64,000 bases of DNA from Sorex araneus (Eukaryota; Chordata; Mammalia; Eulipotyphla; Soricidae). The translations under genes were made by a program, and so were the position numbers. The notes below the pieces were generated by a model, which was given only the letters and a program-made list of their open reading frames with translations, searched no databases and was not told where the DNA came from. The DNA lies in NCBI RefSeq assembly GCF_027595985.1, contig NC_073313.1, positions 84,860,899 through 84,924,898 of the forward strand, given 5' to 3'. This document shows, piece by piece, positions 1 to 64,000 of this stretch; within the stretch, counting starts at the first letter, position 1, and every line of letters begins with the position of its first letter.

Positions 1-855
1 TCACCCCATTTTCTGATGGGGTTGGATGTTTTCTTCTTGTAGAGTTCAACCAGTGCCTCCCATTTGACCCAGCAATACCACTTCTGGGAATATACCCCGA
101 AGAAGCAAGAAAGAAGCACTTATATGTTCATCGCAGCACTGTTTACAATAGTCAGAATATAGAAAAAAACCCAAGTGTCCAAGAACAGATGACTGGTTAA
201 AGAAACTCTGGTACATCTGTACAGTGGAATAATATGCAGCCGTTAGAAAAAAAATGAAGTCATGAACTTTGCATATAAGTGGATCAACATGGATCAACAT
301 GGAAAGTATCATGCTAAGTGAAATGAGTCAGAAAGAGAGAGACAGACATAGAAAGATTGCACTCATCTGTGGAATATAAAATAACAGAATAGGAGACTAA
401 TGTCCAAGAATAGTAGAAATAAGTACCAGTTGGTTGGCTCCATGGCTTGGAAGCTGGTCTCACATGCTGGGGAAAAAGGCTGCTCAGATAGAGAAGGGGA
501 CACCAAGTAAAATGTGGTTGGAGATCCCGCCCGAGAAGGGAGATGTGCGCTGAAAGCAGACTAGAGACTGAACACAATGGCCACTCAATACCCCTATTGC
601 AAACCAAAACACCCAATTGGAGAGAGAGAGATCAAAAGGGAGTACCCTGCCACAGAGGCAGGGTGGGGTGGGGAGGAGATGGGATAGGGGGGAGGGATAC
701 TGGGTTTATTGGTGATGGAGAACAGGCACTGGTGGAGGGATGTGTTTGTGAACATTGTATGAGGGAAAAACAAGTTCTAACATGTGTAAATCTGTATCTG
801 TACCCTCATGGTGATTCACTAATTAAAGAATAAAAAATAAAAATAAAAATAAAAA
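1..855 (+). mobile_element. LINE-1 3' end with 5' inversion
   Basis: Positions 58-360 encode the end of L1 ORF2 (PFDPAIPLLGIY-like, then TDDWLKKLWYI-like wording, with stops). Positions 360-855 are the 3' UTR, with a G-rich tract near 660-700 and an A-rich tail. Positions 1-57 are L1 ORF2 in the opposite orientation: they are the reverse complement of the stretch seen at about 19709-19765. The sense part resumes about 340 bases further downstream in the same reference copy. This is the structure left by twin priming during target-primed reverse transcription. The copy is 5' truncated and dead. Confidence 0.85.
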
Positions 856-857
856 GG

Positions 858-1500
858 GAAAAAATAAAGAACTATAATTTATAAAGTTATTCATAGTTGA
901 GTTTTAGACATAGAATATTGAAGCACTGACTCTACCACCAATGTCAACTTCCTTCTACCAGTGTTACTAGGTTCCCTCCCATATCCACCTCCCTCCCTCC
1001 CTGCCTTGCCAACCTGCCTTCTTGCCAGGTAGGTTTCTAAGTTTGTTTTTAAAGTTTGAGTTTCTTGATTTGAGTGTCCTTTACTCTGTGGCTGGGATAT
1101 TTGGCTCTGTTATTTCTAACACCATCTTTATATATGACTCTGCTGACCTGGCTCCTGTTGCTTCTCATATATAAATTCTTCCCTTCCTCTTCACTATTTC
1201 TTTCTTTCTCCACCCATTCATCCATGTTGCTGTGAATTGCATGACTTGATCATTCCATAAAACTGTGTAGTATTGTACATACCACTTCTTCATGATCTAC
1301 TTATCTGTCATTGGACATCTGTGGAAAGTACTTAGTATGGAAAGTACTCAGTAAACTCAGAATTGTGCTCCTATATAACCCAGCAACTCCACTTTTGGGT
1401 ATCTATTCTCAGGATAGGAAAGCATTAATTCAAAAGAAAGCATGTACATTATTATTCATTGCAGCACTCAGTATAATAACTAAAATGTTACTTTTTATAA
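858..1500 (-). mobile_element. Old LINE-1 3' end, minus strand, with 5' inversion
   Basis: Positions 858-1321 are an antisense L1 3' UTR and ORF2 end. Positions 1345-1500 are plus-sense L1 ORF2 (frame reading NPATPLLGIYS, then FIAALSIITK). In the L1 order the two parts are adjacent, so this is one minus-strand insertion with an inverted 5' piece. A 16-bp near-perfect tandem repeat (1322-1337 and 1338-1353) sits exactly at the inversion joint. Confidence 0.7.
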
Positions 1501-2150
1501 TTTTTACTTATGATTGAGAGATGGTCTTAGTGACTGTCAAATTACATCACTATTGCCTGCCATCCTTACCTCCTCTCCTTTTCCAATGACCACCATTATT
1601 TTCTGAATTGAAGCAACAACCTCTTCACTGGAATTGTGCTTCAGGTCTCTTTCTTAACATTTAACTTACCATCCAAAGCATATAATTTTCTTAAGGATAA
1701 AGATGACTGTGCCAGTCTTTGATGGTTTCTCATTGACCTCAAGATTAAGTCCACAGAGCATTGTATTTTGTGTCTATTTTTTCAGTCTTCTTTCTGCCAC
1801 TCATTAATGGCACATGTTATTCCCTCTGAGGGAAAGTCTTTACACTCTTTGATAGTCTTGAAATACTTCTATAAATCTCTTAAAAATCGAATTCATTGCA
1901 AAGATTAATAAATAATGTATAAAATTACTTGGTAAAAGCAAAAAAAATCCAAAACATGTGGCAGTTATGACAATAGACCTTCACTATTACAATCTTGAAA
2001 ACTTATTATTAACTCCTTTCTCTGTACTACATTTGCTTTCTGTACAATATTTTGTAGTAACATTTATCACATTACAATAATTTTGTTCTATTTTTACATA
2101 TCTTTAAGGTCAACTATTCATTGAGTTCCTGAATTATGAATTAAATTACT
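1501..2150. other. No gene seen; possible L2-like fossil
   Basis: AT-rich DNA without a credible coding frame. The stretch around 1720-1850 (cattgacctcaagattaag and ccctctgagggaaag) weakly resembles the 3' part of an ancient L2 LINE. That is recollection-level similarity only. Confidence 0.3.
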
Positions 2151-2161
2151 CCTTGTTTTTC

Positions 2162-2338
2162 TTTTTTTTTGGTTTTTGGGTCACACCTGGTGATGCACAG
2201 GGGTTACTCCTGGTTCTGCACTCAGGAATTACTCCTGGCGGTGCTCAGGGGACCATATGGGATGCTGGGATTTGAAACCGGGTCGGCCGCGTGCAAGGCA
2301 AACACCCTACCCACTTTGCTATCACTCCAGCCCCTTCC
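2162..2338 (-). mobile_element. tRNA-headed SINE, A-tail type
   Basis: Full-length antisense copy: a T-rich tail, then the body, then the tRNA-like head ending in the complement of ggggctgga. An 11-bp target duplication, ccttgtttttc, flanks it at 2151-2161 and 2339-2349. The A-rich end and the duplication indicate L1-mediated insertion. Confidence 0.9.
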
Positions 2339-2793
2339 CCTTGTTTTTCACATGACAAATACTTCCTGACTGACACAAAAGAAGGGCCTGATATTGATTA
2401 TGGATTTCATAACTAAGTGGCAAGAATGATAAGAGTAGAATTGTTATATATTTTCAAGTGCTCTGTTGTATATAATGCTCCCAAATTATTATAATATTCT
2501 CATATGGCCAATAAACAGAGGGGCTCCACTAAGTACTGTTCATTACCCCAACCAGCAATTTTTTTGTTTCATTATCCCAACCAACACTTTTCTGTATGAC
2601 TTGGAAATCACTAAAAGCATATGAAGTTAGCATTTAAAAATATTGCTTAGGAAGTTTTATGTGATCCATCTAATAAAGATAGAAAAATAAGATACTTGGT
2701 TTAAAAGACTACTTCTGATAACTTGTGTACAAGGTTATATCTTGATTATAAAATGCAAATTGTCAACATTTGTGATTTTATTTAGAATGTAGG

Positions 2794-2973
2794 GTCCACT
2801 TTAAATTTTTTTATTAAAGAACTGTGATTTGCAAAGTTCTTGATACTTGAGTTTTAGGCATGCAGTATTTCAACACCAATCCCACCACCATTATCAACTT
2901 CCCTCCACCAGTATTGCCATATATCTTCATTCTCAACCACTACCGTATCCCTGCCTGTGAACTTGACAGGCAC
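2794..2973 (-). mobile_element. LINE-1 3' UTR, short 5'-truncated insertion
   Basis: About 180 bp of an old L1 3' UTR in antisense, with the ttattaaagaactgtgattt start and the caccaatcccaccacc motif. It is flanked by atttagaatgtagg at 2780-2793 and 2974-2987, a 14-bp target duplication. Confidence 0.8.
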
Positions 2974-3165
2974 ATTTAGAATGTAGGATCTATTCAAAAG
3001 CTGATTTATCGCTTTTGGGAAAGGAATTTGGACATTTTTAGGATGTATTTGATCAAAAAAGTAAGTTTTACTACTATATCAGAAGTCTGGTCATTTTTAA
3101 CTTAAAATCTTCTTCAACTTATATGATCTGCAATATCATTAGTACACACCACAAATATGTTAGCA

Positions 3166-3378
3166 TTGTAGCACTGTCGTGCTGTTGTTCATCCATTTGG
3201 CCAAGCGGGCACCAGTAACTTCTCCATTGTGAGACTTGTTGTTACTGTTTTGGGCATATCAAATACGACACGGGTAGCTTTCCAGGCTCTGCCGTGAGGG
3301 CGGGATACTCTCGGTAGCTTGCCGGGCTCTCCAAGAGGGACGGAGGAATCAAACCCACTGTGCTCCAGTCCTCAAATA
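3166..3378 (-). mobile_element. SINE with RTE-type tail (type B)
   Basis: Antisense copy. It starts with the tail (gtagcactgtcgtgctgttg), passes through the body (ttgttactgttttgggcat) and ends in a shortened tRNA-like head near 3370. There is no A-rich tail. The end is the RTE-like tail described at 21840. Confidence 0.85.
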
Positions 3379-3610
3379 TGTTATTAGCACGAAACATGCA
3401 TATTTCCAATTGATCAAGTGTTTTCCACACATCATCTCATTTGAATCTAAGCAGCAAGCCTAGGAGATCAGTAGGATAGGAATTATTGATCACATTCAAA
3501 GTAATTTTTAAAAATAACTTATGCATTTGAGAGTATATAAGTGACATACTGGATTACACACATATGGAAAGACCCAGGTTAGAATCTAAATTTTTAGTCA
3601 GTGCTTTTTT
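3379..3610 (-). mobile_element. MIR fossil
   Basis: Degenerate antisense MIR wording (acatcatctcatttgaatct, then acccaggttagaatcta), typical of the ancient tRNA-derived MIR family. Heavily diverged. Confidence 0.5.
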
Positions 3611-4404
3611 ACTTTTCAATTGCACTATGTTCAAACTAGTGCTTCCTGCTTTCAGCAGCACCTGGAGGCTGTCCTAGATGGATCATGTCAGTGACCCATG
3701 TGACATGTCAGATACGCCAATATCCAATTTCACACCATTAGTCAGCAGTCACTGAATGGAAGTTCAGGATGTCATGCAAGTCCAACATTGATCTCTCAAT
3801 TAAAAAGTAACGCTCCCTTGGGAGCCAAACTTAAAGATAATTGGTTTTCTTATTTGAACTATATTTACCAGTCCCTGCTTGCAAGAAGGCTGTTGGAGTG
3901 TTTAAAAAGATAGATACTTTGACAATCATTATGCTCTTTCTAAACCCAAAGGAGGTCACATCAAGAGCTAAAAATGATTTGTCCAAAATAACCTGAAAAC
4001 TAAAAGTGCCTTAGGTTATGTAGTCTTGTTCTTCCTTTCAGAAGCCTGATAGGCTCCATGAAAATTAGGGAGAAATGTTTAATTGTACTAATATCAAAGA
4101 AAAAGTTGAAATCTTTCATTCTGAAGATTCTGTCAGAACTTTTTAAATGACGTACAGTAACATGTATGTCATGCTGTTGATGGAGCCACTCATTCAAAAA
4201 ATGCATTAGTGATACAATCAATTAGCTGCTTACTAACTCATTTTAGTCTGCACTTCTGCAGTGTTTTGAGTTCCTCATGTACAGATGGAAGAAGAAGATA
4301 GGCTCTGAGGAAGCAAAGTGAATATCTCTGCTATGGGTTCATCATAGCCATCAAAGGATGACTTTAGTTTCCAAACAAGTGGAAGGACAAATATGAGGTA
4401 ATTA
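3611..4404. other. No gene seen
   Basis: Unique-looking AT-rich DNA. The open frames in it are under 75 codons with no recognisable domain. I see no repeat I can name. Confidence 0.5.
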
Positions 4405-4601
4405 TCTTTTTTAAACTTTTTCATGGAATCACTGTGAGATAGACCATTACAAAGCTGTTCATGATTGGATTTCACTCATACAGTATTCCAACACCCATCA
4501 CTCCACCAGTGTACATTTCCCAGCACCAGTGTCCCCAAGTTCCTCCCATTACCCCCCACCCACCACTCCCATTCCCTGCCTGCCTCTATGGCAGGTGCTT
4601 T

Positions 4602-4667
<66 letters not shown>

Positions 4668-4830
4668 CCTCTCTCCTTTTGGACATTGTGATTTGCAATA
4701 TTGATACTTAAAGTTTATCAAGAATATCATGTTACCTACTTTTAACCCTCAGATCTTGTCCAGTGTGATCATTCCCAGCTATTATGGTTATACTCCTCTA
4801 TCTTACCTACCCTCAGCTCCACACAAAATT
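4405..4830 (-). mobile_element. LINE-1 3' UTR, minus strand
   Basis: Antisense L1 3' UTR: tail side at 4405, then the caacacccatcactccacc and caccagtgtacatttcc motifs. A CT-dinucleotide run then sits where other copies here carry a short GA run. The distal UTR (ttcaccagtgtgatcatt-like) reaches about 4830. Confidence 0.8.
4614..4664. repeat. (TC)n microsatellite, about 25 units
   Basis: Pure CT dinucleotide run inside the antisense L1 3' UTR. Less expanded L1 copies in the window have agagagagaga at the same UTR site, so this looks like expansion of a built-in seed. Confidence 0.95.
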
Positions 4831-4899
4831 GTGGTGAGGTAATTATCTTAATAATTACTATCCACAGACATTTTATACCTTTTGTCTCTTTGAAATTAC

Positions 4900-5560
4900 T
4901 TTAATTTAATTAAAGAACCATGATTTACAAAGTTATAGATAGTTGGTTTTAGGCATATAATATTTCAACACCAATCCCACCACCAGTGTCGTTTCCTTTA
5001 TCAGTGTTCCCATGTTCCCTCATGCCCCCCTCATCTGCCATCTTGACAGGAACATTCCAAAGTTTGGGAGTGTAGTTTAAATCTCATGTTTTCTGTGTTA
5101 TTGAGTTTGTGCTACGTAGAATAGCCATACCAATCTCCCACATAACCTGTATAATCTAGTCATTGATCCCTATTCCAACATTACTTCCCTTTCTACTCTT
5201 CCTCCTAATTCCCATTTCTTTCCTTCTCTGTCCTTCTCTTCCCTTTAAACTGGGTTCAGGGCTGACTTACGTATAATCCCTTTACTATATTGCAGTTCTT
5301 TTATCCAGTTATTATAAATGCCACTGATAAGTGAAATTTTTCTTCTTCTCTTCCAGAAGACTTTTCTTTCTTGCCAAAAGTTAGTGTCTCCCCTTGATAA
5401 AATTCCTCTGTTGTTAAATGCCAAAATAAGAATAAACAATAACATATTCAATCAGCCTTCTTTTTTGTTCTTTCACCCTTCTCCCTCTCTTTTACTTCAC
5501 CATTTTTCTGAAGTAATAATCTAATGTTTTTTTTTTGTTTGCTTTTCACTGCCTCATATC
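4900..5560 (-). mobile_element. Old LINE-1 3' end, minus strand
   Basis: Starts with the old-subfamily end (aattaaagaaccatgattta), has the accaatcccaccaccagtgt motif and reaches ORF2-end sequence (gataagtgaaatttttcttc). Diverged, without an open frame. Confidence 0.7.
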
Positions 5561-7379
5561 CCTGCAGTCAGAATTCTTGCCCATGATCTCCAATGTTCAA
5601 AATATTTTTTACTAACAGATTTGGTAGTACCTTTCTTACCTTGGACTCTGTGATATCATTCTCCTAAATTTCTCCTAAATTTTTATATATACTTTAGAAC
5701 TTTCTTGGTCTTTATTTCTTGAAAATATCATGTAACTCCTCCTTTATTGTCTTTAGTCACATTTTCCCCCAATTAATGACAAACTTGTTACTTAGGTTAC
5801 CAGACCTTTTCTCAACAATTTACTGTACCTAGAATGCTTACTCTTTTCTCCTAAATACTGCTTTTACTGGACACTTTGCATTACCTCTATAGCCGTTTGC
5901 CTTGTCATATCCTCAAAACACTTTTCTTGAAGCAGAATTTTTGTTATATTGCCACCATCAGAATATGTCTCAAATTATTTTATTTGTTGTTCAGCTTAGA
6001 TTGTGGTAATGTTCATATGACTCCAATTATCTAGTTACTTGACAAAAACTTCTGGCTCATAATATAATTAGCATCTTATAAATTTACTTCTATACCAATG
6101 TGCCCACTAATAGCTTTTTATCTCTAGGAGAATTTTCACTGGAATGCAAATACAATATAGAGATAAAGTAATAATCATCACTTTTCTCATCTGAAAAATT
6201 GCATCAGACAAATGGAAAACCTACTCCCAAATATTTCACAGGTTAGTTAACAAACATTTCTAATAAACAATAGAAAATTAAGAATCTGATGGTTCCTTGA
6301 GAGAACATGTAAATTATTAGGTTGATTTTGTAAGTATTTCTTCAGGTACTTACATATTTCATATTAAGCAGAACACTCAAGAGAAATGGGGAAAAGCAGA
6401 AAGTATAAAAGGAGAAAGAGTGAGAAAATGAGATGGGAATCACTTCTTAGTTATTGACTGAAAACAAGATCCTAATTAAGACATTGTGCTGATTGAATCT
6501 TCTTAATCACTTAAAATTAGTGTTGATCAAATGTTATTTTAAATTACTTTCTGTTTTCAGTAACATCAGAAGTAGAAAAAAACAACACTTATTATACAGT
6601 TCTTCCAAATTCCTTTTTCCCTCAGATATCACCCATTTTCCCCTCTTTTCTTCCCATTGTTTGCACTAGACAAAACTACTCACAACTATTTCTTAATCCA
6701 TGGTGGCCACTAAATACCACCACAGAAGATCTACTAGAAATCAAAGTACATGTTCTAGTAAGATAGAATTCATCTTTGCACATGTGATTACTTTAGAATT
6801 TTTCTTTGACTTAAAACCTTCCCTATGTGCTTCATATATTTTTCACATCCCAACTTCTTTCCCTGCATAGTTGAGAAATTAAAACCATTAAATGCAAACC
6901 CTTGCATGATTCTATGATTAAATAGAGGAATTTAACTGCAACTGCAACTGCTTTCTCTAGCCCTCCTCTTATTAAAAAAATCAAGAGTTGCTGCCTTTAC
7001 CAAAGATTAAGCCTTCACTTGTGCGATATATCCCAATCCTTTTCACTTGCTCAAATGTTTCATCCCCCAAATTAGTTTCTAATTCACTTGTGCATCATCA
7101 ATATCCTCTATATGTTGGACCATTTTCATTAGCATACAAAACATAATGTCCACACTCTTCCTTTTGTAGTTACTTCTCAATTTCTCTTTTCCTCTTCAGT
7201 CTCTCACTGCACTGAATTTAGTATCTATGCAAGCAAATATAAGACTACCAATTCTATGTATTCATTATTCTTTATAATACCTTTTAAATACAATAATTAT
7301 TTTGAAACATGTTGTCTTCTGTTTTGCTTCCTTCTGTCTTTCACCCTACCTCACTGATTCCTTTTTTGTCTCTCTTTTT
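5561..7379. other. No gene seen; repeat-poor AT-rich DNA
   Basis: About 1.8 kb with no frame over 60 codons of recognisable content and no repeat family I can name with confidence. Confidence 0.5.
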
Positions 7380-7525
7380 TTCTTTTTGGTATCTGGGCCA
7401 CTCCAGACTGTGGTAAAGACTTACTCCTGGTTCTGTGCTGAGGTAGGCTGAGGAGACTGTATGGGATTCTGAGGATCAAACCCAGGCAGGCCATGTACAA
7501 AGCAATTGGATTTCAAGCTCCTTTT
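7380..7525 (-). mobile_element. Old A-tail SINE, diverged
   Basis: Antisense remnant: T-rich start, tactcctggttctgtgctga, then atcaaacccaggcaggcca as a decayed B-box region. No clear duplication. Confidence 0.6.
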
Positions 7526-7539
7526 CTTAGTACTCTGTC

Positions 7540-7680
7540 GGTTCTAGGAAAAAGAGGGTTGAAAGCTTAGTATAGGGTATTCTCTTCTATTCATACTCTC
7601 CTTGTAAGTTGGTTCTTGGAAAAAAGAGGGTTGAAAGCTTAGTATAGGGTATTCTCATATTCGTCCTCTCCTTGTAAGTC
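7540..7680. repeat. Tandem duplication of about 70 bp
   Basis: Two adjacent direct copies, 7540-7610 and 7611-7680. Both contain gagggttgaaagcttagtat and end in ctctccttgtaagt. They differ by a few substitutions and a small indel. Confidence 0.9.
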
Positions 7681-7689
7681 ATCTTAACT

Positions 7690-8690
7690 ATCCTCCTGGT
7701 CTTAAAGTCTCGATGTCCTTATGTCTCCAAAATTTTTACCCCCAAATTTTTACGGGGTATACATCTTTGGATGCATACTCTCAAATAAAGAAGTTTGCCT
7801 CTCTCCACTCAGAATTTGTACAACCATCTCAAACTTAATGCACCAAACTGAACTTTGTATTTTGTCTAAATTTTCCCTCCACAATATTACCATATAAATA
7901 ATAAATGAAGTCAGTTACTTATGCCAGAAACTCTGGAGTAATCTTCGATAATTCACTTTTCATCACTCTTCACATCTAATTTGACAGCTTCTGACATTTC
8001 TACCTCCAAAATGTATCTTGAAGCTGTCTCACCATCTTTTCTTTAACTACTTTATTTAGGTTTACTATATCATCTCTTATTACACTGACATAGTCTCTTG
8101 AATATCTCATTATTCCCTCCAATTTATTTCACAGCATCAAAAGTGTTTTTATCTACAAATTTGGTCACATTTACACTTAACACCATTCAATGAATTCCTA
8201 CAGTGTATAGTCTGTACACTGTTTAGTGTGGCTTATAAAAAACATAACGAATGGTCTGGTCCTTGATTATTTTCCCATTCCTGTTCTATTCTGCTCTCTC
8301 CTTCAACATCTTGCCTCTTTCCTTCTATCTCCCCCTCTACATCTAGAGGACTTTATCCAGTGTATTCGTGGGTTATTTTCTAATAGTGTGATTCTTTCCT
8401 AAAACATATTCCCTCTGCCTAGAACATCCTTCCTAGTCCACCAAAATTATTTTATGACTATTTTTGCTTAATTTTAGGTCTTGGTATTTTAGGGTTTTTT
8501 AAAGCCATGCATATCAACCAAAATAACACACGCATACACACATACACACAACTTATTTCTTATTTGAGTTGTTTGGTTTCATTTTTGCATTCATGGTATA
8601 TAAACTCAAGATTAATTTATACATTACTTATCCTGGCTTTCTAATACATCTCTCCCTCTAGAAAGTTAATTTTGTGGACTGTAGAGAAGA
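7690..8690. other. No gene seen; possible ancient repeat
   Basis: About 7900-8490 reads like a very old mammalian interspersed repeat (tacctccaaaatgtatcttg, then ccctctgcctagaacatcct). I cannot name the family. No coding frame. Confidence 0.3.
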
Positions 8691-8699
8691 TTCCTGACT

Positions 8700-9160
8700 T
8701 GTTAGAGATTCTTAACTTTTAAAAATTATTTTAGTCTAAGCACTTTTCAAAGAGCTTTACACATAGTAGGCATGCATTATTAATTACTGAGTAGACAGAG
8801 GCAGGCTGGGGATGTGAAAGAAACTGGTGACATTGGTGGAGTGGAGTGGGCACTGGTGAAAGAACTGGTGTTAGAACAGTATACACCTGAAACTCAACAG
8901 TAAATATCTTTGTAACTTTGTGATTTAAAGTGATTTAAAAAATTACTGAGTGGAGGAATTCACTAAATGCTTAATATGAAACAGTGGTTGTGAAAGCAAG
9001 CTACACTGAATTAATGTGCTAGTCTATAGATGATAAAAATGTCATATGAATGGTAAGATTTATTCAGAGAAACTTACCCATTGACTGGCAGAGCTGCAAT
9101 TGAAACAGGTAGGTCTCTTTCTACTATCATGTGCCACTTCCTACCAAACTTAACTTCTTA
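8700..9160 (-). mobile_element. MIR fossil interrupted by an L1 end
   Basis: Antisense MIR wording (gctttacacatagtaggcat, then gactggcagagctgcaattg) continues on both sides of the L1 insert at 8793-8940. Confidence 0.55.
8793..8940 (+). mobile_element. Short LINE-1 3' UTR insertion
   Basis: About 150 bp of L1 3' UTR (gggcactggtgaaagaactg, then aactttgtgattta). It is flanked by aattactgagt at 8782-8792 and 8941-8951, an 11-bp target duplication. Confidence 0.8.
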
Positions 9161-9409
9161 ATTTCACTGTCTCCTTAACTCAAGTTTGGAGAACTTGCTA
9201 CCATATCAGTTTTATGGATTAGACATCTTTTGATATCATGAAATTTCATTCATGTTATTTAATTGGTATAGATTTCTAGAACAGGAAACAGATTCACTGT
9301 AGATCTAATACAATTTATATTGCATTATACTATTGTGATTCAAAATATTAATTTTGGTGATAACACCACTAGCAGCCATAGATAAGCAGAGTAATATCTG
9401 CGAGGACAT

Positions 9410-9507
9410 AACTTTTTTAATTTTTTGCAGTGATTGGGATGAAAGTCAGGACTTCACACATAAATGGTATGTACTCTACCACTGAATCACATCTGCAGCT
9501 GGCCCCT
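9410..9507 (-). mobile_element. Possible very old tRNA-derived SINE
   Basis: Decayed antisense tRNA-like wording (atgtactctaccactgaatc). Family uncertain. Confidence 0.35.
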
Positions 9508-9675
9508 TTTCTCTATTTTTTAAAATAGATTTTTGGTGAAATGTGCAGAGTCATGTCAAATACAAAATTTTAAGAACCCATAATTGTGTAAATGATGGAA
9601 CTATTGAACTCCTGGATTAATTTTCCAAATGTCCCCTGAAGAAGTGTGGCCAATTTTCTAAAATTAAAAATATCT

Positions 9676-9862
9676 GCTGGAGGGCCTGAGAAATAGTAGA
9701 GCAGGTAAGGCTCTTTTCTTGGACGTTCCTGACCTGGTTCAGTACCTAGTACCATATAAATTCCCCTGCAGCATGCCAAGCATATTCCTTGAGTACAGAG
9801 CCAGGAAAAGGCCTGAGCACAGCTGAATGTGCCCCCATAGCTTCCAAAATGTAAAAATCTTA
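9676..9862 (+). mobile_element. Old A-tail SINE
   Basis: Plus-sense remnant: head with gtagagcaggtaaggctctt, decayed B box ctggttcagtacc, then the atggtcccc-type body and gagccagg motif. First of three similar copies in a row upstream of the olfactory receptor gene. Confidence 0.65.
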
Positions 9863-10020
9863 GCTGGAGAATTAGTGCAGAGGTTAAGACCCTTGCCTTG
9901 AATGCTATCAATCCTGGTTCGATCCCCAGCACTGCATATGGTCCCCCAAGAACTCCCAGGAGTTGTTCCTGAACACAGAGCCAGAGCACCACTGGGCTCT
10001 GGGTGTGGCCCCCAAACAAA
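9863..10020 (+). mobile_element. Old A-tail SINE
   Basis: Plus-sense copy with a near-perfect B box (ggttcgatccc), the gcatatggtcccccaag body, the gtgtggcccc end and an A-rich tail (aaacaaacaaaaacaataac). A 168-codon minus-strand open frame across these SINEs is not a gene. Confidence 0.8.
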
Positions 10021-10039
10021 CAAAAACAATAACAAAATA

Positions 10040-10315
10040 TTAAAAATATGAACGTAGTGCCAAAGAGATTTTTCAAGACTTAGGGTGAACGGGTTGCATG
10101 TCTTCAGCTCAGTTTCAATCCCCAGAACCCCTTCCAACACTGCTGGGTGTAACCTGGAGGCTCCCAAGAACCACATACATGGCTTTAGAGATCCCCAAGA
10201 ACTACCTCAGTGTGCCTGGCAAGTTCAGAGTACAAGAGAGCCTGAACAGTGCCTTTGACCCAATGGCCCCATCAGCCAAAAATCGCCAAGTATGGCCTTC
10301 AAAGCGCACCACTTA
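10040..10315 (+). mobile_element. Old SINE-related sequence
   Basis: A third, more diverged plus-sense copy (cagtttcaatccccagaacc, then actgctgggtgtaacctgga). Its end is unclear. Confidence 0.5.
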
Positions 10316-10410
10316 GGAGGAACCCTAAAATTACGTATATAATGAAACCAGTTATGCTTGATATGTTTTATGCTTCAAAGATGTTTGGTTTTGTTTTCTG
10401 AAAACAGTGT

Positions 10411-10787
<377 letters not shown>

Positions 10788-10796
10788 ATCCAAGTC

Positions 10797-11726
10797 ATGG
10801 CTAGAATTGAAGATGAAAACATGACTCAAATTTCTGAATTTATCCTTTTGGGTTTTGGGAATCTCTATGGCTTTCAGTTTCTTCTTTTTGGAATATTTCT
10901 GGTCATCTATGTGATGACTCTCATGGGCAACATTGTAATTCTAATTGTGGTGTCATCTGATCGCTCTCTTCACACTCCCATGTATTTCTTTCTTGGCCAC
11001 TTCTCATTCCTAGAGATTAGTTACACTACAACAATAGAGCCTATGATGCTGAGAACATTGTTATCAGCTCACGTCCCTATTTCCTTCCCAAGTTGTGCTT
11101 GCCAGTTTTATTTTTTTGCTTCTCTGGTGGCTACAGAATGCTTCTTCCTGGCTGTTATGTCTTATGATCGCTACATTGCTATCTGTAACCCATTGCACTA
11201 CTCCAGCATCATGGATCATGGTGGTTGCTTACAGCTAGCTAGTGCTTCTTGGGTGGCTGGGTTTCTAGCACCCATCATTCTCATGGTCCTGATTTTCAGA
11301 TTAACATTCTGTGTAGCCAATGAGATTGATCACTTCTTCTGTGATTTGAAGCCAATCATGAAGCTAGCCTGTACAGATACTCAAGTAGCTGAGATGGCTT
11401 CTTTTATATGCACCTCACTATTTGCCCTAGGCCCCTTCCTACTAACTCTGGCTTCTTATACACACATCATCTCCACCATTCTGAGAATTCCCTCAACCAC
11501 AGGGAAGCAGAAGGCTTTTTCAACCTGTTCCTCCCACCTAACAGTGGTCAGTCTGTATTATGGGACATTAGGTATTGTCTATGGTTTCCCATCAGGGCCT
11601 GAGTATGAACACTTACTAAAGTTGCTTTCTCTACTTTATACAGTATTTACTCCTGCCCTCAATCCTATTATTTATACCTTAAGGAACAAGGATGTAAAAG
11701 TAGCCCTGAGAAAATTGGTGCAATGA
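10797..11726 (+). CDS. Olfactory receptor, class II, 309 aa
   Basis: Seven-transmembrane odorant receptor of the rhodopsin-like GPCR family, expected in the cilia of olfactory neurons where it signals through Golf. It is a complete frame of normal family length. Residues 8-10 (NMT) form an N-glycosylation sequon before the first membrane segment, which supports the first ATG over Met9. Visible hallmarks are GN at 44-45 (TM1), LHTPMYFFL 58-66, MSYDRYIAIC 121-130 (end of TM3), SY at 220-221 (TM5), KAFSTCSSH 239-247 (TM6) and NPIIYTLRN 289-297 (TM7). Cys100 and Cys182 are placed for the conserved disulfide. The start has G at -3 and +4. No disrupting lesion is seen, so the gene is probably functional. 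The wording (TECFFLAVMSYDRY, FLEISY) is closest in my judgement to families 6 and 11, but I cannot assign a symbol. No other receptor gene lies in the window, so it is solitary at this scale. Confidence 0.95.
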   Translation: MARIEDENMTQISEFILLGFGNLYGFQFLLFGIFLVIYVMTLMGNIVILIVVSSDRSLHTPMYFFLGHFSFLEISYTTTIEPMMLRTLLSAHVPISFPSCACQFYFFASLVATECFFLAVMSYDRYIAICNPLHYSSIMDHGGCLQLASASWVAGFLAPIILMVLIFRLTFCVANEIDHFFCDLKPIMKLACTDTQVAEMASFICTSLFALGPFLLTLASYTHIISTILRIPSTTGKQKAFSTCSSHLTVVSLYYGTLGIVYGFPSGPEYEHLLKLLSLLYTVFTPALNPIIYTLRNKDVKVALRKLVQ

Positions 11727-11889
11727 AAGATAGCCTTAATTAAAAGAAAGCTTTCCAGTGTTTTTGGTAATTTTTGAAAACCAGTGAAGTTGAAGTCTCT
11801 GTGATATAAAGACTTATTACTATGAAAGTGATATTCTTTCATTTGTTCAATACTTCTTTTCCACATTGATAAGACTTCTACTAAACTCT

Positions 11890-12160
11890 GCTAAACTCTT
11901 TTTTTGATAAACATTTAGTATGTTCCAGGCACTGAACTATGTTCTTTGCATCGGTTATTTTGCTAAATCCTTACAGTAACATATGAGTCATCTACTACTG
12001 CTATTCCATTTTAAAGATATCACAAATTAGTCCCTGAGATTCACTTGCTCAACTACTCACCTACGCAGTAATTAACTAGAGTGTGCATAAATATAGCCCA
12101 AGGTTTTCTTACCATCAAATTCATGATCTTTTCACTGACCAAGGAAAGCTCGGAATCTGT
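11890..12160 (-). mobile_element. MIR fossil
   Basis: Antisense MIR just downstream of the receptor gene: agtatgttccaggcactgaa, ttttgctaaatccttacagt, ttccattttaaagatatcac. The order matches the family. Confidence 0.75.
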
Positions 12161-13675
12161 GAGTGCTCAAAATTGACATGGAAGATATTACTATCTGCTA
12201 GTTTTTAGGGAATCATCACCAGAAGTGAAGTCAGAAGAAAAATAAAGTAATTTAAGCCAAAATCAGACTGTCTTCTTTCCCCATCTAATGTCTAGATAAA
12301 ATGCAATGGTATTAAAAATATCACGGGGACTAAACAGTTTTAGTTTTTAATTTCAATATTAATTTCTTTTAAAAATATCAAGAGTAATATAACAAATTTA
12401 ATAAATAAAAGCACATCCACACAGTAAAATCTAATATATGCACAAACAATAGCAGCAAGAATGAGTCATCTTGTATATGCTGATATAGAAAGAGCTCCAC
12501 AATAGATTGTAAATATGAAAAGAGGTATAATGAGACATATATAGTGTGTCATCATTTGTGTAGTCAAAGGTAAAGGTAAAACAATATTTATTTATAGCCG
12601 TAGATGCATAGACTATTCTAGAAAGATTCATTTGTATTGGTAATAACAGTTACTGTGCTAGAGAAAACTAAATAGAAGTGAATATTCTGTAAATAAATCA
12701 CTTACTCAAAAGTCATAAAAGTTTAACAAATCCTTATAAGTTATGAAAATTAAAATTGTTCACAACACACCTATATACCTTGCAAAAACAATCCTAGTTA
12801 CTTGAAAGGCTTATCTTCTCTCAAAGGTATATGCTGTCTAAAGGCAGGAACCTTATCAACTTATCTGTTTTCTACTTCAGTATTTCTCCCATTGATCCAT
12901 AAATACAAAATATGAATAGTATAAATGTTTAACATTTATCACTATCATTCACGATGGAGAATCTCAGTTGTTATCATAACACTTCCTAATAGTTTCATCT
13001 GTTACTATTTCTGGAATAGGGAAACAAAGGGGAAAATGTGATCTGTATGTGTGATATTCTTCTGATTTTATCATAGCAATATTACAATAAAGATCAGCAA
13101 GCGAGTGGGAATAAAGTATTTGTGCTTTTCTTGGTTTTGCCTTACAGATATCAGGGTATATTTACTATAATAAAAACTTGTTGACATTACCCCTGTGTTT
13201 AACCAACCTCTGCTACAAGAATGCTCAATTAGGAATAGAATAAAAGTTTCATACTCTTTATTATGATGTGATACTACAACTACTAACTGTGCCTCACCTA
13301 TCCTTGGCTACTTTGTTTTTATTATTAAAATACCAGATTAAATATCAAAAGTAAGTGTCACAAATTCTATGATGCTTTCACAAACCCTTAACCATTCCAC
13401 TAGTTATATTCTTTCCCCATATATCACTAAAATGCTTTATAAATATTTTTCTTTTGTATTGATTGTCCTATAAAATATTTGTTGCATATGATTCCTTTGT
13501 ACCTATTAATAAATTCCTTAAAGTAAAAAATCATGCTTGATTTATAACTTTTTGTCACCTACTTTCACCGCAGAAGATTCTTGCACTTAGAATAGGGTCT
13601 GTGGACCCTAAACTAAATATTCAAATAAACTTTTTAGTAGTTTAAAATTTATTTGGGAACCTTACCCACCAGTGT
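12161..13675. other. No gene seen; AT-rich DNA
   Basis: About 1.5 kb without a supported gene or repeat. Frames are under 70 codons and featureless. Confidence 0.5.
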
Positions 13676-13689
13676 GAGGACTTAATTCT

Positions 13690-13877
13690 TTTTTTTGTGT
13701 TTTTTTTTGGGGGGGGAGTGTCACACCCAGCAAGGCACAGGGGTTACTCCTGGCTCTGCACTCAGAAATTTCTCCTGGCGCTGCTCAGGGGACCATATGG
13801 GATGCTGGGAATTGAACCCAGGTCAGCCGCTTGCAAGGCAAACGCCCTACCCGCTGTGCTATCACTCCAGCCCTTAG
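13690..13877 (-). mobile_element. tRNA-headed SINE, A-tail type
   Basis: Full antisense copy with a T-rich tail that includes a G run near 13710. The flanks gaggacttaattct (13676-13689) and gaggacttacttct (13878-13891) form a 14-bp duplication with one mismatch. Confidence 0.9.
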
Positions 13878-14085
13878 GAGGACTTACTTCTAACTCTGTG
13901 AACTGGCATCTCTTCTGACTATGACCAGGGACTATATGTGCTACTGGGGCTAAAATCTGGGTTAGCTGGATGCATGGCAAGCATTTTAACCACTGTAGTT
14001 TCTCTGACTCCAGAAACTTTTTGAATAAATATACTAATAGATTGCTTTATTAAAATCAAACAATCCCAGAGAGGCAAAACGGTAT

Positions 14086-14870
14086 AGTAGAGATGGGATA
14101 TGTATTTCTATGTTCATTGCAGCACTGTTTACAATAGCCAGAATCTGGAAAAAAACAGAGTGCCCCAAAACAGATGACTGGTTAAAGTAACTCTGGTACA
14201 TCTACACAATGGAATACTATGTAGCTGTCAGAAAACATGAAGTCATGAAATTTGCATATAAATGGATCAACATGGAAAGTATCATGTTGAGTGAAATGAG
14301 TCAGAAAGAAAGAGACAGACATAGAAAGTTTGCACTCATATGTGGAATATAATGTAACTGAGAAGTACAAGTTGGCAACGATGCAACTTCTGGCAGATAT
14401 CTCTCTGGACTTAGTTACTAAAATACTAAATTACAGAAACCCAAAACTGAGAGGCTGCTAAGTGTGGTCACTCGACCTCATACCTCTTCATCCTCAGCAA
14501 TGGAAAACAAATTATCTAATGCTTCCTTTTCAGCAGGTCTGACTTTAGGGGAGAGACTCTCCAAACAATAATAGTGAGTTTTGTTGAAATATTGTATGCA
14601 ATCAAAGTGAAAGTAAAGTGAAATTTATTAGTTACACAGGTGGGGGGGGGCTTAGGGTGGGGGGCTAGGGGCGTGGGGGGGTTAGGGGTGTGAGGGGGCG
14701 GGGTGGAGCTATACTGGGATTCTTGGTGGTGGAATATGAGCACTGGTGAAGGGATGGGTATTCGAGCATTGTATAACTGAGACTTAAACCTGAAACTTTG
14801 TAACTTTCCACATGGTGACTCAATAAAAAATTACAAAATAAAAAAATTAAAAATAAAATAAAAAAAATAA
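14086..14870 (+). mobile_element. LINE-1 3' end with a variant 3' UTR
   Basis: ORF2 end (FIAALFTIARIW-like, then TDDWLK) runs to about 14350. It is followed by some 280 bp (14356-14640) not seen in the other L1 copies here. A very G-rich tract (14641-14706) and the usual L1 end (cactggtgaagggatgggta) with an A-rich tail follow. Either a distinct L1 subfamily or a chimaeric UTR. Confidence 0.8.
14641..14706 (+). other. G-quadruplex-prone tract in L1 3' UTR
   Basis: At least eight runs of three or more G within 66 bases. Other L1 ends here have G-rich runs at the same UTR position (about 660-700, 20650-20690, 59098-59140). A conserved G-rich 3' UTR tract is known for mammalian L1. Confidence 0.75.
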
Positions 14871-15995
14871 AATCACACAATTAGTTTAGATGAGTCAAAC
14901 ATCCCAACATCCATTTGACCCCTAGTCAATTGTTCTATTGTATAGCCTTATTATTTATCATGCAGATAGATATTTATCTGCCTAAAGACTGAACTACATA
15001 CATTCTATATAAGAATAAGATATCCTTAGCCTTGAAGTCTGAGATTTGATTTGGGGAAAATTTGAATACATAAAATGTGGTAAGAAGTACAGAATCTTGA
15101 GCATTTCTTCTTCAAATCAAAGAGCAGCATTGTCTTGGGCTCTTAGAAAGACAGGATAAAATATTAATTATTTGAATTTTATTCATTCTTCATAGTTTAA
15201 CATATTAAATATCCATTCTAACCAGTGCACCTACATAATCCCTCCTCAAATATGTTAAACCAAGGGAAAGTCAAAAGTCAAATGACCTAGGAATGAGACT
15301 GATCTATTGAATAAATAGTCCATTTCTGATACTTGTATTTCTATATCTGGAGCTGTAGGTCTTAATGACACGTAAGGTGTAAGATGTGTCTTGGAAAAGA
15401 AATGTGATGAAGATACAGGAAGCATATCTTCACTTGAAAAAGTAAAAACTCATTACCTCCTCCCAAATAACAGATGCCACATGCCAATGAGAAGGCAATA
15501 CATCCACCGAGAACAGCAATTAGAGATAATTGGATTTCTTTATTTTAATACCTTGGACAGGGACCCATTGCGCTCAGGTTAGGAGCTCTATTAAAGGCAA
15601 GCTGTTCTTTATGTATCACTTAATTCAAAGTATTTAAGGAGACTTATTACATTCTATAATATAGAAGGATAACTCAAACCCCCAAATGGCAGTTTGTGTA
15701 AGACTAAGGGTTTGATTCTTAATCCAGAAAGCAATTATAAAATCCTTCGAGAAATTTCTAAATTATGGTATGAAACTAATGACTTGAGAAAGGGTAGATA
15801 TCATTGCACAGATAACAGTTCAATTTGGCTTACCTTAAGCAAAATATAAGGACTAGAGTGAGAGATTCAGGTAAATGTTTAATTTTATGAACATTACATA
15901 TGCAAAAGTTCTAGGTGACTGTTGTAGTTTTAGCTATTAGGAAGAATAACAATATTATTCTTACAATAACAAAGCTGAAATTAGTGGAATCACCA
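14871..15995. other. No gene seen
   Basis: Unique-looking AT-rich DNA with no recognisable coding frame. Confidence 0.5.
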
Positions 15996-16200
15996 CTCAG
16001 AATAGCTTATGACCATTAGACATCAAGATCTCTGACTCTGTGGCCTTAAACAAGCAAATGAACTACTCATATTTAAGTCTCTCAATTGTAAAGTGGAAAT
16101 ACTAGTATATATTCCTTACCTCATAAGCTATTACAAGGATTAAAATATGTAATAAAAGATATAACACATTCAAAACTTTTGGCACAAGAGCTTTTCTATG
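15996..16200 (+). mobile_element. MIR fossil
   Basis: Plus-sense MIR core order: ctctgtggccttaaacaagc, then ctctcaattgtaaagtggaa, then acctcataagctattacaag. Confidence 0.7.
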
Positions 16201-16574
16201 TAAGTCATTATTCTAGTAGTTTCCATCATTAACACCAGTAGATTGCCTTGGGCCTTTTTCTGTTTAGACACAATAAAGAAATACTAACTTAAGAATACTT
16301 TAATAATTAAATAATTTTATGTAAGTCTGACATTTGAAATCAGAAGCTAGAAGAAGGAAAGATTTGTCAGCTTTGCTACTGTCTCATCTTTGGGATTTTT
16401 TGGGGAACGTCCTCTCTTTGAAAGGCAAAATATTGAATGACCAGTAAGGTATTTAATAAGTTGGTTGATGGAGCATGTCTGCAAAAACTTTAGATCCTGT
16501 TGTCTAAACTGAGGCATTAAATGACAAGACCAACAGCTTTGGTCTTAATTTCTTTTTAAAAAATTCTTTTTTGA

Positions 16575-16995
16575 GGGGCTGGAGCAATAGCACAGCAGGT
16601 AGGGCGTTTGCCTTGCACGCGGCAGACCCAGGTTCGATTCCCAGCATCCCATATGGTCCCCTGAGCACCGCCAGGAGTAATTCCTGAGTGCAAAGCCAGG
16701 AGTAACCCCTATACATTGCCAGGTGTGACCCTGTCACTGTCATCCCGTTGCTCATCGATTTGTTCAAGCAGGCACCATTAACGTCTCTCATTGAGAGACT
16801 TATTGTTACTATTTTTGGCATACCAAATATGCACGGGTAGCTTGCCAGGCTCTTCCGCGCGGGCTCCATACTCTGGTAGCTTGTTGGGCTCTCCGAGAGG
16901 GGTGGAGGAATTGAACTCGGGTCGGCTGCGTGAAAGGCGAACGCCCAACTGCTGTGCTATCGCTCCAGCCCAGGTGTGACCCAAAAAGCAAAAAA
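16575..16995 (+). mobile_element. A-tail SINE, interrupted by another SINE
   Basis: Plus-sense SINE with A box tagcacagcagg and perfect B box ggttcgattcc. It runs to 16731 and resumes at 16970 with its A-rich end (gacccaaaaagcaaaaa). The break is the nested SINE at 16732-16969. Confidence 0.9.
16732..16969 (-). mobile_element. RTE-tail SINE (type B) nested in an A-tail SINE
   Basis: Full antisense type B copy from the tail (tgtcactgtcatcccgttgc) to the tRNA-like head. The host sequence ccaggtgtgaccc is duplicated at 16719-16731 and 16970-16982, so it is a clean, separate insertion. Confidence 0.92.
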
Positions 16996-17009
16996 AAAAA
17001 AATTCTTTT

Positions 17010-17895
17010 TTGATTTATGGAAAATAGTTTGACGATATCTCAGTAAATTAAGAATTAAGCTTCTGTATGAACTAGCAAGCAATTTCACTTCTGGGTATCT
17101 ACACCCAGGAGACAAAAATATTCATTCAGAAAGATAGATATATATATATATATACACACACACATATTTACATATATATTGACTTCAGCACCTAGTACAA
17201 CAGCTTAGTACATATATACAGAATAAACCTGGGCATCCAGCAATAGATAAGTGCAGAGTGTAGATACAAGATTCCATTGTGTATATATATACACTATATA
17301 TATACATATATATATATATACAATGGAATACTACACAACTTTAAGGAACAACTAAATGATGCAATTCATTGGAACATGCATGGAACTGGAAGATATTATG
17401 TAATGAAGTAAACCAGAAGAAGAAAGATAAACACAGGATAAAGACCACTTACATGTGGAACATAGAATAATTGATGAGGGAATCAATGTTTGAAAGGGGG
17501 ATGCCAAATTACCCTTGGTTCCAGAAGAGAAGGAAAGAGAAGGAAATAAATTGATAAAGGAATAAGAGTTGGATGGAAACCCAGAGGGAGCTGGAATCAA
17601 TGGGATCTGAGTACATCAGCTGTATAAAGGAGTGATATCGATTCATATCCAAACCACTGAGTCAACAGCACTAAAAAAAGATCTGAATTTCATTCAACAA
17701 CCAAACTTAAAACTGTACCTGTCAAAATGATAGACTGGAAATGGGAGGGTGGATGGAAGTGAACCTGGGAACCTTGGTGGAAGGAAGAAAATATTGGTGG
17801 TAAGATTGTTGTTGAAATAGTGTGTCTAAAACCCAACTATGAATAACTTTGTAAATCATGATGATTTAATATTTGATAAAATAAAAATAATTAAT
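17010..17895 (+). mobile_element. Old LINE-1 3' end
   Basis: Decayed ORF2 end (ttcacttctgggtatctaca, then atacaatggaatactacaca) and a 3' UTR ending in taaaataaaaataatt. The ORF2 part is expanded by TA/CA repeats at 17137-17165 and 17280-17330. The 17280-17330 run is self-complementary. Confidence 0.75.
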
Positions 17896-18564
17896 ATCTG
17901 CTCAAAAATACTCCTCCTATCTTAACTGTAATGTGTTCCTTAATAACACCAAATCAAGATCAGCATACCTATCTCTATATTTCAGACCTTCTGCTTGCTC
18001 CTTCACACTTCCTCCTAATTGACACCCCTGGGATCTTTTTGGAACTGGAATAGAATTGTTCTCCCTTATGTCTGAATTCTAGCACCTTCTAAGCCTGACC
18101 TCCAGAATATCAGCACATACATATGCACATCTCCTGAATCAAGCAGCTGTGTATGCAGCCACACAACTGATTACTCATCACACCTCACACTACTCACACT
18201 TATATTTAATGCCACATGGTGGAAATGGACAGGGAAGGAAAGAGCAAAACACAGTCTAATCCGTCAGAGGCTCCTAGGAGGCTAAGTCCAAAGATACACC
18301 CTCAGTGGAGAAGAAGAACACAAACTTAATGGGGGAAGGCACTAGAAACCCATCAAGTTCAATTAGTGAAAATAATAACATGGAAGGTTCTACTAATACC
18401 AAACAGCTCTGAAAACTCAGAGAATGCCTTTAATGGCACTACATTGAGGATGTTTAATGAGCTCAATAAAACAATGGCGCAGGTATTCAGCAAAGCACAA
18501 GAAAGTTTGATAACTGATATGAAAATATTAAAATAAGAAATGACAGAAAAAGTAGGTGATATGA

Positions 18565-18750
18565 AAAATCAGAGGCCAGAGTGCAAGTACAGTACGTGTT
18601 TGCCTTGCAGGCGGCTGACCCAGGGATAATTCCTGGCACCCCATGTGGTTATGCTGAGTCTGCCAGAGCCTGGAGTACAGACCAGGAGTAAGCCCTAAGC
18701 ACAGAGCCAGGGGTAAGCCCTGAGCACTGCCGGGATTCTAAAACAAACAA
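18565..18750 (+). mobile_element. A-tail SINE, diverged
   Basis: Plus-sense copy: gtttgccttgcaggcggctg, a damaged B box, an accaggagtaagcc motif that is partly duplicated, and a short A-rich end. Confidence 0.75.
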
Positions 18751-18938
18751 AAATCTCAGTAGAAAATCCGAGTGTCAGATAAGATCAGTTAACAAAGATT
18801 GAGGAGTTCCAAGAAGCAGGAAAACTCTAGAGGACAACCAAAAATGGAAAAAGACCCTAAGAGAAATTAACAGGACACCAGAGTACTGTCAGATGAGTTG
18901 AAAAGGAATATTATAAGAAACATCAAAGTACATTAAGG

Positions 18939-19109
18939 GGCTGGAGTGGTAGCATGACGAGTAAGGCATTTGTCTTGCATGCAGCCGACCCAGGTTCGAT
19001 TCACAGCATCCCATCTGGTCCCCCGAGTACTGCCTGAAGTAATTCCTGTGTGCATGAACCAGGAGTAACCCCTGCGCATTGCCAGGTGTGACCCAAAAAG
19101 AAAAAAAAA
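18939..19109 (+). mobile_element. tRNA-headed SINE, A-tail type
   Basis: Full plus-sense copy with B box ggttcgattca and an A-rich tail. It is flanked by tacattaagg at 18929-18938 and 19110-19119, a 10-bp duplication. Confidence 0.9.
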
Positions 19110-19320
19110 TACATTAAGGTAAATTGATGAAGATCCCTGTGTTGTAGATATCATAGATAATAATTTCCCAGAGTTGAGGCGTTAAGCACCCAGATCCAAG
19201 AGATATGAAAGATTGCAGCAAATATAGACACAAATAGAAAATATCCAAGACACATAGTAAGTCAGAATTACAAAATCCAGACATAATATTGGAAACAGCA
19301 AGATTTGAAAATACAATTAA

Positions 19321-20838
19321 TGGAGGAGGGAAAGCCTCTTTAACGAATGGTGCTGGCATAACTGGACAACAACATGCAAAAAAATGAGCTTAGACCTCGA
19401 CCTAACACCATGCACAAAAGTCAGATCAAAATGGATTAAAGACCTCAACATCAGATAAGAATCTGTTAGGTACATTGAAGACAAGGTCGGCAAATCCCTC
19501 CACGATGTTGAAGCTAAAGGTATCTTCAGAGAAGACACACCACTGACCAACCAAGTGGAATCAGAGATAAACAGATGGGACTATATTAAACTAAGAAGCT
19601 TCTGCACCTCAAAAGAAACAGTGACTAAAATACAAAGACAATCTACATAATGGTAAAACTTATTCACCCAATACCCATCTGACAAGGAATTGATATCAAG
19701 GATATATAAGGCACTGGTTGAACTCTACAAGAAGAAAACATCCAACCCCATCAGAAAATGGGGAAAAGAAATGAACAGAAAATTTCTCAAGAAAGAAATA
19801 CGAGTGGACAAAATGCACATGAAAAAAATGCTCCTCATCACTAATCATAAGGGAGATGCAGATCAAAACACTATGAGATATCACCTCACACCACAGAGAC
19901 TGGCACATATCCAAAAGATCAAAAGCAACTGCTGTTGGCGTGGATGTGGGGAGGAGGGGAACCTCCTTCACTTCTGGTGGGAATGCTGACTGGTTTAACC
20001 CTCTTGGAAAACAGTATGGGCGCTTCTCAAAAAATTAGAAATTGAGCTCCCATTTGACTCAGCAATACCACTTCTGGGAATATATCACAGAGAGGCAAAA
20101 AAGTATAGACGAAATTACATCTACACTTGTATGTTCACTGCAGCACTGTTTACAAAAGCCAGAATCTGGATAAAACCCGAGTGCCCGGGAACAGATGATT
20201 GGTTAAAGAAACTTTGGTACATCTATACAATGGAATACTATGCAGCAGTTACAAAAGATGAAGTTATGAAATTTTCATACAAGTGGATCAACATGGAAAG
20301 TATCATGCTAAGGGAAATAAGTAAGAAAGAGAGGGACAGACATACAAATATTGCACTCATTTGTGGAATATAAAGTAACAGAATTGGAGACTAACACCCA
20401 AGAGTAGCTGAGATAAGTACCAGGAGGTTTGCTCCACAGCTTGCAAATAGGCTGCACATGCTGGGGAAAAATGCAGCCCAAATAGAGAAGGGAACACCAA
20501 GTAAAGGGGGTCTGGAGGATCTGCTTGGGATGGGAGATGTGGGCTGAACATAGACTATAGACCAAACATGATGGCCACTCCATACCTCTATTGCAAACCA
20601 CAACACCCCAAAGGAGAGAGAGAGCAGAAGCAATGCCCTGCCACAGAGGCGGGGGTGGGGGTGGGGTGCAGTGGTGGTGGTGGGAAGGATACTGGGATCA
20701 TTGGTAGTGGAGAATGGGCACCGGTCAAAGGATGGGTACTTGGTTATTGTGTAACTGAAACGCAAGCATGAAAGTTTGTAAGTCTACAACTATACCAGAA
20801 GTGTTTCATTGATAAAAAATAAAAAACAAATAAAAATT
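19321..20838 (+). mobile_element. LINE-1 3' third, nested in an older L1
   Basis: Encodes the C-terminal part of ORF2 with stops and frameshifts. Positions 19690-19989 carry the terminal cysteine motif CWRGCGEEGNLLHFWWEC (C-x3-C-x7-H-x4-C). Positions 20131-20373 carry the last 80 codons (DDWLKKLWYIYTMEYYAA). The 3' UTR runs to an A-rich tail, with a GA run near 20612 and a G-rich tract at 20650. Flanks aaaatacaattaa (19308-19320) and aaaatgcagttaa (20839-20851) match at 11 of 13 bases. The older L1 resumes beyond. Confidence 0.88.
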
Positions 20839-21106
20839 AAAATGCAGTTAAATATACTCAAATAATAAATGAAAGCCCATAATATTCACAACAAATCTAT
20901 CAAATGAAACTATGACCAGAAGAGAATAGTGGAATTTAGGAAGGGAAAATCATATCAATGATAAAATCTCCTCACCAGAAATACTCAGCTAGATCATCAT
21001 TCAGATTTAAAGGAATACTGAGCTTCATGAACAGACAATGGTTTGGGGAATTCATAGGCTTGATACCAGTTTTGCAATAAGCATAAAACGAGCTTCTTTT
21101 TAAAAA

Positions 21107-21178
21107 AAGGCAGCCAGAGTGAGCATCAATTACAGCTGGTGTAGCACTCCCAAAATAAAATAAATAAATAAATAAATA
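21107..21178 (+). repeat. Short A-rich/(TAAA)n tail
   Basis: Ends in aataaataaataaataa. It may be the tail of a very short, unidentifiable retroposed piece. Confidence 0.4.
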
Positions 21179-21179
21179 G

Positions 21180-21577
21180 CAAGAGACACCTTAGCACTTT
21201 TCCATTCAGTATGACATTCAGTAACGGTGCTTATGGTTGCTCTCTACTGGATTAATAAAGTTCAATTTACACCTAGCTTGTTACATAATTTTATACCTTT
21301 TTAATAATAAACTAATGTTTTATTTATATTGAATGTGCTATGTTCAGGTTATTTTTTACATTCATGGAGATTTTAGGCTCCATTTATACAGTTTAACACA
21401 TAGAAAATGGTAATTATGTAAAACTTTGAATATTTATTCTTTAATGTATGTCTACAAGAACCTCAATAATTACCCTATAGTAATCACTCCACATATTTGA
21501 TGAATAAATGAGCAAATGTTTTTGGAATTATCACTTTGATTAGTCCATAGGTAGATGTTCATTGATATTTATAAGAT
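21180..21577. other. No gene seen
   Basis: AT-rich unique-looking DNA between the L1 block and the next SINE. Confidence 0.5.
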
Positions 21578-21594
21578 GAGTAGCTGAGTATTTA

Positions 21595-21778
21595 TTTATT
21601 TATTTATTTATTTGGCTTTTTGGGTCACACTCAGCGATGCTCAGGGCTGACTCCTGGCTCATGCATTCAGGAATCACTCCTGGCGGTGCTCATGGGACCA
21701 TATGGGATGCTGGGAATCGAACCCGGGTAGGCTGCATGCAAGGCAAAGGCCTACCCGCTGTGCTATCGCTCCAGACCT
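21595..21778 (-). mobile_element. tRNA-headed SINE, A-tail type
   Basis: Antisense full copy with a (TTTA)n tail and B box complement ggaatcgaacccg. It is flanked by gagtagctgagtattta (21578-21594) and gagtagctgaatattta (21779-21795), 16 of 17 identical. Confidence 0.92.
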
Positions 21779-21839
21779 GAGTAGCTGAATATTTAAAACA
21801 TACCCAAATTCTCTTTTACTCCTCATGTCAAAAATATGG

Positions 21840-24525
21840 TTCACTTGAATCACTTGTCATCCCATTGATCCTTGATTTGCTCGAGCGGGTGCCAGTAACA
21901 TCTCCAACTGTCACATGCTAGTGTAGCCCAATGATATCTGCTCACTCCAGGAACATGAAAAGTCTCAAATTGTTCATTCAGGGTTTTGACGAAGAAGTCT
22001 GACCATCTCATTGGTGGGCGGACACTCGGTCTTTTGACATACTGTGGAATCCAGTCTGTAACAGCTCTAGTCCAGCAGTCATCTCTGAGCCATATTACTA
22101 GTCCGGCCCATCTAATTTTTGACGCCTTGGCAAATGAGACAGCATCCCCGATTCTTCACCATGGATGGAGGTCGGAATTCCGGATTCCTTCTCTCACTTG
22201 AGAGGAAAAGTGATACTCCTAGCATGACTCTTTCCATTCCTCTTTGGGATACCCGAATAGCGTTCTCATCCTATTTGCATAGGGCCCAGGTCTCTGAGGC
22301 ATATGTTAGCACGGGAAGAATGGTGGAGTTGAAAAGATGTGCCCAGAGCCAGAGGTTCTTCATCCTCTTAACCACTTCATCGATGCTCTTGAAGGGGTTC
22401 CATGCTGCTCTCTCCCTCCTGCACAGTTGTGATGCCAAGTCATTCCTCATGTTGAGTTCTCGACCTAGGTACACATAGCTGCATTAGGAGATGTTCTTTC
22501 CATTGAGAGCAAATGGAACATCAGGGACCAGTTCATTTTTCATGAACATTGTCTTGGTGAGATTCAGCTGCAGTCCAACCTTTCCACACTTGAGGTCAAA
22601 GTCAGCAAGCATTTGTGACGCTTGGCTAATATTTGGTGTTATGAGAATGATGTCATCAGCGAAGTGGAGGTGGTGTAGTTGCCGATTGTCTGTCATCACT
22701 CCCATTGCTTCCCATTCCAGTCATCATATGACATTCTTGAGAGTGGCACTGAAGAGTTTCAGTGAAATGGCATCACCCTGCCGAATCCTCTCTTTACGTC
22801 AATGGTCACTTCCTTGTAGAATGGTGAGATCCTGGTGGTGAATCCATAATACAGCTTGCGGGAGATCTTGATGTACTGAGTTTAAATGCTCTGTTTTGCT
22901 AGGGCTTCAACAACCGCTTCAGTCTCAACAGAATCGAAGGCCTTCTTTAAATGGATGAACGTTAGACAGAGAGGCATCTTGAACTCTTGCAGAACTTGGA
23001 TGAATTTTGTCACCTTGTGGATATGGTCAATTGTGCTGAATACTCTTCGGAACCCGGCTTGCCTACATGGTTGTCCTTTGTCTAGTGTTCTGCCTATTCT
23101 ATTCAGGATTACTTGAGTGAACAACTTGTAGACGACAGACAGCAGGCAGATTGGGCGATAGTTGCCGATGTCGTGGATGTCTCCCTTCTTGTACAACAGA
23201 GCGGTCCTGCTGGTTTTCCACTAAGATGGAACCTTGCATTCAGACAGGTGACATGTGAAGAGCCGAGCCGGTGTATTGATGAGTACTGGTGGCAGATTCT
23301 TCAGGTGTTCGGGTCTGACCTTGTCTGGACTGGGTGCTGTGTGCATCTTTATGGACAAAATGGCATGTCGGATTTCAAAAGGGAGGATATTGGGAATAAC
23401 ATATCCATACTGCAGAATTTGGTATGTGGGCAGTTGAACGTGGCTGTCAAAGATCTGAGTAGAAGTCATGAATAATCCTCTCCATTGCCCTTCTAAAAGA
23501 TGTGATAGATCCATCAGGACGTCTGAGGACAGTCATCTTGGTCTTGTAGTTGGCGAAGGACAGGTGAGCGTTGTGAATACTTTTCCCCGCTTCTGCCGTA
23601 TTAGCCAACACTGATGCTCTTCTCTCTTTGAGGTCTTCCTTTATCACTTCTCTGCACAGCTTTGCGAGCTCAGACGTTAGCTTGTGGTTGCCTGAGGCTC
23701 GTGCCAAACCACATTGGTGAATGAGCTCAAGAGTTTCCGAAGACAAGCATCTGTTTTTGGCTTTACCACTCTCAGCATTTTTTGCACAATCATGGAGTTG
23801 CTGAAACAGACAATCGTATTCCTCGTTGATGTTGTCAATGATGGCATCTTCCCACGTTGTCGCAATAGTGTCAAAGAAGTCCCAATTGGTGGTCATTCTG
23901 GGTGTTCTCTTCTTAAATTTAAACTTTCCAGTCCCTTCTCACTTTGTGAATTAGAATTTTGCATGAAGGAGATGGTGGTCAGATCCCGTTTGGAATTTTG
24001 GGACAACAGCTACATCAGTCAGGTAAAACCTTCGATTTTATATGATGTGGTCAACTTCATTGTGGAACTGTCCCCCAGGAGACTCCCATGTCCAACATTT
24101 AGATTCGACCTTATGGAACTATGAGTTGCCATGGATGGTCTTGGTCGACATGAAGAACTCAGACTGTCTCTCACCCTGATCGTTCCATTCTAGGCCATGG
24201 GACCCAATGTGGAGTTCTTCGGGTGACCTTCTCCGTCCTATATTGACATTAAAATCACCAACAATGGTCTTGTAGAAGGTGTGGTCTTCTTTATAGAACT
24301 TCTGTAGCTCCATGTAGAACTTCTCAATTTCTTCTTCATCATAGTTGGATGTTGGTGCGTAGATGACGAACATAGAATCTGCTGGCAGTGAGCCACATCT
24401 ATTCAAGCGTAATTGTCCGAATTACGGGTTGTTAGGCATTTGAATGAATCAATGCTCATGGCAAATTTCATGTTGACAAGGACATCGACACCACCAACGC
24501 CTCTGTTGTCACATGTTCCATAGAA
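21840..24525 (-). mobile_element. RTE-clade LINE, 5'-truncated and inactive
   Basis: A non-LTR retrotransposon encoding, on the minus strand, an endonuclease-reverse transcriptase broken by stops and frameshifts. Order: endonuclease piece 24119-24406 (FVIYAPTSN, GDFNVNIGR); linker 23447-23896; RT start 23221-23514 (APSPDKVRPEHLK); RT core 22882-23196 (GNYRPICLLS, STIDHIHKV, AFDSVE); RT motif C 22484-22705 (LHFADDIILIT); 22271-22474 (LPVLTYASETWAL); C-terminal domain about 22140-21850 (RPPMRWSDFFVKTL, then WHPLEQIKDQWDDK) ending at TGA 21852-21850. Motif A reads FIHLKKAFD, with His for the catalytic Asp (codon at 22953-22951). The first endonuclease residues are missing. The 3' UTR is nearly absent, the RTE habit. 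The domain wording is RTE rather than L1 or L2. Confidence 0.88.
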
Positions 24526-25015
24526 TATGATTAAAGTAACATGATTAAAATATGATTAAAGTAACAAAATGGTAGATTTACACCCAAGAATGGTAGAGAT
24601 GAGTACCAGGAGGACTGCTCCATGGCTTGGAAGCCAGCCTCACATGCAGGGGGAAAAGGCAGTTCAGAGAAGGGACCACCAAAAAGGGTTCTTGGAGGGC
24701 CCTCTCGGGAAGGAAGATGTGAACTGAAAGTAGACTAGAGCTAACATGATGGCCACTCAATACCTATATTGAAAACCACAGCACCCAAAAGGATAGAGAA
24801 AGCAAAAGGGAGTGCCCTTCCACAGAGGCAGAGTGGAATGGTGGGGATGAGGTAGGTTGGTGGGAGGAATACTGGGATCATTGGTGGTGGATAATCGGCA
24901 ATGGTGGAGGGATAGGTACTCAATCATTGTATGAATGAAACGTAAGCACAAAAGTTTGTAAGTCTGTAACTGTACCTCACGGTGATTCATTTAAAAATTT
25001 TTAAAGAATTTAAAA
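24526..25015 (+). mobile_element. LINE-1 3' UTR
   Basis: Plus-sense 3' UTR (gtaccaggaggactgctcca, then ggcaatggtggagggatagg) with an A-rich end. A 14-base unit atgattaaagtaac is duplicated at its 5' edge, next to the RTE element. Confidence 0.8.
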
Positions 25016-25309
25016 ATATATGGCAAAAAATATGATTGATGTCCTCTCTTTTTGAATCTCAAAGGGTTTATAAGAGTTTGGCCAATAGCACAACCAGAAT
25101 ACCTGTGCTTATTAGTGATATGAAGAATGTCAGTGACTTTCAAAGATGAATTATAAAAAAATGCAGTGTTTTGGCTTGTTTTCTATAAACTTGCTTTTAA
25201 ATTACTGAGATAGCACTAAGTTCAACTATTCTCAGGCAACTATCCTATGAAAAGAACCAACTGACATGGACAAACCATGCAAAATTTTCTTTTAACTTCT
25301 GTCCTTATA

Positions 25310-26290
25310 TATTAGTCTAATACTATGCTTTTTAATATCCTACAAATAAAAGCAATCATTCTATTTCTGTCCCTCTCCTTCTGAATTATTTCACTCAGCA
25401 TGATCCACTCCATATTCATCTATTTATAAGCAAATTTAATGACTTTGTTTTTACTGGTGGCTGCCAGGAGAATTAGTACACTGTCAAAAGCTAGGCAAAA
25501 GTATAGAAAGGCAGTTAGAATTGAGAAGGGACCACTATGACCATGATAGTTAGAAATAATCACTCTGGACAAGAGTTGAGTGCTGAAATTAGGTAAAGAG
25601 AAAGAGGAGGAGGAGGAGGAGGAGGAGGAGGAGAAGGAGAAGAAGAACAAGAACAAGAAGAAGAACAAGAACAAGAACAACAAGAATAAGAACAAGAACA
25701 AGAAGAACAAGAACAAGAAGAACAAGAACAAGAACAAGAACAAGAACAAGAAGGTGGAAGAGGAAGAGGAAGAGGAGGATGGGGAGGAGGAGGTAGAGGA
25801 GGAGGAGAAAGAGAAGGAAAAGAGGAAGAGGAAGAAGAAGAAGAAGAAGAAGAAGAAGAAGAAGAAGAAGAAGAAGAAGAAGAAGAAGAAGAAGAAGAAG
25901 AAGAAGAAGAAGAAGAAGAAGAAGAAGAAGAAGAAGAAGAAGAAGAAGAAGAAGAAGGAGAAGGAAAAGAGAAGTAGAAGGAGGAGAAGGAGAAGAAGAA
26001 GAAGGAGAAGGAGAAGAAGGAGGAGGAGGAGGAAGGAAGGAAGGAAGGAAGGAAGGAAGGAAGGAAGGAAGGAAGGAAGGAAGGAAGGAAGGAAGGAAGG
26101 AAGGAAGGAAGGAAGGAAGGAAGGAAGAAGAGGGCGGGGTGAGGAATGGGGTGGCGGCAGGAGAGAAACTGGTGGGAAATATACACTTGTGGAGGGATGG
26201 GTATTGGAACATCCCATGACTGAAGTCCAATGGTGAACAACTTTGTAACTGTGTATCTCACTGATTCAATAAAACATTAAAAATATATTG
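25310..26290 (+). mobile_element. LINE-1 3' end with 5' inversion and giant purine repeat
   Basis: Positions 25310-25450 are antisense ORF2 end. Positions 25455-25600 are sense proximal 3' UTR (gatcactctggacaaga-like). The purine microsatellite follows, then sense distal 3' UTR (26150-26290, gtggagggatgggtattgga) and the tail. The opposite orientation of the first piece indicates twin priming. Confidence 0.75.
25600..26128. repeat. 530-bp purine microsatellite (GAG, AAC/AAG, GAA, GGAA)
   Basis: Plus strand is almost all purine: (GAG)n, then AACAAG-type repeats with scattered C, then GAG/GAA mixtures. A nearly pure (GAA)n of about 126 bases follows (about 25830-25957), then (GGAA)n (about 26032-26128). 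It sits at the L1 3' UTR site where shorter GA runs occur in other copies. The long open frames on both strands are repeat artefacts. Confidence 0.95.
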
Positions 26291-26939
26291 TTGACAATAT
26301 CTAAAGAGTTCTAAATACAGAGATTACAGTTCTATTTCATATCTTCAAATCTTTGTATATTCCTCCCATATGTCCTAGAGTATATGAATATATGAGATTC
26401 TCCTTGTTTGAATATGAAAAGGTCATTATAACATTGACAAGAACATATCTAAGGCACTAACACTTTGACAGTGACAAGCAGCATTAACTACCAGATATAA
26501 GTGTCAAGATGCCTCTATATGATCCTATTTTCTAATGGTCTACTCCCTCTAGCCAAATGTTTCTGAGATGAAAACCCAAACATTGCGAAGTAGAGACAAG
26601 CCATTCCCTTTGTTATAGGTCCAAATTTCTGGCCCAGAATATCCATAATCATAGATTAATTATTTTTTCCTGCTAATTCTCTGGATGAAAGAACAGTAGC
26701 TAGAATAATGACCAAAGAAAACGTTATTTTAGCAAAAATGGCAGTTTAAAAAATCTACCTAATAGGATTATGAGATAATGTGATAATGCTGATCCTGGTT
26801 TTTAAAATATATTATTCCACTTAATACATTGCTACACCAACTTCAAGATATATTTCTCTGAATAAAAGTTTCCCTTAGCCTATAATCATAAGGGCACTTC
26901 TTCGATTTGCCTCCTACCATTTATGAGGAGAATATCCTT
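26291..26939. other. No gene seen
   Basis: Unique-looking AT-rich DNA. No coding frame or repeat recognised. Confidence 0.5.
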
Positions 26940-26948
26940 ATAGTTGTT

Positions 26949-27202
26949 ACAAGGGCTGGAGCAATATTACAGCGGGTAGAGGGTGTTTGCCTTGCAAGCA
27001 GCTGACCCGGGCTCGATTCCTTCATCCCTCTCAGAGAGCCCAGCGAGCTACTGAGAGTATCCCGCCTGAATGGCAGAGACTGGCAAGCTCCCTGTGGCAT
27101 ATTCAATATGCCAAAAACAGTAACAAGTCTCACAATGGAGACGTCACTGGTGCCCACTCGAGAAAATCGATGAACAACGGGTCAACAGTGTTACAGTGCT
27201 AC
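26949..27202 (+). mobile_element. SINE with RTE-type tail (type B), full length
   Basis: tRNA-like head (gggctggagcaatattacag, B box-like gctcgattcc), body (gccaaaaacagtaacaagtc) and tail ending gtgttacagtgctac. It is flanked by atagttgtt at 26940-26948 and 27203-27211. Confidence 0.9.
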
Positions 27203-27388
27203 ATAGTTGTTTCATAAGTTCTCCCTCCCCAAGGTTCTTAGTCATCTGTGCTGTTCTGTTTGATTCAACTTAATCTATGCCTTCACCAGATTCATCAATA
27301 ACATTCCATACCTTCATTTCCTGAAGTCTCCTTCATACAGATGAAAACACATGTAGTGACAATAGTATAATGAGGAAGCAGTAGTATC

Positions 27389-28084
27389 ACTGTATCACTG
27401 TCATCCCATTGTTCATCATTTACTCGAATGGGTGCCAGTAACATCTCCATTTGTCCCAGCCCTGAGATTTTAGCAGCTTGTCCTTACTCATCTTTCCCAA
27501 CGATTGGAGGCTTCTTTCAGGGTCAGGGGAATGAAACCTGTTATTGTTACTGTTTTTGACATATCAAATACACCACATGGAGCTTGCCAGGCTCTGCCAT
27601 GCGGGCAGGATACTTTGGGTAGCTTGCCGGGCTCTCTGAGAGGCAATTATATTTATTTCCCTCTATGATGATGTTCAGAAATATGTTCACTCATGTGTGA
27701 GGCTCGGCCAGTGTGTGTGGAAAGTGGCCTGGAGCATTGTGGCTGTTGGGTAGTGGAGGTCAGCTGCTGGGGCTGCCTCCCTTGGGATGGAGAGGGCTCT
27801 CATACCCCACTCTGGGGCGCCCCGAGTGAAAACAGCCTGGCTCGGAGTCTGGTGACATGATTATTAGGGCCTCATTTTATGCTCTCTTCCAAGAGAAGCT
27901 GTGAGTGCTAGAGGGTGGCCAGTGAGGAGATTATCTGGCACCAGTAGGAGGTGGCTTACGGGTGTGACCTCTGGGTTGCCAGAGACTGGGGGAAGCAGGT
28001 AGAGAATCTCTGCTCCTCTGCTCCTGGGTCCCATTGAGACCAGAGTCAAAGATCACAAAGTTCTGCAATACCGTAGTATATCAC
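27389..28084 (-). mobile_element. Composite retroelement E1 with RTE-type tail
   Basis: One minus-strand insertion of 696 bp, flanked by agtataatgaggaagcag- and -aagtag-type repeats 25 bp long with one mismatch (27364-27388 and 28085-28109). In its own 5' to 3' order it has four modules. They are an LTR-leader-like module (28084 to about 27860), a GC-rich module (about 27850-27717), a SINE body without tRNA head (about 27650-27450), and the RTE-type tail (27450-27389). The body is type C, carrying the extra ccaatcgttgggaaaga block. No open frame, so non-autonomous. Confidence 0.75.
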
Positions 28085-28099
28085 AGTATAATGAGGAAG

Positions 28100-28321
28100 T
28101 AGTAGTATCCATAATAATAACCTATGAGTTTTTACTATTTTCCAGTGTGAAAATATCCTACATAAATTTGTGATATCTTTACAGAAGTCATATGAAATAG
28201 ACACTGATATTATCATCAATTTTACACATGAAAAAATTAAGAATTACGGAGAGTAGAATACAAAAATCTCACTGCTATCCATTTGTAGCATTCAGATCTA
28301 TCTGACTCTAAAGCTTAGTAT
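28100..28321 (-). mobile_element. MIR fossil hit by two composite elements
   Basis: Antisense MIR wording (ttaattttttcatgtg-type core in complement, then agatctatctgactctaaag). E1 lies at its left edge and E2 at its right edge. Confidence 0.6.
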
Positions 28322-28805
28322 TGCTGTATTACTGTATCATTGTCATCCCTTTGTTCGTCGATTTACTCGAGTGGGCACCGTTAATGTCTCTATTCCTCAC
28401 AGCCCTGAGATTTTAGCAGCTTTTCCTTACTCGTCTTTCCCAACGATTGGAGGCTCTTTCAGGGTGAGGGCAATGATTACTCTTTTTGGCATATTGAATA
28501 TATATATATGTATATATATATATTGCAATGTAGCACTGCAGTCCTGTTGTAAATCGATTTGCTTGAGCAGGCAACAGTGATGTCTCCATTGTGAGACTTG
28601 TTGTTACTATTTTTGGCATATCTCTATGATTTGTTGACTACTAATAGAAAATGGGTAGGAAGTGTCCGGAAAGTGGCCTGGAGCGTGGCGGTGGTTGGGT
28701 AGTGGAGGTTGGCTCCCAGGTCTGGGTCCCCTGGGGTGGGGATGGTTCTCACCCACCCCCCTCTGGGGCTCCCAGAGTGAAAACAGCCCAACACTGAGTA
28801 TATGA
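28322..28805 (-). mobile_element. Composite retroelement E2 with RTE-type tail
   Basis: Flanked by aaagcttagtat at 28310-28321 and 28806-28817. In element order it has a GC-rich module (28795-28664), related at roughly three of four positions to that of E1. Next come a 5'-truncated type B SINE (28621-28527) and a (TA)n run, then a type C body and RTE-type tail (28498-28322). The internal type B piece may be a nested insertion or a dimer. E2 lacks the LTR-like module of E1. Confidence 0.7.
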
Positions 28806-28959
28806 AAAGCTTAGTATATGAACACACATTCACATAAATAGACTGGTTTTCCTAGAGATTCAAAGCTCTTTATTTTAACAGAAAAAGAAAAGCCACACTT
28901 ATCTGAAATTTAAAGATATTTCCATTGATATCTTAATTTAATGGAGGGAGGGATGCTTT

Positions 28960-29275
28960 GGTTGGTTTGGTTTGGTTTTAGTTTTAGTTTTGTTTTGTTT
29001 TGTTGAGCCTCTCACAGGATGCTCATGAAGCACAGACACCCCTCCTGGCAAGTCTCAGTCAACTGGACCAACAGACCAATGTAAGCACCATAGGACGAAA
29101 TGCTTCTTGGTTCCTGTGGTGCTATGCTAAGGAATACCTGGGCCACCCTAAGGATGTTGGCGGCCTCCGTGGCCACACCTGGTGATGCTCAGGGAACCAG
29201 GTGGTGCTAGTCCCGAGGACTTCATAAAAGACATGCACCTTAACTCCTTTGCTATCTCTCTGTCTCAGTAAGAGG
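28960..29275 (-). mobile_element. Old SINE remnant with T/G-rich start
   Basis: Antisense: a (GTTTT)n-like tail, then cctggtgatgctcagggaac and a decayed head near 29240-29270. The small open frame here is not a gene. Confidence 0.45.
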
Positions 29276-29290
29276 TATTTTTACTGTTGG

Positions 29291-29424
29291 ACTGGAGCAG
29301 GGCTTTCTGTTTAGTATAAATCTATCTTATTAAATACCATTAGAAGGAGGACCATAAACTGGAGCAGGGCTTTCTGTTTGGTATAAATCTATCTTCTTAA
29401 ATACCATTAGGAAGAGGAACATGT
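29291..29424. repeat. Tandem duplication of 67 bp
   Basis: Direct copies 29291-29357 and 29358-29424, both starting actggagcagggctttctgt and containing aaataccattag. They differ at a few sites. Confidence 0.92.
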
Positions 29425-31009
29425 AAGTCTTCAAGAATCAGGGTCAGGGAGAGGTGTGTGCATATACTGAATTTAGCCCTATTCTTTTACTTACCCTGTG
29501 ACCCAACTGACTCTGAGCTTCAGATAATGATATTCATATCCCATTTCTTCTCTATGTTGTCACCACCACTAATCAGCTTTTCCCTCCTTCTGTCCCCACA
29601 TGAAATCCCTTAGGAGAGAGCAGTTAGCACCCTTTGAGGTTAACAGAGGATCCTCTAATAAAGGGCTATTTGGACAAAGAGATGGATAATTGAGATGAAA
29701 TGGCATTACTGGCAGCAGTGATCTTTGTTGAGAATGAAGATTATAGAATTTATCCCTTAACAGTAATAATAACGGGGTAAAGTTGATGATCAACTCGTTA
29801 ACTACAAAGCTGACTTGATTGCAGTAGAGAGCTACACAAGAGATGATAAACTCAAGAAAGAAACTAAGAATTTGGTTTAACTATGTAGAAGTGATTCTAG
29901 TTACAGTTATGTAAACTGCTTGCAATTTATACTTAGTTGCTACCCAGCTCAATGACACTTATATGCATATCATTAAATATGTGTCAGATTAATTTTGTTA
30001 TAAATTTTGATTATAGCAGAAAAACCTATATGTGCATGCACTGTAATTGTAAATTGTTGCTCAGATTGCTCCCGTCTTAGCAAAAAATGAGACAGAACAT
30101 TGGCTTAGGGGCCAAAAGTGGGGAAGTTACAGAGGCGGCTGCCTGGGATTGAATATTTACTATGAGTAGTGCACATAGTGGATAATCAACAAATGCATAA
30201 ATCCCAGCAGCCAGAGCCCTGCAGGCACATCCACAATTTTTAATTCATTTCTAGTTGTTTTTTTTTGGCTATATTCATGCTCACAGCATGCCCTAAACCT
30301 TTTCTGGTCTCTTCTGTCTCTCAACTCACCCTTCTTCCCTAGACTTCTGTTCAATAGGAAAAGATGACCTCATGCTGGCCTTTTTCACAGCAGGCTTTAC
30401 TGGTATCTGTTTACACATCTCCTGAAATTTTTTCATGTTGCAATCTCCTCCATGAACTTCTGACATCTGACAAATAGGTGTGCACTGTAATCTATGCTCT
30501 GGCCCCTTTCCCTCCCATGTATTCAAAGACTGCTTTTCTAACCTAGAGTTGTCTCACTGCACGTGTCTTTTATCTCTTTCCCTGATTTTTACTATGCACA
30601 TAGTAGGAACCAAGTAAACCTTTGTTGAAATTTCCTTCGGAGATACTCGGTACACTTGGGACACAGACATACCTTTTTAATTTTCTTCCAGCAACCACCA
30701 TTTTCTCCCCTTCCTCTGATTTAACCATGTACATATATGTACATATACATATATGTATACATATACATATATACACACATCTTTGCGATGAAATTAGGTT
30801 AGAAAGTCACTTTAAGGACTTTTTCTTTGTTATGTTTTTCTGATCTCATTGTACATCTAAATGACTCAAAAATGCTGAAATATCTCTGCTCTTTGGTTTT
30901 TGAACTGGTTCACTGATTCTTCTGTATAGGGAGAGGAATGCCTGGCACTTTCCCTCCACCCACCCCACTTTCTCTTTGAGATCCTGAGTGGGATATTATT
31001 AAGAATGTA
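29425..31009. other. No gene seen; unique-looking DNA
   Basis: No supported coding region. Positions 30725-30780 hold an ATACATAT-type repeat able to self-pair. Confidence 0.5.
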
Positions 31010-31200
31010 TCTTTGGTATCAGACAAACGTGAGTTCCACTCTAGCTTCTTTCATTTGATGACTAAAATAACTTTTAAGCAGTCTGTGACTTCTTTCTGAG
31101 GTTCAATTACTTCATCTAAAAATGTGGAAAATAATAATATATTATGGGGTTGCTGTGAAGATAAAATGGAGTCTCATGAAAAGGGCTTGTAATGCAATAG
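31010..31200 (+). mobile_element. MIR fossil
   Basis: Plus-sense MIR core: tgaggttcaattacttcatc, taaaaatgtggaaaataata, ggggttgctgtgaagataaa. Confidence 0.7.
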
Positions 31201-32394
31201 TTATGGCTCTTCTGAATCAGAAAAAAATGATATTCCAGATATTTGTTCCTCTTTCTTTGATATTAATGGGCCAGGATTTCACTAACTTACTCATCCATAC
31301 TCATCTTTCATTTTTAGCTCTGGATCAGTTCTTCTATAAGATTAATATTCCCTTTCCATAACAAATATTTTACGACACCGTCTTCACTACCCTGCAGTGA
31401 AGTTCATAGATATTATAACCTATTTAACTACATAATTGAAAAAATGAATATAGTGATCTAAATGAAATATACATAAGAAGTGAAAGGAATGTAATTTCCA
31501 TTAAATAATATATATCTCAATATTTAAATGCAAGAGCATGAGTCCATCATACAGCATAGTGAAATACATTATTGTATCAATTTAAAATTTAGATTTTTAT
31601 ATTTAAGGATTGGGAGTAATAACTAAGAAAAATAAAAAACATGCAAAATAATACTGGGATGAAAACTACTCTTAAAATAAAATAAGACTCAGATAATTAT
31701 GACATTTTTTTACCTATATTAAGGCTCATTGGAATATTTAAAGACCGGACTATGATGTAGGGCAACTCCATTGCTTTAGAGACTCCCTTAATTTAGAATT
31801 AATACATTAGAACATGATCAGTAAGGACAAGGCAAATCTGGGGAAACATACTGGAATGTGCCTTCCTACAATGTGGAAATCTCTATGGGTCGGAGTTCCC
31901 TTACAATATTTCTGGTGACCTTCTTAGGACTCTGAGACACAATTTTGAGATCCTCAAAGTGATATCAATCAAATACAGTCTTTGTTGCTTTCTGTTCTAT
32001 TCTGTTTCTAATATAATTTTATCTTCTTAAATTTTTTACTTGTTCAGCACTCTCTTGCTGATTCTGTCAATTTTTTTGTCCTAGGATGTAATTTCTTTCT
32101 TAAGATAGACCAACTAACCACATGCAGCAGTAGCCTGGTTCAGTGCAGTACGATGACTATATCTTTTGCTACATTAAATTCTTATTACCTTCATCGTCCC
32201 TCTATTTGAGTCATACTTCCACCAAGTCTTTGACATACAGCTAGTAAACAGTTCAAAGGAAAAGTTAAACTATTTTTAAATGGCCAGCTAAAATCTAAAT
32301 TCCATATCTACAATCTATTATTAACATGTTAACTGTATTTTCCTTCTCAGATATGTATCAGTTTCCTCTCTATCATAGCTCTTACTTTCTAATT
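31201..32394. other. No gene seen; AT-rich DNA
   Basis: No frame with recognisable content and no repeat I can name. Confidence 0.5.
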
Positions 32395-33330
32395 GATTTT
32401 TAATTAGGCATGATGATTTAGAAAATTATTTATAGTTGAGTCTCAGGTATGCAATTTTCCAATGCCTATCTAGCTACCAGTGTCAACTTTCCTCCATTAC
32501 TGTTCCCTTTGCCATCCCTCAGCCTGCCTCCTTAAGACCAATGTTTTTAAGTGGGATCTCATACTTTCAGTTTTGTTGATTCTATGATTCATATATATAG
32601 GTACATAACATCTCTTCAGTATAGTGTGTCTGGGACTTTTGTCCTCTGCCCATATTACCCTCTATCCTTCACTTCTTCCTTTACCCTTCTCTTTATTCAT
32701 TTCAAAGTCCCAATTTGATCTGACCCAAATTCTTCAAATTTCATGTAATTAATTATAGATAAATATTTGTGTATAGATTTTTCCTTCAATATAAACTTCA
32801 TATATCATTGAGTGGAGAAGACTTAAATCCACAAGTGCAATCTAAATACCAATCAAATGTAGACCATTACATCACTCAGAGTTATCTTGCACCAAGCCTG
32901 TCAATTCTTGCCTCATCACTCACAGGCAAATACTGTTTTAAACATTCCATAAATATTTAATTTTGTATGTTCTGGATTTTCATATGCACATAATAAGCCA
33001 TATATTCAGTTTCTTTCACAAATATTACATTTAATAATTTTAATTCATTGAGATTCTATTATTTACAATACTGTTAATAATGGTTTCTCATGCATGTAAT
33101 TCCAACACCAAACTCATCAACAGTGTACCCACCTCTGACCTCAAAAGACTGCGTGCCTCAAAAGACCACAAAAAAACCCTTGAATCAAAAATAATATTTT
33201 TGAGATTCATCCATATTATTCTTTGCATTATTCATCCATATGTTTCTCCATAGTCTATAGTTTATTCCTTATCATTGCAGTATTCAATTTCGTTTATTTC
33301 AAAGTTTATTGCTTTGGAGATGTTCTGGCT
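32395..33330 (-). mobile_element. Old LINE-1 3' ends, minus strand
   Basis: At least two diverged antisense L1 3' portions. One starts near 32395 (taattaggcatgatgattta, ctaccagtgtcaactttcct). The other starts near 33050 (acaatactgttaataatggt, ttccaacaccaaactcatca). Confidence 0.6.
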
Positions 33331-33859
33331 AAATAATAATAAATTAATGAATTAATAAAATTTTTCTTACATGAAAATTCATCGTCAGGTTTCTCTTTAT
33401 TTATTTGACTTTTCTTGGCCTCCTAGGAAGTGTTTGGGAGGCCTGAAGGCCCCACAAGCCAGTGTTGACCAATTTAGCACACAGTCTGTTGCAAATGCTA
33501 GTTTGGGTTCTGTGGACACACTGGAAATATATTGGTATCTCACTGTAGTGTTAGTGGACTTTTCTCTGGTGATAAGCGATAGTGAATATTTTTTAAATGT
33601 GTATTTTCCATTATAAAGACAGGTGCAGAACTCGGTAAAATGGAGAACTGAACAGAAAAGTTAAAGAAGTGAGAAGAAAAGCCAGATAAAACCGTTCCCG
33701 GAGTGAACAAGTAGCGAAGCTTCTCCTGTGCAACCAGAAGCTGGGGACCCCACTGGCCCAGAATTACACCCCCCCAGTCCAGGCCCACGGGCTGAGCCAG
33801 AGCAACCAGGCAGAGCGGAAATAAAGACAACTACGGTGGAGGCAGGAAGGCAGACAGGA
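33331..33859. other. No gene seen; GC-richer toward the end
   Basis: Positions 33640-33860 are purine-rich and GC-richer than average. They may belong to the L1 fragment that follows. No intact frame of known content. Confidence 0.35.
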
Positions 33860-34250
33860 AGACGAGGTGTCAAAGCAGGCAGAACAATCCAGCAGGACAT
33901 AAAATCAACGCACAAAAATTAGCCTGACCAGTTACAGGAGCAAGCAGAAAGGACAAAAAACATGTTACATTAGCACCAGAAAGGATAAAATTCTTTGGAT
34001 TCTTTGGGGCCACCAAGGTTCCAAGGGGATAAAATACTTACACAGTGAAAACCACAAAAGTGGGGAGTGGGAGGTGGGGGGGGGAGTTGGCGGGGGTGGG
34101 GAGGGAGAGACGTAAGTAAACACATCCCAGAGCGAAGGACTGGACATGACTAAGTCAATGGCAGAACTATCCAGTGTGATGAACGCAGAATCGACATGAT
34201 TCTATCCAAATTCCAAGACTTTAACAGAAACAGAAATTCTATCTTAAAAC
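33860..34250 (+). mobile_element. LINE-1 ORF2 internal fragment, diverged
   Basis: Plus-sense wording matches the ORF2 fingers region (acataaaatcaacgcacaaa, then aaaggataaaattctttgga, then tacttacacagtgaaaac). Positions 34058-34108 are a G-rich insert with several long G runs. Confidence 0.5.
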
Positions 34251-34261
34251 CCACTCTGGGG

Positions 34262-34435
34262 CCTGGAGCGGGCAGGGCATTTGCCTTGCACACAGCCCAC
34301 GCGGGTTCGATTCCCAGTGTCCTGTATGGTCCCCTGAGCACTGCCAGGAGTAATTCATGAGTGCATGAGCCAGGAGTAACCCCTATGCATCGCAGGGTGT
34401 GATCCAAAAGCAAAAAAACAAAAAAACAAAACAAC
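34262..34435 (+). mobile_element. tRNA-headed SINE, A-tail type
   Basis: Plus-sense, slightly deleted head (gcctggagcgggcagggc), perfect B box ggttcgattcc, and an A-rich tail interrupted by C. Confidence 0.88.
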
Positions 34436-34487
34436 CGGCTCTGGACTCTCCAGGGGGCAAACACTCAAAACCATCTTTAAAAAACTA

Positions 34488-34660
34488 ATAAAGTTAGCAA
34501 CAAGAGTACAGCGGGGAGGGTGCTTGCCTTGTATGCAGCTGACCGGGATTCCATCCCCAGCACCCCGCATGCACCCCACCCCAACCCCCAGGAGTGATTC
34601 CGGAGAGCAAAGCCAGGAGTCAGCCCTGACCATCACCGGGTGTGGCACCAAAACAAAAAG
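34488..34660 (+). mobile_element. A-tail SINE, diverged
   Basis: Plus-sense: agtacagcggggagggtgct, gattccatccccagc, gtgtggcaccaaaac end. Confidence 0.75.
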
Positions 34661-34764
34661 GAAAGAATCTGACTTCTTTTGTAATGTTAGCATCAATAAG
34701 CAGAAGACACATTCGCATACACACACTCCTTACACACCTATTTCAGACTGTGCTAGCTCTCGCT

Positions 34765-34925
34765 GCTAAGCTTTTGAGGGTCACACACAGCAGTGCTCAG
34801 GACTTTGGGCTCTGCCTTCAGGGGTCACCCCTGGCAGGCTCAGGGGACTCTCTAGGATCTGGGCTCGTACTGGGTAGGCTGCGTGCAAGGCAAAGGCCCT
34901 GCCCGCTGTACTGTCGCGCGGCCCT
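34765..34925 (-). mobile_element. A-tail SINE, antisense
   Basis: gggtcacacacagcagtgct through ctgcgtgcaaggcaaaggcc to the head complement at 34920. Confidence 0.8.
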
Positions 34926-35074
34926 CTGAGTGGTTTCTATAAGAAACTTGGATAGGGATTCTTTATTTCTCGAACCTTTGTGTTTTTCTTTAGCTCTACC
35001 CACTACACTGTGGCCCTTTTTTAGTGAAAATGTTCTGCCTCCCACCAATGACTTTTTGTGTCCCTCTTACTCTT

Positions 35075-35200
35075 TGTTCAGGTGTTTTTTTGGGGGAGTG
35101 GGTGCACTCCTGGCAGTGCTCAGGGAACCATGCAGTGCTGGGGACCGAGCTCAGGGCTGCCATCTGGCTCCTCAAGTCCTCTCCTAGCCGCCCTTTCCTC
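35075..35200 (-). mobile_element. Partial old A-tail SINE, antisense
   Basis: gcactcctggcagtgctcag and ctggggaccgagctcagg. The head is largely lost. Confidence 0.55.
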
Positions 35201-35437
35201 GGAGGCTGATGTCTGAGCCCCTCCTCCCGCCCCTTCCCCCCACCCTGGCCCCTGAGCCCTCCACTCCGGAGCTGGTGATAGGCTCTGGAAGGCCTCCTTC
35301 TGGAAATCGCTAGTTCTTGGAGAATGTTACTCTTTTGTGCTTGATGCTAAGTCCGTTTGGTATAAACTGTAACCAGACCATTGAGGGACCATACCCCTAG
35401 GATCGCTCCAGTCCCTAGTATGGCCCTCAAAAGCTTA

Positions 35438-35439
<2 letters not shown>

Positions 35440-35528
<89 letters not shown>
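35440..35528. repeat. (GA)n microsatellite
   Basis: About 44 GA units with one slip at 35514. It directly abuts the head of the next SINE. Confidence 0.97.
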
Positions 35529-35775
35529 CTAGCGCAGTCCCTAGCACAGCATAGGGTGTTTGCCTTCCACGGTGCCGACCTGGTTCGATTCTTCTGTCCC
35601 TCTCAGAGAGCCCGGCAAGCTACAGAGTATCCCGCCGGTTTGGCAGAGCCTGGCAAGCTACCCCGGGCGTATTTGATATGCCAAAAACAGTAACAAGCAG
35701 TCTCACAATGGAGATGTTACTGGTGTCCGCTGGAGCAAATGGATGAACAACCGGACGACAGTGCTACAGTACTAC
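35529..35775 (+). mobile_element. SINE with RTE-type tail (type B)
   Basis: Plus-sense: head with ctagcacagcatagggtg, B box ggttcgattct, agagcccggcaagctacaga body and tail gacgacagtgctacagtact. No A tail. Confidence 0.9.
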
Positions 35776-37199
35776 AATATTTTCCATTATATATTGTCTT
35801 TGTGATATGTCTGTTTTTCCACTGAACATATTTTAGAAAAAGCTTAGGTTTCTGAAAGTCTTCCAATAATGCTGAAAAAAAATTTCTGTTGAGCCTTCAT
35901 GAAGCTTCCACAAATGTTAACATATTACATAGCTATGTTACCACAAATGAAGCAAATTAGATGAGGTTACAGATGGAACTAAAATTTCTAAGCAGCTGGC
36001 TTTAAAATATGTAATTACCCTGGGTTACCTAGGTAGGTCTAATGTCCCTAATGTGGAATAGGGAGGTGAAAGAGTGTCAGAAAGATACAGAGAGGTGCAG
36101 TGTTGCTGGCTGTGAAGCTTAAGGAAACATGCTCAAGAATGTGAGTGACCTCTAGAAGTGGGAAAAAACAAGTAGCATATTAGTTTCCATAGACACCAGA
36201 AAGGAAAACGGCCTACTGACACCTTCATTTGAACTCACTGAGACACAATTGTAGTTTATAGAACAATAATGTAATAAATGTTCATTATTTTAAGCCACTA
36301 AATTTGTTGTGGCAATGGTAGGGTATTACGGCACTGATAAAGTATTTATTGTAATTTCCTTGCCTTGTAGAGAAATATGACTCTGGTTATTTATAATGCA
36401 CTTGTTTATTTTTGTCAACCCTAGTATACTTGTATTAGAATCTCTGAGCCAGACCCCAATAGGAAACATATTTATTATCTAGAGTACGGTGTTTGTGTAC
36501 TTTTTTTTGTTTGTCTTTTAAAAAGTATCTAGATAAATCATTTTTTCAAAGTTATTATGGCAACTGTTGGCACTTCCTTCCTAAAAGTTAAATTGCATAT
36601 GAATCAGAGATAAAAAAACTTTGTCAGTCTTCATTTAACCTTGAATTTCTCATATTTCCTGGCTCCTTTTTTTAAAATCTGCATAAAATAAGTCACTCTG
36701 GTTGGGTATAATTATACCACTTTTTAGAAATGCTTTGTCTTGCATCCAAAACCACAGTGCCAAATAAAATATCTCCATTACCCTGAAATTCCCCGAATTA
36801 TTTTTTGTGGTTACCTCCTGTCCCTTCCATAGCCCCTGGGAATCACAAGTCTACCACGTCTCTACACCTTAAACTTTTCCAGAATATTATATAACTGAAT
36901 TAATATATTAATCTTTAAAGTCTTTCTACTTTCACTTAACAAAATACATTTAAGATTCAATCATGTTGTTGCATGCCTTAATTAGTTATTCATTTTGATT
37001 GCTTAGTAATATTTCATGGCACCTAGTTTGTTCTTCATGTTGCTAAAGACATTTAATTTATAATTTTCAGAAATAATGTAGTAGGCAATTTAAAAACTTT
37101 AATACAAAGGGCTTTTTTCACAAGCAAGTTATTTATCTACTTGGTCAATAAGGAAGAAACAGTATTCTGAGTCTTGTGGCAATTTTACTGTTAACTTTA
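35776..37199. other. No gene seen; AT-rich DNA
   Basis: No supported coding region. The 36990-37090 area vaguely resembles old L1 but is not callable. Confidence 0.45.
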
Positions 37200-37316
37200 A
37201 AAGAAACTGCTAACACTCAGTATCTGTATTGCAAACCATAATGCCCAAAAGTAGAGAGAGAGTAGCACTATAGCACTGTCGTCCCATTGTTCATTGATTT
37301 GCTCAAGCGGAAAACA

Positions 37317-37376
<60 letters not shown>

Positions 37377-37565
37377 AGAAGGAAATTGTCTGCCATAGAG
37401 GCAGGGGATGGAGGGGTGGGGTTGGTGGGAAGAATACTTGGGACATTAGTGGTGGAAAATGTACACTGGTGGACAGATGGCTGTTCAATCATTGTATGAC
37501 TGAATAATGAAGGCTTTGTAATTATATCTCATGGCGATTCATTTAAAACAATAAAAATCTTAAAT
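37200..37565 (+). mobile_element. LINE-1 3' UTR with SINE-tail insertion
   Basis: Plus-sense L1 3' UTR (gtattgcaaaccataatgcc, then cactggtggacagatggctg) with an A-rich end. Its GA run is split by a 50-bp antisense RTE-type tail at 37263-37312 and has expanded to (GA)n at 37325-37372. Confidence 0.8.
37263..37312 (-). mobile_element. RTE-type SINE tail only, 50 bp
   Basis: Antisense tail ctatagcactgtcgtcccat to ttgctcaagcgg, with no body. This is an extremely 5'-truncated insertion of an RTE-tailed SINE or of the RTE element itself. Confidence 0.7.
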
Positions 37566-37599
37566 AAAGAAATTGCCAAACTCTACTTACTGGCAGGAG

Positions 37600-38060
37600 A
37601 TACCATGATCACAAAAGAAACTGCCAGACTGTTTTCCAAATTGGATGCACATAATTTTGGTCTGTTTTTAAATAAAGTCTTACCTCTCATTATTGACATG
37701 TAGTATTCATTTATATATCTTAAGAAAGGTTTAACAAATATTTTCTTGCAGTATATTTTGCTGTTCTTATGATGTCTGGTAAATAGCTGCTTTTCATTTT
37801 AATAGATCCATCAATCTACAAAGCTATTGATTTCTGTGACTCGTATCTTGTTATTATGCTTCAAAGAAAAGATAGTTTCATACATTATCTTCTGTGAGTG
37901 TAATGGTTTTGCTTTTACAATTCGGCCTTTAGTCCATCTAGAACTAAGTTTTGTTGGTGCTATGACAAAAAAGTTTGCAATAGCTTATATATACTACCAC
38001 AAAAGCCTTGAATTTCTCTTTTTTCCCACATGAATATCCAATTATTTCTGAAACATTTAT
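37600..38060 (-). mobile_element. LINE-1 ORF2 internal fragment, minus strand
   Basis: Antisense ORF2 wording (gtaatggttttgcttttaca, ggcctttagtccatctagaa, aatatccaattatttctgaa). No 3' end attached. Confidence 0.6.
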
Positions 38061-38074
38061 TAAAAAAGAAAATC

Positions 38075-38235
38075 ACAGTTTAGGAGACAGTTTTGAGGGT
38101 TATATGTTTGCCTTGCTTATGCCCAACCTGGGTTCAATCCTAGGCAATTCATTGGGTACCAAAGCATAGGCAGCAGTGATCCCTGAGCACAGAGCCTCGA
38201 GCACAAGTGTGTGGCCCCAAAACAAAAAAATAGAA
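38075..38235 (+). mobile_element. Old A-tail SINE
   Basis: Plus-sense remnant with acctgggttcaatcctaggc, gatccctgagcacagagcc and an A-rich tail. Confidence 0.65.
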
Positions 38236-38534
38236 AGGAAAGAATTTAAAAATTAAAATGAAATAGACCAAAATAAGTTCTTCCCTGTACATATTTTTTG
38301 GACAATGTTGTCAAAAATCATATGACTGCATACATTTTATAGTGTTTCAGATTCCATATTCTTTTCATGTGTATATCTGGCATCAATCTAAAAATTCTCT
38401 AGTGCCCATTTATGCTTGATCCTCATTCTCCTTTATAATCATAAAGTTATAGTTAATCATGACCTTAAACTGTCAACTTTTTGTATCTGAAAATTTACTT
38501 TTATTAGCCACTTTATGTGAATGTAATCACACAT

Positions 38535-38858
38535 AATTTTTTATTGAATCACCGTGAGATACAGTTACAAGGTTTCATGTTTGAGTTTCAGTCACACAAT
38601 GAGCAAACACCCATCCCTCCACCAGTGAACATTTTTCACCACCAATGTCCCCTGTATCCCTCCATCCCACCCTTCTACCTTCTTCTATGGCAAACAATTT
38701 CCCCCATACTCTCTCTGTTTTGGGGCATTATGGTTTGCTATACAGATACTGAAAGGCTATCATGTTTGATCCTTTATCTACTTTCAGCACACATCTCCAA
38801 ATTCCAAACTATCCCTCCAACCATCATTGACTTAGTGATTCCTTCTCTAGTCCAGTTG
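38535..38858 (-). mobile_element. LINE-1 3' UTR, minus strand
   Basis: Antisense UTR starting ttattgaatcaccgtgagat, with catccctccaccagtgaac and ttggggcattatggtttgct. First of three successive antisense L1 ends. Confidence 0.8.
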
Positions 38859-39196
38859 CCTTCTTTATTGAATCACCATGAGATGTACAGTTACAAAATA
38901 GTTTATGATTGAGTTTTAGCCTGACTCTATGACACTCTTTTCTTCTTTCTCTCTCCTTTAAGGCACTTTGGTTTGCAATACTGTTATTGAAAGGTTATCA
39001 TGTATATAATTTTACCTTCTTTCAGCACTCAGTTCTTGTCCAGAGTGATCATTTTCAATGATCATTATGCTAGTGGTCTTTCACTGGCCTGAGTGCATTT
39101 CCCACCCACATGTGGCAAGCTTCTGACAAGCTTCCATGGACCACTCCTCCTAGCCCATGCACATTTCTACTGCCTTTGGGCATTATTCTTCTACAA
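38859..39196 (-). mobile_element. LINE-1 3' UTR, minus strand
   Basis: Starts ttattgaatcaccatgagat, then jumps to the GA-run region and ttctgtccagagtgatcatt-type distal UTR. Internal deletion. Confidence 0.75.
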
Positions 39197-39485
39197 TTAT
39201 TATTATTATTATTATTATTATTATTGAACCGGAACGATAGCACAATGGGTAGGGTGTTTGCCTTGCATGCGGCTGACCTGGGTTTGATTTCTCCATCCCT
39301 CTCGGAGAGTCCAGCAAGCTACCGAGAGCATCCCGCCCACATGGAGAGCCTGGCAAGCTCCCCATGGTGTATTCAATATGCCAAAAACAGTAACAAGTCT
39401 CACAATGGAGACATTATTAATGCCCATCTCGAGCAAATTGATGAACAACGGGATGACAGTGCTACAGTGCTATTATTATTGTTGA

Positions 39486-39515
<30 letters not shown>
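39197..39515. repeat. (ATT)n split by a SINE
   Basis: ATT runs at 39197-39226 and 39474-39515 flank the SINE at 39227-39473. They are the tail repeat of the antisense L1 that starts at 39516. Confidence 0.8.
39227..39473 (+). mobile_element. SINE with RTE-type tail (type B), inside an ATT repeat
   Basis: Plus-sense: gatagcacaatgggtagggt head, agagagtccagcaagctacc-type body, tail gacagtgctacagtgctat. The flanking ATT runs mask the exact duplication. Confidence 0.9.
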
Positions 39516-39516
<1 letters not shown>

Positions 39517-40325
39517 GAATCATCATGATATAAACCATTACAAAGCTGCTCATGATTGGGTTTCAGTCATACCACAATCTAACAGCCATTTAGTGTGCAG
39601 GTCCCACCTACCAACGTCTCTAGTTTCCTTTCTGCTGTCTCCACCAGGCTGACTCTATGACAGACAATTTCTCTCGCTCTATCTCTTTCTTTCCTTTAAG
39701 GCATTATGATTTGCAATACAGGTACTGAAATGTTATCATGCATATCCTTTACATCCTTTCAGCACTCAGCTGTTGTCCAAAGTGATCATTTTCAACTCTC
39801 ATTGTTTTAGTCATACATTCTCTGTCGAAACTGCCCTCTCCTTCCTCCTTCAACCCCAACTTGTGGCAAGCTTCCAACCGGGAACAAGTCCTCCTGTATC
39901 TTCCACTGTCTTCCGGTATTAGTCTTAAAATATTTTTTATATCCAGCAAGTGAGTGAAATCATTCTGTCTGTCCCTCTCCGTCTGAATGACCCTCAAAGA
40001 TATGATCATTTAACATTTGATGAGGGATCAAGAAATATGAAGTGGAGTAAGGAAAGCCTCTTCAACAAGTAATGCTAGGAAAGCTGGGAAGCGACATGTA
40101 AAACAAAATGAATTCAGATCTCTTTCTAGGCACAAGAGTCAGATCAAATTGGATTAAAGATCTCAATATCAGACCCAAAACAAAAGGTAAATAGCAGAAA
40201 GTTTAGACAAAACCCTCCACAACATTGAAGTTAAAGGTATGTTCAAAGATGAAACACCACTGACCGAGCAAGTGGAAGCAAAGATAAAATGGAAATCCAT
40301 TAAATTAAGAAGCTACTATGCTTTC
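39516..40325 (-). mobile_element. LINE-1 3' end, minus strand, with inverted upstream piece
   Basis: Positions 39516-40010 are antisense 3' UTR and ORF2 end. Positions 40022-40325 are plus-sense ORF2 (gtcagatcaaattggattaa, matching the stretch at 19420 of the nested L1). One minus-strand insertion with a 5' inversion is the simplest reading. Confidence 0.7.
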
Positions 40326-40890
40326 CACATCCCTGAAATGAATATACCATTCTATGTCTCCCCCTATCCCTCTCACTCATTTCAGCCAACATAAAACTCT
40401 CCATGTCTATATATGTATAAACAAGTTTCATGACTTCATTTTTCCTAACAGCTGCAGAGTATTCCATTATGTAGTTGTACCTTAGTTTTTTTATCCACTC
40501 ATTTATTTGGGGGCACTTAAGTTATCTCCAGACTATGGCTATTGTGAATAGTGCAATAATGAATGTAGAAGTAGATAACTTTTAGATAACTTTTCTGCAT
40601 TGTGTTTTTGGGCCCCTAGCATATATTCCCAGAAATAGTAGCTCTGGATCATATGGAAACTCAATTCCTAGTTTTTTGAGGAATGTCCATATTGTTTTCC
40701 AGAAAGGCTATTCCCACCAGCATTGTAGGAAAGTCCCTTTATCCCTACACCCATGCAGGCCCTGGTTGTTCCTGTTCTTTTTGGTATGTGCCAATCTCTG
40801 TGGCCTGAGTTTATATCTTATTGCTGTTTTGATTTGCATCTCCCTGATGACTACTGATGTAGAGCGTTTTCATTTGCTTTTTTAATGTAT
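40326..40890 (-). mobile_element. LINE-1 ORF2 end, minus strand
   Basis: Antisense of the last ORF2 codons (ttccattatgtagttgtacc, ggctattgtgaatagtgcaa, gtgccaatctctgtggcctg). No 3' UTR of its own is attached. Confidence 0.75.
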
Positions 40891-40984
40891 TGATTTTTTA
40901 GCTTAGTTCTGTTAGCAAAATTCCTCCATGTTATAAAATGTACAGAACCTCGTTGCTTAAATGATTAAAAATCATCTCCCACCG

Positions 40985-41460
40985 TGTTGATAAAATACAT
41001 TGCTTTTGACACACATCTCCCATCCTGAGTGTGCCCTCCAGACATCATTTACTTGGTGGTCCCTTCTTTATCTCAGCTGCCTTTTTCCCCAGCATGTGAA
41101 GCCAGCTTCCAAGCCATGGAACAATCCTCCTGGCCCTTATCTCTACTATCCATGGGTATTAGTCTCTGATTATGTTACTTTATATTCCACAAATGAGTGC
41201 AGTCATCATGTCTGCCACTCAGTACCCGCATTGCAAACTATAATACCCAAAAAGAGAGCGATGGTAAAAGGGAATGTGCCTGCCACAGAGGCATCGGGGC
41301 ATGGGGTGTGACGGGAGGGATACTGGGAACATTGGTGGAGAAGAATGGGCACTGGTGGAGGTATGGGTACTCGATCATTGTATGACTGAAATGTAATCAT
41401 GAAAGTTTATAAATCTGTAACTGTATCTCATGGTGATTCAATAAATAATATTTAAAAATA
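40985..41460 (+). mobile_element. LINE-1 3' UTR with 5' inversion
   Basis: Positions 40985-41216 are antisense proximal UTR. Positions 41217-41460 are the sense distal UTR with a tail. In the L1 order the two halves are separated by only about 35 bases, a clear twin-priming product. Confidence 0.85.
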
Positions 41461-42180
41461 CATTGTTTTATTGTTTGTTATTTGAAAATAGCAGTACTAC
41501 TACAGTTTGCAAATATTCCCAAACACCTGGCCATGAATTTTGCTGTACATGTCTGTCAACAGATATTCTACATTTTCTTGAGAATATCCCTATGAGTGGA
41601 CATGTTTAGATGCATAAGTTTAAACTAAATATAAAAGAAGCTATTGCTATACTGGTTCCCAAAGTGAATGTGTCATTTTATACTCTCATCACAAATTTAT
41701 GAGAGTCTCAGTTTCTTCACATTCATACCAACTATTGGTATAAGATAGTATGGATTGATCATTTACAATGCTTCTATTTGTATTCTCATGCTAATATTTT
41801 TCGTCTCTTCATGTACCTATAATTATTTATTTTCTTTAGTGGAATGTCTACTTCAATAAATTTTCAACTTCTTTGTTAACTTAAATGAGCTAAATTCGTA
41901 TTCATATCTTAGATACTGTTTAATAATTTTAATTTTTATTAGTATTCTAAATTTTGAATATCAGATGCTAATTTTGATTAAATCAATTTATAATTTTAAA
42001 ATTACAGAACATTATTTTGTCATTGTCCTATTTAAAAAAATATTGTCTTTGACCTCAAACCATGAAAATCTTGCCTTAAACCCTCTGTCTCTAATCATAT
42101 TCTTTCTGGTAAGTTTTGAAATTTCAATTTGGTTCTTTAATATAATTTATATTTCACTACTTAAAAATTTTCCTAATTAG
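41461..42180. other. No gene seen; possible old L1 traces
   Basis: AT-rich. The text near 41640-41800 has faint antisense L1 resemblance. Nothing codes. Confidence 0.4.
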
Positions 42181-42182
42181 GT

Positions 42183-42385
42183 GTAAAACTACCTGTCGCA
42201 TATTCAATATTCCAAAAACTGTAACGATAGGTCTCATTCCCCTGACCCTGAAAGAGCTTCCAATCCTTGGGAAAGATGAGTAAGGAGAGGCTGCTAAAAT
42301 CTCAGGGCTGAGTGTAATAGAGACATTACTGGTGCCTGCTCAAGTAAACCAATGAACAACTGGATAACAGTGATATAGGTTTTTG
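42183..42385 (+). mobile_element. RTE-tail SINE, type C, 5'-truncated
   Basis: Starts in the body (gtcgcatattcaatattcca), carries the type C block (ccctgaaagagcttccaatc through gctgctaaaatctcagggct) and ends gataacagtgatat. No A tail. Confidence 0.85.
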
Positions 42386-42589
42386 ATACTCAAGATATAA
42401 TTGCCTGTGGGGGTATTTTTCCATGCAAAAGTTCTCTGGGATGCTCGACCACTTCTTGTACTTCCTTTCTTTGCCAGATCCCTTATCGACTTGAATATTA
42501 TTTCTGTTCAGTTCATGTGAAGTCCCAATGCAGTTTATCAGATTCCTTTTCTCCCACTGATGATATATTTTCATTATTTATATTGAGAA

Positions 42590-42960
42590 TGTATGCAGTA
42601 GCTTTATAAAAGTTATTTTAAATTGACATTTGATTTACAAAGATGTTGACAATCGTTTTAGGCATACAAGTTTCCATCTCTGATCCCATCAGTGTCAACA
42701 GTGATTCCAGGTTTCCTCCCACTCCCAACTTGTTTCCTTGACAAAGAAAAAATTTGAAGTCAAATTATTGTAGTTTGCATTCCAAACTTACAGTAATGTT
42801 GCCTCTAGTAGTTTAGATATGTACAGATACTTTATCTCAAAACCACAGAGGCTCCCAAGGCCCCTGACCCTTACTCCATGTTACCTCCAGACTGATTCAC
42901 CTTGCTTCCCCCTCCCTTTCTTTTTTTTGCCAGGCATTTTAATTTCATAATATAGAGCCT
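42590..42960 (-). mobile_element. Old LINE-1 3' UTR, minus strand
   Basis: Antisense remnant: gacatttgatttacaaagat, tctgatcccatcagtgtcaa. Diverged. Confidence 0.55.
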
Positions 42961-42964
42961 AAGT

Positions 42965-43160
42965 ACAAATATTGGTGTACTTGATATGCCAAAAACAGTA
43001 ACAACGATGTTCCTCATTCTCCTGATCATGAAAGAGCCCCCAATATGCCATGGGGTACACTAGCACAGAACAGGGACTAATGAGGACATTACTGTCACCC
43101 ACTTGAACAAATCGATGAACACTAGGATAACAGTGATATAGTGATAAAGTGAATATAGAG
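42965..43160 (+). mobile_element. RTE-tail SINE, type C/D variant, 5'-truncated
   Basis: Begins gtgtacttgatatgccaaaa, has catgaaagagcccccaatat, a ggggtacactagcac piece reminiscent of the longest (type D) tail, and ends in a repeated gtgatatagtgata. Confidence 0.75.
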
Positions 43161-43164
43161 CTAA

Positions 43165-43880
43165 TCATTTTCTAGTTACTGGTAGATAGCTTATTGACTA
43201 AGAGCATTTGTCTTGCAAACAAAAAGCTGTGAGTTCATATGGTGACTGAATATAGCAAGTATGATCCCAACACTTCTGGTGTTTATCTTTGGTGGCTCTG
43301 TGATTCCCAGCAAAGTGAGTTCTCACCACACCACAGCCAGGTACTTGTGAGAGCCACAATTAAAGGGATAAGACCTCAGAGGGGAAACCACAACTAACCC
43401 ATGCTTGTAATATTGTCAGGAAGTGTGACCTTTAGTAAGCACATGTGTGAGCACTGCTGTGACCCATAGTAAGCAGCACAATCAGAATATTATGAACAAC
43501 AAAAGTAAAGAGTACAACCTCCAGTGAGTGCTTAAACCAAGTACCAAGTATTTTGTGCTGGAAACAAATATTTTGTAAGCACAAAAAATGATTCTGTGAC
43601 CTTCAGTAAGTGACACTATATATAAACATGTATATGTATATATAATATATATACTGCAAACATATATGTATGTTAAGTTAAGGCAAGATTTTGACAAAGA
43701 TTGCATACAAGATTGAAGGATCATACTGTGTGGCTTGCTGCAATGTTCTTCTCACCTTTTAGTATCAGTGATTTACCCAAACTTTGTACTATAATTTTTT
43801 AGGTCAGAGAGACTGGATTTTCTGTCAGAATCCTTATCTTCCCACATGGCACTCCCTGCATCTGGCTCTGTGACTGGAAG
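43165..43880. other. No gene seen; possible decayed SINE and TA repeat
   Basis: Positions 43175-43340 may be a very old SINE (gactaagagcatttgtcttg). Positions 43615-43675 are TA/CA-rich. No coding region. Confidence 0.35.
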
Positions 43881-44004
43881 TCATTCAAAGGGGTATGCCA
43901 TCCTCTTTTTCAAAAATTAGATACTTGGGGGATGCTTTTCTTGTCATTAAAAGGAGTATGCCATCTTCTTTTTTCAAACAGATTCTTAGGGCATGCTTTT
44001 TTGG
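43881..44004. repeat. Tandem duplication of about 63 bp
   Basis: Copies at 43881-43943 and 43944-44004, both containing agtatgccatc- or ggtatgccatc- followed by a gatgctttt- or gcatgctttt-type end. More diverged than the other two tandem duplications. Confidence 0.8.
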
Positions 44005-45854
44005 TCCACACTACAGAAAATTTAACTTATAATTTTTTCCGGAATGTTGTTATCTGTGCCTGCCAGGGTAAGAAATCAGGTGGTGATAAGAGAGGTAGAG
44101 TTTTTTGATCATTGCTGTGAATTTTAGGTTTCCCTGTGATATAAAACTCATCATGAAACTTTTTCATCTATCTATTTTAACTGATACCAACCATCCTATG
44201 CAATGCTACATTTTGATTTTTCTGTGGGACTTCATCATAATATCAACCAGATTGATATATTGTGGTGTATTGTCCTCACAATTATAAACTAAACCATTTT
44301 CACACTTACAAGGGTGTGGAAAATTTGTGGGACAAAGGTATTCAATGAGGGATTTAGGATTCTACAGTGGCTTCAGTATGACTAATAAGCAGCCATCACC
44401 ATGTTATTATTGAATAACCAATATAAAATCACTACGAGTAAACTGATTTTAACTGTTTTCTGTATCAAATTGTGTGTATATTTCATTCAAAACACTAGAT
44501 TTCCATTAAGCTTTGAAAATGTACAAAGCACTAATCTAGGCTAGAGCTCGATGTTAGTCCTTCAGAACTAATAAAAATTGACAGATGCCACAAACTACTC
44601 ACTTAGCAGTGTATGTTTACTATCTTTTAGTTTCAAAGACTGAAAGCCCAGTATCAAGGTGCCTGCCTGACCAGCTTATAACGAGAGCTTTTTTTCTAGC
44701 TTGCAGTAGATGTCTTCTCACTGTGTCATGACATGGTGGAGAGAAAGAGTAAATTTTTTATGTCTCTGTCTTCTTATGAAAGCAATAATTATATTTTATC
44801 ATAGCCCCATTCTTAAGACATAATTTATCCTTATGTAGCAACCAAAAAGCATTGTCTCCACTCACATTCCCACAGCAGGTAGATGGTTCAACTTTTAAAT
44901 TTTAGTTGGACATAAACATACAGTTCATAACAAGCTTGAAAAGGCTCCAAGATTTATTTAACACAAAGATCCCATCAGATAAAAGATCCATGTACTTATC
45001 AGAAATAAATGGTTTATTTTTAATGAAAAGATATGAAATATATTCATCTTAACTTTAAAATCTGACAAAATTAGCAGAAATAGTGGAAAGTTTAATTACA
45101 CATTCTTTTCACTTGGCTCCCACATAGCATAGCTTAATATCAGTATACATAAAAATGTATAATTGCAAGTTCAATGAATATCCACATTAGCCACAGTTTT
45201 TAGAACTATTAGTTTAGATTATATTTATAATAGAATTTTCAAAATGAGAGGCAATTATGCTACTGTTCTCTGTCTTTGCAAGATTACTGTTGGAATATCT
45301 GACTCAGTTCTGGGTGTCAGAGTTCATGAAAATTATAAATAAACCAACAAATACCTAGAGTAATGAACAAAATAAGTTAAAAATGCAAAGCTATATCATG
45401 TAAGAAGAATTTTTGAAGAACCTTGTAAAAGTGGCCCGGAAAAGAGAAAATTAAAAGAACTATCTCCGCTTTTAAATGTGTAAGTGAATGACAAATAAAT
45501 AAAGCCCATTTAAGTTTCGGGAGACATAATTACATCAGTTATATGGAAAAACATTTAGAGTTATCAGCAGATGAACTGTGCTGAGTTGGGACATAAAGTG
45601 AATCATCCCAATTATTGTAAGTACCAACTAGATTAACCCAAACAGGAATGCTAAAGAAGGAATTCTACCATCAACTGAGAATTGAACTAAAAATAATTTT
45701 CAGATCTCTTCCAACCTGAAGATTTTGCAGAATATGATTCTTCTGTATGTGTGGTAATGGTGTGAGGGTGGGTGTGCTGTGGGTGACTAAACCTAGGTTT
45801 CAAGCATGTAAGGCATGTAATTATAAAATTGAGCCACATTTAGCCCCAAGAGTA
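44005..45854. other. No gene seen; one possible ancient repeat
   Basis: Positions 44640-44870 read like an ancient mammalian repeat (agcccagtatcaaggtgcct, then gtgtcatgacatggtggaga), family not named. The rest is AT-rich and non-coding as far as I can see. Confidence 0.4.
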
Positions 45855-46118
45855 AGATTAAATCTTTTATTTAATTTTTAAATTGTAACTATTGAACCAT
45901 GATTTACAAAGCTACTAACAGTTTAGTTTTAAATATATAATGTTCTAGCTCCAATCCCAGCACTAATGTCAACTTCCTTCTTCCAGTGTTCCCAAGTTCT
46001 CTCCCACACCACTAGCCTGCCACCTTAATAGGCACATTTTAAAGTTTGGTGGTTTTAATTTGAATCTCATGTTTTTAATACTATTGAGCTGTGGTTTGGA
46101 TATTTAGCTATACCACTC

Positions 46119-46212
46119 TATTCTATATACCAAAAACAGTAACAACAATGGAGATGTTACTGGTGCCTGCTCAAGCAAATCGATGAAAAACGGGATGACA
46201 GTGCTACATTGC
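46119..46212 (+). mobile_element. RTE-tail SINE (type B), 5'-truncated
   Basis: Only the 94-bp end (tattctatataccaaaaaca to gacagtgctacattgc), flanked by taccactc at 46111-46118 and 46213-46220. Confidence 0.85.
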
Positions 46213-47654
46213 TACCACTCCTCCACATTACCAATGTCCCCAGTGTCCCTGGCCCCTGTTCCCCTTATACTTCCCATGAGAGCTTCTTATCTTTCTTTTC
46301 CCTTCTATTTCTTTCCTTCGATGTACTTCTCCCTATATTGTGGGGTCAAGGGTGATCTAGGCATATCCCCCTTTACTACATTACATTTCCTCATCCAATT
46401 CTATTATATACTGCAGATAAGTGAGATCATCAAGCGTCTTTCTTCTGACTTTTTTTCACTCAACAGAATACCTTCGCATATCAACATAATATTTTTGCAT
46501 TCCATTTAACACCTAGGTTGATTCCACATCTTAGCTATTGTACCAAGGGCTGCAATGGATAATAGTGTGCACGTGTTGATTTTAATGGATTCTTTTGTGT
46601 TCTGCGGGTAAATGACTAAAAGTGGAACTTCTGTGTCATATGGCAGTTCAATTATATGTTCTACATTTACTGAGGACACTTCATTCTGTTTTCCACAGGG
46701 ATTTAATCAGACAATGTGGATTAACCAACAGTGGATGAGAGTTCCTTTTTAACCATATCCCCACCAACAAATATTGTTCCCACTATTTCTAATATGTACC
46801 ATTATCCCTATTTTTGGAGATGGTATTTGAGCTTCTTTATTGATATTTGTGAGTACTTTTTATAACCCGAATATCAATCCTCTATCTGACATGTTGAATG
46901 CAAATATTTTTCCCATTAAGTTACCCGTCTTTTACTTCCTTGAGTTTCTTTGCCATGCAGTAGCTCTTTAATTTTATGTAGTCCCATTTATTTACTTTTT
47001 ATTTTGCTGCTTTTGCCAGTGTTATCCAATAATTAAGACATCTTTGATGTCCAAATCTTGAAGTGTTCAGCCTATATTTCCCTCAATGTACTTTATAGTT
47101 TCTGGTCAGATCTCAAGGTACAATGTAAAATATGAATTCATCTTTAATTTCTTACATGTAGTTATTCATTTTTCCCAGCATCAGTTGTTGAAAAGGCTAT
47201 CTTTACTCAATTTTATGTTCTCAGTTCCCTTATCAAAAATTAAGTGTCCATATATATGGGGTTTTGCCATTGGATATTTGATTCTTATCCATTTATTAGA
47301 GACCTTATATTTATTCCACCACCATGCCGTTTTGATCAATATAGCTCTGTAATACAGTTCCAAATTAGGTAATGAAATTCCTATAGAGTTGATGTTTTTG
47401 GATATTATACTAAGTGGGATAAACTCAGTTTCAAGGAATGTTTTTATTTATTCTTAGAATTCTTCTTTGGTCTAGTTGTTGTTTAGCAGTGTTCTGTTCA
47501 ACTTTCAAGTGTTAGAAGTTACCCTTCTCTTTGTAGTTCACTTCTCTTTTCATGGCCATGTGATCTGAGAGGGTGCTTTGTACAATTTTTATATTCGTAA
47601 ATTTATGTATGAGTTATGCCCTGGTATGTGAACTATGCTGAAGAACATTCCACG

Positions 47655-48238
47655 CTCAGGAGTATTGGGGACACTGTACTACAGACAGGAATAGTTCCCC
47701 CTTTTCAGCTGCCTTCAGAAAATAATTTTAGAGGCAGTTTTCCTTTTCTCACAGAAGCCTGGCTGGTCTTTGACATGCAGATCTTAAGTGCTAGCCAGGC
47801 CTGACTTTTGACATTGTAGATTCCAGGCTCTGGCCCAGCCTAGTCTTTGGGATGTAGATTTCAGGTGCTGCCTAGTTTGTAATTGACATGTAGATTTCCT
47901 GTGGCAGCCCAGCCTGGTCTTTGGGATGTAAATCTAAGTGCTTTTAGCCCAAGGAAGGTTTCAGTTTTGGTTTTGCATCTTCTTTCCAGGGGCCTAGATT
48001 ACTGGCCTGCAGATACAAGGAAATAATGTTGCCTCAATGTTCTTCCTGTAACATCTTTTCATGCCTTTGGTGACATCACTATATTGCGCCCTTTAGAGCT
48101 ACCATGATCAATAAAAGGAAGTCCACAGGCCCTCTGCCTTTGCTAAGAGCCAGAGGGAGCCTTAGTCCTCCAATCAAGACATTTCTTCCTCTTTCCTTAT
48201 CTCAGCGCCTCCACCACACGAATGTTCATGCAACACAC
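47655..48238 (+). mobile_element. LTR-like insertion with internal minisatellite
   Basis: About 584 bp that break the antisense L1 reading. Signs of a solo LTR: AATAAA at 48110-48115, a CA about 20 bases downstream, a pyrimidine-rich stretch after it, and a CA-type end near 48238. Five diverged units of about 40 bp (47757-47950, each with gtctttg- and gtagatt-like words) lie in the upstream half. The exact ends and duplication are not resolved, so the class is uncertain. Confidence 0.45.
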
Positions 48239-48460
48239 GAGAGAGAATGTGTATTCAGCTTATTGAGGATGAAGAGCCCTACATATGTCCAATAAGCCAA
48301 GTTCTTCTAGTTCCTTATTTAGGACTCCTGTATCTTTACTGATATTCTGTCTGGCTGATCTGTCTAGTGGTTAAAGATGAGTGTTGAAATCTCCCAATGG
48401 TAAGGGAAAGACAGCAATGGGAATAGAATATGATCAGTTTTTATGTTACTGATGTTCAAA

Positions 48461-49595
48461 AGTTTTCTCTTCCTTTCTTTCTGATGGGGATAAAACAAAA
48501 TGCTTCATATATGAACGACAAATACTCTATCTCTGAGCTACAACCCTTCATGTTTTTTTAATTGCTGAGGTAATATGGGTTATAATAGTGGTAACATTTA
48601 TGAACAGTTTTGTAAGGGTCTATCTAGCAGTGATTTAATAAAAAAAGCTTATAAAGACATTTATGATTTTGATGTGTAATGTTCATAGTCATTAATTGTT
48701 GAATTAATTTTTGTGTTATTAGGATCATTTATTTGTGATTTTATATTTTATCCAATTTTAGATTTATTTTTCATTCCTTTAAAATTTAAGTTTAAAGTTA
48801 ATTTATAGATCGTGAGAAGTAACACATAAAGTTCACGCATTCTTATCGTGTTACTGAGTGTACACCTTGGAAAACTGTAGTGCAGCATCATAACCAGGAA
48901 ATAAGCATTAGTAAAGTTTAAATAAGTAATATCCATCATAGATGCATACTTTTTTATACCCTTTTATAGTCACACCTGCTTGTCATTGTGCCATGGTTCC
49001 TTATAAATCCCTTGCAATCACTAATATTTTCAACACGAGACTGAAAATACAATTGGGAATAAATATAAATTTTAAGTTAAAATAATTAAACATACAACTA
49101 CCATATCTTCTCTTAAAGAAACTCACTCACCAATGTTTATACAGAGTTTATTTGTCATAATCAAAAGTTGCAAACAAACAAGATTATTTCAACAGGTTAA
49201 CAGTTAAACAGTTACAAGCATATCAGTTACTACTCATCATTAAAATAAACAAATACGTTCAACAGCCTGAATGAATCCATAGAGTCATACTGAGTGAAAT
49301 GTCAGTAGCAGAGGTATAATGTATGATTCTATCTATAAAACATTCTGCAAACTATGAAATTATAGACAAAGGAAATATATGATTCTTAAGATCACCAGAT
49401 AAGTAGGTATCTTAAATATAATCCATCAAAATATTTCATTTAAATGCTAACAATTTGACAATTTGGATGGGCTTCATATGAAATTTTATTTTCTAATTAA
49501 AATAGAAAAACCAAACTGTGAATGAAACTACTTTCTTGCTATATTTGTTTGTCATTTGTCCTGGAGCTGTTTATCACTAAACAGTTTTTAACTTT
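48461..49595. other. No gene seen; AT-rich DNA
   Basis: No supported gene. Frames are short. Possible old L1 traces only. Confidence 0.45.
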
Positions 49596-49734
49596 TTTTA
49601 TTAACTGAGGCTCTGTGATTTATAATTTTGGATTTACAGTTCTGTGTATTAACAATGGTTTCCCTTTGCCCATAATTCCAACATTGCACCGCTCACTAAG
49701 GTACCCACATCCTTACCTCAAGAATTCCAATGTC

Positions 49735-49900
49735 GGGGCTGGAGCTACTGCACAGTGGGTAGGGCATTTGCCTTGCACACGGCCGACCCGGGTTTGATTC
49801 CCAGCATCCCATATGGTCTCCCGAGAACCACCAGGAGTAATTTCTGAGTGCAGAGCCAGGAGTAAACCCTGTGCATCACAGGGGGTGACACCCCCAAAAA
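49735..49900 (+). mobile_element. tRNA-headed SINE, A-tail type
   Basis: Plus-sense full copy with gggtttgattcccagc and an A-rich end. It is flanked by a perfect 15-bp duplication, aagaattccaatgtc, at 49720-49734 and 49901-49915. Confidence 0.95.
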
Positions 49901-50017
49901 AAGAATTCCAATGTCCTTCCCTTTCAAGAACCCAACATTTCAGTTGTGTGAATAAGTTGTTCTATTGTATGACCTTTGACTCTGTTCCACATTTGAGAGA
50001 GATTATTCTGTATCTGT

Positions 50018-50225
50018 ACGGGCAGAGCCTGGCAAGCTACCCATGACGTATTCAATATGCCAAGACAGTAACAATAGGTCTCATTCCCCTGGCACTGAAA
50101 GAGTCTCCAATCATTGGGAAAGACAAGTAAGGAGAGGCTGCTAAAATCTCAGGACTGGGGGGAATAGAGATGTTACTGGTGCCCACTCGAGTAAATTAAA
50201 GAACAACGGGATGACAGTGACAGTG
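50018..50225 (+). mobile_element. RTE-tail SINE, type C, 5'-truncated
   Basis: Begins in the body (acgggcagagcctggcaagc), contains the type C block and ends gggatgacagtgacagtg. It is flanked by attctgtatctgt at 50005-50017 and 50226-50238, a perfect 13-bp duplication. This proves the RTE-type end is the true 3' end of the insertion. Confidence 0.93.
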
Positions 50226-50979
50226 ATTCTGTATCTGTCCCTTTCCTTCTCACTGGCATCACTCAGTATAATAACCTCTAGTTTATCCAATGTCGCTGTG
50301 AATTGTATGACTTGCTATTTCTTAGAGTTGCATAGTATTCCATTGTACAGCTAAACAAATTTAAAATGGATGAGGTGTCTTACACACTTTCTTTTTTTGT
50401 CCAGTAACCATAATTGATAGATTTACAAGTATTTTCCTTGTCATTTTTATTATTATTGCAATTAAAGTAACATGTTTACAATAACATAATTATTTATGGT
50501 CTTGATGTATAGCTACTACACCTCACCATCATCAAAGTTCCCAATACCTTCCAATAATATCCTTACCTTACTCCTAGTTCAGATTTTCATTCTTCTTCCC
50601 CTCCCTTCCACTTGGTAATCTCAGTTTTCAATCCTGAGCAAGTTTTTGTCATTGTCTGTTATTGTCAATTCCTTTACTTTGTCTTTCCATGTACCACATA
50701 TTAGGAGATCACCCAGTATTCATCCTTCTCCCTCTACGTTATTGTGCTTCACATAATACCCTCCAGTTCCTTCCAATTTGCAGAAAACTGCATTATTTCA
50801 ACATTTTCACAGTTGCATGGTATAGCATTAAGCATATATGCCACCACTTCTTTCACCATTTATCTACACATGTCACCACATTTTAACCCATTTATTAAAT
50901 GTACATTTGTGAACATTTATTTATTAAATAAATACATTTATTAAATTGTCATTTGTGTATATTTGTGTACACTTGTGTT

Positions 50980-51228
50980 GGACTATAGTGATAGCACAGC
51001 CACTAAGGCGTTTGCCTTGCAATGACCAACCGGGGTTCAATTCCTCCTTTCCTATTGGAAAGCCTGGCAAGCTACCAAGAGTATCCCTTCCACACAGCAG
51101 AGCCTGACAAGTGACCCGTGGCGTATTCAATATGCCAAAAACAGTAACAAGTCTCACAATGCAGATGTTACTGGTGCCCGCTCTAGCAAATTGATAAACA
51201 ACAGGACGGCATTGCTACAGTGCTACAT
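50980..51228 (+). mobile_element. RTE-tail SINE, type B
   Basis: Plus-sense full copy: gatagcacagccactaaggc head, ggggttcaattcc B box, tail gcattgctacagtgctac. Confidence 0.88.
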
Positions 51229-51439
51229 TTATGTTGCTTTTATATTCTAACTAGTTTATATTCTAAATATTCTAACTATTGCTTTTATATTCTAACTATT
51301 TAGACAGAATAAAAATAGGTGTGTATATATCTTTTTGAACATTTTTTTGTGTTCTTGGGTTATATGTTTAGAAATGTAATCACTGGGTCATACGGAAACG
51401 TTGTTATTAGTTCTTTAAGTCTCCATACTGTTTTTATGG

Positions 51440-51673
51440 GCTGGAATGATAGCTCAGTGGGTAGGGCATTCGTCTTGCATGCAGCTGACCCGGGTTCGAT
51501 TTCTCCCCCACTCTCGAAGAGTCTGGCAAGCTACCAAGAGTATCTCGCCCGCACGGCAGAACCTGGCAAGCTACCCATGGGTATTGGATATGCCAAAAAC
51601 AGTAACAACAATGTCTCAATGGAGACGTTACTGGTGCCCACTCAAGCAAATCGATGAGCAATGGGATGACAGT
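51440..51673 (+). mobile_element. RTE-tail SINE, type B, first of a tandem pair
   Basis: Full head to tail, ending gggatgacagt. The target tactgtttttatgg is duplicated at 51426-51439 and 51674-51687. Confidence 0.92.
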
Positions 51674-51687
51674 TACTGTTTTTATGG

Positions 51688-51936
51688 ACAGGAGCAATTT
51701 CACAGTGGGTAGGGTGTTTTCCTTGCATGCGGCCAACCCAGGTTCGATGCCTCCATCCCTCTCGAGAGCCCAGCAAGCTACCAAGAGTATCCTGATCGCA
51801 CAGCAGAGCCTGGCAAGCTATCTGTGGTGTATTCAACATGCCAAAAACAGTAACTACCAGTCTCACAATAGAGACGTTACTGGTACCCGCTTGAGCAAAT
51901 CGATGAACAATGGGACGACAGTGCTACAGTGCTACT
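51688..51936 (+). mobile_element. RTE-tail SINE, type B, second of a tandem pair
   Basis: Starts directly at the duplicated target of the first copy (acaggagcaatttcacagtg) and ends gacagtgctacagtgc. It is followed by tactgatttcatag, a diverged third copy of the target. Confidence 0.88.
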
Positions 51937-52090
51937 GATTTCATAGAGGTTGAATTAGACCGTATTCCTAACTCACAGTGAAACATCGCTGCCAACACTA
52001 GTTGTTTTCAATATTTTGATATATGACATTCTCACTGGTGTGAGGTGATATCACATTGTTATTTTGATTTTCATTTCCCTGGTGACAAGC

Positions 52091-52839
52091 AAAATACATT
52101 GAGGAAACATATATGGCACTCTCAGGAACTGAGTCTCAGAATTTTTTAATAATTTGACTCCACTGGCAAAGATTTAAAAAATAAAAATGGAACCACATAA
52201 AATTAAATTGGTATTTTAAATTATTAGTTTAGTTTTGAATAAATTAAAATTTTCTCTTACATGGCAAAAGCAGCTCAGGATAAAATAGACACCCTTCTGA
52301 ATGAAGAAAATATTCATACAACATGCTTCATTCAGATTAAGGATTAATATACAAGACACATAAAGTGCTCAAGAGCTCAAAAACAACAACAAAAAACAAT
52401 AATGCCATCCAAAAATGGGGAGTGGATATAAACAGAAACAAACATTTTTTGAGAATCCATGCTATACTTAACACTGGATAGGGCTGATGAAGTAAAAAAT
52501 GTCTCAGACAGACCAAAGATTCCAAATATTTCCAGTCCTTAGGAAGTACAAGAAACACCAAAGTCCAAAGGAATATAACAGGCTTTAGAATTTAACAGAT
52601 GGAGGTTTATATGGTTGAGAATAATTATAAAGTAATTACTTTATAATTGTACCCTTGACCCCAAGACTAAATTTGTGTACAATTATGGTGTAATTGTGCC
52701 CTTGAGCCCCAAACTGAATTTGTACTTTTCATTCATCTGGTTACCTCTTCCCCTTTTTCATTTAGCTAACTAAGTGAATGGAGTAATTCTGTGTACCACG
52801 TTTTCAAAACAAACCCAAAGTCATTCTTTTTCACTTGCT
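52091..52839. other. No gene seen; probable old L1 traces
   Basis: Positions 52240-52450 resemble a plus-sense old L1 ORF2 stretch (gctcaagagctcaaaaacaa). Too diverged to call firmly. No gene. Confidence 0.4.
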
Positions 52840-52975
52840 TGTTTTTGAGGCACGTCCAACAGTGCTCAGGAATTACTCTGGTTCAGTGCTCGGGGATCGC
52901 TACTGGTATGGACTCAGGTGCCATATGTAGTGCTTGGAATTTAACTTGTGTGTGCAATGTAGCTGCGTGCAAGAA
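52840..52975 (-). mobile_element. Partial A-tail SINE, antisense
   Basis: gaggcacgtccaacagtgct, caggaattactctggttcag, and a decayed head near 52970. Confidence 0.65.
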
Positions 52976-53138
52976 GTGACAAAGGAAAAAGTAAAGTGCC
53001 TGCTGTGGAGGCAGGCTGTGGGAGAGGAGGAGAGGCAATGGTGACAGGACACTGTGGACACTGGTGGGAGGAAATGTACACTTGTGGAGGCATGGGTGCT
53101 TGAACATTGTATGACTAAAACCCAACCATGAACAGCTT
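52976..53138 (+). mobile_element. LINE-1 3' UTR piece, sense
   Basis: gtgcctgctgtggaggcagg to cccaaccatgaacagcttt. It stops without a tail where an antisense L1 begins. Confidence 0.75.
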
Positions 53139-54030
53139 TCCTCCCCAGTTTTCCTCCCGTCACCGCCAAACCAGGCTGTCCCTATGGCAGACACCACTTC
53201 TCTCTCTTTCTCCTTTGCTCTTGCTCTCTCACTCTTGCCCACTTGCACACACATGCGTGCACGCACTCTGTCTCTTCCCCACTCCCTCCATCCACCAACC
53301 CCTTTGTGCATATGGTTTGCAATATAGATACTGAGAGGTTGGCATGCTTGTTCCTTTACCTACTTTCAGCACGCAGTTCTTATCCAGAGTGATCATTTCC
53401 AACTATCATTGCCATTATGGTTCCTTCTCTATCCAAACTGCCTTCTTCCTCAGTGCCTGAGTCAGGCTTCCAAACATGGATCAGTCCTTGCCTTTGTTCC
53501 TACTGTCATTGGGTATTAGTTTCATGCTGTGTTTTCTTTTATGTCCCACAAATGAGAGCAATCATCCTATATCTTTTCCTGTCCTTCTGACTCATTTCGC
53601 TCACCATCATACTGTCTATGTCCATCCATATATAAGCGAATTTCATGATTTCATTTTTCCTAACACTGTATAGTGTTCCATCGTGTAGATGTACTATATT
53701 TTCTTTATCCAGTCATCTGTTCTGGGGCACTTGGATTATTACCAGATTCTGGCTATTGTGAATAGTACTGCAATGAACATAGAAGTGCAGATGGCATTTC
53801 TGCTTTGTGTTTTTGTCCCCAGGGTGTATTCCCAGAAGTAACATTACTGGGTCATATGGGAGCTCAATTTCTAATTTTTAGAGGATGGCCATATAGTTTT
53901 CCATAAAGGGTGGACCAGTTGGCATTCCCGAAACAAGAGTCACTTTCTCCCCATATTCTCACTAACACTGGTTGTTCTTGATCTTTGTGATGTGTGCCAA
54001 TCTCTGTGGTGTCCGTCTTTTGTCTCTTTT
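53139..54030 (-). mobile_element. LINE-1 3' UTR and ORF2 end, antisense
   Basis: From mid 3' UTR (tcctcccgtcaccgccaaac) through ttcatcccacaaatgag-type UTR start to the ORF2 end (gaacagatgactgg complement near 53715, gtgtgccaatctctgtggtg near 53990). It lacks its own 3' terminus and faces the sense piece at 52976-53138. Confidence 0.82.
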
Positions 54031-54543
54031 ATCCTTCATGTTCATGGTATACACAAATTGTTAAAAAATATTTAACTTCCTTCCCATGTTTTTGCTTGGC
54101 TCCAGACTTTTCAGAATTCTAGCATTGAGTACTTCCTTGTGACCAGAGAATACCAAACTATTTTTCATGTACTTTTATGTTATTTTCTTAGAGAAACTAT
54201 CCTGATCACTTTTGTTAAATTTAGGTTTAATTCCTTTTTCTGTGTAGTACTAGTATTCTACGTTGTTCACTACACATAATCCTTTCAAATTACATAGAAA
54301 TAATTGACTCATATGTCCTTGTATTCCAATAGCCCATGAGATATATGAAAGCATAAAATTTAGGAGGCTTTATAATGTGTATTTGAGTATTAACACTTTA
54401 TTTGACTTGCAAAACAGTTGAATGAATAAGCATTAAAGGCATACCAAAACATGGAAGTAGATGAGAGTCAAGAAAATATATTGAAATAATGAAATTAAGA
54501 TGGCATATATATGCTCAGGTCGCAGGTAGGTAGGGCATTTATG
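54031..54543. other. No gene seen
   Basis: AT-rich DNA without supported features. Confidence 0.5.
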
Positions 54544-54557
54544 AAATTATATATACT

Positions 54558-55212
54558 GTATCACTGTCATCTCGTTGTTCATTAATTTGCTCGAGTGGGC
54601 ACAGGAATGTCTCCATTCATCCCTGTCACATGCTAGTGTAGCCCAATAGCATCTGCTTGCTCCGGGAACACAAAGAGCCTGAGATTTTAGCAGCCTCTCC
54701 TTACTCGTCCTTCCCAATGCTACCGCATTGGCAGCTCTTTCAGGGTCAGGGGAATGAGGCCCGTTATTGTTACTGTTTTTGGTATATCAGATACGTCAAG
54801 AGTAGCTTGCCTGGCTCTGCCTTGTGGGCAGGATACTCTTAGTAGCTTGCCGGGTTCTCCGAGAGGAAAAACTGCGTCACTCTCTTCAGGGAACTTTGTT
54901 TTATGGTCTCTGGATGTTGGCCATTGATGAGATTACATGGCGCCAGGGGCAGTTTGTGGGTGTGTGTAAAAATATATACAAGTGCTTGGAAGGGTGATGT
55001 GTATTGTTCACAGGCTCTCAGTGCAGCTCTCTCGCCACCCGCATTCTGTGCTCTCGAGCAGCTGTGTGTGGACTCGATTGGGATGGCTGTTGGCAATGGG
55101 CAGGCGAAAGAAGAACATGGACCAAGCTGGTTGCTGATTAGTTCCTTTTCACTCAGTCTCTCGTCTCTCCCATCTCACACACTCTTCCTTCCTAGTTCCC
55201 AGATTTCTTGAT
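54558..55212 (-). mobile_element. Composite retroelement E3: LTR-like head plus RTE-tail SINE
   Basis: In element order it has an LTR-like module (55212 to about 54875), a SINE body without tRNA head, the type C block, and the longest RTE-type tail (type D, 54690-54558). The LTR-like module contains the complement of accaagctggttgctgatt at 55121-55139, also found in sense at 63438-63456. The tail shares a 20-base identical word with the RTE element. A weak duplication (aaattatatatac at about 54545-54557, taagtacatatac at about 55213-55225) is possible. The GC-rich module of E1 and E2 is absent. Confidence 0.65.
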
Positions 55213-55959
55213 AAGTACATATACATATACAAATACATATATCATAATATACATATATTTATCATATGCATGGGTATATGCATCCTTATCTATGTAATTC
55301 CTTATAGGTATACCTAAATGGAGGCAGTTATTATGCTGTGGCGTCAAAAAGGACTAAAATTATAGAGGACCTTGAATGCCAGGATAATTAGTTTCAACTG
55401 ATTAATAAGACAACATGAAATTCCACAGATTCCTCATTGCTTCAGGCTTCCTTCATATATTATTCCTCCTGGAATATAAGGGGGAAATGAGTAAAGTAAA
55501 AGTAACACAATTAATTAATAAAATGGCCTGGAATAAATTTTGTTTGCTCATTTTTATCAGCCATTACTAAGGTATAACTTAGAATTTGCCAATTCTAAAG
55601 ATATACAAGCTATGATAAATATACAACCACTGCAAATTGATATACAGATCTTCAAATATATTCTTTATCTTCAAATATTTTATTGTACCCCATTGTGTAA
55701 ACCCCTTATTTCAGACCAGCTCTTGGCAATAATTGATCTATTCTCTGTACCTATAGGTTGCCTTTTCTGGAATGTCATATAAGTGGAAACTTTTAGAATA
55801 CATATAATATTTTAGGTCAGACTTCTTTCTTCTAATATAAGATATCTTTGAGATTGATCTATGCATCATATTTGCATCAATAATTCACCCCTAGAGATTA
55901 TAACACTATTTACTTTTTCCTTAACATGTTGTTGGGCTTTTAGAGTGCTTGCCTTTGGG
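55213..55959. other. No gene seen; TACATA repeat at 55214-55275
   Basis: A short TACATA-type repeat, then AT-rich DNA with a faint antisense L1 look near 55690-55870. Confidence 0.45.
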
Positions 55960-56155
55960 GTCACTATGAAAAAATGTTGCTAGATGGCTGAAGAAATTGT
56001 ACAGGGTTAAGGTGCTTATCTTGGATGCTGGAAACTCCTGTTAAATTCCCAGCACCATGTGGTCCCCTGGGCACCACTGGCAGTAAGCCCTTAATACAGA
56101 GCCAGGAATAGCCCCAAATATTGCCAGGTATAGCTCTAGACACTATCCCCAATTT
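55960..56155 (+). mobile_element. Old A-tail SINE
   Basis: Plus-sense remnant with gctggaaactcctgttaaat, agcaccatgtggtcccctgg and acagagccaggaatagccc. Confidence 0.65.
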
Positions 56156-56559
56156 TGTTATAAACATTCAAGTAACAGTTGTGGTGTGCTTCCCTAGCGT
56201 CTCAACTCAGAAAAAGCAACTAGCAAGAGAATTAATGGTCCTGAAACAGTGTTGAACATATATGCCTCTCCTGCTCCATCAAATTATCATTTTTATGGCA
56301 TATGAATATTGGTGACTATAAGTTTGAAAATGCATGAGTGATTTTGCCATTGAATATTTTTGTGAATACAGATATATTTTAGCTTCTCAAATATTTCTCT
56401 TTTCTTTCCATCCTGTTTTCTGTATTTTCTGATTTAAATTTACTTTGTTCTATTTCTATAGCTCTTTTCTCCTTATTTCACTTTTTTCCCCTATATTTTC
56501 CATCAGTCCTTCTCTTCCTTTAGTACAATCTCCATTTTCTTTCTCTCAGTTCTTTTTTC
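56156..56559. other. No gene seen
   Basis: AT-rich, T-rich in its second half. No coding signal. Confidence 0.5.
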
Positions 56560-56970
56560 ATTTTTAATTAAAGAACTATGATTCACAAAGTTATTGATAG
56601 TCATTGATAGTTGCATTTAAGGCATATAATATTTCAACACCAATCCCACCACCAGTATCAACTTCCCTCCACCAGTATTTCCATATTCCCTCTCCACCCC
56701 ATCCCAGCCTGTCAATTTGACAGGCATATTACAAAGTATCCGTTGCTGCAATCTTAGATCTCATATTTTCACTTTTGTTGAGTTTAGGATATATGGCTCT
56801 TCCACTCACCCATTTCAACAGTATCACTGAAGCCCGGATGCCTGTTCACCCATTATTTCCCATTCTCTTCTCCCCCAGACCCTTGATTTCTTTCTTTCTC
56901 TGTCTTTCTCCTCTCTAAATTCTTAGGTCAAAGGTCATCCTTTTCTTTTCATCCTGTCACCTTCTAGTAT
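56560..56970 (-). mobile_element. Old LINE-1 3' end, minus strand
   Basis: aattaaagaactatgattca, caccaatcccaccaccagta, then gacaggcatattacaaagta and the UTR start. Confidence 0.75.
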
Positions 56971-57800
56971 AAAAATTTACATGTACAACTTTTTTAAGTT
57001 AAGGATGTAGCCAATTTATGTGAACTGTTATACATACAACATAAGCACTTTGCGCACCACCAACTCATTTTATTTGCTTGTTTAACTGTGAAAATACTAA
57101 GCACTCAGACCAATTTCTATCATAAAGATTACATCAGTCAATTATACCTAATTTCCTATAGTGATTCTGAGAATTTCTGACAGATAGAGCTTTTATGTTT
57201 TGTTTTAAGTAACACGTTGTTGATTCCTATGCTACATTCCACCACTAATACTCCCTACCCCCTCTCCCATTAAAACTCACATGTTTTGATAAATTGGAGT
57301 CATTAGTATTTCAGCCCTCTCTAATAGGTTTAATCATTCTGGCAGTGATGTTCTATGTTCAAACTTTTATATTAATGGATCCACCTCCCTTTTCCTTGTT
57401 AAATCGTAGCCTGATATTTAAGCATCTTATATTAGTGCTACAGATGCTCTTTCATCCACTCATCAGGATGTGTATTCAGATTGTTATGTGCATTTCCAAT
57501 GAGCACCTGTGGGATCTAAGGGGTTAATTTCATAACTTTCTTAGAAATGCTTCTTTTTCACCTATTTTTTATTTCACAAAGGTCTGGCTTATATCTCTGT
57601 ACTAGCTAACTAATATTCTGTTTCCTTTCCCAGGGCCTTCAAGTCCTTTCTAAAAATGAAATATGGAGACTGCAGGACATAAGTGCTTTTTGTTCTACAA
57701 GTGCAGAAGCATAAGAAAAAGTAAGGAATGTAAAGGAAGTTCATGGAAGTGTGGTGTTAAGGGCATGCATGGAAATAGTTCCAATACCAATTATTGAATT
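56971..57800. other. No gene seen; possible old L1 continuation
   Basis: AT-rich with short frames only. Nothing recognisable. Confidence 0.4.
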
Positions 57801-57804
57801 GATA

Positions 57805-58048
57805 GAACTGTAGCACTGTCATCCTGTTCATCGATTTACGATTTACTCGACCAGGCACCAGTAACTTCTCCATTATGAGACTGTTGCTACTATTTTTGGC
57901 ATATCCAATATGACACGGGTAGCTTGCCAGGCTCTGCTATGTAGGCGGATACTCTCAGTAGCTTGCCAGGCTCTCTGAGAAGGACGGAGGCTTCAAACTT
58001 GGGTCTACTGTGTGCAAGACAAACGCCCTACCCACTGTGCTAGTGTAT
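57805..58048 (-). mobile_element. RTE-tail SINE, type B
   Basis: Antisense full copy from tail (ctgtagcactgtcatcctgt) to head (acgccctacccactgtgcta). Confidence 0.9.
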
Positions 58049-58304
58049 AATTTTATTACTGTATTGTTTGCTATTTTTTGTTAATGACCCATATTCATCA
58101 AAAATAAAGTTTTCTTCTTTTACTAGATCTTTGCTTCAGGTATCAGGGCAATTAGGGTGAGACATGATGGTGGCAGTTCGGTGGGACCCTGAGACAATGA
58201 TTGAGAGAAACGGAACTCTGTAGGTTGGATGTGATGTTGGAACATTGTATGAAATCCTATCATTGGAGGTATTAGAAATCATAGTGATTAAATATTTTTT
58301 TAAA

Positions 58305-58371
58305 AAAAATTAATGAACTAGGAACCATGATTTACAAAGTCATTTGAAATTTTTAAAATTTGAGTAAAGAA
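58305..58371 (-). mobile_element. Old LINE-1 3' tip, minus strand
   Basis: aaccatgatttacaaagtca, cut by the younger L1 at 58372. Confidence 0.6.
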
Positions 58372-59320
58372 AGAACAAAAGCAACCGCTGTTGGAGAGGA
58401 CGTGGGGAGAAAGGGACCCTTCTACACTGTTGGTGGGAATGCCGACTAGTTCAGCCCTTTTGGAAAACAATATGGACGCTTCTCAAAAAATTAGAGGTTG
58501 AGCTCCCATTTGACCCAGCAATACCACTGCTGGGAATATATCCCAGAAAAGCCAAAAAGTATAGTCGAAATTACATTTGCACTTATATGTTCATCGCAGC
58601 ACTGTTTATAATAGCCAGAATCTGGAGAAAACCCGAGTGCCCTAGAACAGATGACTGGTTGAAGAAACTTTGGTACATCTATACAATGGAATACTATGCA
58701 GCTGTTAGAAAAAATGAGGTCATGAAGTTTGCATATAAGTGGATCAGCATGGAAAGTATCATGCTAAGTGAAATCAGTCAGAAAGAGAGAGACAGACATA
58801 GAAAGATTGCACTCATCTGTGGACTATAGAATAACAGACTATAAGACTAACACCCAAGAATAGTAGAAATAATTACCAGGAGGTTGTCTCCGTGGCTTGG
58901 AGACTGGTCTCTCATTCTGGGCAACTCAGAGAAGGGAACACCAAGTAAAATGTGGTCGGAGGCCATGCGGGGGAAGGGTGATGTGTGCCGAATATAGACT
59001 AGAGACTGAACACAATGGCCACTCAACACCTTTATTGCAAATCACAACACCTAATCAGAGAGAGAGATCAAAAGGGAATAGCCTGCCATAGTGGCAGTGT
59101 GGGGTGGGGGTAGACGGGACTGGGGAGGGTGGGAGGGATGCTGGGTTTACTGGTGGTAGAGAATGGGCACTGGTGAAGGGATGGGTTCTCGTACTTTGTA
59201 TGGGGGAAACATGAGCACAAAAATGTATAAATCTGTAACTGTACTCTCACGTTGATTAACTAATTAAAAATAAATTATTTAAAAAAAGATTTGCAATCTT
59301 CAAAAAATTAAAATAAAATG
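58372..59320 (+). mobile_element. LINE-1 3' end, well preserved
   Basis: 5'-truncated copy. It begins in the ORF2 cysteine region (gcaaccgctgttggagagga) and keeps the last 80 codons open at 58587-58829 (TDDWLKKLWYIYTMEYYAA). The full 3' UTR has a GA run near 59057 and a G-rich tract near 59100-59145, then an A-rich tail. A perfect 16-bp duplication, aaatttgagtaaagaa, flanks it at 58356-58371 and 59321-59336. It is probably one of the youngest L1 insertions here. Confidence 0.93.
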
Positions 59321-59640
59321 AAATTTGAGTAAAGAACAGTGATTTACCAAGATATTGAGAGTTGAGTCTTAGACATATAATATTTCAACTTTAATCCCAC
59401 CACCAGTATAAACTTCCCTCTGCCAGTGTTCCCATACTAAGTCCAACCACTTTCACCCCCCACTCCTCCACCCCATCTCTTGCCTATCCCCTTTGATGGG
59501 GACATTTCAAGGTTCTGTGGTTCTAATTTAGATATTATAATTTTAGTGTTTTTGAGTCTGTGATTTGAGTATTTAACTATGCCACTCTCCCACATAAACA
59601 ATATACCTGAGGTCCCTAATCCCTGTTCCCCCATTATTCA
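59321..59640 (-). mobile_element. Old LINE-1 3' UTR, minus strand
   Basis: tgatttaccaagatattgag, then ttaatcccaccaccagtat and the gggacatttcaaggttctgt segment. The younger L1 lies on its 3' side. Confidence 0.7.
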
Positions 59641-62600
59641 TTATTCACTTTTCCCATATTCTAAGAAATAGCCAAATTGGAACATCACTATCTTAATAAA
59701 TGGCTTCAGGGAAAAATAGGAGAGAATAAGGGCAAAGGGGAGAGAAGGGGAAAAGGAATGGGTGGGAGAGGGGAAAGGTGGGAGGAGAAATTTAAAGATA
59801 GTTTCTACCTGCACTTCTTCCGTATGGATTCCCTGTTTTGCAAATTAAGAAAGTTGCAAACAGACTCTCACTAGCATAGTTTCTCTATTCTTGCTCTCTC
59901 TTTTAGATGTATTTTAGTTGTGGTTTTACTCAAATGTCCTCCCATCCTGCTATTTTCATTGAACATTTCAAGTACAGGTCTTCCAAGTACAGAACTGTGC
60001 CATGCTATCACTCCAGTTTGTGACTCTATTTTTCTATTAGTGCGGGTGAAGATAAATTTACTTTGCCATGCACCCACAGACCATACCTGAATAATATTGA
60101 GCTTAAAATCCCTTAAATTTAGGGGTTGAGCTTTTTAAGTCTTTTTTCCCTAAGTCTTTTTTAACATGAGTTTCTTTGAACTTTGAATCCACATATTTCT
60201 GTCCTTTTTGTACTTCTGGTGCTTTGGGGATCCCCAAAACAGGATTCCGTATTTATTCCCTATACTTTGTAAATGTTTGCAAAAGGTTTGGTGCATGTAT
60301 TATTGAGCTTATTTCAGAGACTTGTAAAGTAACTTTCGTCAATTTTTCGTCAAGGAAATGTTCTATTTCATTTTGGTTTTCATTCCAAATGTAATCACAG
60401 ATAATTAAACTTCAAGGAACTTCACATTTTCAAAATAAATCTTTAAAATGTAAATGCTCTCAAATTTTACCTGTTGACAGATAATAGATTTGAACTATTC
60501 ATGTTGTTGTCTATTTAAGGACAAAATATTTTTAAAAAGTGGTATATGTTTATGCTTTTTCTCTTCTCCTAAATTGGTACAATCCTAAAAAACACTTATA
60601 GTTCATCATTTCTCGTAAATGGACAGCATCACAAATCAAATTACTTTAATTTTCACATATACTTATCTAGCTTACTATTGATATGGTCACAAATAATGTA
60701 TTTATTATATAAATGAAATGGATAATGTGTTTCAAGAAATTTTCAGATTTTACTGAGTGTTTATGTGTATCTAGTGTGATTTTAACCTGGGTAAAGATAA
60801 AATTTAATGTAATTTAAATTTCATTTTATTTAAAGATAAAATTTAAATTACATTAAAGTTCACCATCTATCCTTATTGCAAAACGTATGAATCTTAGATA
60901 AAGATTTCTGTTGATGTTGTACATTTGAATTATTTCTAGCAAGCGGCATCCAATTTTAAGGTGGTAGATGTATGGAACTACAAGATGATCTTTTCATTTT
61001 AAAGGAAATTTCATGTTATTATTACATTTGATTTCTCTCCCTAAATTCTGAGGGAACACAAATTCAAAGAAAACTTTTTCAATTTAAAATACATAATTAC
61101 TTTATTTCTATTTCTAAACTTATGTCTAGTCCTTTTATAACTGGTTTGAATACTATTCAAGAAACATCATTCAAAGGTATCATAAGTTATTATGTTCATC
61201 ATCAGTTATAATAACTATATTATGTATGACAAATCAAAATTCAGTACAAAGGCACCATCTCCTATAAATAGATTTGGTCTTTTTTCCTCCTGCAATTAGG
61301 TGCATATGCTAAACTACCTAAGAAAATAAGCTTTGGCCCCCTGTTCCAAGCCTGTATTTAGTAGTATTGTTGTGAAGTTAAATGAACAAAATGGATCTAT
61401 GAGCACTTTGGGGGAAAGGAACAACGGTGCTGTACATAGATAAAGAATTATAATAACAGTAATGACAGTCATCAGATATGACCTAATGAAAATTGGACAA
61501 CTGAGCTAAAAGCAATTTTAAAAACCTTTCATAACTATCCTCTTTTGTTGTTTGTTTTTTTGTTTCCATGGTGATCTGTATTTGACAAGAAAAAAAGCTT
61601 ACAATTTGGATTAATTGTCCCTATTAGTTCAACCTCTCTCTCTATTTCACTCTCCAAAAGTTCCCTACCAACATTTTATTTAATCAAACCTAAGTAAAAA
61701 TCAACTAATCAGCTAATTATCTTAATAAAATGTTCAAAGTACATCTTGATTATCCAAGATGATTTTTTAAAGAAGTTGAACAGAAGTTTGCCCTGAAAAT
61801 GTTCTCATCGCCACGTGTAAAAGCTAGGAATGGTTTTCTTATGTTACCTAAGGAAGGATAATTTGACGGTGCAAGAGAAGAAAAAGCAACAGAATCAATA
61901 GTAAGAAAAAAATTGCTTTGACTCCATGTCTAATTTTTCCTTCTTTTTTCCGAAATTATATATATCAGCTATATACACATACAAACAGTGCATTTCTTCT
62001 TGGTTGTTTTGCTTTGCTTATTGAAAGTAATAATTTTTTAAATATTAGCATTAAATTGCATTTAGAGAAAGACTCCCAAGTATTGTTTTTATTCTAGAAT
62101 CTCTACATTTAGACATTCTAGTGTGTTTATTCACTCTGTCTCTTTCTCTAGCAAGTCTTCAATGTCATTAATGAGATTTTGAAAACTGAGTCTTTAAGCA
62201 AAATGACTAATAATTAAAGGAAACAAAATTCTAGAGTAATTTCATTTTATTATAACACTGACAATAAAACAATCCCAGTTGGTGATAAATTATATGACAT
62301 TATTTAAAGTTCTACTGCATATATATTTATATATATTTATAAGTGTGTGTGTTTGTGTGTCTGTAATTCTTGAACAACACAGGATTGAAATAACCAGATC
62401 CACTTATAAAGTGCCCAGATCTTCTTACAACTTATGGTTTAATAAAACAATATATTACTGCTAATGCATTTTCTCTTCCTTATTATTTTATTGCTAACAT
62501 TTTCTGTGTAACTTGCATTATTGTGAGAATACATAATATGTAACATGCAAAATATGTGCACATTTGTAGGATTACATAGCCTCATGTAGTTTAGATTTAT

Positions 62601-62869
62601 TGGGTTACTCCCGTCACAGTGCTCCAATTCCTCTGTGTTTATTTATAGCTTCTTTCTTAGTGTTCAGTTGACTTGTAAATATTGTTTTTCTCTTCTCCTT
62701 GAGTCCTTTGCATAGTTTATTCAGAGCAATGTCCTTTTTGTATGACACAGGAAGACTTAGCAAATGCTATGCTTTTGTAACCTGGGAGTCATTTGACTCT
62801 ACATGATATTTTCCTCCTGGGCATCTATTCTCTCAACCTAAGCCTCAGCTGCCCTTACTTCCTAGCACC
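59641..62869. other. Repeat-poor AT-rich stretch without a gene
   Basis: About 3.2 kb with almost no recognisable repeats, unlike the rest of the window. Exceptions are a possible plus-sense MIR trace at 61340-61470, a hairpin at 60803-60857 and a TA/GT-rich run at 62315-62360. No coding frame is supported. Confidence 0.5.
60803..60857. repeat. Perfect 19-bp inverted repeat, 17-base loop
   Basis: Arm tttaatgtaatttaaattt at 60803-60821 and its exact reverse complement at 60839-60857. The word aagataaaattta also recurs as a direct repeat on both sides. Confidence 0.85.
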
Positions 62870-63610
62870 CTCAAAAGCAAGGTCCCGACGAGGGACGAGA
62901 TGGACCCAGGGCAAGCGGTGAGTTGTGTGCTACCCTGGCATCGAGATGGGCCTGGCCAAAGTGCCTAATGCTTAACTATAAGTTAAGAGCTTGATCATGG
63001 ACAAATGTTGTCATGATCCAAACAGTGATAACTAGATTTGGACCCTGCTAGGGTGAGAAATAATTAATCTGGCCTGAGTGCTGTGATCTGAGCCTGTGGC
63101 AAGATGTTGCCAGGAGAGCTGCCTTGCAAGCCTCAATGTATCTCTTACTATGTCCATACAAAAATAACTAGTATTAAGATGTTAATGAGTGTTTGGACTA
63201 AGGAAAGGGGAAAAACACTTTAAGAGTCAGGAAGGACTTTGGAATGCACAGCCTTCAGGAAGGGCTTTCTTATGTTGATTTTGCTACCTGGCTGTGTGTA
63301 ACCTAGGGGCAAGGGCGAGAGAGGAAAAGGGGAGGAGAGAGATGTGAGAGGGGCTACTGCAGTAGATCCAGAGAGAGGACGGACAGAGCTGGGAGTGTGG
63401 GAGATGAGAAAGATGGAAGATTGAATAAACGGTAACTAATCAGCAACCAGCTTGGTGCTCGTTCTTCCTTCGCCTGCCCTTGGCCAACGGCCGTCCTGAT
63501 CCAGCCCATACACAGCGGTTCCAGAGCACCAAAAGCCAGCGGCGAGACAGAGCCGCCCCGAGAGCCGGGGAGTGCACACGCCCTTCGGCGTGCCTTAGTT
63601 TTTTACACGC
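62870..63610 (+). mobile_element. LTR-like sequence, endogenous retrovirus family
   Basis: GC-richer block with an AATAAA at 63424-63429 and a downstream stretch (63438-63600) that is homologous to the LTR-like module of composite E3 (shared word aatcagcaaccagcttggt). This layout fits the R-U5 part of a solo LTR with U3 upstream. No retroviral coding sequence is present, and I could not fix the ends. Confidence 0.55.
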
Positions 63611-63693
63611 ATTAACAGTTTATGTTATCAAAATCCATAAGGTTATTGTTAAAGGAAGTAATTAAGTTCAAGTGACTCAAAAGTTAAATGTGG

Positions 63694-63850
63694 GGTTGAA
63701 GTGATAGTACAGAGTTTAATGAGTTTAACTTGCATGCAGCTAACTCACGTTTAATCCCTGGCACCACATGGACCCCAATCATAAGAAGCTACACTGAAAT
63801 ACCATTGATATGGTAATATCCCTATCCCTTACCCCCAAAATTGTAATGTG
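63694..63850 (+). mobile_element. Old A-tail SINE
   Basis: Plus-sense remnant with ggggttgaagtgatagtaca, cacgtttaatccctggcacc and a decayed end. Confidence 0.6.
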
Positions 63851-63924
63851 GATTTTTACTGCACAGGGTTTGGTTCCCTAACCCCCAACATTGTTCAAGG
63901 ATCAACTGTGTCCATGTAAATATA

Positions 63925-63970
63925 CACAAACATATTTGTGTGTGTGTATATATATATATGTATATACTTT
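63925..63970. repeat. GT/TA dinucleotide repeat
   Basis: tttgtgtgtgtgtatatata followed by more TA units, near the window edge. Confidence 0.9.
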
Positions 63971-64000
63971 TCTATGAACCATAAAGATTAAAGTGAAAAT

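Follow-up and report, generated by a model that had tools for sequence, protein, structure and literature searches.

A candidate composite retrotransposon family with an RTE-type tail in the common shrew

Introduction

The locus described here raises the question of what kind of mobile element joins a leader-like and GC-rich 5' part to an RTE-type tail, and how such a combination came to move. The element, E1, occupies positions 27389-28084 of a 64,000-nucleotide stretch, called the window, of the genome of the common shrew (Sorex araneus). The original prediction described E1 as LTR-like and GC-rich modules fused to an RTE-type SINE tail and moved as one unit. The present analysis leads to the reading, held with a probability of about 0.7, that E1 is a copy of a large, interspersed, non-autonomous composite retrotransposon family of the shrew.

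Boundaries, strand and modules of E1

The flanks of E1 form a direct repeat in which 24 of 25 positions are identical. None of 300 shuffles reached the score of this repeat, which upholds the predicted 25-bp duplication. In a self-comparison of the window, most of 27389-27643 corresponded to the body and tail of tRNA-headed SINEs, antisense on the plus strand. Because the RTE-type tail lies at the low-coordinate end, E1 is placed on the minus strand. In the sense direction, the modules follow one another as leader, mid segment, GC-rich part, linker, body, and tail (Table 1). The body of the tRNA-headed SINEs corresponds to the first part of the E1 body. The 5'-most 12 bases of E1, which resemble a junction of tail and target, are probably filler.

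A tRNA head was expected to be absent from E1, and in the alignment with the tRNA-headed SINEs of the window this part is indeed missing. Motif tests are weak on this point: a strict B-box motif was found in 0 of 36 E1-family copies and in only three of six tRNA-headed SINEs, and an A-box-like motif was found in 31 of the 36 copies. An Rfam search of 26900-28900 gave 0 matches, and a tRNA-headed SINE lying in that stretch was likewise missed. Copies of the E1 family terminate in TGATACAG-like repeats and not in an L1-type poly(A) tail.

Table 1. Positions of E1, its modules and related elements (window coordinates, except for the two VAV3-like loci)
Feature	Position	Strand	Remarks
E1 target duplication, 5' side of element	28085..28109	.	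25 bp
E1 target duplication, 3' side of element	27364..27388	.	24/25 identical
E1 5'-most 12 bases	28073..28084	-	Without counterpart in the other scored copies, all of which end at query <=684
E1 leader	27918..28072	-	Opening part of the ~400-bp 5' monomer; ~0.76 ungapped identity to RTE LINE 5' UTR
E1 mid segment	27765..27917	-	Carries the CATAAAATGAGG motif; in the A-tailed family and two VAV3-exon loci; not found in 5' regions of 40 RTE LINE copies
E1 GC-rich end of monomer	27686..27764	-	
E1 linker	27644..27685	-	Contains CATAGAGGGAAATAA; motif in 32/36 E1 copies, 2/3 other loci, 0/40 RTE LINE copies
E1 body	27466..27643	-	Segment whose end in LINE copies lies ~32 bp before the start of the RTE ORF
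E1 tail	27389..27467	-	Final ~20 RTE ORF codons, then a tandem TGATACAG tail; overlap with the deletion junction
E2, second composite copy	28322..28805	-	GC-rich module and long RTE tail, SINE-tail piece inside; target duplication 28310-28321 / 28806-28817, 12/12
P, related element	54557..54971	-	Leader-like part, body, longer RTE ORF remnant with a different deletion junction
J, 5'-truncated relative	42959..43151	+	Yet another junction; flank repeat 10/10, shuffle fraction 0.02
L, 5'-truncated relative	50018..50225	+	E1-type junction; target duplication 13/13
tRNA-headed SINE	26949..27202	+	E1-like body and RTE tail; flank repeat 9/9, shuffle fraction 0.013
Broken, 5'-truncated RTE LINE copy	21839..24528	-	Kind of element that would have given rise to the E1 body and tail
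VAV3-like first exon downstream of E1 mid module, L098+L102	G000:C6:285618-286732		
VAV3-like first exon downstream of E1 mid module, L090	G000:C11:47453335-47453715		

The E1 family across the genome

E1 was used as a query against the genome (2.4 Gb), which gave 11,515 first-look candidates, a number that may include SINEs with the common body and tail. Forty were scored, and all of them aligned over 476-696 bases of the query and spanned the module joint. E1 itself matched at 100%, and the other 39 copies, which were retrieved together with their flanks, were 80-89% identical to it. Thirty-six copies, including E1, were nearly full length over the E1 span (sense position <=30 to >=685), and the remaining four start at sense positions 66-221. 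Many copies with the same joint and different flanks are thus found, as anticipated for an element moved as one unit. A SINE-tail piece is nested in E2 and in the L103-L089 locus, as might be expected if E1 were a chance nest of separate insertions; the joint common to 40 of 40 scored matches makes that explanation exceedingly improbable, and nested separate insertions were rejected on the strength of these genome copies.

A strict test for target duplications was passed by 9 of the 40 copies, E1 included, with lengths of 11-25 bp, the longest being that of E1. The other 31 copies failed; at least L025 and L031 did so because the element start had been placed too far downstream. An apparent inverted sequence, as from twin priming or fold-back, was seen at the 5' end of L008, L031, and L036.

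In 18 of the 40 copies, an extra 5'-truncated monomer lies directly upstream and ends at a nearly constant profile position. These extra monomers indicate that the 5' part of E1 is a tandem monomer of ~400 bp and that E1 was cut at a monomer edge. The "LTR-like" label of the original prediction was not sustained, as no LTR sign was found and the monomer is partly related to the 5' UTR of an RTE LINE. A fusion of an endogenous retrovirus LTR to an RTE tail would fit the TATA-like CATAAAATGAGG and the AATAAA, which stand in a plausible order, and the presence of the module ahead of unrelated sequences. However, the monomers are arranged head to tail in those 18 copies, 5' truncation occurs, and the duplications of the nine passing copies measure 11-25 bp and not 4-6 bp, so that a retroviral origin is improbable. 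With its 25-bp duplication and tandem monomers, E1 itself was rejected as an LTR retrotransposon or solo LTR.

The Kimura two-parameter distance to the family majority averaged 0.065, with 0.070 for E1, when CpG sites were excluded, and 0.104 and 0.115, respectively, when they were included; these values are biased low because the 36 copies were picked by similarity to E1. A Mantel test of 5' against 3' half distances in 36 copies gave no positive correlation (r -0.17), and a subfamily signal for joint movement of the halves is therefore absent. Viral contigs gave 0 matches for each of two tail/body patterns.

The body and tail are related to a resident RTE LINE

The window contains a broken RTE LINE copy in which RVT_1 was found when the copy was read through for the search. 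No Pfam match was obtained for the translations of four ORFs of the window, of which two are L1-like and two overlap the RTE region. A protein search with the LINE copy gave 497 matches, and the ten best among the 120 listed were 68-72% identical; two of these are unnamed, and eight come from Ancylostoma ceylanicum, Necator americanus, and Haemonchus contortus. The next matches were from Sorex fumeus (76% over 63% of the query) and Sorex araneus (72% over 57%). Horizontal transfer between nematodes and the common shrew has been reported for RTE1_Sar (PMC6542046), in a paper whose main text does not contain the word SINE. By its protein, the window copy fits this nematode-like type, and the name is used here by fit to that report.

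The RTE-type 3' end predicted for E1 was confirmed, since the tail consists of the last ~20 codons of the RTE ORF followed by tail repeats. When translated, the SINE tails and those of E1-type elements give, in decayed form, parts of the C-terminus of a Haemonchus protein, WRRYWRPLEEVDDQRDD, with 7 of 11 residues matching in E1 and 11 of 18 in SINE N.

LINE copies were collected with one Sorex protein, which gave 28,096 first-look candidates, of which 96 were scored; the 5' flanks of 40 of these, all among the best matches to that protein, were viewed. The body ends <=60 bp from the ATG in 26 of the 40 copies, and in seven the ATG was not located by the script. By the script rule, the leader is present in 14 copies. 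Local alignment, with a threshold of >1.2 x the null maximum, detected the leader in 15/40, the GC end in 18/40, the body in 31/40, and the mid segment in 0/40 of the 5' regions. The long monomer with the mid segment was also found in 0/40 by a profile test. Ahead of the ATG, LINE copies carry leader, GC part, and body in the order seen in E1, and a shorter version of the E1 5' module sits in the LINE 5' UTR.

The E1-type junction reads AAAATCTCAGGGCTGGGAC-AATGG. The corresponding parts of the LINE are AAAATCTC-GGGGACGAAC in the 5' UTR and GACAGGGAC-AATGG at the ORF end, and a short sequence is common to both sides at the break. On the sequence of these parts, the 3' portion of E1 is best read as two pieces of the resident RTE LINE from which nearly the whole ORF has been deleted. 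The "SINE tail" of the original prediction is accordingly right in its RTE type and wrong in its separate SINE origin; body and tail share one parent LINE, internally deleted.

Relatives and neighbours in the window

The window holds further composite and truncated relatives of E1 (Table 1). The score of the leader-like part of P was reached by 0 of 500 shuffles, and the 8-bp flank repeat of P was not significant (0.13). No target duplication was detected around copy I of the window. The junctions of P, J, and the SINEs differ from that of E1, which suggests that such deletions probably arose more than once. In both E2 and the L103+L089 locus elsewhere in the genome, the AT-rich stretch that follows the 5' module contains a short piece of RTE-SINE tail. 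The window also contains an open frame at 10788-11726, which by eye looks like an olfactory receptor gene, and long purine-rich microsatellites at 25580-26265 and 10352-10800.

The 5' module and its other partners

The mid segment alone, used as a genome query, gave 2,812 first-look candidates, of which 40 were scored. The sequence lying 250 to 630 bases downstream was retrieved for the best 20 among the 39 non-self matches. E1-type body/tail followed in nine, another monomer in one, and neither in ten. An RTE ORF was found downstream in 0 of the 20 sampled matches within the 381 bases retrieved.

Five of the ten loci with neither partner (L101+L095, L103+L089, L084, L094, and L096) form one family with an A-rich end, in which all ten pairs are 80-91% alike. 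Two others carry a VAV3-like first exon and are 80% alike, and the last three were left unassigned. A translated piece of 66 residues from L098 matches Vav-3 (E 1.6e-30). The VAV3-exon loci are apparently a multi-copy composite that has taken up part of a host gene.

In the A-tailed copy L101+L095, the module and the A-rich end are flanked by a 12-bp duplication; around L103+L089 a duplication was not found. The 3' end of this family resembles the A-tailed repeats of the window in a comparison made without a computed null, and the family would be moved by L1. A query with only the 3' part of the family yielded 2,807 first-look candidates, of which 40 were scored. With the entire 701-base unit as query, 8,713 candidates were obtained, and all 40 that were scored span both the module and the 3' part. 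Self aside, these matches are 82-87% identical, and 6/40 have a further module match nearby upstream. The presence of the 5' module in other families agrees with the SVA-like composite logic originally proposed.

E1 copies were compared with three non-E1 loci, a set that includes A-tailed loci and a VAV3 locus. In the mid segment, their similarity to these loci (0.858) is as high as that among the E1 copies themselves (0.853); one E1-LINE pairing out of 400 passed a loose filter for this segment (0.766). The GC end of E1 copies scored 0.802 against the non-E1 loci and 0.773 against LINE copies. For the leader, which only one A-tailed locus of the set contains, the values were 0.764 against that locus and 0.762 against LINE copies; the leader cannot tell the sources apart and does not favour fusion. 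The linker motif CATAGAGGGAAAT is present in 32/36 E1 copies, 2/3 other loci, and 0/40 LINE copies. The stretch CGCACCATATTTGAT occurs in 14/40 LINE copies, 2/3 other loci, and 0/36 E1 copies, which indicates that the LINE and the A-tailed elements have common parts absent from E1.

Origin and proposed mechanism

Two origins can be considered for E1. The likeliest is that a 5' module of the A-tailed type was fused to an internally deleted RTE at the AT-rich linker end. The sharing of the module among the families would then reflect fusion and not a common LINE ancestor. Alternatively, E1 may need no second source and may have come about, like Bov-A2 in ruminants, by internal deletion within an older subfamily of RTE1_Sar in which the 5' UTR contained the longer monomer. 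The order of leader, GC part, and body before the ATG of LINE copies speaks for such a deletion, as do the several junctions known (E1, P, J, and SINE types), the leader-like part and greater ORF remnant of P, and the equal nearness of the E1 leader to LINE copies and to the A-tailed locus. However, the mid segment (by the profile test) and the linker motif were found in none of the 40 LINE 5' regions, and no RTE ORF followed the mid segment in the 20 sampled matches. Because the mid segment was not found in the 40 LINE copies and is present in other families, plain deletion is treated as the main rival and not as the preferred origin, and it is considered rather unlikely. The 40-copy sample may have missed an RTE subfamily that carries the mid segment, and E1 would then be explained by internal deletion of the LINE alone.

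Under the preferred fusion origin, the E1 RNA would consist of one or more ~400-bp 5' monomers, a stretch of RTE1_Sar-type 5' UTR, and the last ~20 codons and tail repeats of the LINE. As a pol III head was not seen, transcription is assumed to start from the monomers, probably by pol II. The RTE tail would be recognised by the LINE reverse transcriptase and so recruit the RTE protein, and the LINE would copy the E1 RNA in trans by target-primed reverse transcription. Such a process would account for the duplications and the 5' truncation of the E1 family.

It can further be hypothesized, with the balance about even, that one 5' module of tandem monomers, carrying a probable promoter, is common to the RTE-tailed E1, the A-tailed composite, and the VAV3-exon copies, and in a shorter form the 5' UTR of the nematode-type LINE. 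In this view, a promoter module of the host may have been captured by a horizontally acquired LINE, and RTE-driven and L1-driven elements may exchange it. A comparison of the shared module across families would bear on the way in which a foreign LINE acquires a promoter once it is in a new host. The E1 family would be an example of new mobile elements assembled from parts. It also places the stages between a LINE and its SINEs side by side, namely the LINE, a headless deletion derivative, and a tRNA-headed SINE, and all three bear tails of the LINE type reported as a nematode-shrew horizontal transfer.

Comparison with known systems

Among the titles and opening lines of abstracts found in literature searches, none described the E1 family of the shrew, which, given its size, may well be catalogued in Repbase or Dfam. 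A LINE of the RTE1_Sar type would be the source of the E1 body and tail, and relatives of the leader and GC parts occur in its 5' UTR. Both body and tail match copies of an RTE for which strongylid nematode RTEs gave the closest proteins among the matches listed. In contrast to E1, RTE1_Sar is an autonomous LINE with an ORF, and the mid segment was not found in the 40 copies viewed.

Bov-A2, MAR4, RTESINE1, and RTE1-N1_LA are elements with an RTE or BovB 5' end according to a table in PMC3747384, whose main text mentions neither the shrew nor Sorex. By that table, and not by their sequences, they resemble E1 in combining pieces from both the 5' and the 3' end of a resident RTE LINE, in lacking a tRNA head, and in their RTE-type 3' end. 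E1 shares its 3' end with the resident RTE LINE; on the 5' side, its body matches the LINE, the leader and GC parts are related to it, and the mid segment and linker were not found in 40 copies. E1 differs from this kind in the extra mid segment and linker common to the A-tailed family, in its tandem ~400-bp monomers, and in its nematode-like parent of the RTE1_Sar type. The layout was first thought to be unlike any described family. This does not hold for the pairing of RTE 5' and 3' ends, which is already known from that table; what is unusual is one 5' module common to RTE-tailed and A-tailed families.

Bov-tA and Bov-A2 are described as RTE-dependent SINEs (PMC8620236). Bov-tA and the tRNA-headed SINEs of the window are similar to E1 in their RTE-derived 3' part, and the window SINEs also in their body. 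Unlike E1, they have a tRNA head, a shorter body, and another junction.

Mouse L1 carries tandem head-to-tail monomers in its 5' UTR, with variable 5' truncation. The E1 family has the same arrangement of head-to-tail 5' monomers and variable truncation, whereas its monomers stand on a non-autonomous, RTE-tailed element.

The hominoid composite retrotransposons with a VNTR (SVA, LAVA, PVA, and FVA) also share a module with different partners, including a part of a host gene, and are presumably moved in trans. In E1, modules of different families, which would have been joined by fusion, are likewise amplified as a unit. E1 differs from these elements in its RTE-type tail without poly(A), in its sister family with an A-rich tail, and in that an Alu-like part or VNTR was not seen. 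Judged by sequence, E1 is a composite that is SVA-like in its logic, RTE-tailed, and not LTR-based, and its family would represent a case of SVA-like module exchange, with an RTE tail, in a non-primate mammal.
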